NCBI GenBank assembly: GCA_040218145.1
Contig: JAVJQK010000101.1
Coordinates: 1-64,000 of the forward strand
Direction: 5' to 3'
Length of the DNA stretch: 64,000 nt
DNA from: Sandaracinaceae bacterium
GTDB lineage: Bacteria; Myxococcota_A; Polyangia; Polyangiales; Sandaracinaceae
Both the position numbers and the translations under genes were made by a program. Shown in pieces: positions 1 to 64,000 of this stretch. The notes beneath the pieces were generated by a model, which was not told the DNA's origin, searched no databases, and worked only from the letters and a program-made list of their open reading frames with translations. Position 1 is the stretch's first letter. Each line of letters starts with the position of its first letter.

Positions 1-21
1 CGGAGCTGCAATCTCCGGCCC

Positions 22-354
22 TCACCCTATGCGCGACGACGATCGTCTCCCGGCCCGTCGCGCGTGGCCCACTTTCCGGACGGAGCCCGGGCACCGGTGA
101 CGTCGGTGGGAATGGTCTCCATCGAGGCCGGTGGGGACAGCGTCACCGCCCTCGCCGACGCAGCCCTCGTCCGGCTCGATCGGCAGGATGAAGTGGACCG
201 TCCCTTCGAGCTCCGGGTCCACGAGCGCGAGGTCGACCGCGGCCAGCGGGAGCAAGAGCTCCGCGTGCTCCGCCACGCGCTCGGCGAAGACATCCTCTGG
301 CTCCGGGAACGCGCAGAAGTCCTCGCTCGCCTCGAAGATCGTGAGCGGCATCAT
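22..354 (-). CDS. Small hypothetical protein
   Basis: I do not recognise this 110-residue protein. The first 70 residues are acidic and hydrophobic (VFAERVAEHAELLLPLAAVD near residue 22) with a third-codon-position G/C pattern typical of real genes here. The last 35 residues are Arg/His-rich and look less like normal protein, so the reading frame may be disturbed near the C-terminus, or only the N-terminal part is genuine. The opposite strand is also open, so the strand call is uncertain. The gene would be transcribed away from the DGPF/ECF42 pair. Confidence 0.4.
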   Translation of the reverse strand: MMPLTIFEASEDFCAFPEPEDVFAERVAEHAELLLPLAAVDLALVDPELEGTVHFILPIEPDEGCVGEGGDAVPTGLDGDHSHRRHRCPGSVRKVGHARRAGRRSSSRIG

Positions 355-493
355 CGAACGATAGCTTGGTCGCTCGCGTAGAATCCGCGGTCGAAAAAAG
401 TTCGCGCGCGATGTCGATCTTCGCGGGGCTAGATCGTCGCCCTAGCAGAAACGCGATGTCCGGCGCGAGATGGCGCGGACGAAGGAGATTCCC

Positions 494-916
494 ATGAAGG
501 TGATGGTTTTCGTGAAGGCGAACGCAGACTCCGAGGCCGGCGTGATGCCGAGTGAGGAGATCCTGCGCGAGATGGGCCGCTTCAACGAAGAGCTCGTGGA
601 GGCCGGGGTGATGCTGGCCGGCGAGGGGCTGCACCCCAGCTCGCGCGGCAAGCGCGTGCGCTGCGAGGGCAAGAAGCGAACGGTGATCGATGGGCCGTTC
701 GCGGAGACGAAGGAGCTCGTGGCGGGCTTCTGGATCTGGCAGGTGAAGTCGATGGACGAGGCGATCGAGTGGGTTCGACGCGCTCCCTTCCAGGAGGGCG
801 AGATCGAGCTGCGGCCCGTCTTCGAGCTCGAGGACTTCGGCGAGGAGCTCACGCCGGAGCTCCGCGCGCGGGAGGAGCGGCTGCGGGACGAGGTCGAGCG
901 ACGGCAGGGCGACTGA
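494..916 (+). CDS. YCII/DGPF-domain protein, partner of ECF42 sigma factor
   Basis: This 140-residue protein carries the DGPF signature (VIDGPFAETKELVAGFW, about residues 58-74) that names the YCII-related DGPF family, a small ferredoxin-like alpha/beta fold. The ATG at 494 is chosen because GAAGGAG lies 6 nt before it; an in-frame start 24 nt upstream has no such site. The stop lies 6 nt before the ECF42 sigma gene, so the two are probably co-transcribed. DGPF genes are the established genomic companions of ECF42 sigma factors, but their biochemical role is unknown. The Glu/Arg-rich C-terminus (residues 115-140) looks helical. Confidence 0.85.
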   Translation: MKVMVFVKANADSEAGVMPSEEILREMGRFNEELVEAGVMLAGEGLHPSSRGKRVRCEGKKRTVIDGPFAETKELVAGFWIWQVKSMDEAIEWVRRAPFQEGEIELRPVFELEDFGEELTPELRAREERLRDEVERRQGD

Positions 917-922
917 CGCGCG

Positions 923-2173
923 ATGGCGACGCCGCACGAGGTCCGCCGCTCGATCGAGGCGGTGTGGAGGCTGGAGTCCGCGCGCTTGCTCGGAGGCCTC
1001 GTGCGGATGGTGCGCGACCTGGATCTCGCGGAAGACCTCGCGCACGAGGCCCTCGTCGCCGCGCTCGAGACGTGGCCGCGCGACGGCATCCCGGACCGGC
1101 CGGGCGCGTGGCTCATGACCACGGCCAAGAACCGCGCGCTCGACCGCGCGCGGCGGAGCAAGGTCCGTCAACGCGAGCACGACGCGCTGGCGGCCGAGGC
1201 GCCGTCGCAGACGACGTTCGACCCGACGACGCTGGACGAACACGTGGGCGACGATCTGCTCCGGCTGATCTTGATCGCCTGCCACCCCGTGCTGTCTTCG
1301 GACGCGCGGGTCAGCCTGACGCTGCGGCTGGTGGTCGGCCTGACGGTCGAGGAGATCGCGCGCGCCTACATGGCGGCGGAGACCACCATCCAGCAGCGGA
1401 TCGTGCGCGCCAAGCGGACGCTGCGGGAGGCGCGCGCGCCGTTCGAGGTGCCGCGCGGGGCCGAGCTGACCGCGCGGCTCGAGTCGGTGATGCAGGTCGT
1501 CTACCTGATCTTCAACGAGGGCTACGCCTCCACGCGCGGCCCGCGCTGGCTGCGCGAAGAGCTCTCCGACGACGCGCTGCGACTGGGGCGGACCCTCGCC
1601 GCGCTCGTGCCCGACGAGGCCGAGGTGCAGGGGCTACTCGCGCTGATGGAGCTGTCGGCCTCGCGCGCTCGAGCTCGCCTCGACGCCGACGGCCGGCCCG
1701 TCCTGCTGCTCGATCAGAACCGCGCGCTCTGGGACCGGCTGCAGATCGGGCGTGGCCTCGCGGCGCTCGCGCGCGCGGAGTCCCTCGCGTCGCCGCTCGG
1801 GCCCTACACGCTGCAAGCCGCGATCAACGCCTGCCACGCGCGCGCGGCGAGGGCCGAGGACACCGACTGGCGCCGCATCGTCGCGCTGTACGACGCGCTG
1901 GTGGAGGCGACGGGCAACCCCGTGGTGGAGCTCAACCGCGCGATGGCCGTCGCGATGGCGTACGGCCCGGCCGATGGGCTCGCGCTGGTCGACCAGCTCA
2001 TCGAGGACGGCGAGCTGCAGGGCTATCACTGGCTCCCGAGCGTGCGCGGAGAGCTCCTGGCGAGGCTCGGTCGCCACGACGAGGCGCGCGCCGAGCTGCA
2101 CCACGCGGCCGAGCTGACCCAGAACGAGCGAGAGCGCGAGAGCCTCCTCGCCCGCGCCGCGCGCCTGGCCTGA
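923..2173 (+). CDS. ECF42-type RNA polymerase sigma factor with C-terminal TPR-like domain
   Basis: This 416-residue protein is roughly twice the length of a normal ECF sigma factor. Sigma region 2 lies at about residues 15-75 (DLAEDLAHEALVAALETWP, then the NRALDRARR turn) and region 4 at about 110-175 (GLTVEEIARAYMAAETTIQQ). The rest is the helical, TPR-like extension that defines group ECF42, with its YLIFNEGYAST hallmark near residue 195. In ECF42 this extension replaces an anti-sigma factor and is needed for activity. No anti-sigma gene is seen nearby; the upstream DGPF gene is the expected partner and probable target. The stop is 16 nt before the next gene. Confidence 0.9.
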   Translation: MATPHEVRRSIEAVWRLESARLLGGLVRMVRDLDLAEDLAHEALVAALETWPRDGIPDRPGAWLMTTAKNRALDRARRSKVRQREHDALAAEAPSQTTFDPTTLDEHVGDDLLRLILIACHPVLSSDARVSLTLRLVVGLTVEEIARAYMAAETTIQQRIVRAKRTLREARAPFEVPRGAELTARLESVMQVVYLIFNEGYASTRGPRWLREELSDDALRLGRTLAALVPDEAEVQGLLALMELSASRARARLDADGRPVLLLDQNRALWDRLQIGRGLAALARAESLASPLGPYTLQAAINACHARAARAEDTDWRRIVALYDALVEATGNPVVELNRAMAVAMAYGPADGLALVDQLIEDGELQGYHWLPSVRGELLARLGRHDEARAELHHAAELTQNERERESLLARAARLA

Positions 2174-2179
2174 TACGCT
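2174..2179 (+). promoter_or_regulatory. -10-like box TACGCT, probable leaderless promoter
   Basis: TACGCT ends 10 nt before the ATG at 2190, which has no Shine-Dalgarno sequence. The box straddles the end of the ECF42 gene, so the phosphotransferase may have its own promoter as well as read-through from upstream. No convincing -35 box is seen. Confidence 0.4.
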
Positions 2180-2189
2180 CGCGTCCGTC

Positions 2190-3284
2190 ATGGGTCGACG
2201 AAGGCACGATGACGACGACGAGCCGAGCGCCGAGGGCGACGACTGGATCGAGTGGGGCGGGGAGCTCGTCTTCGCGGTGGACTTCACGCCGGGCGGGGCG
2301 CCCATCGGGCTGACGCGAGAGGAGTGGCGCGCCGAGAACCTCCGCTACCGCGCGCGCCGCGGCTGGGCGCGCGCCTACGCGGTGCTCGAGACCACGCTCC
2401 GCAAAGCCGCGCCCGACGCCGAGCTCGACATCGGGCGCGTGCGCAAGCGGGGCGAGGGGCTGTCGCGGGACAGCTATGGCGCATACGTGGAGCTCACGCC
2501 GGATCCAGGCGAGCTCTCCGACCTCTACATCGTGCGCCTGCCGCGACCGGACGCGGATGACGACCTCGGAGCACGCACGTACAGAGAGGCGGAGCTGCTC
2601 TGGCGCCTGGCCGAGCTCGAGCTGCCGTTCCGGATCCCGCAGGTCCTCTCGGTGGTGCCGGAGCGACATGGCCCGGCCATGGTCCAGCGCGCAGTGGAGG
2701 GGCTGGAGCTCGATCGCGACGGGGCGCCCTGGAAGGTGGTCGGTCCGGTCGCCGCGCAGGTGCACGCCATCGAGGTCGACCACGTACGTGCCCTCGTCAC
2801 AGAGGTGCACGACTCGGCGCGCGCCCACGTGCTCTCCGAGCTGTCGGAGCTCGAGGGCGACGCCTCGCCCGAGCTCCGCGACGCGGCGGCGTGGGCGGCC
2901 GCGCATGCTCCAGGCGAAGACGTGCCCGCGCGTCTGCTGCACGGCGATCTCCTGCCGCAGAACATCCACGCGTCGCCGCCGGATCCGCCCTCGGTGATCG
3001 ACTGGGAGTACGCCAAGGTCGGCGACCCCGCGTACGACCTCGCCATCGTCACGCGCGGCGTCCGGCGCCCCTTCAAGGTGGAGGGCGGCCTCGAGAAGCT
3101 GGTCGACGCGTACCGCAACGCGGGCGGCGCCCCCTCCGTGAGCCCTCAGGCGGTCCAGGTGCACGAGCTATCCATGCTCGGCGCGTGGTACCGAGGCGAG
3201 CTCGAGGACACGACCCGCCGGCCCACCGGGCAGCCGCTCAACAGGCTGCGCGCGCTCCTGAAGCGGCTGCGTCCGAGCGTATGA
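2190..3284 (+). CDS. APH/choline-kinase-type phosphotransferase family protein
   Basis: This 364-residue cytoplasmic protein has the aminoglycoside-phosphotransferase fold signature: the Brenner-type catalytic loop HGDLLPQN (His251, Asp253, Asn258) and the metal-binding Asp271 in VIDWE. The N-terminal 40 residues are acidic and poorly conserved-looking; the ATP-binding lobe follows at about 60-190. The family moves the gamma-phosphate of ATP to a hydroxyl on small molecules such as aminoglycosides, homoserine or choline; the substrate cannot be told from sequence. It follows the ECF42 gene in the same direction but has a -10-like box of its own. Nothing marks it as a resistance gene. Confidence 0.8.
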   Translation: MGRRRHDDDDEPSAEGDDWIEWGGELVFAVDFTPGGAPIGLTREEWRAENLRYRARRGWARAYAVLETTLRKAAPDAELDIGRVRKRGEGLSRDSYGAYVELTPDPGELSDLYIVRLPRPDADDDLGARTYREAELLWRLAELELPFRIPQVLSVVPERHGPAMVQRAVEGLELDRDGAPWKVVGPVAAQVHAIEVDHVRALVTEVHDSARAHVLSELSELEGDASPELRDAAAWAAAHAPGEDVPARLLHGDLLPQNIHASPPDPPSVIDWEYAKVGDPAYDLAIVTRGVRRPFKVEGGLEKLVDAYRNAGGAPSVSPQAVQVHELSMLGAWYRGELEDTTRRPTGQPLNRLRALLKRLRPSV

Positions 3285-3330
3285 ACAGGTCGATTTGCGC
3301 GAACGCGCGCGGTCGAGGATCGTCGGAGAG

Positions 3331-4080
3331 ATGGAGCGACAACGCGTGCGTATGTTCTTCTCCGGGCCGCCGACGGCAGCTCAGCTCCGCGTGCTGCGCG
3401 TCGTGTTCCCGCCCCTGGGCGCGTTCCCTCCCGCCACGCTGCGTCAGCGCCTCGGAGCGCTGCCCGTGTGCGTGCTCGAGCGCGAAGCGGATGGGGACGC
3501 CGCGCAGGCGCTCTCCCGGCTGGCCGCGGCCGGGCTCGCCGTGGAAGCTTGCGCGCACCACGACTACGGCGCCCCGTACCTGCGACGCCTGCTACCCGCT
3601 CCACCCGCGAGCTGGGACGAGACGCGCAGTCGCCTCGAGTGTGTCTTCTACCCGTCGTTCGACCCCGAGGTGATCCTGCGGCTCTGGCTGGATGGGGCGC
3701 GAGCGCGCATGCAGCTCTCATCCCGGAGCGCGCCTGTCCTGTGGGAGCACTTCATGCCCCAGCTCTCCCTCGACAAACCCAGCGAGCCGCCTCCCGTCCC
3801 CACCGGCGAGGTCGCGGACGTGGAGCCCATCGACGGCCTGCTCTCGCGCGCCCTCCTGATGCGGGAGCGGCCGCACGATCCCAGCGGCGCAGTCCTGGTG
3901 GATGGCATGAACATCCAGATCGCGACGCGACGGGGCAGCCAGACGAACGAGACCTATCACTGCGCGACCGATCCGGCGGCGCGCGAGCTGCTGGGTCGAA
4001 TCCTCGCCCTCGGGAGCGCGCGACTCCAAGAGCCGCAGAGCCGACGCCACATCGAGGCGCTCCAGCGCTACGTCCGCTGA
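3331..4080 (+). CDS. Hypothetical protein
   Basis: I do not recognise this 249-residue soluble protein. It has no signal peptide or membrane segment. The first 60 residues (PTAAQLRVLRVVFPPLGAFP) resemble an alpha/beta module of a type used to hold ribosomal-protein-like or sensor subdomains, but this is not diagnostic. The ATG at 3331 is preferred because GGAGAG directly precedes it; an in-frame TTG at 3295 is an alternative. It starts 46 nt after the phosphotransferase stop and may be co-transcribed with it. Confidence 0.6.
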   Translation: MERQRVRMFFSGPPTAAQLRVLRVVFPPLGAFPPATLRQRLGALPVCVLEREADGDAAQALSRLAAAGLAVEACAHHDYGAPYLRRLLPAPPASWDETRSRLECVFYPSFDPEVILRLWLDGARARMQLSSRSAPVLWEHFMPQLSLDKPSEPPPVPTGEVADVEPIDGLLSRALLMRERPHDPSGAVLVDGMNIQIATRRGSQTNETYHCATDPAARELLGRILALGSARLQEPQSRRHIEALQRYVR

Positions 4081-4106
4081 GGCTCGATGACGGTGCCGGG
4101 CCCGGC

Positions 4107-4112
4107 TATCGT
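4107..4112 (+). promoter_or_regulatory. -10-like box TATCGT next to a 12-bp palindrome
   Basis: TATCGT ends 6 nt before the ATG at 4119 and no Shine-Dalgarno sequence is present. The perfect palindrome GCCGGGCCCGGC at 4095-4106 abuts the box and would lie in the promoter spacer, so it is a candidate operator. The promoter assignment is inference. Confidence 0.4.
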
Positions 4113-4118
4113 CGCGCG

Positions 4119-5210
4119 ATGGACCGCGAAGCGTGCAATGTAGCCGTGCACGGCACACTCCCCGCCGCGCCGTGGAGGCTCGCCGATGGGTGCTGGCCGC
4201 GCACCGGGGCCGACCGCCGCCAGTCGCGACGCGTCGGGGTGCTCGGGCCCAATCGCGGGAGCACGCGCACCGTGTGCGCGCTGCCCGGTCCGAGCTCGGC
4301 CCTGGCACAACTGGCCGCGGCCGAAGAGTCGATCTGGATCTCCCGCGCCGACCACCTCCTCTGTTTCGACCTACGGGGCGAGCTGCGCTGGTCCGCGGCG
4401 GCGGGCGACCGGAGCGCGCGCTTCACGTCTGCGCCCCTCATCCTGTCCGACGGGACGGCCGCGCTCCGCTCCGGCCGTAGGCTGTCGTTCGTGAGCGCGC
4501 GTGGCGTTGTCGGTCGCGTCGACTGGACCGGGGCCGATGACTCCGGGCCCGCCCCCAACCTCACCGCGGACGGGCGCATCGTCCTGACGTCGATGAGCGG
4601 CGAGGTGGCCCTCGCGAGCGCCGACGGGGCGGTGACCCCGGTCGGGTCCTTCGGCTACGACATCCTCCCGCCGGCCATTCAGGACGACGGGACGTTGGTG
4701 ATCAGCGGATACGGCGGGAGCGGGTTGGTTTGCGTCACCCCGTCGGGGGAGCGCGTCTGGGCCGGCGACTCGAGGGACCCCGACCTCCTGCCCTCCGTCA
4801 ACGCGTCCGGCGTCGTGGCGGTGGGCGCGCTCGGCGGCGGATCGTCGTTTCACTCTCCGTCCGGCGGCAGGCTCGGGAGCTACGGCGAGGGGGCCGCGTT
4901 CGCCGAGCTCGGCGGAGGGCAGTGGGCCGCGCTCGGTCCGACCTCGCTGGCCTGCGTCGACAGTAGCGGAGTCGTCTCCTGGACGCGCGCGCTCGGAGGA
5001 GAGATCGACCTGGCCTGGGGCGGCCTCGGCCCGGTGATCGACCAGGCGAACCGCGTCTACTTTCCCCGCGCCGGAGGCTTCGCGTGCGTCACCCGGAGCG
5101 GCGAGGCGGTGTTCGACCTCGACCTGCCTGCGACCCCCAACGACGTCGCGATCGTGAGCGAAGGCGTCGCCGCCGTCGTGGTCGGGGACGCGCTACACCT
5201 CGTGACGTGA
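4119..5210 (+). CDS. PQQ/beta-propeller-like repeat protein
   Basis: This 363-residue protein is built of repeated beta-rich blades of about 40 residues ending in motifs such as CFDLRGELRWS, CVTPSGERVWA, CVDSSGVVSWT and CVTRSGEAVFDL, the pattern of PQQ-like or outlet beta-propellers. There is no obvious signal peptide, so it may be cytoplasmic. Within the longer open frame I choose the ATG at 4119, since the upstream part is Arg/Ala-rich shadow sequence and a -10-like box lies just before the ATG. Propellers of this type usually serve as binding scaffolds; the ligand is unknown. The next gene converges on it 3 nt away. Confidence 0.7.
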   Translation: MDREACNVAVHGTLPAAPWRLADGCWPRTGADRRQSRRVGVLGPNRGSTRTVCALPGPSSALAQLAAAEESIWISRADHLLCFDLRGELRWSAAAGDRSARFTSAPLILSDGTAALRSGRRLSFVSARGVVGRVDWTGADDSGPAPNLTADGRIVLTSMSGEVALASADGAVTPVGSFGYDILPPAIQDDGTLVISGYGGSGLVCVTPSGERVWAGDSRDPDLLPSVNASGVVAVGALGGGSSFHSPSGGRLGSYGEGAAFAELGGGQWAALGPTSLACVDSSGVVSWTRALGGEIDLAWGGLGPVIDQANRVYFPRAGGFACVTRSGEAVFDLDLPATPNDVAIVSEGVAAVVVGDALHLVT

Positions 5211-5213
5211 CGC

Positions 5214-5735
5214 TCACCCGGGAGCGTCGACGCGAAAGAGCGCCCACGCCTGCGGCGCGTCGTCTTCGCTGAGGCCCCACTCCTCCGACACGGTCGTGAC
5301 CAGGGCGCGGGCGTCGTCCCACGCGTCGAGCAGGCCGACCTCGTTGAGGCGTTCGGGGACGCTCGCGATCGACGGCGGGAGGCCGCCGTAGTCCACGAGG
5401 TAGGAGTCTGTGCCATCGAGGACGTCGTATCCGAGGAAGCGCACGCCCGTGGGCGGATCCGAAGGGCGGCGGTCGGCCGGGAAGGCGAGCTGCGCGTAGG
5501 CTCGGGGCGACGGGGTCACGCCGCGCCGCTGGGCCTCGTGACGCAGGCGTGCGAGGAGTCCGGCGTCGGGCCAGGCGCTCAGGTCGTCGCGGCCCGCGAG
5601 GATGGGGTTCCGTATGACCGACGAGGTGTAGACCGCCTCACGCGTGGCGAGCAGCTCGTCCGCTCTGGATCCCGGGTCGTGCGCGCTGGTGAGCGGCTCG
5701 CGCAGTGTCAAGACAGCGTGGGTGAAGTCCGTCAT
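5214..5735 (-). CDS. Hypothetical protein
   Basis: I do not recognise this 173-residue soluble acidic protein (starting MTDFTHAVLTLREPL). A conserved-looking core FLGYDVLDGTDSYLVDYGG lies near residues 100-118. The ATG at 5735 is preferred over one 36 nt upstream because the added residues are basic and low-complexity. It converges with the propeller gene. There is no signal peptide, membrane segment or cysteine motif. Confidence 0.6.
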   Translation of the reverse strand: MTDFTHAVLTLREPLTSAHDPGSRADELLATREAVYTSSVIRNPILAGRDDLSAWPDAGLLARLRHEAQRRGVTPSPRAYAQLAFPADRRPSDPPTGVRFLGYDVLDGTDSYLVDYGGLPPSIASVPERLNEVGLLDAWDDARALVTTVSEEWGLSEDDAPQAWALFRVDAPG

Positions 5736-5823
5736 GCGGGAGCTTCTACTCCGCTTGCGCTCAGACGACAAGCTCGGTTGCCGCCACGACTGATCGAGGC
5801 GATCGGGATGGTGACGCGCAGGC

Positions 5824-7527
5824 TCAGCGCCAGAACCCCCAGATGGGCGGAGAGGCGATCAGAGCGCCCAGCCCGCCGCTCAGCGCGACCACCGTCAGCC
5901 AGAGGCCGACGCGCCAGAGGAGACCCGGGATGGCGCGCGCGATGCGTCCAGCCATCAGCGCGAGGATCCTGCGGCGGCTGGCCGTCATCAGCACTCGCCG
6001 ACCGCGGTAGGGTGACCCTTCGCGCAGGAGCAGGCGTGCGTTTCTCGGGAGGCGCGCAGTGGCGCGCCCCGCCCGCCAGCGGAGGGCCCAGCGGACGGGG
6101 ACGAGCGGGCTCAGCAGGAGCGCGAGCACGGCGAGCAACACGCCGAGCCCCGCCGCCCACGGAGTCACGCCGAGCTCGAACGGGCTCCGCTCGGGGGGCC
6201 GCGGGACGCCGTGGTCCAGCTTGACCAGGCGCTCGCCAGGATGGAGCTCGGCGTCCAGGTGGACGGCCAGGGCGGCGGGCGCGTGACCCGAGCCTTCACC
6301 GAGAATCATGGGCAGCGACAGCGTCTCCAGCTCGTCGAGGAGGAGGTAGGTCTGCTCGAGGTCGCGCCATCGGGGGTGATGGCAGCGAGTCGCGCCAGCC
6401 GTCGTGGCGCAGTCGGCACCCGCCTCGCGCCACACCTCGACGGGGTGCGCCCGTACGTCGCGGAGCGCCATGTCGACGAAGGGCCAGCGCGCCATCGCGG
6501 CGGTCCATCCGGGCGACTCACCCCGGAGGAACGCCAGCTCGATCGTGTTCGCGCGGCGCAGGTGCGGGAGCGCCGCGCGCAGATCGTCGAGCGTGACGCC
6601 ACGCGTCAACAGCACGGGGGTCGCGTAGAACGTGCCGAGGTCGACGACGTCGCCGGGCTCGAGAACACGGTGGGTGCCCGCGCCGAAGACGTGGGTTCTC
6701 CGGCCCGACTCGAGCACGAACGACGCGTGGCTCGGATCGCGTGTCATCAAGAAGGACGCCCCATGCCCCTCGGAGTCGAGCCGAAGGGGAGCGACGCCGA
6801 GCTCCCTCCAGATGGCCTCGGGTCGAGACTGCGGAAAGCCGGTGGACAGCGGCGGCTCGAACGCGGAGCTCGAGGCGAAGAGCAGCACGAGCAACACCGG
6901 CCAACCGACCATCGCGGGCGCGCCGCGCAGCGCCGAGCGCAGCAGCGCCCAGGTGATCCACGCGACCGTGACCGTGACGCCGATGAGCTCGACCGCGCTC
7001 GACGCGGCCGCGAGGTGGTTCAGCTCGGCTGCGCCCGCCGGGTCGTCACACGCAGTCATCGCCGCGTGTAGGGCCGCGACGTCGACGAGCAGGCGAGTCG
7101 AGAGCCAGAGCGCGATCGCGACGGGCGCAGGGTGACCGCGGCCGCCTCGCAGCCCCAGCGACACCACGAGGAGCGCGAGCGCCTGGAACCCCACGCGCAC
7201 GCCGAGCGGCTCGACCACGCGGCACGGCGCCCCGGTGGCCGGGTCGATCGGGGAGAAGCAAGCGAACGATTGCCCTCCCCACCTCGCGAACAGAACGCCG
7301 GCGAGGACGAGGGCGCCGGCCGTGACCGCGAGCCAGCGGACGTCCCGCTGCTGGCCGCGTGTCGGGCGAGCCGGGAGCCACGACGACGCGACGGCGGCCG
7401 CCAGGCTCAGCCCGACGAGGATCGTGCAGCCCGCGTAGGTGACGCGGTCCCCGATCCACGGACACAGCGCGACGCCGAACGCGCCCGCCAACAGCCAGTC
7501 CGAACGCTCACCCAGTCGCACGCGCAT
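5824..7527 (-). CDS. Multi-pass membrane protein, unknown function
   Basis: This 567-residue protein has about six hydrophobic segments in its first 230 residues, a soluble extracytoplasmic-looking region at about 235-440 (containing FVLESGRRTHVFGAGTHRV), and two more membrane segments near 450-475 and 535-560. No family is recognised. Its first 20 nt overlap the end of the upstream membrane gene, so the two form a translationally linked pair and probably act together. The middle domain is preceded by ASSSAFEPPLSTGFPQSRPE, which resembles a released or anchored periplasmic domain boundary; this last point is inference. Confidence 0.75.
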   Translation of the reverse strand: MRVRLGERSDWLLAGAFGVALCPWIGDRVTYAGCTILVGLSLAAAVASSWLPARPTRGQQRDVRWLAVTAGALVLAGVLFARWGGQSFACFSPIDPATGAPCRVVEPLGVRVGFQALALLVVSLGLRGGRGHPAPVAIALWLSTRLLVDVAALHAAMTACDDPAGAAELNHLAAASSAVELIGVTVTVAWITWALLRSALRGAPAMVGWPVLLVLLFASSSAFEPPLSTGFPQSRPEAIWRELGVAPLRLDSEGHGASFLMTRDPSHASFVLESGRRTHVFGAGTHRVLEPGDVVDLGTFYATPVLLTRGVTLDDLRAALPHLRRANTIELAFLRGESPGWTAAMARWPFVDMALRDVRAHPVEVWREAGADCATTAGATRCHHPRWRDLEQTYLLLDELETLSLPMILGEGSGHAPAALAVHLDAELHPGERLVKLDHGVPRPPERSPFELGVTPWAAGLGVLLAVLALLLSPLVPVRWALRWRAGRATARLPRNARLLLREGSPYRGRRVLMTASRRRILALMAGRIARAIPGLLWRVGLWLTVVALSGGLGALIASPPIWGFWR

Positions 7528-8083
7528 GCGCGCGTGACACCGACCGACGGCGTCGGTTCCGACGCATGGCCCATCGAGCGACGCCGAGGGGCGTCAGGAG
7601 CAGGGTGAAGTACAGCCACGTGTTCAGCGCGAAGCCCGGCCAGACGGGGCGATAGGGCAGACCGTCGACGACGCCGTAGTTGCCGCCACTCATGGGGCGA
7701 GCCGCGATGGGGATCGCGCCCTCGAGCACGGTCCCCGCGCGGCCCCAGCGGCGCTCGGATCCGACCGCCTCGAACGGGAAGCCCGCGCGCTCCACCTTGA
7801 GGGTGCGGTGGCGCGGATCGACGAGCGAGGCCGGGGGGACCGGGCCGCCCTGGATGCGCACGCGACGATAGCCGATGAAGTCCGTGGCGTCGCGGAGCAC
7901 GACCACCTCCGCCGCGTCGCCCCCCGGCACGTGCGCGTCCCAGGTCTCGCGGATCGCCGCGGCGGAGAGTCGCGCCTCGTGACCCGGCAGCGGCTGCTCG
8001 AGGATGAGCATCCACGCGACGACGGGCACCAGCGCCGGGGCGAGGACCAGCGCGCAGAGCCCGTACGCGATCTCCCAGCGCAT
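7508..8083 (-). CDS. Membrane protein, first gene of a two-gene operon
   Basis: This 191-residue protein has an N-terminal membrane segment (residues 4-28, LCALVLAPALVPVVAWMLIL), an extracytoplasmic region at about 30-150, and a second membrane segment at about 152-172, ending in a positively charged tail (RRNRRRRS) consistent with both ends inside. I recognise no family. It overlaps the next gene by 20 nt. The 129-nt gap to the divergent DUF2330 gene holds the likely promoters of both. Confidence 0.7.
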   Translation of the reverse strand: MRWEIAYGLCALVLAPALVPVVAWMLILEQPLPGHEARLSAAAIRETWDAHVPGGDAAEVVVLRDATDFIGYRRVRIQGGPVPPASLVDPRHRTLKVERAGFPFEAVGSERRWGRAGTVLEGAIPIAARPMSGGNYGVVDGLPYRPVWPGFALNTWLYFTLLLTPLGVARWAMRRNRRRRSVSRAHARATG

Positions 8084-8212
8084 CAGCCTGAGGTACGCCC
8101 CGCGCGCGAGACTCTCCCCATCGCACGCAACCGCCAGCGAGCCGCGTCGATGTCACGCGGGGAGGGCAAGATGGCCCAGGGCGACTCAGCGGGTGAGCGA
8201 AGACAGCGAACG

Positions 8213-9601
8213 ATGACTCGGCTCTGTCTGACGATCGTGGTGCTCGCGATGAGCGGGCCGGCTCACGCTCAGGGGCTGCTGGTGGGGACGAACGGCGAGA
8301 CGCCTCGACGCGGGGTGACGCATCTGATCGTGATGCGTGGAGACGCGGGCGCGGTGTGGACCCTCGCGACGGAGGTCGAGGGCGCGGAGGGACCGGTGGC
8401 GTTCGTGGTCGCCGTCCCCGCGTCCGTCCGGGAGCGGCACGTGGGGCGGGGCCGGCGCTCGGCGCTGCGATCCGTCGAACGTGTGTCGGCGCCCACCCTC
8501 GTGGAGCTCTGGGAGCGAGACCCCTGCGTCACAGCGTTCACGGGCTCCACGGGGACGGAGGCGCCTACCGGAGCCTCGAGGGACACGCCGCTCGCGCCGT
8601 CGGCGGGGACGCCGCGCTGGTTCCTCAGCCGCCCACGAGAGCTGCCGCGGCGACTTCGTGAGCGTGGCTTCTCGCTCTCGGACGCCGGGGCCCTCGCGGG
8701 CGCAGAGCAGCTGCTGGTCGTGGTCTCGGAAGCCCGGTCCGACGCCGGCCCCCGCCTGGTCGGCCCGGTCCGGATCGAGGTCGCCGAGGGCGCGCCGCTT
8801 CCGACGCTGGGAACGGCGGGCGAGCTCTGGCTGTCGGTGCTCGCGCGGGAGCGCTTCGAGATCGCGGGACGGCGCACGGTCCCGATCCAGACTCGCCACG
8901 AGCTCGCGGCGGGGGCGGCGGCGGCGTTCCCCGAGATCTACCGCGCGCTGGCCACGCGCACGCTCGAGCGGAGCCCGGACTCCGTCGTCCTGGAGCACGC
9001 GCGCGGCCTCGGCCGATGCGAGCGATGTGTCCGCGCGAGCGAGCTCGGCGCCCTGGGTGCCGACGCGCTCTACCCCGACGCGTCGAGCCCGAGCTGGGCG
9101 CGCTGGAGCGGGCTCATGAGCGAGCTCGTCTCGACGCGGATGTGCCTGCGCACCGATGGATCCCCGCTTCAGTTGCGGCCGGGGACCCCGCTCGCAGGCG
9201 GTCGCGAGATGGAGGCGGCCAGCGCGCACGGGGCCAGCCCATCTTCCGAGAACTGGTTCGTCGCGCGCTTCACGGTCCGGCACCCGTGGGCTGGCCCCAT
9301 CGATTGCGCGGCGCCCGCGCGCGGTGGATGGAGCCCCGTCCCGAGCGGCCTCGACGAACGGCCTGTCCCTCCGGTCACCACGCTGGAAGAGGCCTTTCCG
9401 CGAGGCATCCCAGCGCTCGACATCCCACCCGCGCCGCGTGCGCCGCTCGTGCGCCGTGAGCCCCCCGCCCCAGCGGCCGACCCGAGCCCCCCGTCAGCGC
9501 GCTCCGGGTGCCGATGCCACGCGGGCGCGACGGGTGGTACACCGATCCTCACCATGCTGGCGCTCCTGCTCCTCGCGACACGGGCACGACCCAGGCGATG
9601 A
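8213..9601 (+). CDS. DUF2330-family exported protein with MYXO-CTERM-like tail
   Basis: This 462-residue protein starts with a signal peptide (LCLTIVVLAMSGPAHAQG). Its N-terminal domain has the DUF2330 look: a short exported segment, a THLIVMRGDAGAVWTL strand, then VAFVVAVPASV, matching the usual 'VVMRxG...FAWVVPVP' layout. The C-terminus has a Pro-rich linker, a Cys pair (GCRCHAG), a hydrophobic run (ILTMLALLLLA) and a basic end (RARPRR), the three parts of a MYXO-CTERM surface-sorting tail. The ATG at 8213 is chosen because the signal peptide starts there. The stop overlaps the next start (ATGA). Its function is unknown; DUF2330 proteins are common in myxobacteria. Confidence 0.75.
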   Translation: MTRLCLTIVVLAMSGPAHAQGLLVGTNGETPRRGVTHLIVMRGDAGAVWTLATEVEGAEGPVAFVVAVPASVRERHVGRGRRSALRSVERVSAPTLVELWERDPCVTAFTGSTGTEAPTGASRDTPLAPSAGTPRWFLSRPRELPRRLRERGFSLSDAGALAGAEQLLVVVSEARSDAGPRLVGPVRIEVAEGAPLPTLGTAGELWLSVLARERFEIAGRRTVPIQTRHELAAGAAAAFPEIYRALATRTLERSPDSVVLEHARGLGRCERCVRASELGALGADALYPDASSPSWARWSGLMSELVSTRMCLRTDGSPLQLRPGTPLAGGREMEAASAHGASPSSENWFVARFTVRHPWAGPIDCAAPARGGWSPVPSGLDERPVPPVTTLEEAFPRGIPALDIPPAPRAPLVRREPPAPAADPSPPSARSGCRCHAGATGGTPILTMLALLLLATRARPRR

Positions 9602-10182
9602 CGTGGCGCATCCACAGCTTCTCGCGCGCGTCCGGCCAGGGCACCGTGGTCTCGCCGCACTTCGGCCCGTGGGCCTTCGGACCGGCGGAGAACACGTTCG
9701 ATACGCGAGACTTCGAGGTGGGGGAGCGAGTGCTCGTGGAGCTCGACGGGCCGAAGCACGCCTACGTGGTCCGCGCGGTCGTCGCCGAGCGGCAGCGGCA
9801 ACCGGAGGGTACGGAGTGCGAGGCGTTCGCGGAGCTGAACCGCGCGCGGCCTCCCGACGTCCGGGTCGAGGAGTCGAGCGAAGCCACGCTGCGTCTGTGG
9901 CTCGGCGACTGCTGCGAGGCCTGCGGCGACTGGTGGACGGTGCGCTTCACGACCCCGCGCGGCGCCGAGCTGGACGAGGACACGGACCTGGACAGCCCAC
10001 TCCTTCGCTACGCGAGCGACGGCGAGGTCGCCGAGAGCGGGCTCTCGGTGCTCGATGGACGGCGCGCCTACTGCATCGTGACGGGGCACGGATCGGGGCG
10101 CGACGGGCCGCGCGTCTTCTTCACGGCGGAGCGCGTCGAGGTCGAGCACCACGCGCACGACCCAGCCACGTGGAGCCGGTGA
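9598..10182 (+). CDS. Hypothetical protein, coupled to DUF2330 gene
   Basis: I do not recognise this 194-residue soluble protein. The first 60 residues (RIHSFSRASGQGTVVSPHFG, then FEVGERVLVELDG) resemble an OB/cold-shock-like beta-barrel, in which 'GxGTVxSPxFGPWxF' would be the first strands; this is suggestive only. A CCEACGDWW cluster at about residue 105 could bind metal. The start codon overlaps the DUF2330 stop as ATGA, so translation is coupled, although the partner is exported and this protein has no signal peptide. Confidence 0.65.
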   Translation: MTWRIHSFSRASGQGTVVSPHFGPWAFGPAENTFDTRDFEVGERVLVELDGPKHAYVVRAVVAERQRQPEGTECEAFAELNRARPPDVRVEESSEATLRLWLGDCCEACGDWWTVRFTTPRGAELDEDTDLDSPLLRYASDGEVAESGLSVLDGRRAYCIVTGHGSGRDGPRVFFTAERVEVEHHAHDPATWSR

Positions 10183-10196
10183 GGCGGGCCGGGTGG

Positions 10197-10202
10197 TACC
10201 CT
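10197..10202 (+). promoter_or_regulatory. -10-like box TACCCT
   Basis: TACCCT ends 8 nt before the ATG at 10211. No Shine-Dalgarno sequence is present and no clear -35 box is seen. It fits the leaderless pattern found before several genes of this window. Confidence 0.35.
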
Positions 10203-10210
10203 CGCTCGCC

Positions 10211-11401
10211 ATGGACTCACGGCTCCACGACGCGGTCTCGGATGGGGACCTCGCGATCGTCACCACGCTCCTGGAGGACGGCGCCTCGCCGCTCGCGGTG
10301 CGCGACTCGGGGGAGTCGGTGCTGCGCGCCGCGCACCGGCACCGCGAAGGCGAGCCGCATGGCGCGGAGGTGTTCCAGCTGATCCGCCGCGCGGCGCGCG
10401 AGGCCATCGAGAAGGTCGCGGACCGGGTGACCGGGCTCGGGAGCCAGGACGCGCCGGGCGGAAAGGGCGCGGAGGCGCTGCGGCGATCCGTCGAGGGCGA
10501 GCTCGACGTGCTGCTCGCGGAGTGCGACGTGAAGGTCGCCGCGCGCGCGCTGGCGGAGCTCGTCCAGGCGCCGCGCCGGGAGGCGGACGTGGCCGCGCGA
10601 CCCGTGGCCGACGCCGCGCGGCTCGCCTTCGTCTATCGCAAGGAGAGCTCCGCGTGGGCGGTGTTGCCGCTCCGCTTCGCGAGCGACTCGCCCTGGAACG
10701 TCGAGAACGTGCACGAGCTGGCCGCGCGCGGAGACGGCATCGCTCCGCTCGCGCGGGCGCTCGCTCAGGCGGCGGGGTGCCGCGTCGCGCACGTGGAGGC
10801 CGACGCGCTCACGATGTACGCGCCCGACGGTCGCATCGAGACGCCGAGTCGGCTCGAGGATGGCTGGCTGCCGGAGGAGGCCGACCCGCCGGGCGGGGAG
10901 GCCGCGGCGCGGCGACGCGAGCAGATCCGGCGCGTGGACCACACGCTCGACGAGCTCGACGTGGACCTGCCCGCGATGCGCGTCGAGACCAACGGCTACG
11001 ATGTGCAGCTCGTGCTTTGCGGCGTGGAGCCCGAGACCGTCGAGCGCGTCGACCTCGTAGTCCTCCAGGAGCTCGGGGACGCGCCCGCGTTGAGGGCGCT
11101 CGAGCCCGCGCCGACCGCGCCTGCGTTCGTCGGCCCCGGCGGACAGCCCGCGCTCGCGCACGCGCCGCCGCCCGTGGTGCGACCGGCCGAGCCGGCGAAG
11201 AGCGAGGCCCCGCCCCTCGAGCGTGAGCCTCCCCCGCTCGTCAGCGAGCCGCCCGCGCGTCCGTCCGCGAACGCCCCGCCGCCGATCGTGACCGAGCCGC
11301 CGATGGAGAACGAGCTGCCGCCGCCCGCGGAGCCCCCGCCTCCCGTCGGCAAGCCAGAGCCTCCGCGCGTCGCTCCTCCGCCGGAGAGCGAGAGCGACTG
11401 A
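10211..11401 (+). CDS. Hypothetical protein with ankyrin-like N-terminus and Pro-rich tail
   Basis: In this 396-residue protein residues 1-35 (LHDAVSDGDLAIVTTLLEDG) match a single ankyrin repeat. A helical middle follows, and the last 90 residues are a Pro/Glu-rich tail (repeats such as EPPPLVSEPPARP and AEPPPPVGKPEPP). No transmembrane segment is visible. One ankyrin repeat alone would not fold stably, so it may be a capping unit of a larger helical domain. No function can be assigned. The ATG at 10211 is chosen over one 18 nt upstream because the ankyrin homology begins there and a -10-like box precedes it. Confidence 0.65.
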   Translation: MDSRLHDAVSDGDLAIVTTLLEDGASPLAVRDSGESVLRAAHRHREGEPHGAEVFQLIRRAAREAIEKVADRVTGLGSQDAPGGKGAEALRRSVEGELDVLLAECDVKVAARALAELVQAPRREADVAARPVADAARLAFVYRKESSAWAVLPLRFASDSPWNVENVHELAARGDGIAPLARALAQAAGCRVAHVEADALTMYAPDGRIETPSRLEDGWLPEEADPPGGEAAARRREQIRRVDHTLDELDVDLPAMRVETNGYDVQLVLCGVEPETVERVDLVVLQELGDAPALRALEPAPTAPAFVGPGGQPALAHAPPPVVRPAEPAKSEAPPLEREPPPLVSEPPARPSANAPPPIVTEPPMENELPPPAEPPPPVGKPEPPRVAPPPESESD

Positions 11402-11505
11402 CCCATCGCGAGATCTTCAGGACGCGGCACGCGTCGGCACGGTGCGTCGTGGGGCGAATGCGACCGGATGGAGAGCGCGTTCCTGACGTCGGCCGCGTGA
11501 GCCCA

Positions 11506-12399
11506 TCACTTCGGGAGCGGGACGACCTCGCAGCGCTCGGCGACCTCGCGGGAGCGGAGGCTGTCGCGTAGGGGGAGCACCGAGCCGTTGATGCGGGACT
11601 GCTCGACCAGACCGAGGTCGAGGTCGCCGATGACCATGGACTCCTGGTTCGCGACGCCCTCGGAGAGGATGCCGTCGCGCGCGAAGGGGTAGTCGCACGG
11701 CGTGAGGATCCCGGCCTGGCCGTAGTTGAGCGAGATGGCCGGGATCTGCGGCAGCGAGCCGACGGTGCCGGTGTGGATGACGTAGAGCTGGTTCTCGACA
11801 CAGCGGGCGTGGGCGCAGTAGCGCACGCGGAGGAAGCCGTTGCGATCGTCGGTGCAGCTCGGAGCGACGATGATGTAGGCGCCGCGGCGCGCGGCCTCGC
11901 GGGCGAGCTCCGGGAACTCGACGTCGTAGCAGATCAAGACCGCGACCTTGCCGAACGCGGTGTCGAAGACCTTGAGGCTGTCGTGCGGGGTGACGCCCCA
12001 CTCCTCGGTCTCCCAGCGCGTCATGTGCATCTTGCCTTGCACCGCGTGCTCACCGCTCGGGCTGAAGAAGAAGGACTCGTTGGTCAGCGTCTCGTCGTCG
12101 GCGGCGAGCACGGGCGTGGTCCCGGCGACGATGTAGATGCCGTGCTCCTTGGCGAGGCCGCCCATGGTCTCGATGAAGCGCGGCGCGTCGCGCGCGAGGT
12201 CGCGGACCTGCGCCGGCACCGGACGTCGGGTGTCCTTCAGCGTCAGGAGCTGCAGGGTGAAGTACTCGGGGAACACGACCATGTCGCAGCGATAGCCCGC
12301 GGCGGTCTCGACCAGGCCCGAGACCTGGTCGACGAAGTCCTGATAGCTCTGGACCTTGCGCATGAAGTACTGAACGGCGGCGACGCGGACGCGACTCAT
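11506..12399 (-). CDS. Carbon-nitrogen hydrolase (nitrilase superfamily)
   Basis: This 297-residue protein has the complete nitrilase catalytic set: Glu45 (FPEYF), Lys123 (GKMHMTRWE) and nucleophile Cys157 (LICYDVEFPE), plus the supporting Glu161. The family hydrolyses amides, N-carbamoyl compounds or nitriles through a Cys thioester. The clade with EYFTLQLL and HMTRWE resembles amidohydrolases often found next to GNAT acetyltransferases, but the substrate is not determined. AAGGAG lies 4 nt before the ATG. It stands alone, converging with the ankyrin-like gene. Confidence 0.88.
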   Translation of the reverse strand: MSRVRVAAVQYFMRKVQSYQDFVDQVSGLVETAAGYRCDMVVFPEYFTLQLLTLKDTRRPVPAQVRDLARDAPRFIETMGGLAKEHGIYIVAGTTPVLAADDETLTNESFFFSPSGEHAVQGKMHMTRWETEEWGVTPHDSLKVFDTAFGKVAVLICYDVEFPELAREAARRGAYIIVAPSCTDDRNGFLRVRYCAHARCVENQLYVIHTGTVGSLPQIPAISLNYGQAGILTPCDYPFARDGILSEGVANQESMVIGDLDLGLVEQSRINGSVLPLRDSLRSREVAERCEVVPLPK

Positions 12400-12459
12400 G
12401 GATCTCCTTGGTTTCTGTCGGGGGACTCCAGCGTAGCGAATCTCGGCACCACCGGGAGA

Positions 12460-12548
12460 GGGACGGTGTTTACTTGTTGACTTCTGGTCTGCAAACTTTG
12501 CGGTGTGCAGCTCTCGTGCGTATCAAGTCAACAAGTAAACACCGTCCC
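12460..12548. repeat. 89-bp palindromic repeat element, copy 1
   Basis: Two perfect 24-bp arms (12460-12483, beginning GGGACGGTGTTTAC, and 12525-12548) flank a 41-nt centre that contains a smaller stem (CTGCA/TGCAG). A second copy lies in inverted orientation at 26486-26574, with the centre also conserved. Length, structure and GGGAC...GTCCC ends resemble REP or MITE elements moved by IS200-like (RAYT) transposases; no transposase is present in the window. Confidence 0.85.
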
Positions 12549-12694
12549 TGAGTCCCCAGGGTTGGATATCAGGCGGACGGCACGGGACTTGATTCAGGCA
12601 GGGGCATGCTCTCGCCGACGCCTCATTCGCAGCGTTTTTCATGCGTCGGGGCACGGACGGGGGAGCGGCGATCGGCCTCACTGGCGCGTAGCCG
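12549..12694. other. Intergenic stretch between repeat element and lipoprotein gene
   Basis: The gene-free stretch 12400-12740 holds the 89-bp repeat (12460-12548), this segment, and a hairpin next to the lipoprotein start. Nothing codes here. A short T-run (GTTTTTC at 12633) is present without a convincing stem before it. The promoter of the lipoprotein gene probably lies here, but I cannot place it. Confidence 0.4.
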
Positions 12695-12735
12695 CTCACT
12701 CCAGGCGGGGGCGAGGACCCACACACTGGAGTGAG
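12695..12735 (+). promoter_or_regulatory. Hairpin overlapping the ribosome-binding site of the lipoprotein gene
   Basis: A perfect 10-bp inverted repeat (CTCACTCCAG at 12695-12704, CTGGAGTGAG at 12726-12735) with a 21-nt loop ends 5 nt before the ATG at 12741. Its 3' arm contains GGAG, the likely Shine-Dalgarno sequence. Folding of the mRNA would hide this site, so translation may depend on melting or on a binding factor. As DNA it could also be an operator. Confidence 0.55.
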
Positions 12736-12740
12736 AGAGA

Positions 12741-13193
12741 ATGAAAGCTGCTTGGATCATCGCCGCCGCCTCGCTGGGCGTTGCGCTCGCTGGATGCTCG
12801 TCCGAGGTCACGGTCGTCGACGACACGGGCTGCGTGAGCGACTCGGAGTGCCCGGTCGACACGCTCTGTGAGGCCGGCTTCTGCGTGGCCGACGACACGT
12901 ACGAGGTCTGCACCTCCACGCCCGACTGCCTCGACAGCGCCGACGAGTGCTTCGAGGTCGACATCCCGCAGGCCGCGACGTTCGGGCGGTTCTGCACCAA
13001 CGCCTGCGGGAGCGACGTGGACTGTCAGCCCGCGAACGGCTTCGGCGGGGTCTGCTACGCGCTCGGCGGAGACCCGACCGCGCTCTGCTACCAGCAGTGC
13101 GACTTCGACTCGGACTGCTACCCGGGCAGCGTCTGCATCGAGGTGGACCTCGGCGGGGGCGTGATCGACTTCATCTGCACGCCGGACAACTGA
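12741..13193 (+). CDS. Cys-rich lipoprotein
   Basis: This 150-residue protein begins with a lipoprotein signal peptide with lipobox LAGC (Cys19). The mature part has about a dozen cysteines in regular spacing (CVSDSECPVDTLCEAGFC, CGSDVDCQP, CDFDSDCYPGSVC), a pattern of small disulfide-knotted modules seen in many myxobacterial surface proteins. It is probably tethered to the outer membrane, facing periplasm or surface; the ligand is unknown. The ATG is set by the signal peptide and GGAG at -13 to -10, which is part of the upstream hairpin. Confidence 0.85.
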   Translation: MKAAWIIAAASLGVALAGCSSEVTVVDDTGCVSDSECPVDTLCEAGFCVADDTYEVCTSTPDCLDSADECFEVDIPQAATFGRFCTNACGSDVDCQPANGFGGVCYALGGDPTALCYQQCDFDSDCYPGSVCIEVDLGGGVIDFICTPDN

Positions 13194-13286
13194 TCCCGGC
13201 ACACGCCGGCACAGGGTGAGCCGCGGTATGTGCCGATCGGCGACTGGCACGGGGAGTGATAGAAGCTCGCCGTGGAGGTCCCGACC

Positions 13287-13865
13287 ATGACTCGCGCACG
13301 TAGCTTTCAGATCGTCTTCGCCCTCGCCCTGGGGAGCGCGCTGCTCACCGCCTGCATGAGCCACACCCGGAGCGAGAGCGCCCTCGAGGTCGACGCGTCG
13401 ATCGCCGCGGTCACGCTCGGCGACGACTGCGCCGGCGCGGGTGAGGACTCGGGCCCGGGGCTGATCGGCGGCGACTGCGACGGCGACGGCTGCGGCTTCG
13501 GCTGCACCCAGACGGGCATGCGCCTCCGCGTGGTGGCGGCGGAGACGGGCGACCCGGTGCCCTTCGAGGTGCTGAGCGTCCGCATGTACACGATGGAGGG
13601 CGCGCTCGCGGACGAGCTCTCCAGCCGCAACCCGCGGCAGTTCACCGAGGAGGGCTACGTCGCCTGGGAGCAGATGATCCGGGCGACGGACGACCTCGCG
13701 GTGTCGTACGATCTGGACGCGCCGGACTGGTCGAGCATCGGCTCGGGCGAGGCGCACCGGACCTACGGCATGAGCTTCCGCATCGAGGTCGACGTGCGCA
13801 TCGACGGCATCGTCCAGACGCTCGAGTTCGAGCCGGCGAGCCGTGAAGCGGAGATCGTGACCTGA
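13287..13865 (+). CDS. Lipoprotein, unknown function
   Basis: In this 192-residue protein the signal peptide ends in the lipobox LTAC (Cys23). A Gly/Asp/Cys-rich stretch (GGDCDGDGCGFGC at about residues 64-76) may bind a divalent metal and resembles calcium-binding linkers. A beta-rich domain follows (MRLRVVAAETGDPVPFEVLS, carboxypeptidase-regulatory-like in style). The ATG at 13287 gives the best signal peptide. Its TGA overlaps the proposed CTG start of the next gene, so the two are likely produced together. Confidence 0.7.
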   Translation: MTRARSFQIVFALALGSALLTACMSHTRSESALEVDASIAAVTLGDDCAGAGEDSGPGLIGGDCDGDGCGFGCTQTGMRLRVVAAETGDPVPFEVLSVRMYTMEGALADELSSRNPRQFTEEGYVAWEQMIRATDDLAVSYDLDAPDWSSIGSGEAHRTYGMSFRIEVDVRIDGIVQTLEFEPASREAEIVT

Positions 13866-15232
13866 GGCCGAGGCTCCTCTCATTCGCTCTTTGTGCGCTC
13901 GTCCTCGCGGGATGCGACGACGAGCGCGCTGCGTTCGTCGAGCCCGAGGCTCCGCCCAGCGACCCACGCGCGGGCCTCGAGCCGTGGTCGGACGCGTGGA
14001 TCCTCGCGCACCAGGACGCGTACCTCGAGGACGACGCGGCGCGGCGCGCGGGCATGGAGGCTTCGCTCACGAGCCGCCACAACCTCTACGCCGAGACGCG
14101 CCTCGGCTCCTACGGGCTGGCGGACCGCGGCTGGGACGCGCTGCCAGAGTGGAACCCGCGGACCGAGCGCGTGACGCGCGCGAGCGCGGCCCGGTTCGTC
14201 CAAACGGGGCGCGCCCCGCTGAGCGAAGACGCGACGCCCATCTGGAGCGGCGAGGCGCCCGGGAGCTGGGAGGCGTGGCGCGCGCTCGGCGAGCGGGTGT
14301 TCTTCGAGCTGCCGCTCCGACACGAGCCCTTCTGGGAGACGGCGCTGCGCGACCCCGAGCTCGCGGCCCGCCTCGGCGTGATCGTCGACGATGACGGCAC
14401 GATGCCCGGGCTCGTGTGGATGCGCGACGTGGACGGCCGCGCGAAGATCGGGATCACGTGCGCGCTCTGTCACGTCGATCGCGCGGCGGACGGCGGCCCG
14501 GTGATCGCCGGCCGCGCGCGGCGCGCCCTCGACTACGGGCGCGTCCGGATCGCCCACTACGAGGCGCGGGGGCGCGCGCTCGCGCCGGACACCCGCGCGC
14601 GCTGGGAGTCGTGGGGCCCGGGCCGCGCGGACGTGATCGAGGACGTCGCGGACACGCCGATCGCCATCCCCGACCTGTACGGGCTGCGTCACGAGCGGCT
14701 GCTGACGCAGGCGGGCACGCTGAGCCACGCGTCGCCCCTCGCGCTGCTGGTCCGGCAGGAGACGCAGTACATCCAGGCGAACCACCACCAGGCGCGCCCG
14801 CCGCGCGAGCTGGTGTTCGCGCTGGCCGTCTATCTCTACGCGCTCGAGCCGCCGCGCCCGAGCGGTGCCGCCCACTCCAGCGCCGGCGCGCGCGTGTTCG
14901 AGCGCGAGTGCGCGCGCTGCCACGACAACGAGGTGGGGGCGGGCGACGCGCTGGTGCCCGCCGCGCGCGTGGGCACGGATCCGGAGCTCGCCATGGGTCA
15001 CGCCCGAGGGACCGGCGGCTATCGTCCGTCACCGCTCGTCCGCGTCGCCGACGCCGCGCCTTACCTGCACGACGGCTCGGTGCCGAGCCTCGAGGATCTC
15101 TTCGGGCGCGCGCGCTTCGATGAAGGCTACACGGCCGGACGCCGCCCGGGCCCCGTCCGCGGGCACTCCTACGGGACCACGCTCGACGACGCGGAGCGAC
15201 GCGCCCTGCTGACTCACCTGGCGTCTCGCTGA
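13862..15232 (+). CDS. Di-haem c-type cytochrome lipoprotein, proposed CTG start
   Basis: In this 456-residue protein two haem-binding motifs are present: CALCH (Cys200-His204) and CARCH (Cys350-His354). The first ATG in frame (14054) would remove the whole N-terminus. Reading from CTG at 13862 gives RPRLLSFALCALVLAGC, a clear lipoprotein signal with lipobox LAGC, and this CTG overlaps the upstream TGA (CTGA) with GGAG 8 nt before it. I therefore infer a rare CTG start with translational coupling. The protein should sit in the periplasm on a lipid anchor and carry electrons; it may be an oxidase or peroxidase subunit. The C-terminal third resembles the MauG/peroxidase 'apylHdGS' region (APYLHDGSVPSLEDLFGRA). 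Confidence 0.75.
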   Translation: MRPRLLSFALCALVLAGCDDERAAFVEPEAPPSDPRAGLEPWSDAWILAHQDAYLEDDAARRAGMEASLTSRHNLYAETRLGSYGLADRGWDALPEWNPRTERVTRASAARFVQTGRAPLSEDATPIWSGEAPGSWEAWRALGERVFFELPLRHEPFWETALRDPELAARLGVIVDDDGTMPGLVWMRDVDGRAKIGITCALCHVDRAADGGPVIAGRARRALDYGRVRIAHYEARGRALAPDTRARWESWGPGRADVIEDVADTPIAIPDLYGLRHERLLTQAGTLSHASPLALLVRQETQYIQANHHQARPPRELVFALAVYLYALEPPRPSGAAHSSAGARVFERECARCHDNEVGAGDALVPAARVGTDPELAMGHARGTGGYRPSPLVRVADAAPYLHDGSVPSLEDLFGRARFDEGYTAGRRPGPVRGHSYGTTLDDAERRALLTHLASR

Positions 15233-15236
15233 GCGG

Positions 15237-16703
15237 TCACGGGCAGGTGAAGGTCGACGGATCGCCGGCGATCGCGCGCACCGGATCACCGGCCAACCAG
15301 GCCGCGAGCAGCCCCATCGGCGCGCGCTGCGTCCCATCCTGCTCGACGCGCACGCCGTAGGTCGCGCTCTCCGTCCGCAGCGTTTCGTGATGGCCGCAGC
15401 GCGGGCTGAAGGCGCCAGGGATCACCGCCACGCCCGCGCCCTCGTGCGCCTCGCCCGACCACCAGGCGCTCGTGGTGAGGGTCGCGGCCTCCTCCGCGAT
15501 CAGCTCGGCGAAGAGGCGCGCGTCCATCGGCGCGTCTCCGCGGCTCGGCACCGTGTAGCCGAGATCGACGGTGTTGGGCATGACCACTCCGTCCGCCTGA
15601 TCCTGTCGGAAGAAGAAAGGCGTCGTGATGTGGTGACGCAGCACGTGGTCGAGGTCGCCACATCGCCACTCCGAGCCGGGATCGTTCGCCGCGTGCCACG
15701 CCGGGCAGCTCTCGTCGCCGACGGCGCCGCGCAGCGGCCGCGTCTCCTCCCAGACCGGCCGGAGGTGCGCCTCGTACGTGCAGACGTCGCGCTCCCGGCA
15801 CAGGGCCGAGTCGGCGTAGCCGAGCGCCTCGCGCGCGGGCGCCATCACCGCGTCGAGCACGGCGCGCACGTCGACGGCGGGGTTGTCGCTGCGAAGCGCC
15901 TCGGCGAAGCGGTCGATCTGGTTGCGTACGCCGCCGCTCCCGGCGGAGGCGCCGGCGAGCAACACGGTCCGCGCTTCGTCGAGGTCGGGCATGACCACGT
16001 CGTCCCCAGACGCGTCGCGGTACGAGAAGGGCGCCGCGCGCAGGGTGTCGACGACGGCGTCGAAGATCTCGGAGCCGAGGAAGTGCAGGCGGTAGCGCAC
16101 CGGCTCACCGGGGCGCTCCGGGTGGTCGGCCTCGAGCGCCACGTCGCGCGCGGTGCCCGACCAGGCGTCGGAGCTGCAGTACCAGATCACGACGTGGTTC
16201 CACGTGGCGAACGGGTTGTCCGCGCGCATGCTCGAGATGCCCTCCCCGGTGGTGCCGCGCGTAGGCGCCTCGCGGCTGGACATCTTCAGCGCGCCGATGG
16301 CGCTGCCGCTCGCGCAGAACCGGTTCGCGCAGCTCTGGCCGTCCTGACAGGTGCCGCCGCCGAGGAGCTGCACGATCCAGCGGTCCGCGTCCTCCGCGCG
16401 GGTCGCGCGCCGTACGAAGAAGACCCCGCCCGTGCCGTCGTTGCAGAGCGCGTCCGGGTAGCGATCCAGGTCGACGTCCACGCGGGTGAGGTGCGTCCCA
16501 CCGGGTAGACCTCCGGCGCTCCCGGCGCGCCGGCAGTCCAGGGCCTCGTCGAGGGGCGCGGCGAGTCCAGCGTCAGCGGGCGATGCGTCGGGAGCCGGCG
16601 TCGCGTCGGTGACCGGCGCGGCGTCGATCGAGGCATCTGCCTCCGGCGCGCCGCCGTCGCACGCGACGACGAGGAGGAACACGAGGCCTACGCTCGTTCG
16701 CAT
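15237..16703 (-). CDS. Pectin acetylesterase/NOTUM-family lipoprotein
   Basis: This 488-residue protein has a signal peptide with lipobox VVAC (Cys15) and an Asp/Ala/Pro-rich tether (residues 18-48). The catalytic domain shows the family marks: the oxyanion glycines VQLLGGGTCQ (115-117), the NHVVIWYCSSDAWSG block (169-183), and nucleophile Ser253 in GASAGSGG. The family removes acetyl or acyl groups, from pectin in plants and bacteria, and from Wnt in animals. The start at 16703 is set by the signal peptide; a longer frame upstream is non-coding in style. It converges with the cytochrome gene 4 nt away. Confidence 0.75.
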   Translation of the reverse strand: MRTSVGLVFLLVVACDGGAPEADASIDAAPVTDATPAPDASPADAGLAAPLDEALDCRRAGSAGGLPGGTHLTRVDVDLDRYPDALCNDGTGGVFFVRRATRAEDADRWIVQLLGGGTCQDGQSCANRFCASGSAIGALKMSSREAPTRGTTGEGISSMRADNPFATWNHVVIWYCSSDAWSGTARDVALEADHPERPGEPVRYRLHFLGSEIFDAVVDTLRAAPFSYRDASGDDVVMPDLDEARTVLLAGASAGSGGVRNQIDRFAEALRSDNPAVDVRAVLDAVMAPAREALGYADSALCRERDVCTYEAHLRPVWEETRPLRGAVGDESCPAWHAANDPGSEWRCGDLDHVLRHHITTPFFFRQDQADGVVMPNTVDLGYTVPSRGDAPMDARLFAELIAEEAATLTTSAWWSGEAHEGAGVAVIPGAFSPRCGHHETLRTESATYGVRVEQDGTQRAPMGLLAAWLAGDPVRAIAGDPSTFTCP

Positions 16704-16862
16704 CGTCGAGCTCTCTCGGTTCACCAGGGCGCGACCGTGAGCAGTGGGGAGACGGCGGGTCGCTGCGAACTTCACGCGGACGAGACTGCCGAACGCAGCG
16801 CTCCGCGTAAAGCGCCGCCTGGACAGCGGAATGGGTGCCGATCGCCCGCAGGCGACCGGTGC

Positions 16863-16868
16863 TAGGCT
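16863..16868 (+). promoter_or_regulatory. -10-like box TAGGCT
   Basis: TAGGCT ends 7 nt before the ATG at 16876; there is no Shine-Dalgarno sequence. It sits at the end of a 172-nt divergent intergenic region that must also hold the promoter of the acetylesterase-like gene. Confidence 0.4.
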
Positions 16869-16875
16869 CCCGCGC

Positions 16876-17829
16876 ATGACGAACCAGCGTCCCCTCCTCT
16901 GCGTCGGGATCGTCCTCGCCCTCGGGTGCGGGGGCGCGGCCGAGACGCAGCCCACGACGACCGCGCAGCGGGTGGATCCGGAGCCCGTCGAGGCCGCGCC
17001 CGAGCCGGAGCCCGAGCCCGAGCCCGAAGAAGAAGTCGTCGAAGAGGAGCCGGAACCGGAGCCGGAGCCCGCGCCGCCGGAGCCCGTCGTGGCGGAGGAC
17101 GCGGACGCGATCTTCGCGGTGCTCCGCGCGGCCACCTTCGAGGCCGACATGTTGCGCCGGCTCGTCGACCCCGACCGAGGCGTCGGCACGCACGACGCCG
17201 GCCGCACGGGCGTGGCGCAGCACTGCGACGTCGACGAGGTCGCGGACCGCCCTGGCACGTCCTTCGCGGTGAACGAGGGCGACAGCTTTCGCTGTGATCG
17301 CGACTTGTCTCACTGCACCGCCGAGGCGCCCGACGGCGGCGGCTATTCGTTCTACTTCCGCAACGAGGGCCGCCTCCGTCTCGACGCGATCGTGCATCAC
17401 CAGGGGCGCGTCCCGCGGACGGACAGCCGCGCCATCCGCAGCTGGGTCGAGGCGGGCGACGGCGTCTGCGCCCTCTGGCGCGCCGCGCACGCGACCGATC
17501 GCCCGGCCCCCGCGAAGTTCTCCGTGTTCGTGAGCGAGCAGACCGGGCTCGTGCCCGAGCTGGTGAGCGAGCACCACTGCGCGGACGACGCGCGCGCCGC
17601 CTTCGCCGAGCAGATGGCCAACCACACGGGCCAGGCGCTCAGCTGCGATCGCAGCCCGGCCCGCTGCGCCTTCCGGCGCGGCGACGAGGAGATCACGCTC
17701 TACGGCGGCGACGAGGGCGTGACGGCCATCGCCATCACGCGCCCCGGCATGTTCGCCAACCTCGAGCGCGCACAGCGTCGTGACCTCGACCGCTTCCTCC
17801 GCGCGCTGCGCGATCACGCGTGTGACTGA
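16876..17829 (+). CDS. Lipoprotein with Glu-Pro repeat tether
   Basis: In this 317-residue protein the signal peptide ends in lipobox ALGC (Cys18). Residues 35-75 are an EP/PE repeat that should form an extended rod holding the globular domain off the membrane, as in TonB-like linkers. The globular part (80-317) has eight or so cysteines with no known motif. The start at 16876 is fixed by the signal peptide and the -10-like box. It ends 56 nt before the histidine kinase gene in the same direction. Function unknown. Confidence 0.75.
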   Translation: MTNQRPLLCVGIVLALGCGGAAETQPTTTAQRVDPEPVEAAPEPEPEPEPEEEVVEEEPEPEPEPAPPEPVVAEDADAIFAVLRAATFEADMLRRLVDPDRGVGTHDAGRTGVAQHCDVDEVADRPGTSFAVNEGDSFRCDRDLSHCTAEAPDGGGYSFYFRNEGRLRLDAIVHHQGRVPRTDSRAIRSWVEAGDGVCALWRAAHATDRPAPAKFSVFVSEQTGLVPELVSEHHCADDARAAFAEQMANHTGQALSCDRSPARCAFRRGDEEITLYGGDEGVTAIAITRPGMFANLERAQRRDLDRFLRALRDHACD

Positions 17830-17870
17830 GCCGCCGGCGCGCGCGCAGTGCGGCCAGCCGGAGGAGCGGG

Positions 17871-17876
17871 TATCCT
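17871..17876 (+). promoter_or_regulatory. -10-like box TATCCT
   Basis: TATCCT ends 9 nt before the GTG at 17886. A GAGGAG sequence at 17861-17866 is too far from the GTG to act as its ribosome-binding site. This fits a leaderless transcript for the kinase. Confidence 0.4.
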
Positions 17877-17885
17877 CGCGCTGAG

Positions 17886-19421
<1,536 letters not shown>

Positions 19422-19432
19422 GCGAGGTGTGC

Positions 19433-19888
19433 ATGCGGCTGAGCCTCCTCCTCGCGAGCTGCCTCCTGACGAGCTGCGCCCTGGAGTGCACCGCCGTGGG
19501 CTGCACCTCCACGCTGGAGATCCGGCTGTCGCACTCGCTCGACCTCGGCGCGGGCCCGTACCGGGTCGACATCACCACGCCGCAACAAGCGCTGCGATGC
19601 TCCATCGGCCCGGAGCTCGGCGACGAGATGCGCAGCTGCTTCGGCTACCGCTTCGCGACGCTCGGGTGGGACGAGTCGTCGATGACGGTGACGATGACCG
19701 ATCCGTTCGGGGACGCGGTGGTCAACCCGACGGGAGCGCCGTTCGAGTCGATCGAGGTGGTCGTGTACGACGGCCCCGACGAGCTGTCCCGGCGAGTGGT
19801 TGCGGTCGACCCGGGCGAGCCCCAGCGGCCGAACGGGCCTGGCTGCGAGCCCACGTGCTGGGCAGCGACGGTCGACGCGAGCCTCTGA
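19433..19888 (+). CDS. Small lipoprotein
   Basis: This 151-residue protein has a short signal peptide (LSLLLASCLLTSC) with two candidate lipobox cysteines (ASC, TSC at about residues 10 and 15). The mature part is beta-rich with six more cysteines and no recognised family. GAGGTG 5 nt before the ATG supports the start. It begins 12 nt after the kinase stop and is probably co-transcribed, so it might be a sensed or regulated partner of the kinase; that link is inference. Confidence 0.7.
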   Translation: MRLSLLLASCLLTSCALECTAVGCTSTLEIRLSHSLDLGAGPYRVDITTPQQALRCSIGPELGDEMRSCFGYRFATLGWDESSMTVTMTDPFGDAVVNPTGAPFESIEVVVYDGPDELSRRVVAVDPGEPQRPNGPGCEPTCWAATVDASL

Positions 19889-19907
19889 AGCCCCTGCCTC
19901 TGAAGCC

Positions 19908-20483
19908 CTACTGCGCTTCGACCTCGATGCGCCCGGCGTAGTGGCGCTCGATGTCGAAGTCCCCGTCGAGCTCGCCGGCCGCGAAGCTGACGTACGTGTG
20001 CACCTCGTACTCCCCGCTGGCGGGGAAGGTGCAGCGCGCGACGCCGCGGAACGAGACCATCGAGTCGTCGTGCACCGCCTCGGGAGGCCCGGTGTCGTCG
20101 ACGGAGCTGCAGTCGACGCGGCTGTCGTCCTCCGACGAATAGACCGCGAACTTCACCTGCGCCTGGTCGATCGCGGCGCTCTGTGTGCCCCGGTTGTGGA
20201 CATAGACGTTCGTCTCGACGGTCACTGGCTCGCCCGATGCGTAGGGGCCGTCGTCGACCAGCGTGGGCCCGTCGACATAGACGGTGAGCAGCGGGTCTCC
20301 CGCGAGCGCGGTGAGCACCTCGCTCATGCGGCCTGGGGGCGGCGTGATGGACGCCTCGGAGGTGTCCTCTTCACCCGAAGTCGCCTGGGCGGTGACCTCC
20401 GGGTTCGTGTCTTCCGGCTCTTCGGCCCCACCGCAAGCGGCGAGCCCGAGGGCGAGCGAGAGCGTCAACGTGCGCGCGTTCAT
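19908..20483 (-). CDS. Lipoprotein with Ig-like domain
   Basis: In this 191-residue protein the signal peptide ends in lipobox LAAC (Cys17). A Glu/Thr-rich tether (20-50) precedes a beta-sandwich-like domain (EPVTVETNVYVHNRGTQSA, about residues 85-103) that resembles CARDB or similar adhesion modules, with a conserved-looking Cys pair (DCSSVDD...ARCTF). GGAGGAG lies before the ATG. It converges with the small lipoprotein gene 19 nt away. Function unknown. Confidence 0.75.
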   Translation of the reverse strand: MNARTLTLSLALGLAACGGAEEPEDTNPEVTAQATSGEEDTSEASITPPPGRMSEVLTALAGDPLLTVYVDGPTLVDDGPYASGEPVTVETNVYVHNRGTQSAAIDQAQVKFAVYSSEDDSRVDCSSVDDTGPPEAVHDDSMVSFRGVARCTFPASGEYEVHTYVSFAAGELDGDFDIERHYAGRIEVEAQ

Positions 20484-20574
20484 CCATCTCCTCCGTGAAC
20501 ACAGCTAGGCGCCACGCGCCGGATGGCCACCCGGCCGGTTTGAGTCGCCGTGCCCTCGACGTCAGACTCGGCGA

Positions 20575-21546
20575 ATGGCTGACGAGGGGAAGAAGGCGGG
20601 GGCCGTCGCGGGCGGGCTCCTCGTCGCGGTCGGCGCGTTCGCGACCCGCTTCGTGGACGACTGCGGGAGACTCGCCGCGCGCGGCGCCGCGTCGGGTGCC
20701 GACGACGTTCTCGTCGGCGCAGGCCGATACGGAGACGACCTCGTCGGGGTCGGTGACGACCTCGTCGGCGGCGCAGGCCGATACGGTGACGACCTCGTCG
20801 GCGGCGCGGGCCGATACGGAGACGACCTCGTCGGCGGCGCGGGCCGATACGGTGACGACCTCGTCGGCGGCGCCGCCCGCGGCGCAGGCCGATACGGTGA
20901 CGACCTCGTCGGCGGCGCGGGTCGATACGGAGACGACCTCGCCAGCGCGCGCTCGGGCGCTCCCGGCGTCGTCTTCGTGGACGAAGGGGCGGGACTCGGC
21001 CGACCCACGAGAGGTCTGTTCGAGACAGGCTCCCTGACGGACGACGTGCTGCAGACCGCTGCAGAGTCGGTGTTCGATGTGGTCGATACCGCCAGCTGGG
21101 CGATGGACGCCGAGACCTGGGACGGAGCGAGCTTCGAAGGGGAGCGGCCCCTGCCCGATCCCGTGAGCGTCACGGCGCTGATGCCGCGGTCCTGGGAGGA
21201 GCTCGACGAGTCGCTCGCGTCGGGCGCGTCGCGGCTCGGCGTCGTCGTGGTGCTGGCCCGTGACGGCGACGGTGTGTCGGCCTCCGCGGCGGAGCCGTCG
21301 GCGAGCGCCGAGTCGGTGATGGCGCGCTGCGTGGGCTTCGAGCGGACCTGCGTGATCGCCGCCGTCCCCCGAGCGGAGACCCACGGGTTCTTCACTCGAG
21401 CGCGGGCCCTGACCCGGGACGGCGCGGAGGGTCTGCTCGTGCAGTTGAAGCGCCTCGCGGACGAGACCTCGCCCGACGCGCTGCTCTACCGCCTCGAGCC
21501 CGCGCGGGTGTCCGGAGGGCGACCTACCCTGGTTCGCTCTCGCTGA
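20575..21546 (+). CDS. Protein with 11-residue GAGRYGDDLVG tandem repeats
   Basis: I do not recognise this 323-residue protein. Residues 6-25 are weakly hydrophobic (GAVAGGLLVAVGAFATRFVD), possibly a membrane-associated segment. Residues 48-124 are six full and one truncated copy of GAGRYGDDLVG, and the rest (150-323) is a mixed alpha/beta domain. The opposite strand is also open through the repeats because the 33-nt unit lacks stops on both strands; I prefer this strand because the flanking parts look like normal protein. The repeat region is acidic and Tyr/Arg-containing and may be extended or able to assemble. It stands alone. Confidence 0.65.
   Translation: MADEGKKAGAVAGGLLVAVGAFATRFVDDCGRLAARGAASGADDVLVGAGRYGDDLVGVGDDLVGGAGRYGDDLVGGAGRYGDDLVGGAGRYGDDLVGGAARGAGRYGDDLVGGAGRYGDDLASARSGAPGVVFVDEGAGLGRPTRGLFETGSLTDDVLQTAAESVFDVVDTASWAMDAETWDGASFEGERPLPDPVSVTALMPRSWEELDESLASGASRLGVVVVLARDGDGVSASAAEPSASAESVMARCVGFERTCVIAAVPRAETHGFFTRARALTRDGAEGLLVQLKRLADETSPDALLYRLEPARVSGGRPTLVRSR
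20716..20946 (+). repeat. 33-bp in-frame tandem repeat, about 7 copies
   Basis: Full units begin at 20716, 20770, 20803, 20836, 20881 and 20914, with a truncated 21-nt unit at 20749-20769 and a 12-nt insertion at 20869-20880. The codon before Gly-Asp-Asp varies only as GGA/GGT in most copies. Near-identity at DNA level points to recent slippage or unequal recombination, so copy number may vary between strains. Confidence 0.9.
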
Positions 21547-21553
21547 AGGCGCT

Positions 21554-22135
21554 TCAGCGCGCGAGGCGCTTCAGCGCGAGGCGCCCGAAGACCGGCGCGA
21601 CGAGCAGGAGCGTGGTGGGCGTGGCGAAGAGGTGCCCGTTGATCTGGAGCCACTCGCCTACGCCCATGAACAGCACGAAGTAGCCTCCGGCGGTGAGGGT
21701 CTGCGAGACGACCGCGATCCACGAGGTGACGCCGCGGCGCCGGATGCGGGCGCGGAGCATGAAGAAGTAGACGGTGGCCGGGACGATGATGGGCAGCGCC
21801 GCCACGGTCAGGAGGATGTAGAGCAGGCGCGTCGGGCCCTCCATGCACGCGGGCACGCCGTAGAAGTAGGCGAAGACGCCCTTGCCCGTCTCCTCGCGCT
21901 GCCACGCGGCGACCGGGTTGCGCGCCGCCGCCTGCGGCGCTTGCCAGCCCGCTGACGGAGGTGCCGTGCCTGCCTGCGGCGCCTGCCAGCCTGCCTGCGG
22001 GGACACCGCGCCCTGCGGCGCTTGCCAGCCCGTCGACGGCGGCGCCTGCCACGCCGCCTGCGGGGCGGCGGCCTGCGGCGCGGGAGGCCACCCAGCTGGC
22101 GGCTGATTCGGGTCGTCCGGTCCTCGTGTCGTCAT
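21554..22135 (-). CDS. Membrane protein with WQAPQ-repeat N-terminus
   Basis: In this 193-residue protein the first 80 residues are Pro/Gln/Ala-rich with four GWQAPQ-like repeats, probably a disordered cytoplasmic tail. Three or four membrane segments follow (LLYILLTVAALPIIVPATVY, SWIAVVSQTLTAGGYFVLFM, LFATPTTLLLVAPVFG). This is the layout of DUF4870/TM2-like envelope proteins, but no specific family is recognised. A GGGGAGAG sequence precedes the ATG. It is followed in the same direction from 22892, with only 22 nt between genes, so an operon is likely. Confidence 0.7.
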   Translation of the reverse strand: MTTRGPDDPNQPPAGWPPAPQAAAPQAAWQAPPSTGWQAPQGAVSPQAGWQAPQAGTAPPSAGWQAPQAAARNPVAAWQREETGKGVFAYFYGVPACMEGPTRLLYILLTVAALPIIVPATVYFFMLRARIRRRGVTSWIAVVSQTLTAGGYFVLFMGVGEWLQINGHLFATPTTLLLVAPVFGRLALKRLAR

Positions 22136-22157
22136 CGGTCTCTCCCCCCGGACGGCC

Positions 22158-22892
22158 TCAGGCCGCCGCGCGCCCCTCGGCCGTGAGCACGATGCGCGAG
22201 AGCACGTCGAGGATGCGCTCGGCGTCGTACAGGCCGTAGGCGACGCCCATCAGCTCGCTGCCCCGGCCCATGTCGCCGCGGTCGAGGCGGAAGGAGACCT
22301 GCCCCGGCGCGCCCACCACGTGCACGTAGACGAGCGAGGTCAGCGGCGCGAGCAGCGGCCCGAGCGCCTGCGCGATGGCGGGGTTGTCGCCCGTCAGACG
22401 GAAGGCCTGGTCCACGGCGGGGTGCCCGGTCTGAAGCTCGGGCATCGGGTTGTCGAAGAAGGGCCGCACTCGGCTGTACGCCTTCGGGTTGCGGATCGTC
22501 GCCTCGAAGTGACCGAAGTTGGCGTTGGTCTCGGCGGCCAACCGGACCTCCCACGTGCTGTGGATGGTCATCTCCCTGAGGCTGTGCTTCTCGTGCGCGA
22601 CGTCGCGGAAGTAGACGATGTCGACCGGGACGCCGTTCTTCTGCCCGCTCAGGCGCACGTCGAAGTGCTGGACGTCGGAGAACCCGGTCCCCGTGACCCA
22701 CAGGTTCTGCGCCGGGTCGCCGCGCACGACCTGCAAGCCCAGCCGCTCCGCCAGCGCCCCCGCCCGGTAGTCCTTCGTCTGCTCTTGCAGGCCCTCGCGA
22801 TGCTTCTGGCCGTAGATGAGATACGCGATGACCCCGACGCCCATGAGACCGGCGAAGAGGACGACGGGCGCGACAGCGAGGAGCTCAGACAT
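22158..22892 (-). CDS. Membrane-anchored protein, unknown function
   Basis: This 244-residue protein has one N-terminal membrane segment (residues 3-27, AVAPVVLFAGLMGVGVIAYL) followed by a soluble domain that starts with a polar helix and mixed alpha/beta sequence (VPVDIVYFRDVAHEKHSLRE). I recognise no family. The ATG at 22892 is chosen because the residues before it in the longer frame are Arg/Cys-rich noise. It is the first gene of a probable operon with the WQAPQ membrane protein. Confidence 0.65.
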   Translation of the reverse strand: MSELLAVAPVVLFAGLMGVGVIAYLIYGQKHREGLQEQTKDYRAGALAERLGLQVVRGDPAQNLWVTGTGFSDVQHFDVRLSGQKNGVPVDIVYFRDVAHEKHSLREMTIHSTWEVRLAAETNANFGHFEATIRNPKAYSRVRPFFDNPMPELQTGHPAVDQAFRLTGDNPAIAQALGPLLAPLTSLVYVHVVGAPGQVSFRLDRGDMGRGSELMGVAYGLYDAERILDVLSRIVLTAEGRAAA

Positions 22893-23042
22893 GCAACCCG
22901 TTTTCCCATGACAGGAGCGTGATTGCAAGACGCATTGTGAGACCGCGAGTCGATGCGCCCGGACGGCGGACGGTAGACGCAGCAACGCGCCCGACACCGG
23001 GTGGCGTCGAGCGCGCTGTACTGAGTCAGGTTCCAGAGGGGG

Positions 23043-23177
23043 CTACTTCTTGCTGCCCTTGGCCAGGGCGGCGGGCTGCCTCTCCTGCTTGACCTTGGCC
23101 TTCTGCGCCTTGTCCTGCTTGTCGGCGCTCTTCTGGTTCTTCGTTCGCTGCTTGGACTTCGGGGACTTGTCGCCCAT
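23043..23177 (-). CDS. Small Lys-rich protein (MGDKSPKSKQ type)
   Basis: This 44-residue protein begins MGDKSPKSKQRTKNQKSADK, then Lys/Gln/Ala residues. Small proteins beginning MGDKSPKSKQ occur in many Proteobacteria and relatives and have no assigned function; their basic composition suggests nucleic-acid or ribosome association. GAGGT lies 7 nt before the ATG, and the downstream context is non-coding, so it stands alone. Family membership is from memory of the N-terminal motif. Confidence 0.75.
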   Translation of the reverse strand: MGDKSPKSKQRTKNQKSADKQDKAQKAKVKQERQPAALAKGSKK

Positions 23178-23275
23178 GTGATGACCTCGCTTACGACGAC
23201 AAATGCCGTCCCGCACAGAATCGGTCTTCGGCCGAAAAGGGCAAGCCCAATCGTCCGGGCGAGGTCGTTTCCGGG

Positions 23276-24592
23276 CTACATCTCGGTCGGGACGACCACG
23301 TCCACGCGGTAGACGAGGCGCTCGTTCATCTGCACGAAGTAGAGCGCGCCGTCCAGGGCGGTCAGGCCGCCGAGGCCAGCGCCGAAGCCGGTGTCCAGGG
23401 TGCGCACGAGGGTGCCGTCCAGCTCGAAGAGCGAGATGTGACCCGTCGCGTGGTTCGCCACCACGAGCGTGCCGTCGTCCATCACGGTCAGACCGCTCGG
23501 CTCGCTCTCGCCGCCCCACTCGGCGCCGAGGGTGTCGGCGTCGAGCACGACCTCGTAGCCGAGGCCCACCATGCCGGCGGCGTCGATGTTCTCGAAGGTG
23601 CGGAAGCTGAACATCTCGACCGCCTCCGACGAGAGGTCGAAGCGGATCACGCGGCCGTTGCCGGTGTCGGCGACGAAGAGGTCGGTGCCGTGGATGACCA
23701 TGTTCGACGGGACGTAGGGCAGGCGGCTGAGGCCGTCGCCGTCCGCGAGGTAGTAGCGCTCGACGTCGCCGTCGCTGTGGTCGTGGTGACCCTGGAAGTG
23801 CGGCTTGCCGAAGTCGTAGCGGTCGAGCGCGCCCTCTTCGCCGTTGAAGGTCCAGTAGACGTTCTCGCGCTCGTGCGCGATGCCCATGCAGTACTGAGTG
23901 GCGTGCACCATGTCGAGGTGCGAGCCGTTGGACCACTCGAAGCTGCCGTTCTCACCGTTGTAGATGGCCGGGTCCGCGGTCCAGAGCGTCGGCCCGATGA
24001 AGGGCGGCGAGTCGGTCGGGTTGCCGGTCCAGTGCTCGTGGCAGGTGGCGAAGGTGTTCGTGAACGTGATCGGCGCCGTCAGGCCCGCGCCCTCCGCGCC
24101 CGGGTCGTCGGGGTTGAGCGTCGTCTCGGCCGCGCCGAAGGCGATGCTCGAGGGGCGGCGCATGAAGTGCCACGCGTTCGCGTCCACCACGAGGTTCGCC
24201 CGGCCGTTCTCGCCCGTGGCGGGCTCGGCCGCGGTCGGGTTCGTGATGGCCACCGTGCTGCCCTGCTGGCTCACGCAGTCGTTGGGCGCGCCGGAGAGGC
24301 CGCGGGAGGTGCACTCGCTCTCGTCGTCGAACGCGGGGTCGCGCTCCATCTGCTGCACGACCCAGAGCTCACCGCCCGGGTGCACCGCGAGGTCCTTGGG
24401 GAGCCACTCCCGGGTCGCGCCGCCGAGGCCCGCCTGGTAGCTGACCGCCTGATAGACGGGCGCGTAGGTGACCTCCGCCCCGTCGCGGAGCGTGGTGGGG
24501 ATCTCCGGGCCGGCGTCGGCGTCGGGCATGGCGGTGCCGTCGCCACAGGCGACGAGGGCGAGCGATACGAATGCGATCGAGATGCTTCTCAC
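23276..24592 (-). CDS. Beta-propeller lipoprotein (NHL-like)
   Basis: This 438-residue protein gives a good lipoprotein signal from the GTG at 24592 (RSISIAFVSLALVAC, lipobox LVAC), and GGGAG lies 5 nt before this GTG, so I prefer it to longer starts at 24604 and 24613. The mature part has NHL/propeller-type strands (KDLAVHPGGELWVVQQ, LFVADTGNGRVIRFDLS, GTLVVANHATGHISLFEL) and His-rich segments (HFQGHHDHSDGD) that could bind metal. It is probably surface- or periplasm-exposed. No close family is recognised. Confidence 0.75.
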   Translation of the reverse strand: MRSISIAFVSLALVACGDGTAMPDADAGPEIPTTLRDGAEVTYAPVYQAVSYQAGLGGATREWLPKDLAVHPGGELWVVQQMERDPAFDDESECTSRGLSGAPNDCVSQQGSTVAITNPTAAEPATGENGRANLVVDANAWHFMRRPSSIAFGAAETTLNPDDPGAEGAGLTAPITFTNTFATCHEHWTGNPTDSPPFIGPTLWTADPAIYNGENGSFEWSNGSHLDMVHATQYCMGIAHERENVYWTFNGEEGALDRYDFGKPHFQGHHDHSDGDVERYYLADGDGLSRLPYVPSNMVIHGTDLFVADTGNGRVIRFDLSSEAVEMFSFRTFENIDAAGMVGLGYEVVLDADTLGAEWGGESEPSGLTVMDDGTLVVANHATGHISLFELDGTLVRTLDTGFGAGLGGLTALDGALYFVQMNERLVYRVDVVVPTEM

Positions 24593-24659
24593 GTGGACTC
24601 CCATAGAAGGCACCCAACGTGAGCCGAGGATGGCGACTTCGCAAATCGGCCCGTGCGTT

Positions 24660-25946
24660 TCAGGCGCGGCCGAGCACCTCGCGCAGGGTCTCGACGAAGC
24701 CCGGCAGGCTGCGGCTCGGCTCCTTGGACTCGGCGTGCTCGTGCGCGCGGCGGGCCTGGCTGTCCGTCTCCTCGTGGGCCGCGCGGAGCTGTGGGATCTG
24801 GGCCAGCACGTCGCTCAGCCGCTCGGGCACCGCCCCCGGGGCGGGCGGCGGCGCCTCCACCTCGGCGAGGTGCGAGCGCACGGGCGCGCCGTCCTTCAGG
24901 AACACCTCGGCGTACACCTTGGGCAGCAGCCGATGCGCCCCGCCCTCGAGATCCAGCTCCCACTCGTTCCGGAAGCACCCCGTCCGCAGCACGCGGCGGC
25001 CGGCGCTGCTCCACCAGGCCGGCTCGTGCTCGTGCCCGAGGACGATGAGCGTGGTCTCGTCGCGACGCCGATGGAGCAAGCGGCGGCAGTCCTGCATCGA
25101 CACGTCCGGATCGCCCGTGCCGAAGCGATAGGCGACCTCCTTCACCATCGACCAGCTCACCCTCCGGAGCGGGTCGCGCGCGTTCAGGTAGCGCTGCCAG
25201 AAGTCGCGCGTCCAGTAGCGCCAGTAGGCGCTGAGCAGGAGGTCCCGGACCTCGGGCAGCGCCTCGAGCACCGCTCGCTTGGGCTTGAGCCGGTCCAGCT
25301 GGTGGAGCTCCGGGAGGTACTGCATGGCCACCTCGAGGAGCGCCACCGTGCCCCAGGGCAGGTTCAGCACCCGCTCTCCGGCGTGCTCCAGGAAGGGCTG
25401 CTCGGTGTCGATCGCGAAGAGGGGGTCGTGCTGCTGCCCGTGCTCCACGTGCACCTGGCCGCGCTGATGGGACACGCCGGGGAAGAGCACCCGCTCGGGG
25501 TGGCCCAGCTCCTCTCGCAGCCGCTCCTGCACGCCCGAGAAGAGAATCTCCATGTCGTGGTTCCCGACCACGAAGCTCAGCGTGCGAGGGGCGCCGGAGT
25601 GCGCGAGGAAGGCGCGCAGCCGCTCCATCAGCGGTTGGTGCGCGGCGAGCACCCGCTCGAGCTTGCCCAGGGCGATCGCCTCCGTGATGTGGATCGGGAA
25701 GCGCCCGTCGTCGGTCGGCGTCTTGAGGAGATCGAAGGTGTCGCCGTCGAAGACCACCGTCAGGGGCAGCCCGTCGAAGGGAGGCTCGCAGTAGCGGAGC
25801 AGCAGATCCCCGAGGAACGCGCTCTGCGGGAAGTCGTCGGTCGGCCCGCCCGGCCCGATCTCGACGTCGCTGACGACCACCATCACCTCGTCGACGGCGT
25901 CGTGGGACAAGCCCGCCGGCCACGGGAGCGGTTCGTCGAAGCTCAC
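24660..25946 (-). CDS. Calcineurin-like metallophosphoesterase
   Basis: This 428-residue protein carries the metallophosphoesterase motifs in order: VVSDVEIG (a variant of DxH, with Glu for His), FDGDTFD (GDxxD), VGNHDM (GNHD) and GHEHEP (GHxH). The family uses two metal ions to hydrolyse phosphomono- or diesters. Replacement of the first His by Glu is unusual for the canonical site and may alter metal binding. The last 60 residues are helical (DVLAQIPQLRAAHEETDSQA). The start is a GTG, with a -10-like box 6 nt before it. Confidence 0.85.
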   Translation of the reverse strand: MSFDEPLPWPAGLSHDAVDEVMVVVSDVEIGPGGPTDDFPQSAFLGDLLLRYCEPPFDGLPLTVVFDGDTFDLLKTPTDDGRFPIHITEAIALGKLERVLAAHQPLMERLRAFLAHSGAPRTLSFVVGNHDMEILFSGVQERLREELGHPERVLFPGVSHQRGQVHVEHGQQHDPLFAIDTEQPFLEHAGERVLNLPWGTVALLEVAMQYLPELHQLDRLKPKRAVLEALPEVRDLLLSAYWRYWTRDFWQRYLNARDPLRRVSWSMVKEVAYRFGTGDPDVSMQDCRRLLHRRRDETTLIVLGHEHEPAWWSSAGRRVLRTGCFRNEWELDLEGGAHRLLPKVYAEVFLKDGAPVRSHLAEVEAPPPAPGAVPERLSDVLAQIPQLRAAHEETDSQARRAHEHAESKEPSRSLPGFVETLREVLGRA

Positions 25947-25952
25947 GTCCGT

Positions 25953-25958
25953 ACTCTA
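25953..25958 (-). promoter_or_regulatory. -10-like box TAGAGT
   Basis: Read on the minus strand, TAGAGT ends 6 nt before the GTG start of the metallophosphoesterase gene. No Shine-Dalgarno sequence is present in the short leader. Confidence 0.35.
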
Positions 25959-25978
25959 CGGCATGCGCGGAGAGACGC

Positions 25979-26422
25979 TCAGCCCGGGAGGAAGCGCGCG
26001 CGCTCTTCCGGCGCGGGGATGAGGCAGAGCTCCTTCTTGCCGAAGAGCGAGTAGCGGTTCTTGGCCACCCGGTCGTAGAGCCAGTCGCGGAGGAAACGCG
26101 GCACGATCAGGCCGACCGAGAGCAGGTTCATCGGGAAGCGGAAGAAGCGCACGGCGCGGAGGAACGCGCTCGACTTCGCGTAGGGCACCCCGCGCTCGAT
26201 GAGGAGCATGGTGTCCACGTCGTCGGGATCGAGGCCGGCGTACTCGAGCAGCGCGCGGCCGGCGTCCGACTGGACGGCGCCGATGCGCAGCGCGCCCGCG
26301 CGATCCCAGCGGAGGACGAAGTGCACCCAGCCGCTGCAGACGACGCACTCGGCGTCGAAGAGGAGCGCCGACTCGCCTTCGCCGAGCACTGGAGGGAGGG
26401 GGCCACGCGGTTCCAGCTGCAT
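25979..26422 (-). CDS. DCC-family thiol-disulfide oxidoreductase-like protein (DUF393)
   Basis: This 147-residue protein has the DCC family's N-terminal CxxC motif as FDAECVVCSGWV (normally YDGxCxxC), followed by the expected helical region with AFLRAVRFFRFP and a C-terminal 'RYSLFGKKELC' end. Family members are thioredoxin-fold-like proteins of unclear redox role. The start could also be a GTG 21 nt upstream. It ends 33 nt before the start of the metallophosphoesterase gene and may be in one transcript with it. Confidence 0.82.
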   Translation of the reverse strand: MQLEPRGPLPPVLGEGESALLFDAECVVCSGWVHFVLRWDRAGALRIGAVQSDAGRALLEYAGLDPDDVDTMLLIERGVPYAKSSAFLRAVRFFRFPMNLLSVGLIVPRFLRDWLYDRVAKNRYSLFGKKELCLIPAPEERARFLPG

Positions 26423-26485
26423 GCGTACGGAGCATGGTGCCACGAGGGCGGATCGTCACGGCGACAGTCCACGAACCGAGACACG

Positions 26486-26574
26486 GGGACGGTGTTTACT
26501 TGTTGACTTGATACGTCCGAGCTCTGCACACCGCAAAGTTTGCGGACCAGAAGTTAACAACCGAACACCGTCCC
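26486..26574. repeat. 89-bp palindromic repeat element, copy 2
   Basis: The left arm (26486-26509) is identical to the left arm of copy 1 at 12460; the right arm (26551-26574) has four differences from perfect complement. The 41-nt centre matches the reverse complement of copy 1's centre with about four differences, so the element is inserted in the opposite orientation. It lies between two minus-strand genes in non-coding DNA. Confidence 0.85.
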
Positions 26575-26595
26575 CTGTACCCGAGTGGGGCGTCC

Positions 26596-26829
26596 TCAGG
26601 CGTGGGCGCTGGTGCGCTTTCCCTCCTGGAAGAGCCTGGCGTCGATGAGCTGGGCGATGCGGCGGAGCTGGTGGGCCAGCTCGGCGCCGGCGTGGGTGAT
26701 GCCCGGGGCGCTCTCTCTCAAGGTCCGGGCGGTCCAGCGGCGCACCTTGTCTCCGCGCTCCTCGAGGTCGCGGCCCATGCGCTCGATGGTGGTGTAGAGA
26801 TCCTGCTTCCAGCTTCGTCGGTGATTCAT
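26596..26829 (-). CDS. Small helical basic protein
   Basis: I do not recognise this 77-residue protein. It is predicted to be almost wholly helical and rich in Arg and Glu (TIERMGRDLEERGDKVRRWT), like small DNA- or ribosome-associated proteins. GAGGA lies 6 nt before the ATG at 26829; another ATG two codons upstream is possible. It is divergent from the alcohol dehydrogenase gene, with a 193-nt gap that must hold both promoters. Confidence 0.6.
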   Translation of the reverse strand: MNHRRSWKQDLYTTIERMGRDLEERGDKVRRWTARTLRESAPGITHAGAELAHQLRRIAQLIDARLFQEGKRTSAHA

Positions 26830-27022
26830 GGTCATTCCTCGTCCGCGATCGCTGCGAGCCGCGTGCCGACGGCGCTCGGCGCGAGTCGCGCAGCAGCGGG
26901 TGAGGCGCCGCGTCCGAGGTGGGCGGATCGCGCCAGCACGGAGACCGACCGCCCCGGGACCGAGACTTGCCAGAACGCCCCACGGCCCCAGGTGGGGAGC
27001 GGCCGAACGAAAGGGGGACGCG

Positions 27023-28023
27023 ATGAGAGCGATGGTGGTGCGTGAGGCGAACGGGGACTTCCAGCTGGAAGACCGCGAGGTGCCCGAGGTGGGGCCGGGC
27101 CAGGTGCGGGTGAAGGTGGACGCCTGCGGCATCTGCCACAGCGACGCGTTCGTGAAGTTCGGGGCGTTCCCCGGGCTTCGGTTCCCCAAGGTCCCCGGAC
27201 ACGAGGTGGCGGGGGTGATCGACGCGCTCGGCGACGACGTGTCCGGCCTGGCGAAGGGCGACCGCGTCGGGATCGGCTGGCATGGCGGGCACTGCTTCCG
27301 CTGCGAGGCCTGCCGCCGCGGCCACTTCATCAACTGCTCCGACGCCCAGATCTGCGGCATCAGCTACGACGGCGGCTACCAGGAGTGGTCGCGCCGTGGG
27401 CCGCGGTGGCGCGCATCCCCGACGCGCTCTCCCCGGTCGACGCCGGGCCGCTGCTCTGCGCGGGCGTGACCACGTTCAACGCGCTCAGGAACAGCGGCGC
27501 GCGGCCCGGTGACACGGTCGCCGTGCAGGGCATCGGCGGGCTCGGCCACCTCGGCGTGCAGTACGCGCGGCGGATGGGCTTCCGCACCATCGCGATCTCC
27601 CGCGGCGACGACAAGAAGGCGCTCGCGGAGGAGCTCGGCGCGCACGAGTACATCGACGCCAAGGAGAACGACGCGGCCGAAGCGCTGCGGAAGCTGGGCG
27701 GCGCGCAGGTGATCCTCGCCACGGCGCCCAGCGCGGCGGCCATCCAGAGTGTCATCGGCGGGCTCTCGAGCCGCGGCAAGCTGATGATCGTCGGGGTGGC
27801 GCAGAAGCCCATCGAGGTGAACGCGATGGCCATGCTGAGCGGCAAGCAGATCCAGGGCTGGCCGAGCGGCACCGCGATGGACTCCGAGGACACGATGAAG
27901 TTCAGCGCGCTCACCAACGTGCGCCCTCACACGGAGGTGTTCTCGCTCGAACAGGCGAACGAGGGCTTCGCAAAGGTCATGGAGAACACGGTCCGCTTCC
28001 GCGCGGTCCTGAAGATGGCCTGA
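27023..28023 (+). pseudogene. Zinc-dependent alcohol dehydrogenase, frame-shifted
   Basis: The gene encodes a typical medium-chain zinc dehydrogenase in two frames. Frame 1 (from the ATG at 27023, with AAGGGGG upstream) gives the catalytic zinc residues Cys35 and His60 and the structural zinc cysteines CFRCEACRRGHFINC (91-105), then reads past Glu121 into Arg-rich sequence. The remainder, from VAPWAAVARIPD to the end, including the Rossmann motif GIGGLGHLG, continues in another frame from about 27385. Family members read 'GGYxEYMVAP' here; the sequence has GAGTGGTCGCG, so about one (or four) bases are missing. Joined, the product would be about 333 residues, normal length. It is either a true pseudogene or a sequencing indel. 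Confidence 0.85.
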
Positions 28024-28026
28024 CGC

Positions 28027-29055
28027 TCAACGCAGGACGAGGTCCACCACCGAGGCCGGGTAGTGCGCCGAGAGCAGGCGCCGCTGCTCGGCCTCGCTCA
28101 CCTTCAGCGACCGGAGGTGATCGCGCGCCTCGCTCGCGAGCGGATCCCGCGCCGCCAACGCCGCGACGAGCCGCTCCACGCTCCAGCCGTGCTCGCTCAG
28201 CAGGCCCAGGCTGCGCCGCGTGCCCACGCCGTTCTCGAGGAGCGCGCGGAAGGTCTCCTCGTGCGTGTAGCCCGCCGCGCGCAGCCGGTCCGCGGCGGCG
28301 ACGGGAGGCGTGCCCGCCTCGATCGCGATGAGCGCCGCGATGCCCGGCCGGAGCCCCTTCTCGCGCAGGATGGGCAGCCAGAGCTCCGGGCCCAGCTCGG
28401 GAGGCATGCGCTCGTGCACCCGCGACAGGGAGATCCGCGCCTGCGCACAGCACCGCACCAGCGCCTGCACCAGCGCGAGCTCACCCTCATCCGAGCCGGG
28501 CTCGGGCAGGTGCCAGAACGCGGCCAACGCGGGCACGACGAGCGCTCGATCGACGGCGTAGAGCGCGTCGAAGGCCTCCAGCGGGGTGTATCGCTGCTCC
28601 AACGCCGCGCCCATCTCCGGCACGTCTTCGGCGTGGGCGTGGGCGATCGCGATCGCCTCGAGCGCGTAGACCGTCGCCGCGCGGTGGCAGAGCTGCGTGC
28701 GCTCCCACGGCTCGGCCACCTGCGCCAACAGCGGCATGACCTCGCGCATGTCGAGCTCGTCGACGATGGCGCTGGCGGCGCGATCGCGCGCCTGTCGGCG
28801 CTCCCATGCTTCGGCGGGCTCCACGCTGCTCCACGCGCTTCGGGACGCGATCGTCTCGGCTCGCTCGAGGCCGACGGCGAGCACGAGCGAAACCATCGTG
28901 TGGTCGACGGCCGGCTCCCAGTCTTCGAGCGTCAGATCGATCAGCGCCGCGAGGTCGAGCCCGCGCGCGTCCGCCTCCATGAAGATCTCACGGAGCGACG
29001 CCCCCCGCGCCAGCTCGGCGCGCAGGAGCTCCGTCAACGAGGCGCGATCGTTCAC
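28027..29055 (-). CDS. Helical repeat hypothetical protein
   Basis: This 342-residue soluble protein is nearly all alpha-helix, with Ala/Leu-rich helices of 15-20 residues (ALVVPALAAFWHLPEPG, AAADRLRAAGYTHEETFRAL), like TPR- or HEAT-type solenoids but with no clear repeat. The GTG at 29055 is proposed because the 12 residues before it in the longer frame are Arg/Pro-rich. The ends are close to both neighbours: 3 nt to the convergent dehydrogenase gene and 47 nt to the divergent gene on the right. I recognise no function. Confidence 0.6.
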   Translation of the reverse strand: MNDRASLTELLRAELARGASLREIFMEADARGLDLAALIDLTLEDWEPAVDHTMVSLVLAVGLERAETIASRSAWSSVEPAEAWERRQARDRAASAIVDELDMREVMPLLAQVAEPWERTQLCHRAATVYALEAIAIAHAHAEDVPEMGAALEQRYTPLEAFDALYAVDRALVVPALAAFWHLPEPGSDEGELALVQALVRCCAQARISLSRVHERMPPELGPELWLPILREKGLRPGIAALIAIEAGTPPVAAADRLRAAGYTHEETFRALLENGVGTRRSLGLLSEHGWSVERLVAALAARDPLASEARDHLRSLKVSEAEQRRLLSAHYPASVVDLVLR

Positions 29056-29102
29056 CCGGGGAGGTTTGCGCCTCGGCCGCGCGCGCGTCAAAGGGGATCG
29101 CC

Positions 29103-29543
29103 ATGAGCCCCGACGAAGAGCGACTGCTCGAGAAGCTCCGCCGCATCGAAGCGCTGCACGCCAACCCGGGCACGGACGGGGAAGGCGAGGCTGCCGCCAA
29201 GGCGCGGGAGAGGATCCTCGAGCGGATCGAGGAGCTGCGCGGCGCGGGGGTCATCGAGGTGCGCTTCTCGATGCCCGACCACTACTCGCGGCGGCTGCTG
29301 ATGGCGCTCATGCGGCGCTACGGGCTCGAGCCCTATCGCTACCCCGGGCAGCGCTACACGACGGTCATGGTGTCGGCGCCGAAGAAGTTCCTCGACGACA
29401 CCTTCTGGCCCGAGTTCAAGGCGCTCTCCGACGAGCTGACCAAGTTCCTCGACGAGGTGACCAACCGCGTGATCGAGCAGGCGCTCGACGCGGACACGTC
29501 CGAGGCGACGGTGCGAGAGGAGCCGAAGCAGCTCCCGGAGTGA
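29103..29543 (+). CDS. Hypothetical protein
   Basis: This 146-residue protein has an N-terminal helical hairpin (LLEKLRRIEALHANPG ... EAAAKARERIL) that resembles DUF2786-type modules, then an alpha/beta part (EVRFSMPDHYSRRLLMALMR, KKFLDDTFWPEFKALSDELT). AAGGGG lies before the ATG. It has no membrane segment. The gene ends before a strong hairpin that probably terminates transcription from both sides. The function is unknown. Confidence 0.7.
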   Translation: MSPDEERLLEKLRRIEALHANPGTDGEGEAAAKARERILERIEELRGAGVIEVRFSMPDHYSRRLLMALMRRYGLEPYRYPGQRYTTVMVSAPKKFLDDTFWPEFKALSDELTKFLDEVTNRVIEQALDADTSEATVREEPKQLPE

Positions 29544-29550
29544 TCACGCA

Positions 29551-29584
29551 GAAGAGCCCCGCTCCGTCGGGAGCGAGGCTCTTC
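29551..29584. terminator. Bidirectional terminator hairpin between convergent genes
   Basis: Arms 29551-29565 (GAAGAGCCCCGCTCC) and 29570-29584 form a 15-bp stem with one mismatch and a 4-nt loop (GTCG). It lies just after the + strand gene ending at 29543 and just after infC on the minus strand. There is no strong T-run, so it may act as an RNA-processing end or a Rho-assisted terminator. Confidence 0.7.
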
Positions 29585-29603
29585 GCTGGATCTCGGCTAG
29601 CTC

Positions 29604-30140
29604 TCAGCTGGGCTCGAGGAGCATCGAGATCATGCGGCCCTGCTGGGCCGGGCGGGACGCGACGTCGGCCACGTCCGCGAGGTGCTCCTGCACGTGCTCG
29701 TGCATCATCTGCACCCAGCGCTGCGGGTATCCGCGCTCGCGTCCGCGCAGCCGCATCACGAGCTTCACCTTGTCGCCGCGCTCGAGGAACTTCCGCGCGC
29801 GATTCAGCTTCGTCTCCAGATCGTGCGTGTCGGTCTTCGGGCGCATCTGCACGGTCTTGAGCTGCGGGCCGTCGTTCTTCTTCGCCGACTTGGCCTTGCT
29901 CTGCTCGTACTTGAACCTCCCGTAGTCCATGATCCGGCAGACCGGCGGGCGCGCGTTGGGCGCCATCTCCACGAGGTCGAGTCCAAACTCTCGAGCCTTC
30001 GCGCGGCCTTCTTCGGGGCTCATGACTCCGAGCACGGCCCCTTCGGGGTCCACGACTCGAATCTGAGGGAAGCGAATTCTGTGATTGATGCGGTGCTCGG
30101 GCCTGTTCGGTCGTGTGGCCCCTCGAAATCGTCTACCCAT
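29604..30140 (-). CDS. infC: Translation initiation factor IF-3
   Basis: This 178-residue protein, usual IF-3 length, has both domains: the N-domain signature (RVVDPEGAVLGVMSPEEGRA) with linker RIMDYGRFKYEQSK, and the C-domain with the IF-3 motif KLVMRLRGRERGY. IF-3 binds the 30S subunit, prevents early 50S joining and checks the start codon. GGAGA is 5 nt before the ATG. The normal partners rpmI and rplT do not follow: the next gene is convergent after a terminator. The start codon is ATG, so autoregulation through an AUU start, as in E. coli, is not expected. Confidence 0.95.
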   Translation of the reverse strand: MGRRFRGATRPNRPEHRINHRIRFPQIRVVDPEGAVLGVMSPEEGRAKAREFGLDLVEMAPNARPPVCRIMDYGRFKYEQSKAKSAKKNDGPQLKTVQMRPKTDTHDLETKLNRARKFLERGDKVKLVMRLRGRERGYPQRWVQMMHEHVQEHLADVADVASRPAQQGRMISMLLEPS

Positions 30141-30257
30141 GTATCTCCTAGTTGGCGTGGGAGCATGCACGGCGCGACGACATCTGCGCCGCTCCCACTG
30201 GTGTTTGATTGGCGGCGCGCGTCGTGAAGAATCACGGCGATGCGCACACGCCTGTCT

Positions 30258-30279
30258 CTTCGGAGTAACAGCTCCGAAG
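30258..30279 (-). other. 8-bp hairpin between kinase operon and infC
   Basis: CTTCGGAG and CTCCGAAG enclose a 6-nt loop (TAACAG). On the minus strand it lies about 80 nt after the kinase stop codon and 120 nt before the infC start. It may end the kinase operon transcript or belong to the infC leader; no T-run decides this. The rest of the 30141-30359 intergenic region shows no gene. Confidence 0.45.
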
Positions 30280-30359
30280 GCCGAGCACAAGTTGTGTCCG
30301 GCGAGGGAGAGGTAGATCCAGCCTCCACGGTCGCAACCGAAGCGACAACCAGGACTGCG

Positions 30360-31928
30360 TCAGTACAGGATGGGAGCGTTGTTGGCGCCCACCCTCGGGG
30401 CGGGCGGCGGGGTCGGACGTCGGAGCGGCGTCGGCGTACCGAAGGAGCGCGGCGTCGGCTCGGCCGAGCGGAGGGGAGCGGGCGCGTGGCTCCCGGCGGA
30501 TCGAGACGCCGGACGCGCCGCGCGCGGAGCGGGGCGATGCTCGGCCGCGGTCTCCTGCGACTCCACCGGCTCTTCGCGCGCGGGCTCTTCGGACGAAGGC
30601 TCTTCGCGCGCAGGCTCTCCGGGCGCGGGCTCTTCGGGCGCGGGCATCTGCGCCACCGGCTCCGGGCTCGCCACCTCGGTCGGCACGACCGGCGCCACCT
30701 CGACAGGACCCGGCACGCTCTCGGCTCCGCCGCCCACAGCGGGCGCGATCCGCGGAACGGTCGGAGACGCCGGCTCCGAGACGACATCGACAGGCTCGGG
30801 AGATCCTCCGAGATAGACCAAGAGCGCGGCCACGGCGCCGGCCACCAGGAGCCCGAGCCCCGCCGCGAGCACCAGCCACAAGCCCAGCCGCGAGCCCTCC
30901 TCGGGCATCGCCGGCGACGGGGTGACCTGGGCGGCCGCGGCGAGGGTCGGCGCGAAGGCGTCCGCCGACGGCGCCTCGGGACGGGGCGCGCGAGGCGTCG
31001 GAGCCGCTGGCGCCGCACCGAAGGCGGCGGCCATCTCTGCGCGCACCGAGGGATCGGCGAGCTCGAGCAGCGCGCGGCCCAGCGCCCGCACGTCGGGAAA
31101 GCGCTCGTCGGGCTCGAAGGCCATCGCCTCCTCGACGATCGTCGCGAGCCGCTCGTCGACCGTGGGGAGGGCCTCGCGAATCGGAGTCCCTGCGCCGGCG
31201 ATGATGGTGGTGAGCACCTCGAACGGGTGCTCGCCCTGGACCGGAGGCCGGCCGGTGCCCAGCTCGTAGAGGATCACGCCGAGCGAGTACTGGTCGCTGC
31301 GCGCGTCGGCGCTGTGGCCCGCCTTCGCCTGCTCCGGCGAGACGTAGTAGGGCGTCCCGAGGAAGGACGCGGCGCGCGTGATGGTCACGCGGTCGACGCC
31401 GTCGCTCTCGAGGAGCCGCGCGATTCCGAAGTCGAGGACCTTGGGCACCTCGCGGCCGTGCGGCCCGCGGGCGAGGAAGATGTTCGACGGCTTGAGATCG
31501 CGGTGCACCACGCCCGCGTCGTGCGCGTGGGCGACCGCGTCGCAGACGGGCAGCATGATCCGCGCTATTTCGGAGGCGGACATCCGCCCGGCGGCGTGAA
31601 GACGTTGATGCAGGTCTTCACCTTCGAGGTACTCCATCACGAGGAACGGCACGCCCTCGTGGCTGCCGACGTCGGTCACGTCGACGACGTGGGGGTGACG
31701 GATCTTCGAGGCCGCGCGGCCCTCCCGGATGAAGCGCGTCACCGCGTCGCCGCTGCTCGCCAGCGCCGTGTGGAGCGCCTTCAGGACCACCGGCTTGTCG
31801 AGGCCGATGTGTCGCGCCGCGAACACCTGTCCCATGCCGCCCTCGCCGAGAGCGCTCTCGATCTGGTAGCTGCCGGCGCGCACGCCCGGCGCGAGCCGCT
31901 CGGGGCGCCGCGTGTCGGAGCTCGCCAT
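30360..31928 (-). CDS. Ser/Thr protein kinase, single membrane segment, extracytoplasmic Pro-rich tail
   Basis: This 522-residue protein has a complete kinase domain at about 20-285: glycine loop LGEGGMGQV, Lys50 in VVLK, catalytic loop HRDLKPSN, DFG, and APE-like SPEQ. A membrane segment follows (WLVLAAGLGLLVAGAVAALLVY, about 347-368) and a Pro/Glu/Ala-rich tail of 150 residues outside the membrane. The start (ATG at 31928) overlaps the TGA of the upstream RCC1 lipoprotein gene (ATGA), making it the last gene of a three-gene operon. A lipoprotein and PEGA protein expressed with it suggest that the extracellular side may sense a ligand held by these partners; this is inference. Confidence 0.93.
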   Translation of the reverse strand: MASSDTRRPERLAPGVRAGSYQIESALGEGGMGQVFAARHIGLDKPVVLKALHTALASSGDAVTRFIREGRAASKIRHPHVVDVTDVGSHEGVPFLVMEYLEGEDLHQRLHAAGRMSASEIARIMLPVCDAVAHAHDAGVVHRDLKPSNIFLARGPHGREVPKVLDFGIARLLESDGVDRVTITRAASFLGTPYYVSPEQAKAGHSADARSDQYSLGVILYELGTGRPPVQGEHPFEVLTTIIAGAGTPIREALPTVDERLATIVEEAMAFEPDERFPDVRALGRALLELADPSVRAEMAAAFGAAPAAPTPRAPRPEAPSADAFAPTLAAAAQVTPSPAMPEEGSRLGLWLVLAAGLGLLVAGAVAALLVYLGGSPEPVDVVSEPASPTVPRIAPAVGGGAESVPGPVEVAPVVPTEVASPEPVAQMPAPEEPAPGEPAREEPSSEEPAREEPVESQETAAEHRPAPRAARPASRSAGSHAPAPLRSAEPTPRSFGTPTPLRRPTPPPAPRVGANNAPILY

Positions 31929-33139
31929 CACATCCCGAGCGGCGCGGGCAGAACCGAGTCCGCCATCATGAAGGGTCGCGCCTGGCCGGCGGCGTTCGCG
32001 CCCCAGCACCAGACGCGCCTGTCAGCGGCGATGGCGCAGAAGTGCGATGCCCCGCCGGACAAGACGGTCGCCGCGGATCCGAGCGAGACGATCTCCTGGG
32101 TGGCGCCCGACGTCGACGCGCCGAGCTGCCAGTCGGCGTTGGTTCCCCAGCAGATCACCTCCGAGGAGGCTTGCGCGCACGTCGCGTCCAGGCTCGCGCC
32201 CATCACCTCGACCGCCGCGCTCAGCCCGCTCGGTGGGCTGGTCTGAGGTGGATCCCCGCCGAAGCACTGGACTCCGGTGCGCTCGTCCGAGAAGCAGCTG
32301 TGCCGCCGCCCCAGACCCATGACGACGAAGTCATCGTTGACGAGCTGCGGCTCGTCGTAGCTGGTGGTCGCGCTCGGCAGGATCTGCATCGACGCGTTGT
32401 CACCCCAGCAGCGCGTCTGCGCGGTGGTGCGGTGCGACTCGCTCGCGCACGTGTGTCGCAACCCCGCCGCGAGTCGGAGGGACGAGGCGGTCGTGCTCGT
32501 CGCGACACGAGGCCACCCATCCTCGGCGTCGTTGCCGATGCCGAGCTGACCGTGCGAGTTGGAGCCCCAGCAGTGGATGGCGTCGCCCGTCCACGCGCAG
32601 GCGTGGCGAGTGCCGCACGCGATCGAGCGGACGCCCGTCAAACCGATGGTGAAGGGCTCCGGGTTGAGGCCGCCCCCGACCGTGCCGCGCCCGAGCTGAC
32701 CGGCCGCGTTGTCGCCCCAGCACGTCATGGTCTGGTCCGTCGCGAGCGCGCACGAGAAGCCATCCCCCGCGCAGACGCGGGTCGCGGACAGGCCCGCCAC
32801 CACACCCGGGCCCCGCATGCCCCCCGCGCGGCCCAGCTGTCCATGATCGTTCGCCCCCCAGCAGACGACCGCCTCCGAGGTGGTCACCACGCAGGTGTGG
32901 TCGTAGCCCGCGGCGACGTCCAACGCGGTCACCGGCGTCTCTCCGCCCCCCGAGTCGGTCGCCGCGTCGAGCGCCGCGTCCATGGGGTCTTCGCCTCCGT
33001 CCGGCACGACACGGGCATCGAGGGCGGCGTCCGAGGGGGACGCGGCGTCAGCCGACGCGTTCCGCACGTCCCCCGGAAGCGGCTCGGTACATCCGACCGC
33101 AACGCCGAAGAGGAGCGCCGAGAGGATCCAGGCGCGCAT
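31928..33139 (-). CDS. RCC1-repeat lipoprotein
   Basis: This 403-residue protein has a signal peptide with lipobox AVGC (Cys17), a long Asp/Ala tether (20-65), and a seven-bladed propeller of RCC1/BLIP-II-like repeats, each carrying CWGxNxxGQLG (VVCWGANDHGQLG, MTCWGDNAAGQLG, IHCWGSNSHGQLG and variants). The protein should be anchored on the outer surface or in the periplasm and offer a broad binding face. It is coupled by ATGA overlaps on both sides: with the PEGA gene before it and the kinase gene after it. RCC1-like repeats in bacteria often bind proteins; the partner is unknown. Confidence 0.9.
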   Translation of the reverse strand: MRAWILSALLFGVAVGCTEPLPGDVRNASADAASPSDAALDARVVPDGGEDPMDAALDAATDSGGGETPVTALDVAAGYDHTCVVTTSEAVVCWGANDHGQLGRAGGMRGPGVVAGLSATRVCAGDGFSCALATDQTMTCWGDNAAGQLGRGTVGGGLNPEPFTIGLTGVRSIACGTRHACAWTGDAIHCWGSNSHGQLGIGNDAEDGWPRVATSTTASSLRLAAGLRHTCASESHRTTAQTRCWGDNASMQILPSATTSYDEPQLVNDDFVVMGLGRRHSCFSDERTGVQCFGGDPPQTSPPSGLSAAVEVMGASLDATCAQASSEVICWGTNADWQLGASTSGATQEIVSLGSAATVLSGGASHFCAIAADRRVWCWGANAAGQARPFMMADSVLPAPLGM

Positions 33140-34020
33140 CAGAAGCGCCCCTCGCAGCTCACGCCGAGCAGGCCTGGCGCGCACGCCACCGCGGACTCCG
33201 AAGACCCGCCCCCCGCGTCCACGAGGACGAGCACGAGGCCGGCCGCCGCGAGCGCGCCTCCCGTGATCCCGAGCACGATCGCGGCCGTCTCCGCCGCGCT
33301 CCACGCGTCCGGCTCACCGGGGCACGCCTCGGCTCGCGTCGCGCCAGCGGGGAAACACGCGTCCGAGTTCCAGCGCTGGACGTGCGACTCGCGGAGCGCC
33401 CAAGCGATGGCCATGCCCGCCACGGCAGCGCCGCCCACGCCGAGCGCGACGCCGCCCAGCGGCCCGAGGGCGCTGCCGCCGTTGGCCGAGGATCGGGCGC
33501 CGACGTTGAGGCTCGCGCGGGAGAGCGCTCCCGGCTGCACCGTGACCGAGCGCTCGGCGACGACGGCGCCGCCCTCCCGCACTCGGATGACGACGGTGCC
33601 CTCGGTCGCGAACACGGGCGACGCCAGCGGGGCCACGCCCACGAGCGTCTCGTCCACGAAGACCTCACCGCCCGCGCGATCGACGAGGATCTCCACCTGG
33701 CCAACGTGTCGCGCGATCTCCGCGCGCGCCTGCTGCAGGGTCGCGCGCCGTTCCGTCACCCAGGCGTCGGGGCGCGCCATCGCCGCGTCGAGGTGCATCG
33801 CGGCCGCTCCCCATCGCCCGAGCGCCTGCTCCGCCAGCGCGACCTGGGCAAGACTTCGAGGCGTCTGCGTGCGCGCGTGCAGAGTCTGGAAGGCCGCCAG
33901 CGCCTCCGCGTCGCGACCCTCACGACGCAGGTTCACCCCGGCTGTCCACGACGCGTCGTCCTGGGCCGCGGCGAGCGTCGGCGCGGCCAGCACGAGCGCG
34001 AGTACGAGCGCCCTCCACAT
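33139..34020 (-). CDS. Exported PEGA-domain protein with membrane segments
   Basis: This 293-residue protein has a cleavable signal peptide (RALVLALVLAAPTLAAAQ), then a helical TPR-like part (about 20-100), a PEGA domain (VEILVDRAGGEVFVDETLVG, about 107-165), and two hydrophobic segments near 190-215 and 245-270. AGGAAGGA before the ATG at 34020 supports this start. PEGA domains occur next to Ser/Thr kinases in myxobacteria and are thought to bind the cell wall or other surface ligands. It is the first gene of the PEGA-RCC1-kinase operon, joined by an ATGA overlap to the next. Confidence 0.85.
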   Translation of the reverse strand: MWRALVLALVLAAPTLAAAQDDASWTAGVNLRREGRDAEALAAFQTLHARTQTPRSLAQVALAEQALGRWGAAAMHLDAAMARPDAWVTERRATLQQARAEIARHVGQVEILVDRAGGEVFVDETLVGVAPLASPVFATEGTVVIRVREGGAVVAERSVTVQPGALSRASLNVGARSSANGGSALGPLGGVALGVGGAAVAGMAIAWALRESHVQRWNSDACFPAGATRAEACPGEPDAWSAAETAAIVLGITGGALAAAGLVLVLVDAGGGSSESAVACAPGLLGVSCEGRF

Positions 34021-34064
34021 ACCCGTCCTTCCTATCACGGTCCTGAAACTCGGTGAACGCCTGC

Positions 34065-34070
34065 TATCCT
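34065..34070 (+). promoter_or_regulatory. -10-like box TATCCT
   Basis: TATCCT ends 9 nt before the proposed GTG start at 34080, and CTGAAA at 34043-34048 is a possible -35 box 16 nt upstream. The divergent PEGA operon starts 60 nt to the left, so this short gap holds both promoters. Confidence 0.45.
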
Positions 34071-34079
34071 TTCACGCCT

Positions 34080-34691
34080 GTGACGGATCTCGATGCTGTA
34101 CTCGGAGATCGCGCCCTCCTCGGCCCCATGCGCACGCAGCGGGTCAAGGGCTCGTTGATGGCGGCCCGCCCGCGCTACGTGCGCGAGACATGGGGGGAAG
34201 ACACGCTGCGACGCGTCGCGGAGGCGACCGCGCCCGTCGCGCGACGGCACCTCGAGGACGAGCCGGTGACGATGGCCTGGTTCCCGCTCGAGGAGATGGT
34301 CGAGATCGATCAACGCATCATCGAGGTGGCGATGGATGGAGACCTCCGCCAGATGCAGCCGTTCGGCGCGACGATCGCGAGCTACGACCTGCCGACGATC
34401 TACCGTGCGCTCTATCGCCTGGGCACCCCGGCGTTCGTGCTGAAGAGCATCGGCGTCGCCTATCGCCAGTACCTCCGGCCCGGCTGGGCGCGCACGGAGG
34501 TGCACGAGAAGGGCCGCGCCACGGTCACGATCGGCGAAGCGATCTACCCGCGCTATCTCTGCAAGTACGGGATCGCGGGGTGGGTCGAGTCCGCCATCAC
34601 GCTCTCGGGCGGCGAAGACGTGGCGGTCGCGCACGTCGAGTGCCTTCACGAGGGGGACGAGCGCTGTCGGTGGGAGGGACGCTGGCGCTGA
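34080..34691 (+). CDS. Small-molecule-binding-like protein with C-terminal CxxEGDxxC motif
   Basis: This 203-residue soluble protein has an N-terminal helical part and an alpha/beta C-terminal half ending in VAHVECLHEGDERCRWEG. The pattern 'C...GDxxCxW' is a hallmark of V4R/heme-NO-binding-like domains, which sense small ligands, and also appears in Myxococcales-specific families such as TIGR02265; I cannot decide between them. It lacks an output domain. I choose the GTG at 34080 over an upstream GTG at 34053 because a -10-like box lies just before it. It precedes the next kinase gene by 52 nt and may be a regulator of its pathway; that is inference. Confidence 0.6.
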   Translation: MTDLDAVLGDRALLGPMRTQRVKGSLMAARPRYVRETWGEDTLRRVAEATAPVARRHLEDEPVTMAWFPLEEMVEIDQRIIEVAMDGDLRQMQPFGATIASYDLPTIYRALYRLGTPAFVLKSIGVAYRQYLRPGWARTEVHEKGRATVTIGEAIYPRYLCKYGIAGWVESAITLSGGEDVAVAHVECLHEGDERCRWEGRWR

Positions 34692-34731
34692 CGTCGCCGC
34701 GCCTCGGGAATGGCCGAGCCGCGGCAGCGCG

Positions 34732-34737
34732 TATACT
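34732..34737 (+). promoter_or_regulatory. -10-like box TATACT
   Basis: TATACT ends 6 nt before the GTG start at 34744. It is the closest to consensus of these boxes in the window, and no ribosome-binding site is present. The kinase is probably translated from a leaderless mRNA. Confidence 0.5.
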
Positions 34738-34743
34738 CGCGCG

Positions 34744-37116
34744 GTGCAGCAGGGCGACATCCTCGCGGGGCGCTACCGGCTGATCGCGCGCCTCGGCGAG
34801 GGCGGGATGGGCGAGGTGTGGCGCGCCGAGCAGGTCGCGCTCGGGCGAGAGGTCGCGGTGAAGCTCGTGCGCGGGGAGCTGAACGAGCCGCACGCCCGCG
34901 AGCGCTTCCGACGCGAGGCCGAGCTGGCGGCGAAGGTCCAGCATCGCAACGTCGTCGACATCCTCGACTTCGGCACGATCGAGGAAGGGGACACGGACGA
35001 CTCCGAGAGAGGCGAGGACACGCAGTACCTCGTCATGCCCCTGCTCGAAGGCGAGACGCTGCACGCGCGCCTGCACCGCACGCGGCCCGCCCTGCGAGAC
35101 CTGCTCGTGTGGATGCGGGGGCTCTTGAGCGGCCTCGCCGCCATTCACGACCGCGGCATCGTGCACCGCGACCTGAAGCCGGCGAACGTCTTCCTCGCCG
35201 AGGACGACGACGGGGTGATCCCCAAGCTCCTCGACTTCGGGATCTCGCGGGCCGGAGCGCCCACCGGCACCCAGCTCACGGCGCAGAACACCGGCATCGG
35301 CACGCCGCAGTACATGGCGCCCGAGCAGTTCGAGTCTGCACGCGACGTCGACGCGCGCGCGGACGTCTGGGGCGCAGGCGCCATCTTCTACGAGGCGCTG
35401 GCCGGCCGCCCGCCCTTCGGCGGCGACGACGCGTTCGCGGTCTACAAGGCGGTGCTGCAGATCGAGCCCGAGCCGCTCGGGGCGCTGCGCGCGGAGCTCC
35501 CGGTGCCGCTTTCGGAGCTCGTGCACCGCGCGCTGTCCAGGGACCCGGCCGCGCGCTTCCGGGATGGCCGAGAGATGCGGGACGCGCTCGACGCGCTCAT
35601 CCGGGACGGAGCGCTGGGCGCGATCGACATCGCGATCTCGTCGCCCGGCGTCGCGGCCACGCAGGCCATGTCGCCGTCGCCGATCTCGGGCGACGCGCCC
35701 ACGCTCCCCGCCAGCAGCGATCCGCAGGTGCGAGGGGCGGTGAATCGTACAGTGGGGCTCCCGGAGGCGGCCCCCACCGCCTCGCTCGAATCGAAGGGCT
35801 CGACGCGCCGAATGCTCTGGATCGGGCTCGCCGGCGCGGTCGCGATCGCGGGAGCCGTCGGCCTGTTCTTCGCTGGCGCGGGGGGCGAGTCGGTCGAGCC
35901 CGAGACGCTCGTCGCCGCCGACGCCCCGTCCGCCACGGAGCGGGCGGAGGACGCGGGGCCGGCCATGAGCGTCGGCCCGACCGCGCCGCCTTCGCCCCGG
36001 GGGTTCCGCGTGACGGGCGCCCGGCCGCTCGAGGAGCTCGCCTTCGACTGGGCGGAATTGCCAGAGTCGCAACGGGCTCGACCGTTCCGCTTCACCCGCC
36101 TCGACGATGGCTGGGTGGCGCGGCTCCCGGGAGACACGCCGAACGAGGCGATCGGGGAGATCAGCCGCGGGCTCCGCGGCGTGGTGGTGCAGGAGCCGTA
36201 CGATCCGGACGCGGGCGTGCGCCCCGCGCGGATGCACTCGACGGTGCGGCTCAGCCTCCGACGCGGGCCGACCACGGATCGACCGAACCTCCTGCGCGTG
36301 CTGCCTCACGACGCGGTGACGGTGGCGCTCTACGGCGAGGTCGACGGCGCCCGGTCAGCGGCGGAGGGCGAGGACGCGTTCACGCACGTGGCGATCAGCC
36401 GGGCCCAGCGCGGCTGGGTCACCGCGCGCTTCCTCGCCCCGCTCGAGGCCTGCTTGCCCTCGTCTGCCGCCGTCCTCGACGAGATCGTCGCCGACCTCGA
36501 GGAGCTCTACGGCGGAGAGATCTACGACGAATTCGATGCCGAGGCGGACGACGTCTTCGGGCAAGCCGAGCGCACCGCGAAGGGGAGCCTGACCCTGCGC
36601 ACGCACGCCTGGATCGAGGGGCGCCGTCAGCCGGTCTTCATCGTCGTGGGCACGAACGTGGAGATGCGCGACGCGGACATCATCGTCTACGGGCTGGACC
36701 CCACCTGCGAGATCGATCGGCTCGCGAGCCACCACGTGTCCGGCGTGCTCGACGAGGTCTTCCTCACCGAGACGATCCGCGGCGGGGGCCAGACCTTGCT
36801 CGTGACGAGCCACGCGCCGCGCGACTCCCTGGGCGCCGACGGTGTGCGCGCGTGGACGGCCAAGCCCCTGCACCGGTCCACCGAGGTGTGGTCGGCGCGG
36901 CTCCCGACCGAAGACGGCCTGCCGGACCATCGCCGGGCGAGCGTGTCCGGGACGCGGGATCGCGCGGGGAGCCACCGCCGCGAGCCGTTCGCGCTGACGG
37001 TGCGGAGCCCGGGGGCGCCGCGTCAGTGGTGGGTCTGGGAGGGCGACGCGCTCGTCGCGGAGGACGGCGCGGAAGAAGAAGAAGCGGGCGGCGCCTCCGA
37101 AGAGACGCCGCCCTGA
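34744..37116 (+). CDS. Ser/Thr protein kinase with SH3-like extracytoplasmic region
   Basis: In this 790-residue protein the kinase domain (about 8-275) has the glycine loop LGEGGMGEV, Lys40 (VAVK), HRDLKPAN (His141-Asp143), DFG and APEQ. The membrane segment spans about 357-378 (LWIGLAGAVAIAGAVGLFF). The outer 400 residues include an SH3b-like stretch (STVRLSLRRGPTTDRPNLLR, about 499-518) of the type that binds peptidoglycan, followed by a region of mixed fold (TLRTHAWIEGRRQPVFIVVG). The layout fits a receptor kinase that reads the cell wall. The start is a GTG behind a TATACT box. The stop is 4 nt from the convergent EF-Tu-like gene. Confidence 0.92.
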   Translation: MQQGDILAGRYRLIARLGEGGMGEVWRAEQVALGREVAVKLVRGELNEPHARERFRREAELAAKVQHRNVVDILDFGTIEEGDTDDSERGEDTQYLVMPLLEGETLHARLHRTRPALRDLLVWMRGLLSGLAAIHDRGIVHRDLKPANVFLAEDDDGVIPKLLDFGISRAGAPTGTQLTAQNTGIGTPQYMAPEQFESARDVDARADVWGAGAIFYEALAGRPPFGGDDAFAVYKAVLQIEPEPLGALRAELPVPLSELVHRALSRDPAARFRDGREMRDALDALIRDGALGAIDIAISSPGVAATQAMSPSPISGDAPTLPASSDPQVRGAVNRTVGLPEAAPTASLESKGSTRRMLWIGLAGAVAIAGAVGLFFAGAGGESVEPETLVAADAPSATERAEDAGPAMSVGPTAPPSPRGFRVTGARPLEELAFDWAELPESQRARPFRFTRLDDGWVARLPGDTPNEAIGEISRGLRGVVVQEPYDPDAGVRPARMHSTVRLSLRRGPTTDRPNLLRVLPHDAVTVALYGEVDGARSAAEGEDAFTHVAISRAQRGWVTARFLAPLEACLPSSAAVLDEIVADLEELYGGEIYDEFDAEADDVFGQAERTAKGSLTLRTHAWIEGRRQPVFIVVGTNVEMRDADIIVYGLDPTCEIDRLASHHVSGVLDEVFLTETIRGGGQTLLVTSHAPRDSLGADGVRAWTAKPLHRSTEVWSARLPTEDGLPDHRRASVSGTRDRAGSHRREPFALTVRSPGAPRQWWVWEGDALVAEDGAEEEEAGGASEETPP

Positions 37117-37120
37117 CGGG

Positions 37121-38293
37121 TCACGCGACGCTGCGCACGACCCCCGCGCCGATGGTGCGGCCGCCTTCGCGCATGGCGAAGCGCATGCCGGGCTCGATGG
37201 CCACGGCCTTGTCGAGCTCGAAGCGGACGCTCGCCCGGTCACCCGGCGCGATGACGCCCTCGTCGAACCGGAGCACGCCGGTCACGCCCACCACGCCGAA
37301 GAAGAGCTGCGGCGCGTAGCCGGACCCGAAGGGCCGCTTGCGACCGCCCTCCTTCTCGCGGAGGAGAAAGATCTCCGCCTCTCCGAGCGCGTGCGACGCG
37401 ATCGAGCCGGGCTCGACCGCCACCTGACCGCGGACGATCTCGTCCCGACCGACGCCGCGAAGGAGGAGCCCGACGTTCCAGCCCGCGACCGCCTCGGGCA
37501 CGTCACGGTGGAACGACTGGATGCCTTTCACGAACGCCGTCCGGGGCTCACCGCCGCGACCGACGACCTCCACCGACGCGCCGACCGCGAGGCGGCCGCG
37601 CTCGACCTTGCCGGTGATCACGGTGCCGAGCCCTTCGATGCTGCACACGCCCTCGACGGGCATGAAGAAGGGCGCGTCGTAGTCCCGGTCGGGCACCGGC
37701 ACGTGCGCGTCCAGCGTCTCGACGAGCGAGAGGATCTCCTGGACCCTCGCGTCGTCGAAGCGGCCGGCCTCACACGCGCGCAGCGCCTCGAGCGCGGAGC
37801 CACGCACGAAGGGCGGATCGATGTAGTCGTGCGCCTCGAGTAGCTCGGCCACCTCGATCTCGACGAGGCCGAGCAGCTCGGGATCCGCGACGTCCACCTT
37901 GTTGACGAACACCACCAGGTGCTCGACGCCGACCTGACGAGCGAGCAAGACGTGCTCACGCGTCTGCGCCTGCACGCCCACCGATCCGTCCACGAGCAGG
38001 ATCGCGCCGTCCATCTGGGACGCGCCCGCGATCATGTTCTTGACGAAGTCGGCGTGCCCCGGGCAGTCGACGTGCGCGTACACCCGCGCCCGAGACTCGT
38101 ACTGCACGTGCGAGGCCTGGATGGTGATGCCCCGCCGCCGCTCCTCGGGCGCGTTGTCGATGTCGCCGAAGCCGCGCGCCGTCCCGCCGAACGCGTGGGC
38201 CGTGGCCGCCGTCAACGCCGCCGTCAGCGTCGTCTTGCCGTGGTCCACGTGGCCGATCGTGCCGACGCTCAGGTGCTGCTTCTCGATGTTCAT
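37121..38293 (-). CDS. Divergent elongation factor Tu paralogue
   Basis: This 390-residue protein has all GTPase elements: GHVDHGKT (14-21), switch I RGITI, DCPGHAD (76-82) with the catalytic His, NKVD (131-134) and SAL, plus domains 2 and 3 with the terminal [12 protein letters not shown]. It lacks the first eight residues or so of normal EF-Tu and differs at many sites, including acyl-tRNA-region residues (VVGVTG for the usual TTDVTG). It stands outside a ribosomal operon, opposite a kinase gene. It may be a specialised or stress EF-Tu; the main copy should lie elsewhere in the genome. GGAG lies before the ATG; two leader hairpins are upstream. Confidence 0.85.
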
Positions 38294-38403
38294 CTGACTG
38301 TTCTCCAATTCTCCTCTCGCGCCGCGACCTTCGCGGACGACGGAGGAAGGCGTGGCTCCGCTCCGAGGAGACGCCGGGAGAACGCGCTGTAGAATTGCGA
38401 AGA

Positions 38404-38428
38404 CCCCCTCGGCGTCTGCCGGAGGGGG
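38404..38428 (-). other. Leader hairpin, attenuator-like
   Basis: The arms pair over 10 bp with one bulged G. On the minus strand the stem is followed by TCTTCGCAATTC, a weak U-tract, about 110 nt before the EF-Tu-like ATG. Since the next gene on its 5' side is divergent, this is not an ordinary gene-end terminator. Confidence 0.4.
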
Positions 38429-38477
38429 CCGTCGAATGAGCGCTGGGCTCGTGGTCTGGGCTACCTCCGGACGCACC

Positions 38478-38511
38478 CGCACCGATCCGCTTCGTGAGCG
38501 GAGGCGGTGCG
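38478..38511 (-). other. Nested hairpin upstream of EF-Tu-like gene
   Basis: An outer 7-bp stem (CGCACCG/CGGTGCG) encloses an inner 5-bp stem (CCGCT/AGCGG). If transcription starts beyond it, this would be the 5' element of a structured leader some 185-220 nt before the start codon. Function unknown. Confidence 0.4.
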
Positions 38512-38645
38512 TGACGTTGTCCGTGAGTCGAGCCGCATGACCGCGTGAACATGATGCGAAGGGTGAAGCGCGTCAAGCGTGTGGGCGCGGCGGGCGGCGT
38601 CGTACGCTGATCGATTCTGTCGCGGCGAGCGGCGCCGGTTCCCCC

Positions 38646-38651
38646 TAGCGT
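38646..38651 (+). promoter_or_regulatory. -10-like box TAGCGT
   Basis: TAGCGT ends 6 nt before the ATG at 38658. The match is weak at the core and no -35 box is seen. No clear Shine-Dalgarno site competes. Confidence 0.3.
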
Positions 38652-38657
38652 GAGCGG

Positions 38658-40412
38658 ATGCGCACCTGGACCTGTGTGTTCTTGCTCCTCTTCGGCTGCG
38701 GCGCCGAGCCCTCCGACTCCGACGGCGGCGCTCGGGACGCGGCGCCCGCGGACGACGCAGGATCCGACTCCGGGATCGAGATCTCGTGTGGGGACGAGGT
38801 CGCGCGCCAGGGCTGGTCGCTGTGCGAGGAGGGCGGCCCGACCTGCTCGCTGGTCTTCACGGACAGCACCGGCTGCGCCGCGGCGTGCGCGGCGCTCGGC
38901 CTGACGTGCGTGGAGAGCTACGAGGACGTCGACGCGATGTGCGCGGCGGACCGGTCCTTGCCCGCGCTCGACTGCGCCGACACGGGCCACATCTCCGACT
39001 TCTGCACCTGCGGACGCGCGCCGAGCCCACCCGACGCGGGCCCAGTGGACGGCGGCACGCTCGACGGAGGTCCGCCCGGAGAGGTGCTCGCGTTCCCGAG
39101 CGCGCGAGGCGCGGGCGCCTACGCCACCGGCGGCCGAGGCGGGCGCGTGATCCGGGTCACCACGCTGGCCAGCTCCGGCCCCGGGAGCCTGCGCGAGGCG
39201 CTCACCGCGGAGGGTCCGCGCATCATCACGTTCGCGGTCTCCGGAACGATCGTGATCGACAGCACCATCGTCGTCTCGAACGGCGACTTCACGGTGGCGG
39301 GGCAGACCGCGCCGCGGGGCGGGGTCACCCTGACCGGCGGCTCGCGGGTGATCGAGCTCCGCGGGGTCGACAACTTCATCGTCCGCTACCTGCGCGTGCG
39401 CCCGGAGTACTCCAGCTTCGACGCGCTCGGGCTCATCGACTGCTCGAACTACATCTTCGACCACGTGTCGGTCTCCTTCGGCGGCGACGAGATCATGACC
39501 ACCCGCGGTGACACCGATGATCTGACGTTCCAGCGCATCCTGATGGCCGAGGGCAAGACGGGGACGCTCTTCGGAGACAGCAACGAGCCCAGCCTCTCGG
39601 AGAACCTGAGCTTCCATCACAACGCCTACTACAACGTCACGCACCGTCACCCCAACGTGCACACCTTCGGGCGCGCGGACGTCTACAACAACGTCGTCTT
39701 CAACTGGCGCTTTCGCTGGTCGGTGGTGATCGGCGACGTCCAGCTCAACCACCTCGCGAACTACTACTCGCGCGGCTGCCTCGGCACGCCGAACGGCAAC
39801 AACTCCTTCAACAAGGTCTTCTACGACCCGGCCTTCGAGCCGGAGATCCACTCGGCCGGCAACCTCGTCGTCCCGGACTTCCTCACCGATCCCGCGGCCG
39901 ACAACTGGGGCCTTTGGAACTGGCGCGTGGACGTCACCGACGGCCCCTACGCGGGCGCGGGCGCCAACACTCAGCTCACGCGTGACTACCAGACGGCGAG
40001 CGCCTTCCCGCTGCTCGGCCCGGCCACGAGCGTGCAGTCGGCGCGAGAGGCCTTCGAGGACGTCAGCACCGACGTCGGCGCCAACGCGCGCCTCGACGAG
40101 AACGGCGACGTCGTCGCAGAGGTGGACGACCTGGACGCGCTCTATCTCCGGAACATCCGGAGCGGGGACTGCGTCGAGTACATGTCGTCCAGCGCGGGCC
40201 AGGACTTCGACCGCACGGCGCACTACGCGGCGTTCCGCTCGTCCATCTCGACGACGCCCATCGCGACCGGCTACGCCGACTCCAACGAGGACGGCATCCC
40301 CGACGCCTGGGTCACGGCGCGCGGCTTCGGGGTCGACGCGGACCTGACGAGTCACGTCTGGCCGAGCGGCTATGTCGGCGTCGAGGAGTTCCTCAACGAG
40401 GTGGATCGCTGA
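38658..40412 (+). CDS. Pectate lyase-like lipoprotein (polysaccharide lyase 1 type)
   Basis: This 584-residue protein has a signal peptide with lipobox LFGC (Cys14), an Asp/Ala/Gly-rich tether, then a Cys-rich module (45-125). A right-handed beta-helix domain follows with features of pectate lyases: GSLREALTAEGPRIITFAVS (an N-terminal motif of the family), the strand series IVIDSTIVVSNGDFTVAGQT, the DHVSVSFGGDE block that binds calcium, and HHNAYYNVTHRHP for the catalytic region. The family cleaves polygalacturonate by beta-elimination. It is convergent with a membrane-protein operon 3 nt away. Confidence 0.82.
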   Translation: MRTWTCVFLLLFGCGAEPSDSDGGARDAAPADDAGSDSGIEISCGDEVARQGWSLCEEGGPTCSLVFTDSTGCAAACAALGLTCVESYEDVDAMCAADRSLPALDCADTGHISDFCTCGRAPSPPDAGPVDGGTLDGGPPGEVLAFPSARGAGAYATGGRGGRVIRVTTLASSGPGSLREALTAEGPRIITFAVSGTIVIDSTIVVSNGDFTVAGQTAPRGGVTLTGGSRVIELRGVDNFIVRYLRVRPEYSSFDALGLIDCSNYIFDHVSVSFGGDEIMTTRGDTDDLTFQRILMAEGKTGTLFGDSNEPSLSENLSFHHNAYYNVTHRHPNVHTFGRADVYNNVVFNWRFRWSVVIGDVQLNHLANYYSRGCLGTPNGNNSFNKVFYDPAFEPEIHSAGNLVVPDFLTDPAADNWGLWNWRVDVTDGPYAGAGANTQLTRDYQTASAFPLLGPATSVQSAREAFEDVSTDVGANARLDENGDVVAEVDDLDALYLRNIRSGDCVEYMSSSAGQDFDRTAHYAAFRSSISTTPIATGYADSNEDGIPDAWVTARGFGVDADLTSHVWPSGYVGVEEFLNEVDR

Positions 40413-40415
40413 CGC

Positions 40416-41423
40416 TCAGAGCCGGGCCCCGAGCGCGAGGCGGGCGGGGACGACCCACTCCGTGAAGCCGATGACACGTCGGTCCGGGCTGCGCGCTTCG
40501 TACCCATGCAGGGCGTGGCGCACGCCGAGCTCGAGCATGACGAAGAGCGCGTCGGTGAGCGCCAGGCGCGCGCTCACGAACAGACCGAGGTCCACCACTC
40601 CGTCCAGCTCGGCGCGCGCGCTGACCGCGTCGCTCACGGCCTGCGCGTCTGCCCAGACCAAGCCCGGTCGCAGCTCGAGGAGCGCGCCCAGCGCGAAGGG
40701 CGCGAGGTCGATCGCGATCCCCGCCTCGACCGAGAGAGAGAAGAGCGCGAGGTCGACGCTCCCGAGCGGGTCCTCGCCGCGGCCCCCGACGCCGTGCAGG
40801 GCGGCGCCGAGGAAGAGCGGCCCGGCCAGGTCGAAGCGCGCGCCGAGCCAGGCGCCGCCGAGCGCGCGCGGGTCCGCGGCGACCAGCTCGAGCGCGCCTC
40901 CCACGTGCAGCTGCCAGCGCGGCGGGGCGGCGGGGCGGGCGCGCTCCACGGGCCCGGCGTCGACGGGAGGCGCAGAGGCCTCGACGACGGGGGCGCGCGC
41001 CGGATCGGCGAGGCTGCGTCGGACCGCGAGGGGCGGCGGAGTGGGAGGAAGCACCGCCGGTCGCGCGCGCCAGAGATCGGCGAGCACCAGCGCGAGGGCA
41101 CGCGCCCGCAGCTCGGCCGCGGTGTCGCTCAGGTCGACCCGACGCGCGATGAGTCCGCCTTCATCTCGCGCCTGCAGATCGAGGAGCGGATCACACGAGG
41201 CCGCGCGCACGGTCAGCGACGCGTCGCCGTCGACCAGGATCACGTCCACCGCAGACGAGCTCGTGCGCAGCTCGACGCGCAGGAGGGACGCGAGCACCTC
41301 CGGCGACACCCAGGTCACCCCGCACGCCTCGACGCGCAGCGACACGACGTCCGGCTCCGCATCCTGCCCCAGAGCGGGCGTGGCGGCGGAGAGGACGAAC
41401 GCCAGCGCGAAGGCACACCGCAT
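40416..41423 (-). CDS. Exported beta-rich protein, third gene of the ECF/FecR operon
   Basis: This 335-residue protein has a signal peptide (FALAFVLSAATPALGQ). The N-terminal 100 residues are alpha/beta (VDVILVDGDASLTVRAASCD), a Pro/Ala linker follows, and the C-terminal 170 residues alternate hydrophobic and polar residues in short strands (LGARFDLAGPLFLGAALHG), the look of an outer-membrane barrel. The start overlaps the TGA of the FecR/TPR gene (ATGA). As the last gene of an ECF operon it is likely the envelope protein made in response to the sensed stress. Confidence 0.75.
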   Translation of the reverse strand: MRCAFALAFVLSAATPALGQDAEPDVVSLRVEACGVTWVSPEVLASLLRVELRTSSSAVDVILVDGDASLTVRAASCDPLLDLQARDEGGLIARRVDLSDTAAELRARALALVLADLWRARPAVLPPTPPPLAVRRSLADPARAPVVEASAPPVDAGPVERARPAAPPRWQLHVGGALELVAADPRALGGAWLGARFDLAGPLFLGAALHGVGGRGEDPLGSVDLALFSLSVEAGIAIDLAPFALGALLELRPGLVWADAQAVSDAVSARAELDGVVDLGLFVSARLALTDALFVMLELGVRHALHGYEARSPDRRVIGFTEWVVPARLALGARL

Positions 41424-42484
41424 CAAGGCGCGAGGATCTCGAGCCGCCGCTCGACGTCGCCGCGGAGGGCGTCCGGCACGCCGAGCGAGAGCGCGCGCTC
41501 GAAGGCCCGCCGAGCGCGCGCCGGGCGGTGGAGCGCATCCATCTCGATGCGCCCGAGCGTGATGGCGGCGAGGGGCGCCCCCGGCGCGTCCGGGTGCTCG
41601 GCCAGGAGACGCTCGAGCGGACCGACGGCCTCCTCCGGGTGACCCGAGAGGCGCGCCACGTCGGCGAGGAGCAGGAGCTGACCGGCGTTCGCCTGGGAGG
41701 TCTCGCGCCGGATGCCCTCGGCGCCGATCGCGTCGAACGCCTCGTCGTGCGCGCCGGTCCGGGCCAGCGCGCGCCAGTCCTCGGCGGGCGCGTCCCGCAC
41801 GACGCGCGCGGGCGGCGCAGGACTGGGCGCAGGTCTGGGCGCCGCGCTCGGCTCCGCGCGGCGGGGCTCCGGTGCAGGCGTCTCGGTCACGGGCGCCTCC
41901 ACCGCGACCGGCGCCGGCCACCCGAGCCGCACCTCCTCGCCCGCGGTCAGGAGCCGCTCGCCCGCCTCGAGCCGCGGATCGCGCACGCGGACACGCCCCC
42001 GCTCCACCTCGACGGCCACGGCGTCCCCTTCGCGCGTGACGGTGAAGCGCGTGCCGACGACCTCCACCACGGTCGAGCCCGCGCGCACGACCCACGCACG
42101 CGGCCCACCCGGGGTGACCTCGAAGCGCACGCGGCCCTCTTCGACCTCGCTCTCGAAGCGCCCCTCCACGTTGGCGGTGGGGATCCAGCGCCCCTGCGCC
42201 GCGACCTCGATCCGCGAGCCGTCGTCCATGGTCACGCCGCGCGCGGCGTCGGCGGCCCGGAGGGCGACGGGAGCGCTCCCGTCCTCCAGCCGAAGGATGG
42301 CGGGCCCCCGTGTGCTCCAGACCCCCGCGCTCACCGCGAGGGCCAGCGCGCTCACCGCCGCCCCGACCTTCACCGCCACGCGACGACGCTCGGCGCGCCG
42401 CATCCTGCCGCGTGTCCCCTGCCAGAGGCGGTGCACCCGCTCCTCCGCCACGGGATCGTCGAGGAGCCGACCGACGCCCTTCAT
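41423..42484 (-). CDS. FecR-like anti-sigma protein with TPR C-terminus
   Basis: This 353-residue protein has an N-terminal cytoplasmic segment (about 1-38), one membrane helix (VGAAVSALALAVSAGVWS), then a FecR-type domain (about 75-205: VTMDDGSRIEVAAQGRWIP ... VEVVGTRFTV) and a Pro/Ala linker with TPR-like helices (about 245-353). FecR domains sit outside the membrane and control a cytoplasmic ECF sigma factor. The start overlaps the sigma gene's TGA as ATGA. I infer that it is the anti-sigma factor for the upstream sigma gene. Confidence 0.85.
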   Translation of the reverse strand: MKGVGRLLDDPVAEERVHRLWQGTRGRMRRAERRRVAVKVGAAVSALALAVSAGVWSTRGPAILRLEDGSAPVALRAADAARGVTMDDGSRIEVAAQGRWIPTANVEGRFESEVEEGRVRFEVTPGGPRAWVVRAGSTVVEVVGTRFTVTREGDAVAVEVERGRVRVRDPRLEAGERLLTAGEEVRLGWPAPVAVEAPVTETPAPEPRRAEPSAAPRPAPSPAPPARVVRDAPAEDWRALARTGAHDEAFDAIGAEGIRRETSQANAGQLLLLADVARLSGHPEEAVGPLERLLAEHPDAPGAPLAAITLGRIEMDALHRPARARRAFERALSLGVPDALRGDVERRLEILAP

Positions 42485-43086
42485 GCGCCCCTCCGCGCGT
42501 GCGCCGCGAGCGCGCTCTCGGCGGCCGCGACCCGCCGCTTCGCCGTGGCGAGCGAGCAGCCCGTCAGGGCCGCGACCTCGGGCAGGCTGTGCTCCTCCAC
42601 GTGCCGGAGCATCCACGCGATGCGTTGCTCGGTGGGGAGTCGGCCGAGCGCGCGGTCGACCCCGGCCAGCTCTGCGAGGTCCTCCGGGCTGGCCGACGCG
42701 CTCGCGAGCTGGCTGAGGGTCGCGTCGTCGATCCCGCGGTCCAGCCCGAAGCTTCGGAGCAGTCGGCGGCGCCGGTACATCTTGCGGCTCCGGTTCACCG
42801 CGATGCGGTGGAGCCACGCCCCGAACGCGCCGGGCTCGCGCAGCTTGGAGAGGTCGCGGAGCGCCTCCGCGAACGCGTCCTGCACCGCGTCGTCCGCGTC
42901 GTGGGTGCGCCCGACCAGCCGGGTGACCAGCCGCGTGACCCCGTCGACGTGCCGTCTGAAGAGCGCCTCGAGCGCCCACTCGTCGCCGCCCTGGGCGCGC
43001 AGGACCAGGCTCGCGTCGTCCGCGTCCACGAAGTCGCGGCGCGGACGGGCGGCGGTGCGCTCGCGGCTCGGGAGGGGCTTGGTCAT
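42481..43086 (-). CDS. ECF sigma factor
   Basis: This 201-residue protein has region 2 (EWALEALFRRHVDGVTRLVT, then DADDAVQDAFAEALRDL) and region 4 (LPTEQRIAWMLRHVEEHSLP, SLATAKRRVAAAESAL). It is of FecI-like or ECF general size. An in-frame GTG 18 nt upstream is an alternative start; neither has a good ribosome-binding site. It is first in an operon with FecR/TPR and exported genes, each joined by ATGA overlaps. The gene is divergent from the palindromic-repeat array and its promoter must lie between 43087 and about 43150. Confidence 0.88.
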   Translation of the reverse strand: MTKPLPSRERTAARPRRDFVDADDASLVLRAQGGDEWALEALFRRHVDGVTRLVTRLVGRTHDADDAVQDAFAEALRDLSKLREPGAFGAWLHRIAVNRSRKMYRRRRLLRSFGLDRGIDDATLSQLASASASPEDLAELAGVDRALGRLPTEQRIAWMLRHVEEHSLPEVAALTGCSLATAKRRVAAAESALAAHARRGA

Positions 43087-43143
43087 GACGGATCGGCCGG
43101 ACACTCAGAAAGCACGGTCCGCGGGCGGCGTCGACCGGGTCAA

Positions 43144-43840
43144 TTTTTTTTGGAGGGCCTGAACGCAGGCCCTCGCTGTATTTCTTGGAGGGCCTGAACG
43201 CAGGCCCTCCCCCCATTGGGCAGAGCGCCAATGGGGCCCCCCTCCCGACTACGGCGGGCGCGCGCTCCGCGCGCTTTCCCGCCGACCCCAGCGACGGGGC
43301 GCTGGGGCCCCTGCGGCTCGCGCTTTCGCTGCGCGAAAGCTGGCCGCCTTGTTTGCCTGGAGGGCCTGAACGCAGGCCCTCCCCCCATTGGGCAGAGCGC
43401 CAATGGGGCCCCCCTCCCCGACTACGCCGCCGCTCGCTGCGCTCGCGCCGCGTCCCCACCGACGGGGCGGTGGGGCCCCCGCGGCTCGCGCTTTCGCTAC
43501 GCGAAAGCTGGCCGCCTATTCGCTTCGCTGCGCTCGCTCCGGCTGCCCCCGCTCCGGCTGCCCCCGCTCCGGCTGCCCCCGCGGCTCGCGCTTTCGCTGC
43601 GCGAAAGCTGGCCGTCTGTTCACTGCGCTCGCCCCCGCTGCGCTGCGCTCACTCCAGTCGATCGCTCCGTTGCGCGCGCTCCCACGCCGACCACAGCGAC
43701 GGGGCGCTGGGGCCCCCGCGGCTCGCGCTTTCGCTGCGCGAAAAGCTGGCCGCCTGGTCGCTTCGCTGCGCTCGCTCCGCGTCCCACCGACGGGGCGCTG
43801 GGGCCCCTGCGACTCGCGCTTTCGCGCGCGAAAGTTGGTT
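43144..43840. repeat. Mosaic array of nested palindromic repeats
   Basis: Four repeat types recur in this stretch. A: stem GGAGGGCCTG/CAGGCCCTCC with 4-nt loop, at 43152-43174, 43187-43210 and 43359-43382. B: CCCATTGG/CCAATGGG, at 43211-43236 and 43383-43408. C: 8-bp stem with loop ACGGGG, at 43286-43307 and 43454-43475 (paired changes keep the stem), 43691-43712 and 43782-43803. D: GCTTTCG/CGAAAGC inside an outer GCGGC/GCCGC stem, at about 43313, 43481, 43581, 43718 and 43809. The A-B-C-D order occurs twice in full. A 15-bp tandem repeat (GGCTGCCCCCGCTCC) lies at 43541-43585. The ends have no gene. Confidence 0.9.
43541..43585. repeat. 15-bp tandem repeat inside the palindrome array
   Basis: GGCTGCCCCCGCTCC occurs at 43541 and 43556, with a third copy from 43571 that grades into the next D palindrome. 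It suggests slippage within the array. Confidence 0.8.
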
Positions 43841-43947
43841 AGACCGCTTCGGGCCACGCCTGAAGTCGGGCGCGTAGGCTTGGCGCTCGGCTCCTTTCTC
43901 GCGACGATGTTGAGCCGGTCTCGCGGGGCGCGGGACCTGGGACTCGC

Positions 43948-44877
43948 ATGACACTTCGACTTCTTCTTTCGCTGGCTCTCCTCGCTCCGGGCTGCGGCTA
44001 TCGATCGTCGGTCTTGCTCGAGGGCGAGGACGCGGGCGGCGGCGACTCCGCGACCCCGGGCTCGCGAGACGCAGGCCGTCGGGACTCCGGCGACGCAGGC
44101 GACGCGGGGGTGCTCGACTCGGGCCGCGCTTCGGACCACACGCTCAGCGACACGATGGCCTGTCACCTCCAGCGGGCCGAGGCGCTGGACGCGGTGGCGC
44201 GCACGATCGCGTGTGAGCCGGAGTCGCGCTCGACGTTCTTGGGGCTGTTCGAGGCATGGGAGGCCGGACTGCTCGGGATGGACGGGACCGGGTCCGTCTA
44301 CTCCGGGCACGCGCTCACCCGCGGTTGCGCGGCGTGGCGGTGCGTCGCGAGAGCAAACGACTGCGGCGAGTACGCGGATTGCGTCGAGCCCGCGGAGCCG
44401 ACGACCTGCGCGCCGGGCGAGGAGATCTGCCGCGACGGCGCGATCGCGCGTTGCAACCAGGAGGGAACCGCGTTCGTGTCGATCTTCGCGTGCGGGGACG
44501 TCGGCATGACCTGCGGACCGAGCGAGATGTTCTCCGGTGTCATGGCGTGCTTGGGCCACGGCGGCTGCGAGATGCGCGGGCACATCTATGACTTCCGGTG
44601 CGAAGGCGATGACCTCGTGATCTGCGACGGAGCGGTGCGAACGACATGCGACACCTGGCGGCCGGGTGGGCGCTGCCAGTCGTTCGCGGTCGGAGGCGAG
44701 GTGCCGATCGACTTCTGCGGGCCGCCGGGCTTCGGGGGCGCAGGCGCCTACGACACCGACAGCGAGTGCGACGGTGACGTGGTCGTCTTCGCGGCCCTCG
44801 GCGTGGAGCCCGTCCGCTACGACTGCGCGGCGAACGGGTACGCCGGGTGCTCGCCCAGGGGCTGCGTCGCCCCGTGA
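43948..44877 (+). CDS. Cys-rich lipoprotein
   Basis: In this 309-residue protein the signal peptide ends in lipobox APGC (Cys16). An Asp/Gly/Ser-rich tether follows (about 30-65), then a domain with more than 15 cysteines in repeated CxxxxEIC.dgxxxxC-type units (CAPGEEICRDGAIARCNQEG, CEGDDLVICDGAVRTTC). This resembles small disulfide-rich surface modules. It lies beside the palindrome array and is transcribed away from it. No function can be named. Confidence 0.8.
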   Translation: MTLRLLLSLALLAPGCGYRSSVLLEGEDAGGGDSATPGSRDAGRRDSGDAGDAGVLDSGRASDHTLSDTMACHLQRAEALDAVARTIACEPESRSTFLGLFEAWEAGLLGMDGTGSVYSGHALTRGCAAWRCVARANDCGEYADCVEPAEPTTCAPGEEICRDGAIARCNQEGTAFVSIFACGDVGMTCGPSEMFSGVMACLGHGGCEMRGHIYDFRCEGDDLVICDGAVRTTCDTWRPGGRCQSFAVGGEVPIDFCGPPGFGGAGAYDTDSECDGDVVVFAALGVEPVRYDCAANGYAGCSPRGCVAP

Positions 44878-44887
44878 ACGCGGCGCA

Positions 44888-45385
44888 TCAACCTTCTCCT
44901 TCCCCGTCCCAGTAGTCGACGTCGGTCGGGCGGATCACCCGGCTGAGGCGGCGCTGGGACTTGTCGCCGCCGGGCGCGGCGCCGGCGAAGATCGCGAGCT
45001 TGCCGCTGTCGGCGTAGCCGGCGATCTCGAAGGGGATCATGGTGGAGAAGCAGAGATACTCGAGGGGGACGTCGCTCTCGTTGCGCATCTGGTGCGCGTG
45101 CGCTTCGCCCACCGGGAGCGCCGCGTAATCGCCCGCCTTCACGGCGACGCGCGCCTCGCCCAGCAGGAGGACGCCCTCGCCGGACAGGACGTAGATGGCC
45201 TCCTCGTTGACCTCGTGCCAGTGACGCGGCCAGCTCCGCGCGCCGGGCGGCAAGGTCACATGACTGCAACCGAGCTGGACGCTCCCGGCCGGCGCGCCGA
45301 GCTGACGCCGCGTGAAGCGGTGGGGCCCCTCTTCGGTCGTGGTGGGCGCGATGGACTCGAGGTGGACGACGTTGGGGTGACTCAT
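44888..45385 (-). CDS. Cupin-domain protein
   Basis: This 165-residue protein has a single cupin barrel: motif 1 PRHWHEVNEEAIYVLSGEG (His-His-Glu metal ligands, about residues 53-70) and motif 2 DYAALPVGEAHAHQM with a further His (about 85-99). Such proteins bind Fe or Mn and act as small dioxygenases, isomerases or sensors. The start overlaps the upstream methyltransferase stop (ATGA). It converges with the Cys-rich lipoprotein gene. Confidence 0.88.
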   Translation of the reverse strand: MSHPNVVHLESIAPTTTEEGPHRFTRRQLGAPAGSVQLGCSHVTLPPGARSWPRHWHEVNEEAIYVLSGEGVLLLGEARVAVKAGDYAALPVGEAHAHQMRNESDVPLEYLCFSTMIPFEIAGYADSGKLAIFAGAAPGGDKSQRRLSRVIRPTDVDYWDGEGEG

Positions 45386-46188
45386 GACGGCTCCTCTGCG
45401 GTGGCGACGAAGACGCGGTGGGGGACGGTGAAGGACTCGCCGTGCGGGCGAAGGACCTCGCGCAGCGCGGCGTCGAAGCGAGCGACGCCCTCGGCATCGA
45501 GAGTGGCGCCGACGTGGGCGCTCGCGCGCATCCGGCCGCGCCACGCCTCGGCGGTGTAGGGGATGTCGACGTCGAAGCTGAAGCTCTCGGGCCGCGCGAA
45601 GCCCGCGTGGTGCAGGTCCTCGAGCCAGGGCCCGTAGAGCCCCGCGAGCTGCAGGGCGTCCAGGTGCGTGAGCGCCACCTCGCGGTGCGTGTCCACCAGC
45701 GCCATCGAGTCGCGCGGGACGTTGCCGGGGCGCTCGATCCAGTCGAGGTGCGCGATGACGATCCGGCCGCCCGGCCTCAGGACCCGGCGCATCTCTCGCG
45801 CGGCGCGCGACCGGTCGAGCCAGTGCCAGCACTGGCCGGCGAGCACCGCGTCGAAGGCGTCGGCGTCGAGCCCGGTCGCCTCCGCGGGCGCACACCGGAA
45901 GTCGATCGCGAGGTCCGCTTCGTTCGCGAGCCGAGCGGCCTCGGCGAGCTGACCGCCCGCGACGTCGATCGCGGTGACGGCGTGGCCCCGCGAAGCGAGG
46001 GCGCGGGCGAGGGTCCCCGTGCCCGTCCCGACGTCGAGCACGCGGGGGCCGAGCCAGCGCTCGATGCGGGCGTAGAACGCCGGCGGGAACCCCGCGCGGA
46101 AGCGTGCGTAGTCGCGGGCGGTGCGCGACCAGCGAACGGAACCATACATGGATTCATGATCAATGTGTTGTGGAGAGGTAGCGGTCAT
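45382..46188 (-). CDS. Class I SAM-dependent methyltransferase
   Basis: In this 268-residue protein motif I is VLDVGTGTGTLARAL (about residues 50-64), followed by VTAIDVAGGQL (motif post I) and a DAVLAGQCWHWLDR block typical of the UbiE/Methyltransf_11 group. Its C-terminus is less conserved. The substrate is unknown. The ATG at 46188 is proposed; a shorter start (MYGSVRW) at 46149 is possible. The gene leads a two-gene operon with the cupin gene and is divergent from the citrate synthase fusion with only 20 nt between start codons. Confidence 0.85.
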   Translation of the reverse strand: MTATSPQHIDHESMYGSVRWSRTARDYARFRAGFPPAFYARIERWLGPRVLDVGTGTGTLARALASRGHAVTAIDVAGGQLAEAARLANEADLAIDFRCAPAEATGLDADAFDAVLAGQCWHWLDRSRAAREMRRVLRPGGRIVIAHLDWIERPGNVPRDSMALVDTHREVALTHLDALQLAGLYGPWLEDLHHAGFARPESFSFDVDIPYTAEAWRGRMRASAHVGATLDAEGVARFDAALREVLRPHGESFTVPHRVFVATAEEPS

Positions 46189-46193
46189 GCGGC

Positions 46194-46199
46194 TACGAT
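46194..46199 (+). promoter_or_regulatory. -10-like box TACGAT
   Basis: TACGAT ends 9 nt before the ATG at 46209. It lies in the 20-nt gap shared with the divergent methyltransferase gene, so the two promoters must overlap, and one DNA-binding protein could control both. Confidence 0.4.
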
Positions 46200-46208
46200 G
46201 AGCGCTCC

Positions 46209-47387
46209 ATGCCGAAGGCAACAGCTCGAATCGACAATCAATCTGTTGGGGGGCTCGTGCCCTCCGAGGAGGCTTGTCGCAGGCTCGGCGTGAAGCGGGC
46301 CACGCTCTACTCCTACGTCAGCCGAGGCCTGGTGCGGTGCGTGGACACGGGTGGCCGGCGGCGCCTCTACGCGGCCGACGACGTGGACCGGCTGGCAGCG
46401 AAGAGCGCCGCGCGGAGAGGCCACGCGGCGGTCGCGGTCGGCGCCCTGCGGTGGGGGGACCCGGTGCTCGACTCGGCCATCACCTCGGTCGAAGACGGCT
46501 TGCGATACCGCGGCCAGGAGGTCCGCGCGCTCCTGGCCGACGGGGTGCCCTTCGAGCAGACGGCCGAGCTCCTCTGGGAGGCCTCGCCCGGGGAGTGGCC
46601 GGAGCTCGAGGGACCGGTCGCGCCTCCGGGGCCGCCGCTGTGGCGCATGATCGGCGCCCTGCCCGGGCTCGCCCTCGCGGACACGCCGCGGCACGGGGGC
46701 ACGGCCGAGGTGGAGCACCAGCGCGCGCGTCGGCTCGTCTCTTCGCTCGCGGCCGCGGCGAGCGGCGCCTCGGTGAGCGGCTCCATCGCCGCGTCGGTGG
46801 CGCACGGGCTCGCCGATGAATCGCACACGGAGCGCGTGAACGCGGCGCTGGTGGCCTGCGCCGATCACGAGCTGAACGTCTCGACCTTCGCCGCGCGCGT
46901 CGCCGCGTCGAGCGGCGCCGATCTCTACGCGTGCGTCGGCGCCGCGCTCTACGCGTTCAGCGGACCCAAACACGGCGCGGCGTCCTCGCGGCTCGACGCC
47001 TTCGTGCGGGAGTGCATGACGGCGGGCGTCGACGCGGCGATCGCGGACCGGCTCGCGCGCGGCGACACGCTCCCCGGCTTTCACCACCCTCTCTATCCCG
47101 ACGGGGATCCGCGCGCGGCGCCGCTGCTCGCCCGCGCCATGGAGGGCGACGCGAGCCCGGAGCGGGACGTCGCGTTGTCGCTGGCCGAGCGCGTCCCGGC
47201 GCAGACGGGCGCCCTGCCCAACCTGGACCTGGCGCTCTACGCGCTGGCCCGTTCGATGGGCGGCGGCCCGGAGCTCGCCAGCGCGCTCTTCGGCGTCGGT
47301 CGGACCGCGGGCTGGATCGCACACGCGCTCGAGCAACGCCAGAGCGAGGTCCTGCTGCGTCCGCGCGCTCGCTACGTGGGCCGGTGA
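46209..47387 (+). CDS. Citrate synthase-like enzyme with N-terminal HTH domain
   Basis: In this 392-residue protein residues 16-62 (VPSEEACRRLGVKRATLYSY, with RRRLYAADDVDRL) form a MerR/excisionase-like helix-turn-helix. The rest has citrate synthase catalytic residues: His255 (GPKHG), His293 (GFHHPLYPDGDPR) and Asp340 (PNLD), plus the ADHELNVSTF helix. Citrate synthases normally have no DNA-binding domain, so this could be a metabolite-responsive regulator or a bifunctional enzyme. The gene is divergent from a methyltransferase-cupin pair, the natural target. The -10-like box lies just before it. Confidence 0.85.
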   Translation: MPKATARIDNQSVGGLVPSEEACRRLGVKRATLYSYVSRGLVRCVDTGGRRRLYAADDVDRLAAKSAARRGHAAVAVGALRWGDPVLDSAITSVEDGLRYRGQEVRALLADGVPFEQTAELLWEASPGEWPELEGPVAPPGPPLWRMIGALPGLALADTPRHGGTAEVEHQRARRLVSSLAAAASGASVSGSIAASVAHGLADESHTERVNAALVACADHELNVSTFAARVAASSGADLYACVGAALYAFSGPKHGAASSRLDAFVRECMTAGVDAAIADRLARGDTLPGFHHPLYPDGDPRAAPLLARAMEGDASPERDVALSLAERVPAQTGALPNLDLALYALARSMGGGPELASALFGVGRTAGWIAHALEQRQSEVLLRPRARYVGR

Positions 47388-48503
47388 TCAAGCCGCGTGG
47401 CGGTAGACGAAGAGCCGGTACTCGAAGTCGCGCGTGCGCTGGAAGTAGAAGAGCACCCCGCAGTCGTCGATGGGGACGACGAAGTCGTGTGCCGAGCTGC
47501 TCCAGGTCTCCGGGCGAGCAGCGCGGACGGTCTCGGTGATCTCCGTCCAGGTGTCGCTCGAGATGTCGAAGGTCCACCAGCGATCCTCCTCCCCGTTCTG
47601 CACGACGAAGGCGCCCGTGACCGGGTCGTAGGTCTTCATCGAGCGCCCGTCGCCGTTGAGCGTGGTGGGCGCGTCGGCGAGCTGGGTGAGCGAGCCATCG
47701 GGCCGCAGAACGGCGCTCCCGGTAACGGCGCCGTTGCCCGCGCCGACCCAGGCCACGTCGTGCACCGGGTTGTACTCGGCGAACTGGTGGTAGCTGCCGA
47801 AGGAGACGTCGGGCGCCTCGACGCGGCGCCACGCGCCGTCCTCCAGGATCGACACCCCGCTCCCGACGAGCACCAGGGAGGACGTCGAGGCGAACCACGT
47901 GAGCCCCACCGCGATGGGGTGACGCCCGGGATCGGGCACCGGCGTCCAGCCCTCGCCGTCCCAGCCCTGGATGCTCGACGAACGGGCGAAGTAGTGAATC
48001 CCGGTGTCCGGGTCGAGCGCGTTGCCGTCGTAGGCGTGCCCGGTGTCGTCGGGCCAGGGGGTCTCCTCCACGGCCCAGGTGTCGGTCGCGACGTCGTAGA
48101 GCAACAGCTCGTACGCGCTCGGATCGGCGCAGCATGAGCCCGGGCTGCCCACCCACTGCACCCGCCGCGTGATCGGGTTCCAGACGCCGGTGTCGGCCCA
48201 GCTCGTCAGGTGGTGATGCAACATGGCGGCCGGCAAGCTCTCGTGCACGTCGAGCTCTCCCCACTCCCCCGCGCCGAGAGCGCTGGCGACCCGGCCGAGC
48301 GCGGTGTCGCCCATCGCGCACCACCCCTCCGGAATCACGCCCGCGTCGCTCGGGGGAGGGCTCGCGTCGGGGAGCGGCGTGGCGCCCGAGTCGGGCGGCG
48401 CGGCGTCGCTCGAGCTCGACGCGTCGACGAAGGACGCGTCCCGGCTCTCCACGCCGTCGCAGGCGGTGAGCAGGGCGAGCGCGGCGAGCCAGCGACAGGA
48501 CAT
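47388..48503 (-). CDS. Propeller-like lipoprotein
   Basis: In this 371-residue protein the signal peptide ends in lipobox LTAC (Cys15), followed by an Asp/Ala/Ser/Pro tether (residues 18-55). The mature domain has kelch-like motifs (ELLLYDVATDTWAVEETPWP, WWTFDISSDTWTEITE) of about 50 residues, so a beta-propeller is likely. Kelch motifs are usually protein- or glycan-binding. It abuts the citrate synthase gene end to end. Confidence 0.75.
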   Translation of the reverse strand: MSCRWLAALALLTACDGVESRDASFVDASSSSDAAPPDSGATPLPDASPPPSDAGVIPEGWCAMGDTALGRVASALGAGEWGELDVHESLPAAMLHHHLTSWADTGVWNPITRRVQWVGSPGSCCADPSAYELLLYDVATDTWAVEETPWPDDTGHAYDGNALDPDTGIHYFARSSSIQGWDGEGWTPVPDPGRHPIAVGLTWFASTSSLVLVGSGVSILEDGAWRRVEAPDVSFGSYHQFAEYNPVHDVAWVGAGNGAVTGSAVLRPDGSLTQLADAPTTLNGDGRSMKTYDPVTGAFVVQNGEEDRWWTFDISSDTWTEITETVRAARPETWSSSAHDFVVPIDDCGVLFYFQRTRDFEYRLFVYRHAA

Positions 48504-48540
48504 GCCCTACCCTCGCGCGAGGGCCCGCGGGGGCCCAATT

Positions 48541-49044
48541 TCATCGCTTGCGCGAATGCAGCTCGAACAGGAGCGTGTCGCCGAACGCGCCGGGCACGGT
48601 CCGCTCCATGCGCGCGAAGCCGACCTTCTCGAGCACGCGGATGGACGCGACGTTGGGCGCGTCGACCGCGGCCTCCACGCGCCCCCGCCCGAGGGAGAAC
48701 GCGTGCGTGACGAGCGCCTCGGCGATCTCGGTGGCGAGCCCACACCCGGTGTGCGCTTCGAGGAGCGCGTAGAGCAGCTGCGGCTCGGGGCTCACGTCGT
48801 CGAAGACGTGAAAGCCGGCGAAGCCGATCGGCGCGCCGTCGCGCTCCACGAGGTAGAGCGCGAGCCCGGTCGTGTCATGCAGCGCGTCGCTCGCCTCGAG
48901 GATGGCGTCGCACCACGCCCGCGAGACCTGCTCGCCGTCCAACAAGTAGCGGCGCACGTGCGGATCGCGCGCGAGCTCGTGCAGCGCATCGAGGGCAGGC
49001 TCCGCCAAGCGCGCGAAGCGCACGCGTTCGGCCACCGGCGTCAT
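48541..49044 (-). CDS. GNAT-family N-acetyltransferase
   Basis: This 167-residue protein has the GNAT core: a beta strand with GLALYLVERDGAPIGFAGFH, acetyl-CoA-binding GCGLATEIAEALVTHAF (variant of QxxGxG/A) and NVASIRVLEKVGFARM, the classic end-of-domain motif. The substrate may be a ribosomal protein N-terminus or small molecule (RimJ/RimL-like). The start at 49044 is chosen because the upstream frame is poor. It is divergent from the VOC gene 43 nt away. Confidence 0.88.
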   Translation of the reverse strand: MTPVAERVRFARLAEPALDALHELARDPHVRRYLLDGEQVSRAWCDAILEASDALHDTTGLALYLVERDGAPIGFAGFHVFDDVSPEPQLLYALLEAHTGCGLATEIAEALVTHAFSLGRGRVEAAVDAPNVASIRVLEKVGFARMERTVPGAFGDTLLFELHSRKR

Positions 49045-49087
49045 GCCCCGAGCTTGGCACGAGCGGAGGTGAGGGGTATCCAGGGGC

Positions 49088-49450
49088 ATGGCCGACGTGG
49101 TCCTCGGGCGAGCCGCGCCCACCATCCCCGTCCGCGACATGGCGCGCGCGCGACGCTTCTACGAGGAGGCGTTCGGGCTCGCGACGACCTTCGCCAACGG
49201 CGACGGATACGCGGTGCTGAAGAAGGACGCGGCCGAGGTGCACCTCTCACGATGCTCGGATCCCGCGCCGCGCTCGCAGAACGTGATGCACCTGATCGTC
49301 AGCGACGCCGAGGCGGTCTGCGGCGCGGCCCGCGCGGCGGGCGGCGAGATCGTCGAGGCGCTGCGCGACGCGCCCTGGGGCATGCGGACCTTCGTGGTGA
49401 GGGATCCGGACGGTCACACCATCGACGTCGGCCAGCCGCTGGAGGAGTGA
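49088..49450 (+). CDS. VOC/glyoxalase-fold protein
   Basis: This 120-residue protein is a single vicinal-oxygen-chelate unit: PTIPVRDMARARRFYEEAFG, HLIVSDAEAVCGAARAAGG, and FVVRDPDGHTIDVGQ, in which the terminal metal-binding Glu is replaced by Asp. Single-unit members often act as resistance or chelating proteins, or as small dioxygenases, usually as dimers. AGGGG could serve as ribosome-binding site. It ends just before the lipoprotein gene and may be co-transcribed. Confidence 0.85.
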   Translation: MADVVLGRAAPTIPVRDMARARRFYEEAFGLATTFANGDGYAVLKKDAAEVHLSRCSDPAPRSQNVMHLIVSDAEAVCGAARAAGGEIVEALRDAPWGMRTFVVRDPDGHTIDVGQPLEE

Positions 49451-49452
49451 GC

Positions 49453-49968
49453 GTGCGCGGCGTCCTCCTCTGCCTCTTGATGGTGAGCGGCTGCGCGCTC
49501 GAGACCGAGCCGCCGGTGGGGCCGCGGATCGCGCTCGCCGCCGACTTCGAGGGCTTCCAGGGCTGGCGCCGCGTGGCGCTGCCCGAGCACAGCATCACCG
49601 AGGGGCACCTGTCCTCGGAGGAGCGCTACCTCTACATCGACCGCGAGGCGCCGGAGCTCCCCGAGGCGTTCCCGACCGGCACGATCGTGGTGAAGACCAT
49701 CGAGGTGGGGCCGCCCGAGGAGTGGGAGATCCACGCGATGGTGAAGCGCGGCGACGGCTACAACGCGCACGGCTCGGTGGGCTGGGAGTTCTTCGACCTG
49801 CGCTTCGACGCACGCGAGCGGCTCTCGATCGCGTGGCGCGGCCTGGGCGACGAGGCGACCGCGTACATCGACCCCACAGGTCAGGTGCGCGCGTGCAGCG
49901 AGTGCCACGACCTGGTCCCCGACCGCGACTTCATCTTCCGGCGCGAGCTCCTCTCCGAGGCGGAGTAG
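49453..49968 (+). CDS. Cytochrome P460-like lipoprotein
   Basis: In this 171-residue protein, starting at a GTG, the signal peptide ends in VSGC (Cys13). Near the C-terminus lies the haem c motif ACSECHDLVPDRDFIF, and the middle (GTIVVKTIEVGPPEEWEIHA, GWEFFDLRFD) fits the P460-type beta fold. P460 proteins bind a cross-linked haem and oxidise hydroxylamine or similar; the lysine cross-link residue cannot be judged here. The start lies 3 nt after the VOC stop, so the two are probably co-transcribed. Confidence 0.7.
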   Translation: MRGVLLCLLMVSGCALETEPPVGPRIALAADFEGFQGWRRVALPEHSITEGHLSSEERYLYIDREAPELPEAFPTGTIVVKTIEVGPPEEWEIHAMVKRGDGYNAHGSVGWEFFDLRFDARERLSIAWRGLGDEATAYIDPTGQVRACSECHDLVPDRDFIFRRELLSEAE

Positions 49969-49972
49969 CCCC

Positions 49973-51253
49973 ATGTGCGACACGCTCGTGGCGTTGCCGG
50001 ACGCGACGGCGGAGGGCGTGACGCTCTTCGCGAAGAACAGCGACCGGCACCCGCTCGAAGCGCAGGCGGTGGAGATCGTCGACGCGGCCGAGCACGCCCC
50101 GGGCAGCGCCGTGCGATGCACCTACCTGACCATCCCGCAGGCGCGGCGCACGCGGCGGGCGCTGCTCTCGCGCCCGTTCTGGATGTGGGGCGCGGAGATG
50201 GGGGTCAACGAGGACGGCGTCGCGATCGGGAACGAGGCGATCTTCACCCGCGAGCCGCACACGCGGGGGCCCGCGCTGACGGGCATGGATCTGGTCCGCC
50301 TGGGTCTCGAGCGAGCCTCGAGCGCGGAGGAGGCGCTCGAGGTCATCGTCGCGCTGCTCGAGAAGCACGGCCAGGGCGGCGACTGCGGCTACCGCGGCGA
50401 GCTGCGCTATCACAACTCGTTTTTGATCGCGGACCGGCGTGACGCGTGGGTGCTCGAGACCGCGGGGCGGTGGTGGGTCGCGGAGCGCGTGCGCGGCGTG
50501 CGCAGCCTGTCCAACGCGCCGACCGTGGCCGGGGCGGGCGAGCGGCGGGCGGACGGGCTGGAGGCGCACGCGCGGCGACGCTGGGGTGCGGGCTCCCTCG
50601 ACTTCGCCTCCGACGCCGCCGACCGGCTCTACACGACCTTCGCGGCGGGTCGTGCGCGCTGCGCGCGGAGCATGGGCTACCTGCGAGCGCGCGAGGGGGA
50701 GCTTCGGGAGGAGATGCTGATGGGCTTCCTGCGCAGCCACGCCGCCGAGCCCTACGAGCCGGCCCGCGGGTGGCTCGGCGCGGACGTGTGCATGCACGCC
50801 GGCGTGGGCCCCGTCCGCGTGGCCCACACGACCGGCTCGCTGGTCGTGCGGCTGGGCGAGGAGATCACCGCGTGGGTCACGGGGACCTCCACGCCGTGCA
50901 CGTCCATCTTCGTCCCCGTGTGGCTCGACCGAGCGCTCCCCGAGCCGATGCGGCGCGCGCCCGGCGCGGAGCCCGACGACAGCTGGTGGTGGCGACACCA
51001 GCCCCTCGCGGTCTCGGTGCAGCGCGACCACGCGACGCGCCTCGGCGTGTACGCGGCGGAGCGCGACGCGCTCGAGCAGGCCTTCCTGCGAGACGCGCGC
51101 GCGGGCGAGCGAGACGCGGAGTCGTTCGCGGCGCGCGCCGACGAGGCCCGCACCCTCTGGCGTGCGCGCGTGGCCGAGACGCCTCCCGCCCGCCGCCCGC
51201 GGCTCTTCGATCTCGCGTGGCGCCTCCGTCTACCCGGAGTCCGAGGCGGGTAG
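49973..51253 (+). CDS. Secernin-like C69 family Ntn hydrolase
   Basis: This 426-residue protein begins MCDTLVALPDATAEGVTLFA, where Cys2 is the nucleophile exposed after Met removal, typical of C69 dipeptidases and secernins, and continues with KNSDRHPLEAQ. GMDLVRLGLERASSAEEAL and HNSFLIADRRDAWVLET complete the Ntn fold pattern. The family hydrolyses dipeptides or beta-lactam-like amides. GGAG is 9 nt before the ATG. It starts 4 nt after the P460-like stop. Confidence 0.85.
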   Translation: MCDTLVALPDATAEGVTLFAKNSDRHPLEAQAVEIVDAAEHAPGSAVRCTYLTIPQARRTRRALLSRPFWMWGAEMGVNEDGVAIGNEAIFTREPHTRGPALTGMDLVRLGLERASSAEEALEVIVALLEKHGQGGDCGYRGELRYHNSFLIADRRDAWVLETAGRWWVAERVRGVRSLSNAPTVAGAGERRADGLEAHARRRWGAGSLDFASDAADRLYTTFAAGRARCARSMGYLRAREGELREEMLMGFLRSHAAEPYEPARGWLGADVCMHAGVGPVRVAHTTGSLVVRLGEEITAWVTGTSTPCTSIFVPVWLDRALPEPMRRAPGAEPDDSWWWRHQPLAVSVQRDHATRLGVYAAERDALEQAFLRDARAGERDAESFAARADEARTLWRARVAETPPARRPRLFDLAWRLRLPGVRGG

Positions 51254-51435
51254 CTCTCGCGCCAAGACGCAAAGTGAACCCCTCTCTGCCCCTTTGCGCC
51301 TTTGCGTCTTTGCGCGAGCCTTCAGAGCCAAGTCGAGGGTCGAGGATCTGGCGCGTGGCCTCGCGACCGGAGCAGGTAGTTTTCGCGCAAAGAGCAAAGA
51401 CGCCAAGTGAGGCCCTTGCGCCTTCGCGCGAGCCT
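51254..51435. repeat. Repetitive intergenic region, hairpin plus partial RsmB-gene duplication
   Basis: Arms 51258-51274 (CGCGCCAAGACGCAAAG) and 51300-51316 pair with one mismatch, a probable terminator or small palindromic element. The stretch 51336-51365 (GGATCTGGCGCGTGGCCTCGCG core) repeats codons found at 51615-51640 inside the RsmB-like gene, and the end-of-gene sequence GCGCGAGCCTTCAG appears at 51313 and 51427. It looks like a remnant of a duplicated gene end. Confidence 0.7.
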
Positions 51436-52806
51436 TCAGCGCCAGGCGGACGGGAACTCGCTCTCGAGGTGATCGCCGCGGTCGAGGGCCATGCCCAGGG
51501 CGTGCGGCCCGTGACGCACGATGACGTAGCCTCCCGCGCTGCGCTCCCGGTCGGAGGGGCGCAGCGGGACCCGCTCACGCGCGAGATAGGCGCGCGCGCG
51601 GTCGAGGTCGAGGTCGATGATCTGGCGCGTGGCCTCGCGACCGAAGCGCAGCGCGGCCGCGGTGGCGATCTTGCCGCGCGGCCGGTTGCGGGCGAGCTCC
51701 AGGCCGCTCGCGACGTGTTCGGCGGCCGCGGGCATGAGATGATCGCTCGGGACGAGGCGGGCGTAGCGACCGCGCGCGAGCAGGTGCAGCCCCGCGAACG
51801 CCTCCTCCGGCACGCCGTACCGCGTGACCATCTCCTGCACCGCCGCCGACGCGAGGGCGGGCTCGGCGCGGGTCATGACGGGCACGCCGCCCTCGGCCAC
51901 GCCGTCCCCCGCCTTGTGGAGGAGCGCGGCGAAGAAGCCCCCCGTGCCGCTCTCGTGCGGCCAGAGCCGGAGCGCGCGTCGCACGCGCGGGTCGAAGGTC
52001 CGCCCCCGCCACGCGTCGATCCCCGGCGAGGTCCGCAGGCCGTCGATCTCCACCTCGGCCACGTCGACGTCCTCGAACGCCCTCAGCGCCGCGTCGAGCA
52101 CGGCCTCGTTCTCCTCCGGCGCGAACGTGCACGTCGAGTAGACGACGCGGCCGCCCGGGCGGCAGAGCTCGAGCGCGCGGCGAAGCAGCGCCTCCTGCAC
52201 GCCCGCGATGAACGTGCGGTAGTCCCCCGACTCCCGCGTGCGCGGGCCGAGGTTGCCCTCCGCCGTGCAGGGCGCGTCGACGAGCACGCAGTCCCAGGTG
52301 CCGATCGCGTCGGGGAGGGTCGAGCCGTCCGCCACGGTCGTGGTGACGTTCGCGAGGCCGAGCCGCGCGAGGCTGGCGCTGGTGGCGGCGTGTCGCGTCG
52401 CCTTGCGGTCGTTCGCCACGATCGTCCCGCGGTTCTCGAGCGCGAACCCGAGGCGCGCGGTCTTGCTGCCCGGCGCGGCGCAGAGGTCGAGCACCCGCTC
52501 ACCCGGCTTCGCGTCCAGCAGGCGCGCGGGCAGGATCGAGGCCTCCTCCTGCACGTAGTAGAGGCCGGTCCAGTGCCCCCAGTGCTTGCCCGGGCGGTCC
52601 ACGCCCTCGAGGCGCAGCGCGTCGGAGGTCCACGCGACCGGCTCGCTGCGCGCCTCGAAGAGGGCGGCGAGGCCCGCGCGGTCGATGCGCTCGGGCTGCG
52701 GCCAGATCACGGAGGGCAGCGCGGTGAGGAGGCTCTCCATGAACGCGGGCCCGTCCGAGACCAGCTCGCGGTAGCGTTCACGTACGTCGGCCGCGCGCTC
52801 GCTCAT
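51436..52806 (-). CDS. RsmB/RsmF-type rRNA cytosine-5 methyltransferase
   Basis: In this 456-residue protein the SAM site is DLCAAPGSKT (107-116), the substrate-binding pair is Cys180 (VDAPCTAEG) and Cys226 (VVYSTCTFAPEENE), as in m5C rRNA methyltransferases of the NSUN/RsmB/RsmF group. The C-terminal region has an added domain with PUA-like features. The substrate may be 16S rRNA. The start ATG at 52806 has no clear ribosome-binding site. Its 3' end is followed by a duplicated remnant. Confidence 0.9.
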   Translation of the reverse strand: MSERAADVRERYRELVSDGPAFMESLLTALPSVIWPQPERIDRAGLAALFEARSEPVAWTSDALRLEGVDRPGKHWGHWTGLYYVQEEASILPARLLDAKPGERVLDLCAAPGSKTARLGFALENRGTIVANDRKATRHAATSASLARLGLANVTTTVADGSTLPDAIGTWDCVLVDAPCTAEGNLGPRTRESGDYRTFIAGVQEALLRRALELCRPGGRVVYSTCTFAPEENEAVLDAALRAFEDVDVAEVEIDGLRTSPGIDAWRGRTFDPRVRRALRLWPHESGTGGFFAALLHKAGDGVAEGGVPVMTRAEPALASAAVQEMVTRYGVPEEAFAGLHLLARGRYARLVPSDHLMPAAAEHVASGLELARNRPRGKIATAAALRFGREATRQIIDLDLDRARAYLARERVPLRPSDRERSAGGYVIVRHGPHALGMALDRGDHLESEFPSAWR

Positions 52807-52833
52807 GCGCGCCTGCGTACACCGATGTCGGGC

Positions 52834-53169
52834 TCAGCGCTTCTTGAAGCCGCGCTGCTCGCGGAGCAGCTCCACGTGGAGCGGGCCCTCGTCCCAGCTC
52901 TCCACCGCGTCGAGGTGCTCGCCGTCCTGCGTCATCTGCGCGAGGGATTGGCGGTACATCTCGGCCACCGAGTCGCCCGCGGACGGGCGGTCGGCCTCGT
53001 CCATGACGTAGCGGCGGAGCTGCGGCACGTGGAGCGGCTGGAGCCCGCCACCGGTCGCGCTGTATTCGCTCATCCCGGCCAGCCAGCTCGCGTCGAGGCC
53101 CTCGTCCAGAGGTGCGTCCTCCAGAGCCTGATCCATTTGCTCCGGAGCCTCGTCCCACTCGTTTGCCAT
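52834..53169 (-). CDS. Small acidic hypothetical protein
   Basis: This 111-residue protein is rich in Glu, Asp and Gln with some conserved-looking stretches (LQPLHVPQLRRYVMDEADRP). AGGAGG lies 5 nt before the ATG, which makes the start firm. No signal or membrane segment is present. It lies 27 nt before the methyltransferase gene in the same direction; function unknown. Confidence 0.7.
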   Translation of the reverse strand: MANEWDEAPEQMDQALEDAPLDEGLDASWLAGMSEYSATGGGLQPLHVPQLRRYVMDEADRPSAGDSVAEMYRQSLAQMTQDGEHLDAVESWDEGPLHVELLREQRGFKKR

Positions 53170-53229
53170 GACTACCTCCTCACACCTTCGAGGATAGGTC
53201 CCTCGGAGCGTCATGCGAAGGGATCACGC

Positions 53230-53272
53230 GCGATCCGGGAAGAGAAACGACCGCCTCCCGGATCGCGGTCGT
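53230..53272 (-). terminator. Overlapping terminator hairpins
   Basis: On the minus strand an 8-bp stem (ACGACCGC/GCGGTCGT) overlaps the TGA of the peptidoglycan-binding-like gene and is followed by TTTCTCTT, a good intrinsic terminator. A second 11-bp perfect stem (arms 53230-53240 and 53256-53266) shares bases with it, so the two folds are mutually exclusive. This could allow controlled read-through into the downstream small gene. Confidence 0.75.
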
Positions 53273-53838
53273 CACGCCTTGGCCGCGGGCTGCTCCTTCG
53301 AGGGGGCCTTCGCGCTCCATCCGTGGCCGATCTGGGCGTTGATGAGCTTGTGCGTGCCCGGCCCGACGATGCCGTCGATGGTGTAGCCGAACGCGGTCTG
53401 CAGCTTCTTCACCGCCTGATCGGTGCCCTCCCCGAACTGGCCGTCGGCCTTCACGTCGAAGCCGAGGACCTGGAGGCGACGCTGGAGGTACTTCACGTCC
53501 GCGCCGTCCGCGCCCTGCTTCAGGTTGCGCTTCAGCTCGGCCCCCGCGAGCGAGCCCTTGTCGGTCTGCTTGCCCTGGGCCTGGAGCGCGCTCTTGATCG
53601 CGTCCCCCTTCTGCACGTTCCAGCCGTAGCCCACCTGCGCGTCGACCAGCGAGCGGGTGCCCTCGCCGACGATGCCGTCGACGTCGTAGCCGAACGCGGT
53701 CTGGAGCTCCTCGACGGCCTGCGCGGTGTTCGGCCCGAAAATCCCGTCCGGCTTCACGTCGAAGCCGAGCTGCTGGAGCTTGCCCTGGAGCGCTTCGACC
53801 GCGTCCCCCTTCGCACCCTTCTTCAGTGTCTCACTCAT
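53272..53838 (-). CDS. Double peptidoglycan-binding-like domain protein
   Basis: This 188-residue protein has two PG_binding_1-type repeats: residues about 10-72 (LGFDVKPDGIFGPNTAQAVE) and 112-175 (LGFDVKADGQFGEGTDQAVK), both ending in a GxGW motif. There is no signal peptide, so it may be cytoplasmic, spore- or particle-associated, or exported by another route. Repeats of this type bind peptidoglycan or serve as structural pieces of contractile devices. A GGAG-poor leader precedes the ATG. An overlapping terminator follows. Confidence 0.8.
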   Translation of the reverse strand: MSETLKKGAKGDAVEALQGKLQQLGFDVKPDGIFGPNTAQAVEELQTAFGYDVDGIVGEGTRSLVDAQVGYGWNVQKGDAIKSALQAQGKQTDKGSLAGAELKRNLKQGADGADVKYLQRRLQVLGFDVKADGQFGEGTDQAVKKLQTAFGYTIDGIVGPGTHKLINAQIGHGWSAKAPSKEQPAAKA

Positions 53839-54033
53839 CTGTCGTTCTCCATCTTCGTTGGCGCCGTGATGACTCCGCGATTGAATGGGGCCCCTCCCGC
53901 AACCGGCGTGCCGGCCGCGTTCCCCGTCGCTGGCCGGTCACGTAGGCGCCGCTGCCGTCGGGTCCACCCCACGGAGGTGAGGGTGCGCCCTGCGATCGCG
54001 GCCGGGCCGCATCCGGGCTAATCTAGCGGCGGC
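53839..54033. other. Intergenic region before the PEGA-kinase gene
   Basis: The 195-nt region between two divergent genes has no open frame. TAATCT at 54019-54024 is a -10-like box. No palindrome or repeat stands out. Confidence 0.4.
54019..54024 (+). promoter_or_regulatory. -10-like box TAATCT
   Basis: TAATCT ends 9 nt before the ATG at 54034 and no ribosome-binding site is present. It fits the leaderless pattern. Confidence 0.45.
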
Positions 54034-56043
<2,010 letters not shown>

Positions 56044-56056
56044 GCGAGTCGTTGAG

Positions 56057-57544
56057 TCAGTCGTCGATCTTCAGCGAGTCGACCTGATCCTCGTCGAGGA
56101 ACTCGGTCTTGGCCGGAGAGAGACCCCGCGGCTTGGCGGCCTGTCCCTTCGCGGCCGTCTTCTCCGCGGCCGTCTTCTTCGCGCCCGCGATGGTGAGCGC
56201 GTCCACCTGGTCTTCGTCGAGGAACTCCGTCTTCGCCGGAGTGAGCCCCTGCGGCCGTGACTTGCGGGTGAGCGGGAGCGGCTCCGCCTCGCTCGTGACG
56301 GGCTTCAGGCCGCGCTGCGCGGACGCCTTGGCGGTCGCGCTGCGCCCCTTGCGCTCGAACGTGTAGCGCTTGGGCGTCTCGTCGTCCCCGGGCTCCTCGG
56401 ACGCCGGCTCCTCCTCGTCGGGAGCGGCCGTGTCAGCCTCACTCGCCGGCGGCGGGTTGGACTCGAGCCGCTGCGCCTCGAGCCCGTCGCCCGCGTCGCC
56501 GATCAGCTCGCTCAGCTCCTCCGCGTCCACGTGCATCGTGCGCTGTGCGGACAGACCGCGCGGCTTCTTGGGCTTGGACTCGGAGACCATGCCGCGGATG
56601 GACGCGGCCAGGGCGGCCGGTCCGCCCGCCGCGTCGTGCAGCACCTCGTGTGGCGGAGCGTCCACCGGACGCTCGAGCAGCGCGCGCACGGAGCGTCCCA
56701 GCGTCTCCGGTCCCACGAGCTCGGGCTCCGTCCTCGCCAGCGCGGAGAGCGCGTCGATCAGCGCCTCGGCCGAGAGCTGCCGCGCGCCCGGGTCCACTTG
56801 CATGGCGCGCTCGATCGTGGCGACGAGGAGCGGGGGCGCGTCGGGCCGGAGCGTGGACAGGTCGGGCGCGAGCCGCGCGAGCTGCGCGTCGCGCTCGGGG
56901 CCGGCGGGCGCGTCGTGGGCGGGGCGGCCCGCGATGACCTCGAACAGGAGGCAGCCTACCCCGAAGAGATCCGTGGCCGGCGTGGCCCCTTCCCCCTCGA
57001 CCAGCTCGGGCGCGGGGTGCCGGAGCCCGTGGCTCTCCATCGCGCGACGGCCCGCGCCGGACGCGGCGAGCGCGGCCGCCGCGCCGAAGCGGGTGAGCTT
57101 GATGGAGCCGTCGCGGGCGATGCGGATCGCGTGGGGAGAGATGCCGTCGTGCGTGAGGCGGGCGTGGTGCGCGATGGCGAGCCCGCGCAGCGCCTCGATC
57201 GCGATCTCCACCGCGAGCTGCCACGGCACCGGACCGTCGTGCCGCGCCATCCACTCGGCGACCGAGAGCCCCTCCACCCACTCCGTCACGAAGTGCGTGC
57301 CGTCATCGATCACCAGGTCGAGCACCTGCTCGACGTGTGGACAGCCCAGCTCGATCAGCTCCGACGCGATGGCGGACCAGGTCCCCACGAAGCGCCGGTC
57401 GTTGGCGAGCTCGCTCGGCAAGGTGCGCACGGCGACGGGGCGGCTGAAGCCACCGTCGCCTCGCGCGCGAGCGCGCCACAGCGTCCCGAGGGCGCCTTTG
57501 GCGATCTGCGATTCGAGCGCATAGCGTCCGACGGATTGCGTCAT
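56057..57544 (-). CDS. Ser/Thr pseudokinase with repeated C-terminal GL[ST]PAKTEFLDEDQVD motif
   Basis: This 495-residue protein has a kinase-like fold from residues 5 to about 290, but key residues are changed: ATP-binding Lys is Arg40 (PVAVRTLP), HRDxxxxN reads THDGISPHA (Gly134 for Asp, Ala139 for Asn), and DFG reads RFG (Arg152). It therefore cannot work as a normal kinase. The acidic C-terminal 190 residues are disordered-looking and contain two strong copies of GLxPAKTEFLDEDQVD (433-448 and 474-489) and a weaker one (PRGLSAQRTMHVDAEELSEL, 328-347). There is no membrane segment. I infer a scaffold or allosteric partner for the nearby active kinase. Confidence 0.88.
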   Translation of the reverse strand: MTQSVGRYALESQIAKGALGTLWRARARGDGGFSRPVAVRTLPSELANDRRFVGTWSAIASELIELGCPHVEQVLDLVIDDGTHFVTEWVEGLSVAEWMARHDGPVPWQLAVEIAIEALRGLAIAHHARLTHDGISPHAIRIARDGSIKLTRFGAAAALAASGAGRRAMESHGLRHPAPELVEGEGATPATDLFGVGCLLFEVIAGRPAHDAPAGPERDAQLARLAPDLSTLRPDAPPLLVATIERAMQVDPGARQLSAEALIDALSALARTEPELVGPETLGRSVRALLERPVDAPPHEVLHDAAGGPAALAASIRGMVSESKPKKPRGLSAQRTMHVDAEELSELIGDAGDGLEAQRLESNPPPASEADTAAPDEEEPASEEPGDDETPKRYTFERKGRSATAKASAQRGLKPVTSEAEPLPLTRKSRPQGLTPAKTEFLDEDQVDALTIAGAKKTAAEKTAAKGQAAKPRGLSPAKTEFLDEDQVDSLKIDD

Positions 57545-57564
57545 CGCGCGGGAGTATCGCACGC

Positions 57565-58041
57565 TCAGCGCGGGTGGATCACGAGCGGTCGCCGCGGGTC
57601 GCCGCTGAGGCCGCGCGGTGGTCGCGCGGAGCTGCGATAGGCGTCCGCGGGGCCCGCGAGCTCGCTCACGAACCCGCACACGGCGACCGCGCGTCCCTCG
57701 GAGACACCGCGCTCGAGCGCCTGCACCTCGGTCGTTCCCTCGGGGAAGGTCAGGCCGGCGCGGGCCGCGAGCTTCGCGATCTGCGCCGGGTCGGTGAATG
57801 TCTCCTCCGCGTGCGCCGGCATCTTCAAGGTCGAGCTGCTCAAGGCCAGTCGCGCCACTCCGCTCGCGTCCTCGAGCACGGCGCCGCCCCACCGGTGCGC
57901 GTCGAGGCGACGCACGTCGTCGCCGACGAAGACGGTGCAGAGTAGCTCCCAGCCCACCATCGGCTCGCGGCTGACGGGCCCCTCGACCGGCGCGTCGGCG
58001 CGCAGCACGCCGCGGAGCTCCACGTAACGGCCGACGCGCAT
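57565..58041 (-). CDS. Hypothetical protein
   Basis: I do not recognise this 158-residue protein. The beta-rich start RVGRYVELRGVLRADAP and the stretch AVLEDASGVARLALSSSTL could be part of an OB- or SH3-like fold; the basic C-terminus (RRPLVIHPR) stands out. It lies 20 nt from the pseudokinase gene in the same direction and may be co-transcribed, which would make it a functional partner. The ATG at 58041 is proposed; an in-frame GTG is 9 nt upstream. Confidence 0.6.
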   Translation of the reverse strand: MRVGRYVELRGVLRADAPVEGPVSREPMVGWELLCTVFVGDDVRRLDAHRWGGAVLEDASGVARLALSSSTLKMPAHAEETFTDPAQIAKLAARAGLTFPEGTTEVQALERGVSEGRAVAVCGFVSELAGPADAYRSSARPPRGLSGDPRRPLVIHPR

Positions 58042-58207
58042 GTCGCTCACCCGCCGCGCCCTCGCCCGCGTCGCCCTCGGCCTCCGCATGCGCGCAGCGT
58101 CTCACGATTTCCCCGCGGCTCGAAAGAGTGGGGGTGCAACGAACGCGCGGCGCGGCGGCACTGTCCTGTCGAAAGGTCGAGAGCCCGAGTGGCTCGTGGT
58201 GAAACGC

Positions 58208-58780
58208 ATGAACGCAAGAACAGTCACGGTCCTGATGGCGATGGTCGCGCTGGCGGCCACGGGATGCGAGGCGCTCATCCCCCTCGCCATCTCCGAAGCC
58301 TCGAAGGGCGAGCCGCCGCCCACGAGCACGTCGGCGCCGCTGAGCGTGGAGATCGAGTCGGCGAACGGAAGCGTCGAGGGACGCGCGCTGCGCGTCGACA
58401 GCCTGCTCGCGAGCGGTGTTCGAATCGACTCCGCGCTGCACTTCGAGGTGCGCGACGCGGCAGATCTGTCGCTGAGCCTGGATGTCAGCCGCGCGGAGAC
58501 CTCGAGCGACAACCCGTACACCGGCGAGGGCGGCGATCCGCACCGCCCGCCGGAGGGCCGACCGGTGCCGGTCGACGCCGGACTCGGGGGGCTCGAGCCC
58601 ACCTTGCCTGGCGTGCCCGGAGCGAGCCTGACCGTGTGCGCCGCCGAGCGCTGTCAGCGGGTCGAGGACTTCAGCGTGGAGATCGTCGAGACGGCCGAGG
58701 GGCGGCGCGCGCTGGTCGAAGGTCAGCTGCCTGGTGGTGACCAGGTGAGCCTCCGTCTTCGGTACACCGAGGCGAGCTGA
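58208..58780 (+). CDS. Lipoprotein
   Basis: In this 190-residue protein the signal peptide ends in ATGC (Cys20). The mature domain is beta-rich (LSVEIESANGSVEGRALRVD, SALHFEVRDAADLSLSLDVS), resembling small immunoglobulin-like or lipocalin-like surface proteins. One Cys pair (VCAAERC) is near the C-terminus. Function is unknown. It is followed, 20 nt later, by the di-haem peroxidase-like lipoprotein gene and is probably co-transcribed. Confidence 0.7.
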   Translation: MNARTVTVLMAMVALAATGCEALIPLAISEASKGEPPPTSTSAPLSVEIESANGSVEGRALRVDSLLASGVRIDSALHFEVRDAADLSLSLDVSRAETSSDNPYTGEGGDPHRPPEGRPVPVDAGLGGLEPTLPGVPGASLTVCAAERCQRVEDFSVEIVETAEGRRALVEGQLPGGDQVSLRLRYTEAS

Positions 58781-58800
58781 GCTGGGGGAGGAGCAGGCCG

Positions 58801-60108
58801 ATGCGCAACACACCGATCGCGCTCTTGGCGCTGGCGCTCGTGGCGTGCACGAGCTCGGATCTTCGCGAACGAATGGACGCGGCGGGGGTCTTCTCGCCGA
58901 GCCGGACGGACGCGGGGCGCGAGCGGGTGGTCGAGCTCGGCCGGCTCCTCTTCTTCGACCGGGAGCTCTCGGGCAATCGCAACACCGCCTGCGCCTCCTG
59001 TCACATGCCCTTCCACCACGCCCAAGACGAGCTCTCCCTGGGCAGAGGGCAAGGCGCCTCGGGCCTGGGCCACGCGCGCACGGGCGGCCCCGGGCTCCCG
59101 CGCAACACCATCGCGCCCTTCAACCGGAGCTTCGCCGACAGCCTCCTCTGGGACGGCCGCGTGGAGCGCCTCCCGGATGGCTCCATCCGGGCGCCCGTGC
59201 CGCTGCCCGAGGGCGTCGACACGCTGCTCGAAGCGCAAGCGCTGTTGCCTTTGCTCGACCGCGAGGAGATGCGGGGCGAGGTGGGCGATCGAGACGTGCG
59301 CGGGGCGGAGAACGAGCTGGCGGCCTTCGGCGACGACGCGCCCGAGGCGATCTGGGCCGCGGTCATGGCCCGACTCATGGCGCTGCCCGACTACCGCCGG
59401 TTCTTCGCCGACGCCTTCCCGGGCACACCCGAGGGCGAGCACGACATCTCTCACGCCGTCGAGGCCATCGCGCGCTTCGAGATGCACCTCTGGGAGCTGA
59501 CCGACACGCCGTTCGACGCCTACCTCGGGTCGGAGCATCGTGAGCCCATCGAAGAGGCCCTGCAGGGAGACGCGCTCGCGGGCGCCGACCTCTTCTTCGG
59601 AGACGCGGGCTGCGACCGCTGCCACTCCGGGCCGCTGCTCAGCGACGACGCCTTCCACAACATCGGCGTGCCTCACGTGGGCCCGGGCAAGGAGCGCGGC
59701 CTCGACGAGGGTCGGTTCCTGGTCACGCGCGACCCGCTGGATCGCTTCGCGTTCCGCACGCCCCCGCTCCGCAACGTCGCGATGACCGCGCCGTACATGC
59801 ACAACGGCAGCGTGGTCGGGCTGGAGGCGGCCATCCGCGTTCACCTCGATCCGCGGAGCGCGCTGGCGGGCCCCGCGCTGGGTCCGGACGGCGTGCACGT
59901 AGAGGTCGACCCCGCCGTGTCCGCGGAGATCGCGCAGACCCTCGATGCCGACGCGGCGCCGCTGCGCCCGCTCGTCGACGCGGAGATCGCGCAGCTCGTC
60001 GCGTTCCTGCAGCAGCTGACCTCCGAGACCGAGCTCCGCATCTTCCCGGGCGCGGGGGAGCCGGCGTCGGTGCCCAGCGGGCTCGAGGTCGACCGGGTGA
60101 TCGATTGA
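58801..60108 (+). CDS. Di-haem cytochrome c peroxidase/MauG-family lipoprotein
   Basis: In this 435-residue protein the signal peptide ends in lipobox LVAC (Cys16). Two haem motifs are CASCH (Cys64-His68) and CDRCH (Cys271-His275). The spacing, the 'ELGRLLFFDRELSGN' block before the first haem and 'FRTPPLRNVAMTAPYMHNGS' near the C-terminus are typical of bacterial di-haem peroxidases and MauG enzymes, which reduce hydrogen peroxide or oxidise protein sites. GGAGGAG precedes the ATG. It is anchored in the periplasm and abuts the convergent kinase gene. Confidence 0.92.
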   Translation: MRNTPIALLALALVACTSSDLRERMDAAGVFSPSRTDAGRERVVELGRLLFFDRELSGNRNTACASCHMPFHHAQDELSLGRGQGASGLGHARTGGPGLPRNTIAPFNRSFADSLLWDGRVERLPDGSIRAPVPLPEGVDTLLEAQALLPLLDREEMRGEVGDRDVRGAENELAAFGDDAPEAIWAAVMARLMALPDYRRFFADAFPGTPEGEHDISHAVEAIARFEMHLWELTDTPFDAYLGSEHREPIEEALQGDALAGADLFFGDAGCDRCHSGPLLSDDAFHNIGVPHVGPGKERGLDEGRFLVTRDPLDRFAFRTPPLRNVAMTAPYMHNGSVVGLEAAIRVHLDPRSALAGPALGPDGVHVEVDPAVSAEIAQTLDADAAPLRPLVDAEIAQLVAFLQQLTSETELRIFPGAGEPASVPSGLEVDRVID

Positions 60109-61134
<1,026 letters not shown>

Positions 61135-61216
61135 GCGCCCGGCCACCTCACCAAACGTGCCAGGCGGAGGATCGCCATCGCGAGGCGAGGCCCCCCACCG
61201 GATGTCAGGCTTTCTC

Positions 61217-61942
61217 CTACGGGTCGTCGGCTCGGGCCGACAGCTGGTCCGGTCGCGCCACGCCCGATCCGATGTGAACGCCGGCCACCAGCTCCCCGGT
61301 GGCCGTCTCGGTGAAGCGGCCGTGCACCACGGTGCCCTCGGGGAACGGGCCCACCTCGCGCTGGAAGATGCAGTCGATGCGCCGGTCCTCGGGGTGCAGG
61401 GCGACCCGCAGGGCGTGGAACCCCATGAACGTCTCCGACCATGGATACTGCGCCTTGTAGAGCGCCTCTTTCGCGCTGAAGAGCGCGAGCGCGAGCCGGC
61501 CTCGCTCCACCTCCGCGCGCGTGTCGAGCCAGGCGATCTCCTCCGGCAGCATCGTGTGCCGCCAGAGCCGCCGGGCCAGCTCGTCGCGGTGCTCGACGTC
61601 CACGCCGACGGTGCCCACCATCGCCCGGTCCGCCACGGCCACGAAGGCCCGGGTGTCGCAGTGCGAGATGCTGCCCGCGATTCCGTCTGGCCAGATCGGC
61701 GCGCGGTCCTCGCGGTTGAGCAGCTCGAAGCCCTCGATGCCCAGGCGGGCCAGCCCGGCGCGCGCGAGCACCCGGGCGGTGGCGAACTCGCGCTGGCGCT
61801 TGATCGACGCCCTGGCCACCGCCGCTCGCTCGGCCGCGGTCAGCTCCGCGATGTGACCCTCGTCGACGGGCGCGCTCAGCACGACCACGTCGTCGTCGAA
61901 GAGATCGGGCAGCTCACTGAAGGACACGCCGGAGCATGTCAT
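61217..61942 (-). CDS. 4'-phosphopantetheinyl transferase (Sfp/EntD type)
   Basis: This 241-residue protein has the family motifs GSISHCD (about residues 90-96), VGVDVEH (magnesium-binding Asp and Glu, about 111-117) and FSAKEALYKAQYP (about 153-165). The enzyme moves 4'-phosphopantetheine from CoA to the serine of carrier proteins of fatty-acid, polyketide or peptide synthases. Single copies often activate secondary-metabolite clusters at a distance; no synthase is in the window. The start, ATG at 61942, lies 41 nt from the divergent Cys-rich lipoprotein gene. Confidence 0.9.
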   Translation of the reverse strand: MTCSGVSFSELPDLFDDDVVVLSAPVDEGHIAELTAAERAAVARASIKRQREFATARVLARAGLARLGIEGFELLNREDRAPIWPDGIAGSISHCDTRAFVAVADRAMVGTVGVDVEHRDELARRLWRHTMLPEEIAWLDTRAEVERGRLALALFSAKEALYKAQYPWSETFMGFHALRVALHPEDRRIDCIFQREVGPFPEGTVVHGRFTETATGELVAGVHIGSGVARPDQLSARADDP

Positions 61943-61969
61943 CGCGAGACGGCGAAGTCGCGCAGCGCG

Positions 61970-61975
61970 TATGCT
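61970..61975 (+). promoter_or_regulatory. -10-like box TATGCT
   Basis: TATGCT ends 8 nt before the ATG at 61984, with no ribosome-binding site. It lies in the 41-nt divergent gap with the phosphopantetheinyl transferase gene. Confidence 0.45.
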
Positions 61976-61983
61976 CGGCCGCG

Positions 61984-62991
61984 ATGCGCCGCGTCTGTCT
62001 CGTCTGGTCTCTCGCCCTCGCCGCCTGCGCGAGCGCGCCGCCGCCGCCGCCCCCGACGCCCCCCGCGCCGCCACCCGCGCCCGTGGAGGCGCCGCCGCCC
62101 GCGCCGCCCTCCCTCGAAGAGGACGAGACGCCGGACGGACCCGAGTGCGAGCGGAGCGAGGACTGCGAGGACGGGCAGCAGTGCCGGGGACCCGCCGGCT
62201 GCGAGGCCGCGTTCGCGTGCGGGCCGGCGCGGGAGTGCGGCGCGGACACCGTCGCCTACTGCGGCTGCGACGCGATGACCTTCTACGCGCTCGAGAATTG
62301 CCCGGGGCGGCCCTACCAGCACACCGGGCCGTGCGAGTCGCTCGGCGAGCTGGTGGACGTGTCGGAGGACACCGTCGAAGGCAGCCGCGTCTGCACGAGC
62401 TCGGACGACTGCCCGCGCGGCTGGGTGTGCGCGGGCGTCGAGGGCTGCGCGACGTTCTGGACCTGCGTGCCGCGGCGGCGGATGCGGCCCCGCTGCGGTC
62501 GGCGCACGGCGCGCTTCTGCAGCTGCGAGGGCGAGACCTTCGAGGCGAGCGAGACCTGCCCCGGGCGGCCGCTCGCGCACCGCGGCTACTGCTCGGGGGA
62601 CGAGCCCGCGCCGGAGGCCGTCGTGGTCGCGCCCGAGCCGACGCCCGCGCCGCGACCCGCACCGCGCGCCGAGCCGACGCCCGCCCCGCGCCCCACACCG
62701 CGACCCACACCGCCCCCCGAGCCGAGACCCGAGCCCGAGACGCGCCCCGCGCCGACGCCCGCCACGTGCACCTCCAACCGCGACTGTGAGCGCGGCGAGG
62801 TCTGCCAGGGACCGCCGGGCTGCGGAGGCACGTGGACCTGCGGCCGACCGCCGGAGCGCTGCGTCGCCGACACCCAGCGCTTCTGCAGCTGCGACGGCGA
62901 GACCTTCCGCGCCTCGATGACCTGCCCCGGTCGCCCCCACCAGCACCGCGGCTCGTGCCTCCCGTCCGAGGAGGGGCGCCCGGCGCGCTGA
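61984..62991 (+). CDS. Triple-repeat Cys-rich lipoprotein with Pro-rich linkers
   Basis: In this 335-residue protein the signal peptide ends in lipobox LAAC (Cys15), then a Pro/Ala tether follows. Three similar modules of about 70 residues (53-115, 137-200 and 260-325) each read 'C.S..DC..G..C.G..GC..xW.C ... FC.C.GETFxASxTCPGRPxxHRGxC', with a Pro/Glu/Arg linker between the second and third. Duplication of a disulfide-rich module suggests multivalent binding. It is divergent from the phosphopantetheinyl transferase gene. No function is known. Confidence 0.85.
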   Translation: MRRVCLVWSLALAACASAPPPPPPTPPAPPPAPVEAPPPAPPSLEEDETPDGPECERSEDCEDGQQCRGPAGCEAAFACGPARECGADTVAYCGCDAMTFYALENCPGRPYQHTGPCESLGELVDVSEDTVEGSRVCTSSDDCPRGWVCAGVEGCATFWTCVPRRRMRPRCGRRTARFCSCEGETFEASETCPGRPLAHRGYCSGDEPAPEAVVVAPEPTPAPRPAPRAEPTPAPRPTPRPTPPPEPRPEPETRPAPTPATCTSNRDCERGEVCQGPPGCGGTWTCGRPPERCVADTQRFCSCDGETFRASMTCPGRPHQHRGSCLPSEEGRPAR

Positions 62992-63040
62992 GCGCACCGC
63001 CTCCGAGCGGGGACAACAGGCATTTCGTGACGGGCTGCGG

Positions 63041-63046
63041 TAGGCT
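63041..63046 (+). promoter_or_regulatory. -10-like box TAGGCT
   Basis: TAGGCT ends 9 nt before the ATG at 63056; no Shine-Dalgarno site is seen. Confidence 0.4.
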
Positions 63047-63055
63047 CCTCGGCCG

Positions 63056-64000
63056 ATGGGGGTGAGCCGAAAGCTCTTGCGAGAGATGCGCGAGGCGCCT
63101 TGGCGCTCGGTCGACGAGCTCAAGACGTTCGTGGCCAGCGTCGTCCCGGCCTCGCGTCGCGACGTGCAAGCGCTGATGGACGTCCTGCTCGATCCCGGCG
63201 TCGACGCGAACGGCCCCTTCCACAAGAACCGCTGCTCCGCGCTGAAGAACATCTGCCTCGCCTCGGCGGACCCAGCGCTCTTCGTGCCGCTCGCGCAGTC
63301 GCTCGAGAGGGCCGACCCGATGCTGCGGCGCGCCATCGCGGGCGTGCTCCCGAAGTGCAACGACGTCGAGCAGCACGGGCTGCTCTGCGTCGCGCTCGGC
63401 GCGAGAGACCCGGACGCGCGCGCGGTCGCCGGGAGCATGCTCGGCGCGCTGGCGGGCCCGAGCGCGCTGCGCGAGCTGACCAAGCTGGTGGCGGGCCCCA
63501 GCTTCGCCGGCCGCCGCGACGCGCTCGACCTGATGGTCCCCAAGGCCCGCCACCGCGCGCTCGATCTCGTCGACGCGGTGCTCCGGCACGGGAACACCCC
63601 CGACAAGCTGCACGCCATCTCGCTCGCGGCCGATCGAAACACCATGAGCGGCGGCCTGGAGCGCGCCATCCAGGTGGTCTTCGGCGCGATCGACGATCGC
63701 GATGGCCGCGTGGCGCAGGCCGCGTTCAAAGCGTTCGCGGCGCTGGCCGACGAAGATCGCTTCGTCGAGACCCTCGAGCCGCGGCTGAGCGAGAGCGACG
63801 TCAGCCCGGTGCTCGTCGAGGCGCTCGGCGAGGTCCGCAGCGCGCGCACGGCGGGGCTCCTCTCGGCGCGCCTCCGCCGAGGCCCCGTGCCCGTTCAGGT
63901 CGCCGCGATCCGCGCGCTGCAGAAGGTGGGGGGCGACGGCGCGATCGAGGGCCTCGTCGACGCGCTGCACCAGGAGGACCCCACCGTTCGCCGCACGGCG
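63056..64000 (+). CDS. HEAT-repeat protein, cut by window end
   Basis: The frame is open from the ATG at 63056 to the last base, giving 315 residues with no stop, so the C-terminus lies outside the window. The protein is all helical with HEAT-type repeats of about 30 residues (PMLRRAIAGVLPKCNDVEQH, DPDARAVAGSMLGALAGPSA, GRVAQAAFKAFAALADEDRF, VPVQVAAIRALQKVGGDGAI, EDPTVRRTA). Such solenoids act as scaffolds or bind lyase-type cofactors. A -10-like box precedes the ATG. No partner is visible in the window. Confidence 0.85.
   Translation, partial: MGVSRKLLREMREAPWRSVDELKTFVASVVPASRRDVQALMDVLLDPGVDANGPFHKNRCSALKNICLASADPALFVPLAQSLERADPMLRRAIAGVLPKCNDVEQHGLLCVALGARDPDARAVAGSMLGALAGPSALRELTKLVAGPSFAGRRDALDLMVPKARHRALDLVDAVLRHGNTPDKLHAISLAADRNTMSGGLERAIQVVFGAIDDRDGRVAQAAFKAFAALADEDRFVETLEPRLSESDVSPVLVEALGEVRSARTAGLLSARLRRGPVPVQVAAIRALQKVGGDGAIEGLVDALHQEDPTVRRTA

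Follow-up and report, generated by a model that had tools for sequence, protein, structure and literature searches.

What is the run of palindromes at positions 43144 to 43840 of the window, and does it belong to the genes on either side? The window is the whole 64,000-nucleotide stretch of Sandaracinaceae DNA that was analysed. The initial annotation described a mosaic of four hairpin types and offered four readings: a non-autonomous mobile element family, a structured RNA, a recombination or nucleoid site, or a control region for the neighbouring sigma factor and lipoprotein genes. Genomes, contigs and loci are designated here by G, C and L numbers; the genome of the window is G000.

Structure of the array

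The run is a single array of a dispersed repeat. The repeat unit is about 170 bp long and contains five hairpins in the order A-B-E-C-D (Table 1). Besides a solo A hairpin, the array contains two full and three partial units (D, C-D and C-D), with three copies of A, two of B, four of C, and four of D plus a decayed fifth D. The coordinates and copy numbers given previously for four hairpin types in the order A-B-C-D stand; hairpin E, between B and C, had been overlooked. The sequence also bears out the compensatory change described for C copies 1 and 2, in which the arms CCCCAGCG/CGCTGGGG become CCCCACCG/CGGTGGGG around an unchanged ACGGGG loop, and the mixed arm types and broken stem of C copy 4. 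A 175-nt stretch with the first unit is predicted to fold into five consecutive hairpins (z-score -4.8 with RNA parameters and -6.8 with DNA parameters). T-rich tracts are found 5' of most element copies in G000.

Table 1. Hairpins of the array and neighbouring features, in window coordinates
Feature	Positions	Strand
ECF sigma factor gene (Sigma70_r2, r4_2), neighbour, reads away from array	42481..43104	-
T-tract (TTTTTTTT), 5' edge of array	43144..43151	+
Hairpin A, solo copy, array head	43152..43175	+
Hairpin A, unit 1	43187..43210	+
Hairpin B, unit 1	43211..43236	+
Hairpin E, unit 1 (overlooked previously)	43253..43283	+
Hairpin C, copy 1 (CCCCAGCG/CGCTGGGG)	43286..43307	+
Hairpin D, copy 1	43313..43347	+
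Hairpin A, unit 2	43359..43382	+
Hairpin B, unit 2	43383..43408	+
Hairpin E, unit 2, arm type differs	43426..43451	+
Hairpin C, copy 2 (CCCCACCG/CGGTGGGG, compensatory)	43454..43475	+
Hairpin D, copy 2	43481..43515	+
Hairpin D, copy 3, partial unit	43581..43615	+
Hairpin C, copy 3, partial unit C-D	43691..43712	+
Hairpin D, copy 4	43718..43753	+
Hairpin C, copy 4, mixed-type arms, broken stem	43782..43803	+
Hairpin D, copy 5, decayed	43810..43838	+
Predicted lipoprotein gene, neighbour, without Pfam match	43948..44877	+

Dispersal within the genome

The array has 75 BLAST matches in its own assembly (11.06 Mb, 148 contigs). The 24-nt A hairpin occurs 81 times with up to three mismatches, and its reversed control not at all. 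The element is present at about 45 places in this 11-Mb genome, a figure obtained by searching and hence a minimum; many copies lie at contig ends, as is expected for repeats. Units follow one another as direct tandem repeats, the period being about 170 bp; forms cut down to A-B only or C-D only are common. The arms of a hairpin vary in step among copies: GAGGGCC/GGCCCTC, GAGGGTC/GACCCTC and GAGGGGC/GCCCCTC in hairpin A, and CATTGG/CCAATG and CATGGG/CCCATG in hairpin B.

Many copies have a downstream tail of simple tandem repeats. The repeats directly behind the arrays at L093, L126 and L205 (the last in G183) have a unit with CGGGGACGATCCTATTCAAGAATTCAAAC or a close variant. Long tandem arrays of the GGACTCGGACGCGG / GGTCGCGGAGGC type (L091, L116, L134) are found both behind elements and elsewhere. 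A search of 72,556 plasmids gave no match to the element; one viral contig matched, and the match looks like chance G+C-rich sequence.

Distribution across the class Polyangia

Stem sequences differ entirely between genomes, and the element is recognisable by its constant skeleton: GGAGGG-hairpin-CCCTCC, CCCC-hairpin-GGGG and CCCCCC. The search pattern GGAGGG N8-18 CCCTCCCCCC N12-28 GGGGCCCCCC is present in 11 of the 184 genomes searched in the order and in 13 of the 290 searched in the class; in neither set does the reversed control match any genome. The highest copy numbers are 71 (G034), 49 (G000), 23 (G004) and 15 (G006). Stems are specific to a genome and homogenised among its copies: those of G001 and G006, for example, have GGAGGGGTCTTGGAAGACCCCTCC, and those of G200, which belongs to another order, have GGAGGGTTTTTCGAAAAAACCCTCC. 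A scan of 84,980 species, each represented by a single genome, returned, among the matches listed, Myxococcota titles (Sandaracinaceae, Kofleriaceae, Polyangiaceae, Enhygromyxa and others) and one title from outside the phylum; this "uncultured proteobacterium" MAG contig is also a match of class member G291. As far as searched, the element family is confined to the class Polyangia. At L063 (G034 C93), another hairpin pair, GAGGGTCTGGCACCCAGACCCTC followed by CGTTCGGGATACGATCCCGAACG, is found just 3' of a stop codon; it is probably a sister family. The search of the units in this genome and its relatives that the initial annotation proposed has thus found copies dispersed both within the genome and over the class.

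Covariation of the stems

Among 29 distinct array heads, 91.2% of cells pair (79.7% when shuffled), both sides have changed in 66 cells (27.1 in shuffles), and the covariation score of 0.300 compares with 0.102 for shuffled and 0.044-0.077 for slid controls. None of 500 shuffles equals the real heads in the share of cells paired, in double changes or in score; the heads are related, so this count is not a probability, while the slid controls retain the relatedness. Pairing is strongly kept by compensatory change, since the skeleton recurs in 13 of 290 genomes with entirely different stems. The earlier suggestion that the fold itself is kept, made from C copies 1 and 2, is therefore supported by covariation well beyond that pair.

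RNA structure would tolerate G-U pairs; a DNA palindrome would not. Since the outer pairs are set by the pattern with which the heads were gathered, only the inner, free pairs are informative here. The 100 distinct heads have 11 G-T pairs beside 1649 Watson-Crick pairs; at variable positions only, the numbers are 11 and 649 (1.7% of 660, summed by hand). G-U pairs make up 6.8% in 34 tRNAs of the same loci, and the difference has a p value of about 3e-6, uncorrected for relatedness. Because G-T is so scarce at variable pairs, the count points to a palindrome which is selected or corrected as DNA rather than to a structured RNA gene. A search of Rfam yields nothing near threshold in the window region, and in eight other loci the threshold is reached by SRP RNA and tRNAs only. 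The structured RNA reading is accordingly disfavoured.

Placement behind genes

Array heads from seven genomes start within 20 nt 3' of a stop codon, in the orientation of the gene, in 56 of 100 cases; random positions at the same loci do so in 1.4%. The genes counted are long, codon-biased open frames in the same orientation as the element. Eighteen heads lie exactly 6 nt from the stop codon, and TGA, TAG and TAA all occur 5' of the element. The bias is strong in G001 (6/6), G002 (3/4), G004 (16/20), G006 (10/14) and G200 (4/6) and weaker in G000 (16/40); G034 has no such showing (1/10).

Other heads lie behind tRNA genes (L108, L110, L128, L262), behind an SRP RNA gene with an Rfam match (L102), or behind a hairpin and T-tract which resemble a complete intrinsic terminator (L098, L106, L117, L129). 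The copy in the window is an exception: it is not behind a stop codon, what lies upstream is the 5' side of the ECF sigma gene, which is divergent, and the edge of the array bears a T8 tract. Some upstream genes recur. The element follows rpoZ in two genera (G000 and G001), and orthologues carry it across genera in the case of a 79%-identical protein (G000 and G004) and an RRM-like protein (G004 and G006). One copy lies inside an operon, between atpD and atpC (L218). The names rpoZ, atpD and atpC are presumed, being read off translated ends without a database match. The unit adjoins dozens of unrelated genes, which leaves the proposed control region for the sigma factor and lipoprotein genes specifically without support.

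A simple CTGAG target motif combined with tolerance is insufficient to explain this placement because too few intergenic CTGAG sit at stop codons: 33% in a census from G000, compared with 32 of 40 heads from other genomes (G001, G004 and G006). We tentatively suggest that a mechanism other than RAYT might guide insertion to stop codons and the ends of RNA genes, possibly by way of DNA that is left single-stranded at the place where translation stops; the first bases of the element would then regenerate the stop codon.

Filled and empty sites

Fourteen copies in G006 were compared with G001, a sister species in the same genus with flanks about 95% identical. Most of these places are empty in G001, where the gene and its stop codon run straight into the next sequence. 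The unit can therefore be inserted, most sites of the complete genome G006 being empty in the sister species. Six sites (L228, L229, L230, L231, L232 and L235; lengths by hand) have net inserts of about 107-145 bp, and the pair L235/L439 has the appearance of a clean insertion. At L226, one and the same stop codon is followed by different subfamilies in G001 and G006, and G008 is without the element; gain and loss are polarised by the outgroup only where G008 is empty too. Filled and empty pairs, read by eye, have no constant target-site duplication, only short matches of 0-8 bp which differ by site.

In G183, a genome of the same species, the counterparts of about two dozen G000 sites were located, and the element is present at nearly all of them; since most sites are common to both, movement is slow. 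The G183 counterpart of L104 is empty, with TGA there and TAG in G000. The flanks are 99.6% identical between the two genomes, and several elements have switched arm type or copy number, as expected if copies recombine together. The pooled element identity of 82% is depressed by differences in copy number and by one misplaced anchor, and is unusable as a rate. At the G000/G183 pairs L105/L177, L096/L176 and L104/L182, the upstream coding flanks are about 98-100% identical and the last codons and stop beside the element differ, partly synonymously (ATT CTC ATT TAG and ATC TTG ATC TAG). Such junctions look like hotspots of mutation or repair.

Search for a mobiliser

Neither of the element-positive complete genomes G001 and G006 has Y1_Tnp, the domain of REP transposases, nor do G002, G042, G082 and G200; it is abundant in some element-free genomes. 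The one clear Y1 gene in G000 (L134) has no element alongside. A RAYT/IS200 mobiliser is rejected, Y1_Tnp being absent from several positive genomes, and the IS200-like transposases that had been suggested as partners have no link to the units. The 243 ORFs beside G000 copies contain no recurring partner gene family. A second palindromic repeat, GGGGACGCTA(G/C)GTTGAC, is found beside the one clear IS200-like Y1 gene of G000 (L134, C113:225027), in the downstream tail of L107 and at L182; it is a candidate true REP/REPIN or TIR family.

Hairpin B is interrupted at L133 (G000 C59:1-1641) by an IS110-family element (DEDD_Tnp_IS110, Transposase_20), whose left end joins B at two further contig ends (C102:1-139 and C133:17622-17760). 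With three joins to hairpin B, it is as if this IS110-family element targets the repeat. Insertion sequences which target REPs have been described (PMC1525189); by analogy, the IS110 insertions are a parallel to these rather than a mobiliser.

Nature of the element

The element is dispersed, is present or absent at orthologous sites, lies mostly in sense orientation a few bases behind stop codons, or behind RNA-gene ends and terminators, and has arms which change in step. It is probably a non-autonomous, REP-like mobile DNA element of Polyangia, whose unit is a run of adjacent palindromes which is copied and inserted in trans and homogenised by recombination. The mobile element family is thus the supported one of the four readings offered at the outset, on account of the dispersed copies, the empty orthologous sites and the spread over the class. 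The hairpins would act as DNA, as a single strand or a cruciform, during copying and insertion. These steps would be carried out by an enzyme acting in trans; a candidate was sought and not found among the G000 neighbours. Recombination between copies would then homogenise the elements and build tandem and mosaic arrays like that of the window. By position, the element could also act on mRNA in the manner of E. coli REPs. A study, as cited in PMC12306157, is described as reporting that REPs of E. coli stall ribosomes when they lie no more than 15 nt from a stop codon, and that about half of E. coli REPs are near enough to do so. More speculatively, a transcribed hairpin stack about 6 nt behind the stop might likewise affect the upstream mRNA, through ribosome stalling, 3'-end protection or cleavage.

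It is rather unlikely that the repeat is instead a functional RNA element of mRNA 3' ends (a stabiliser, attenuator or processing site), selected for its RNA fold and not primarily mobile. Such a role would suit the sense position right behind stop codons, tRNAs and SRP RNA, the strong folding with covariation, and the orthologous genes which carry the element in different genera (rpoZ, the 79%-identical protein and the RRM-like protein). It is harder to reconcile with sister-species orthologues of about 95% identity which lack the element, with the near absence of G-U pairs, with a separate homogenised stem sequence in each genome and with the lack of an Rfam match.

The T-tract lies 5' of hairpin A and not 3', which makes intrinsic termination by the element unlikely. 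Intrinsic terminator-like sites in the window region are no more frequent than chance predicts (1 found, 1.1 expected), one copy lies within an operon (atpD-atpC), and several follow apparently complete terminators already; for all the gene-end location and G+C-rich hairpins, there is very little chance that the repeat is the usual transcription terminator of the adjoining genes. Local duplication of low-complexity G+C-rich DNA, with no biological unit, would account for the simple tandem repeats in many downstream tails. It was to be recognised by units which occur nowhere else and by a lack of covariation beyond C1/C2, and it fails on both counts; given about 45 sites and other genera with compensatory stems, its probability is negligible.

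Comparison with known systems

Several known systems share features with the mobile DNA element proposed here. REPs (GTAG and CGTC superfamilies), REPINs and BIMEs are also short palindromes with many intergenic copies, a genome-specific consensus, proximity to stop codons and a role as insertion sequence target. The high-copy short intergenic palindrome of REPs is present, in the form of 81 A hairpins of 24 nt each. However, the element consists of five different palindromes in a fixed order (about 170 bp), all in direct orientation, with the GGAGGG/CCCC-GGGG skeleton. The GTAG/CGTC tag of REPs is lacking, as the bases 5' of GGAGGG vary by genome or locus (TTCTTGTT, GTCTTC, GCTTGCG, GGCTGGCTG), and no RAYT (Y1_Tnp) gene is flanked by the repeat, as it is in RAYT-mobilised REPs. 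BIMEs have palindromes in alternating orientation, whereas the units of the element's arrays are all direct.

BOX elements of pneumococcus have modular units A-B-C in order and in variable copy number. The element is alike in its ordered modules and variable copy number, but it is unrelated in sequence, is found in another phylum, has five palindromes and is stop-codon-proximal. IS200/IS605-type elements and MITEs are likewise non-autonomous, hairpin-bearing and insertable; the element differs in having no transposase relative beside its copies, and neither the terminal inverted repeats nor the constant target-site duplication of a MITE. Integron attC sites were considered since they too lie behind stop codons; the element's scattered locations, which follow housekeeping and RNA genes, speak against such an identity.

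REPs have long been puzzling, both for their crowding behind stop codons and for what moves them. Here an apparently unrelated family has REP-like placement without the REP transposase; it offers filled and empty sites, and few G-T pairs as a sign of a palindrome kept as DNA. As an independent case, it can be used to ask whether placement at stop codons is due to the mechanism of insertion or to selection. A search of the open-access literature found no named family of this kind in myxobacteria. The family is a new one: it fails the tests for membership of the tagged, RAYT-linked REPs, and it is REP-like in placement and dispersal.
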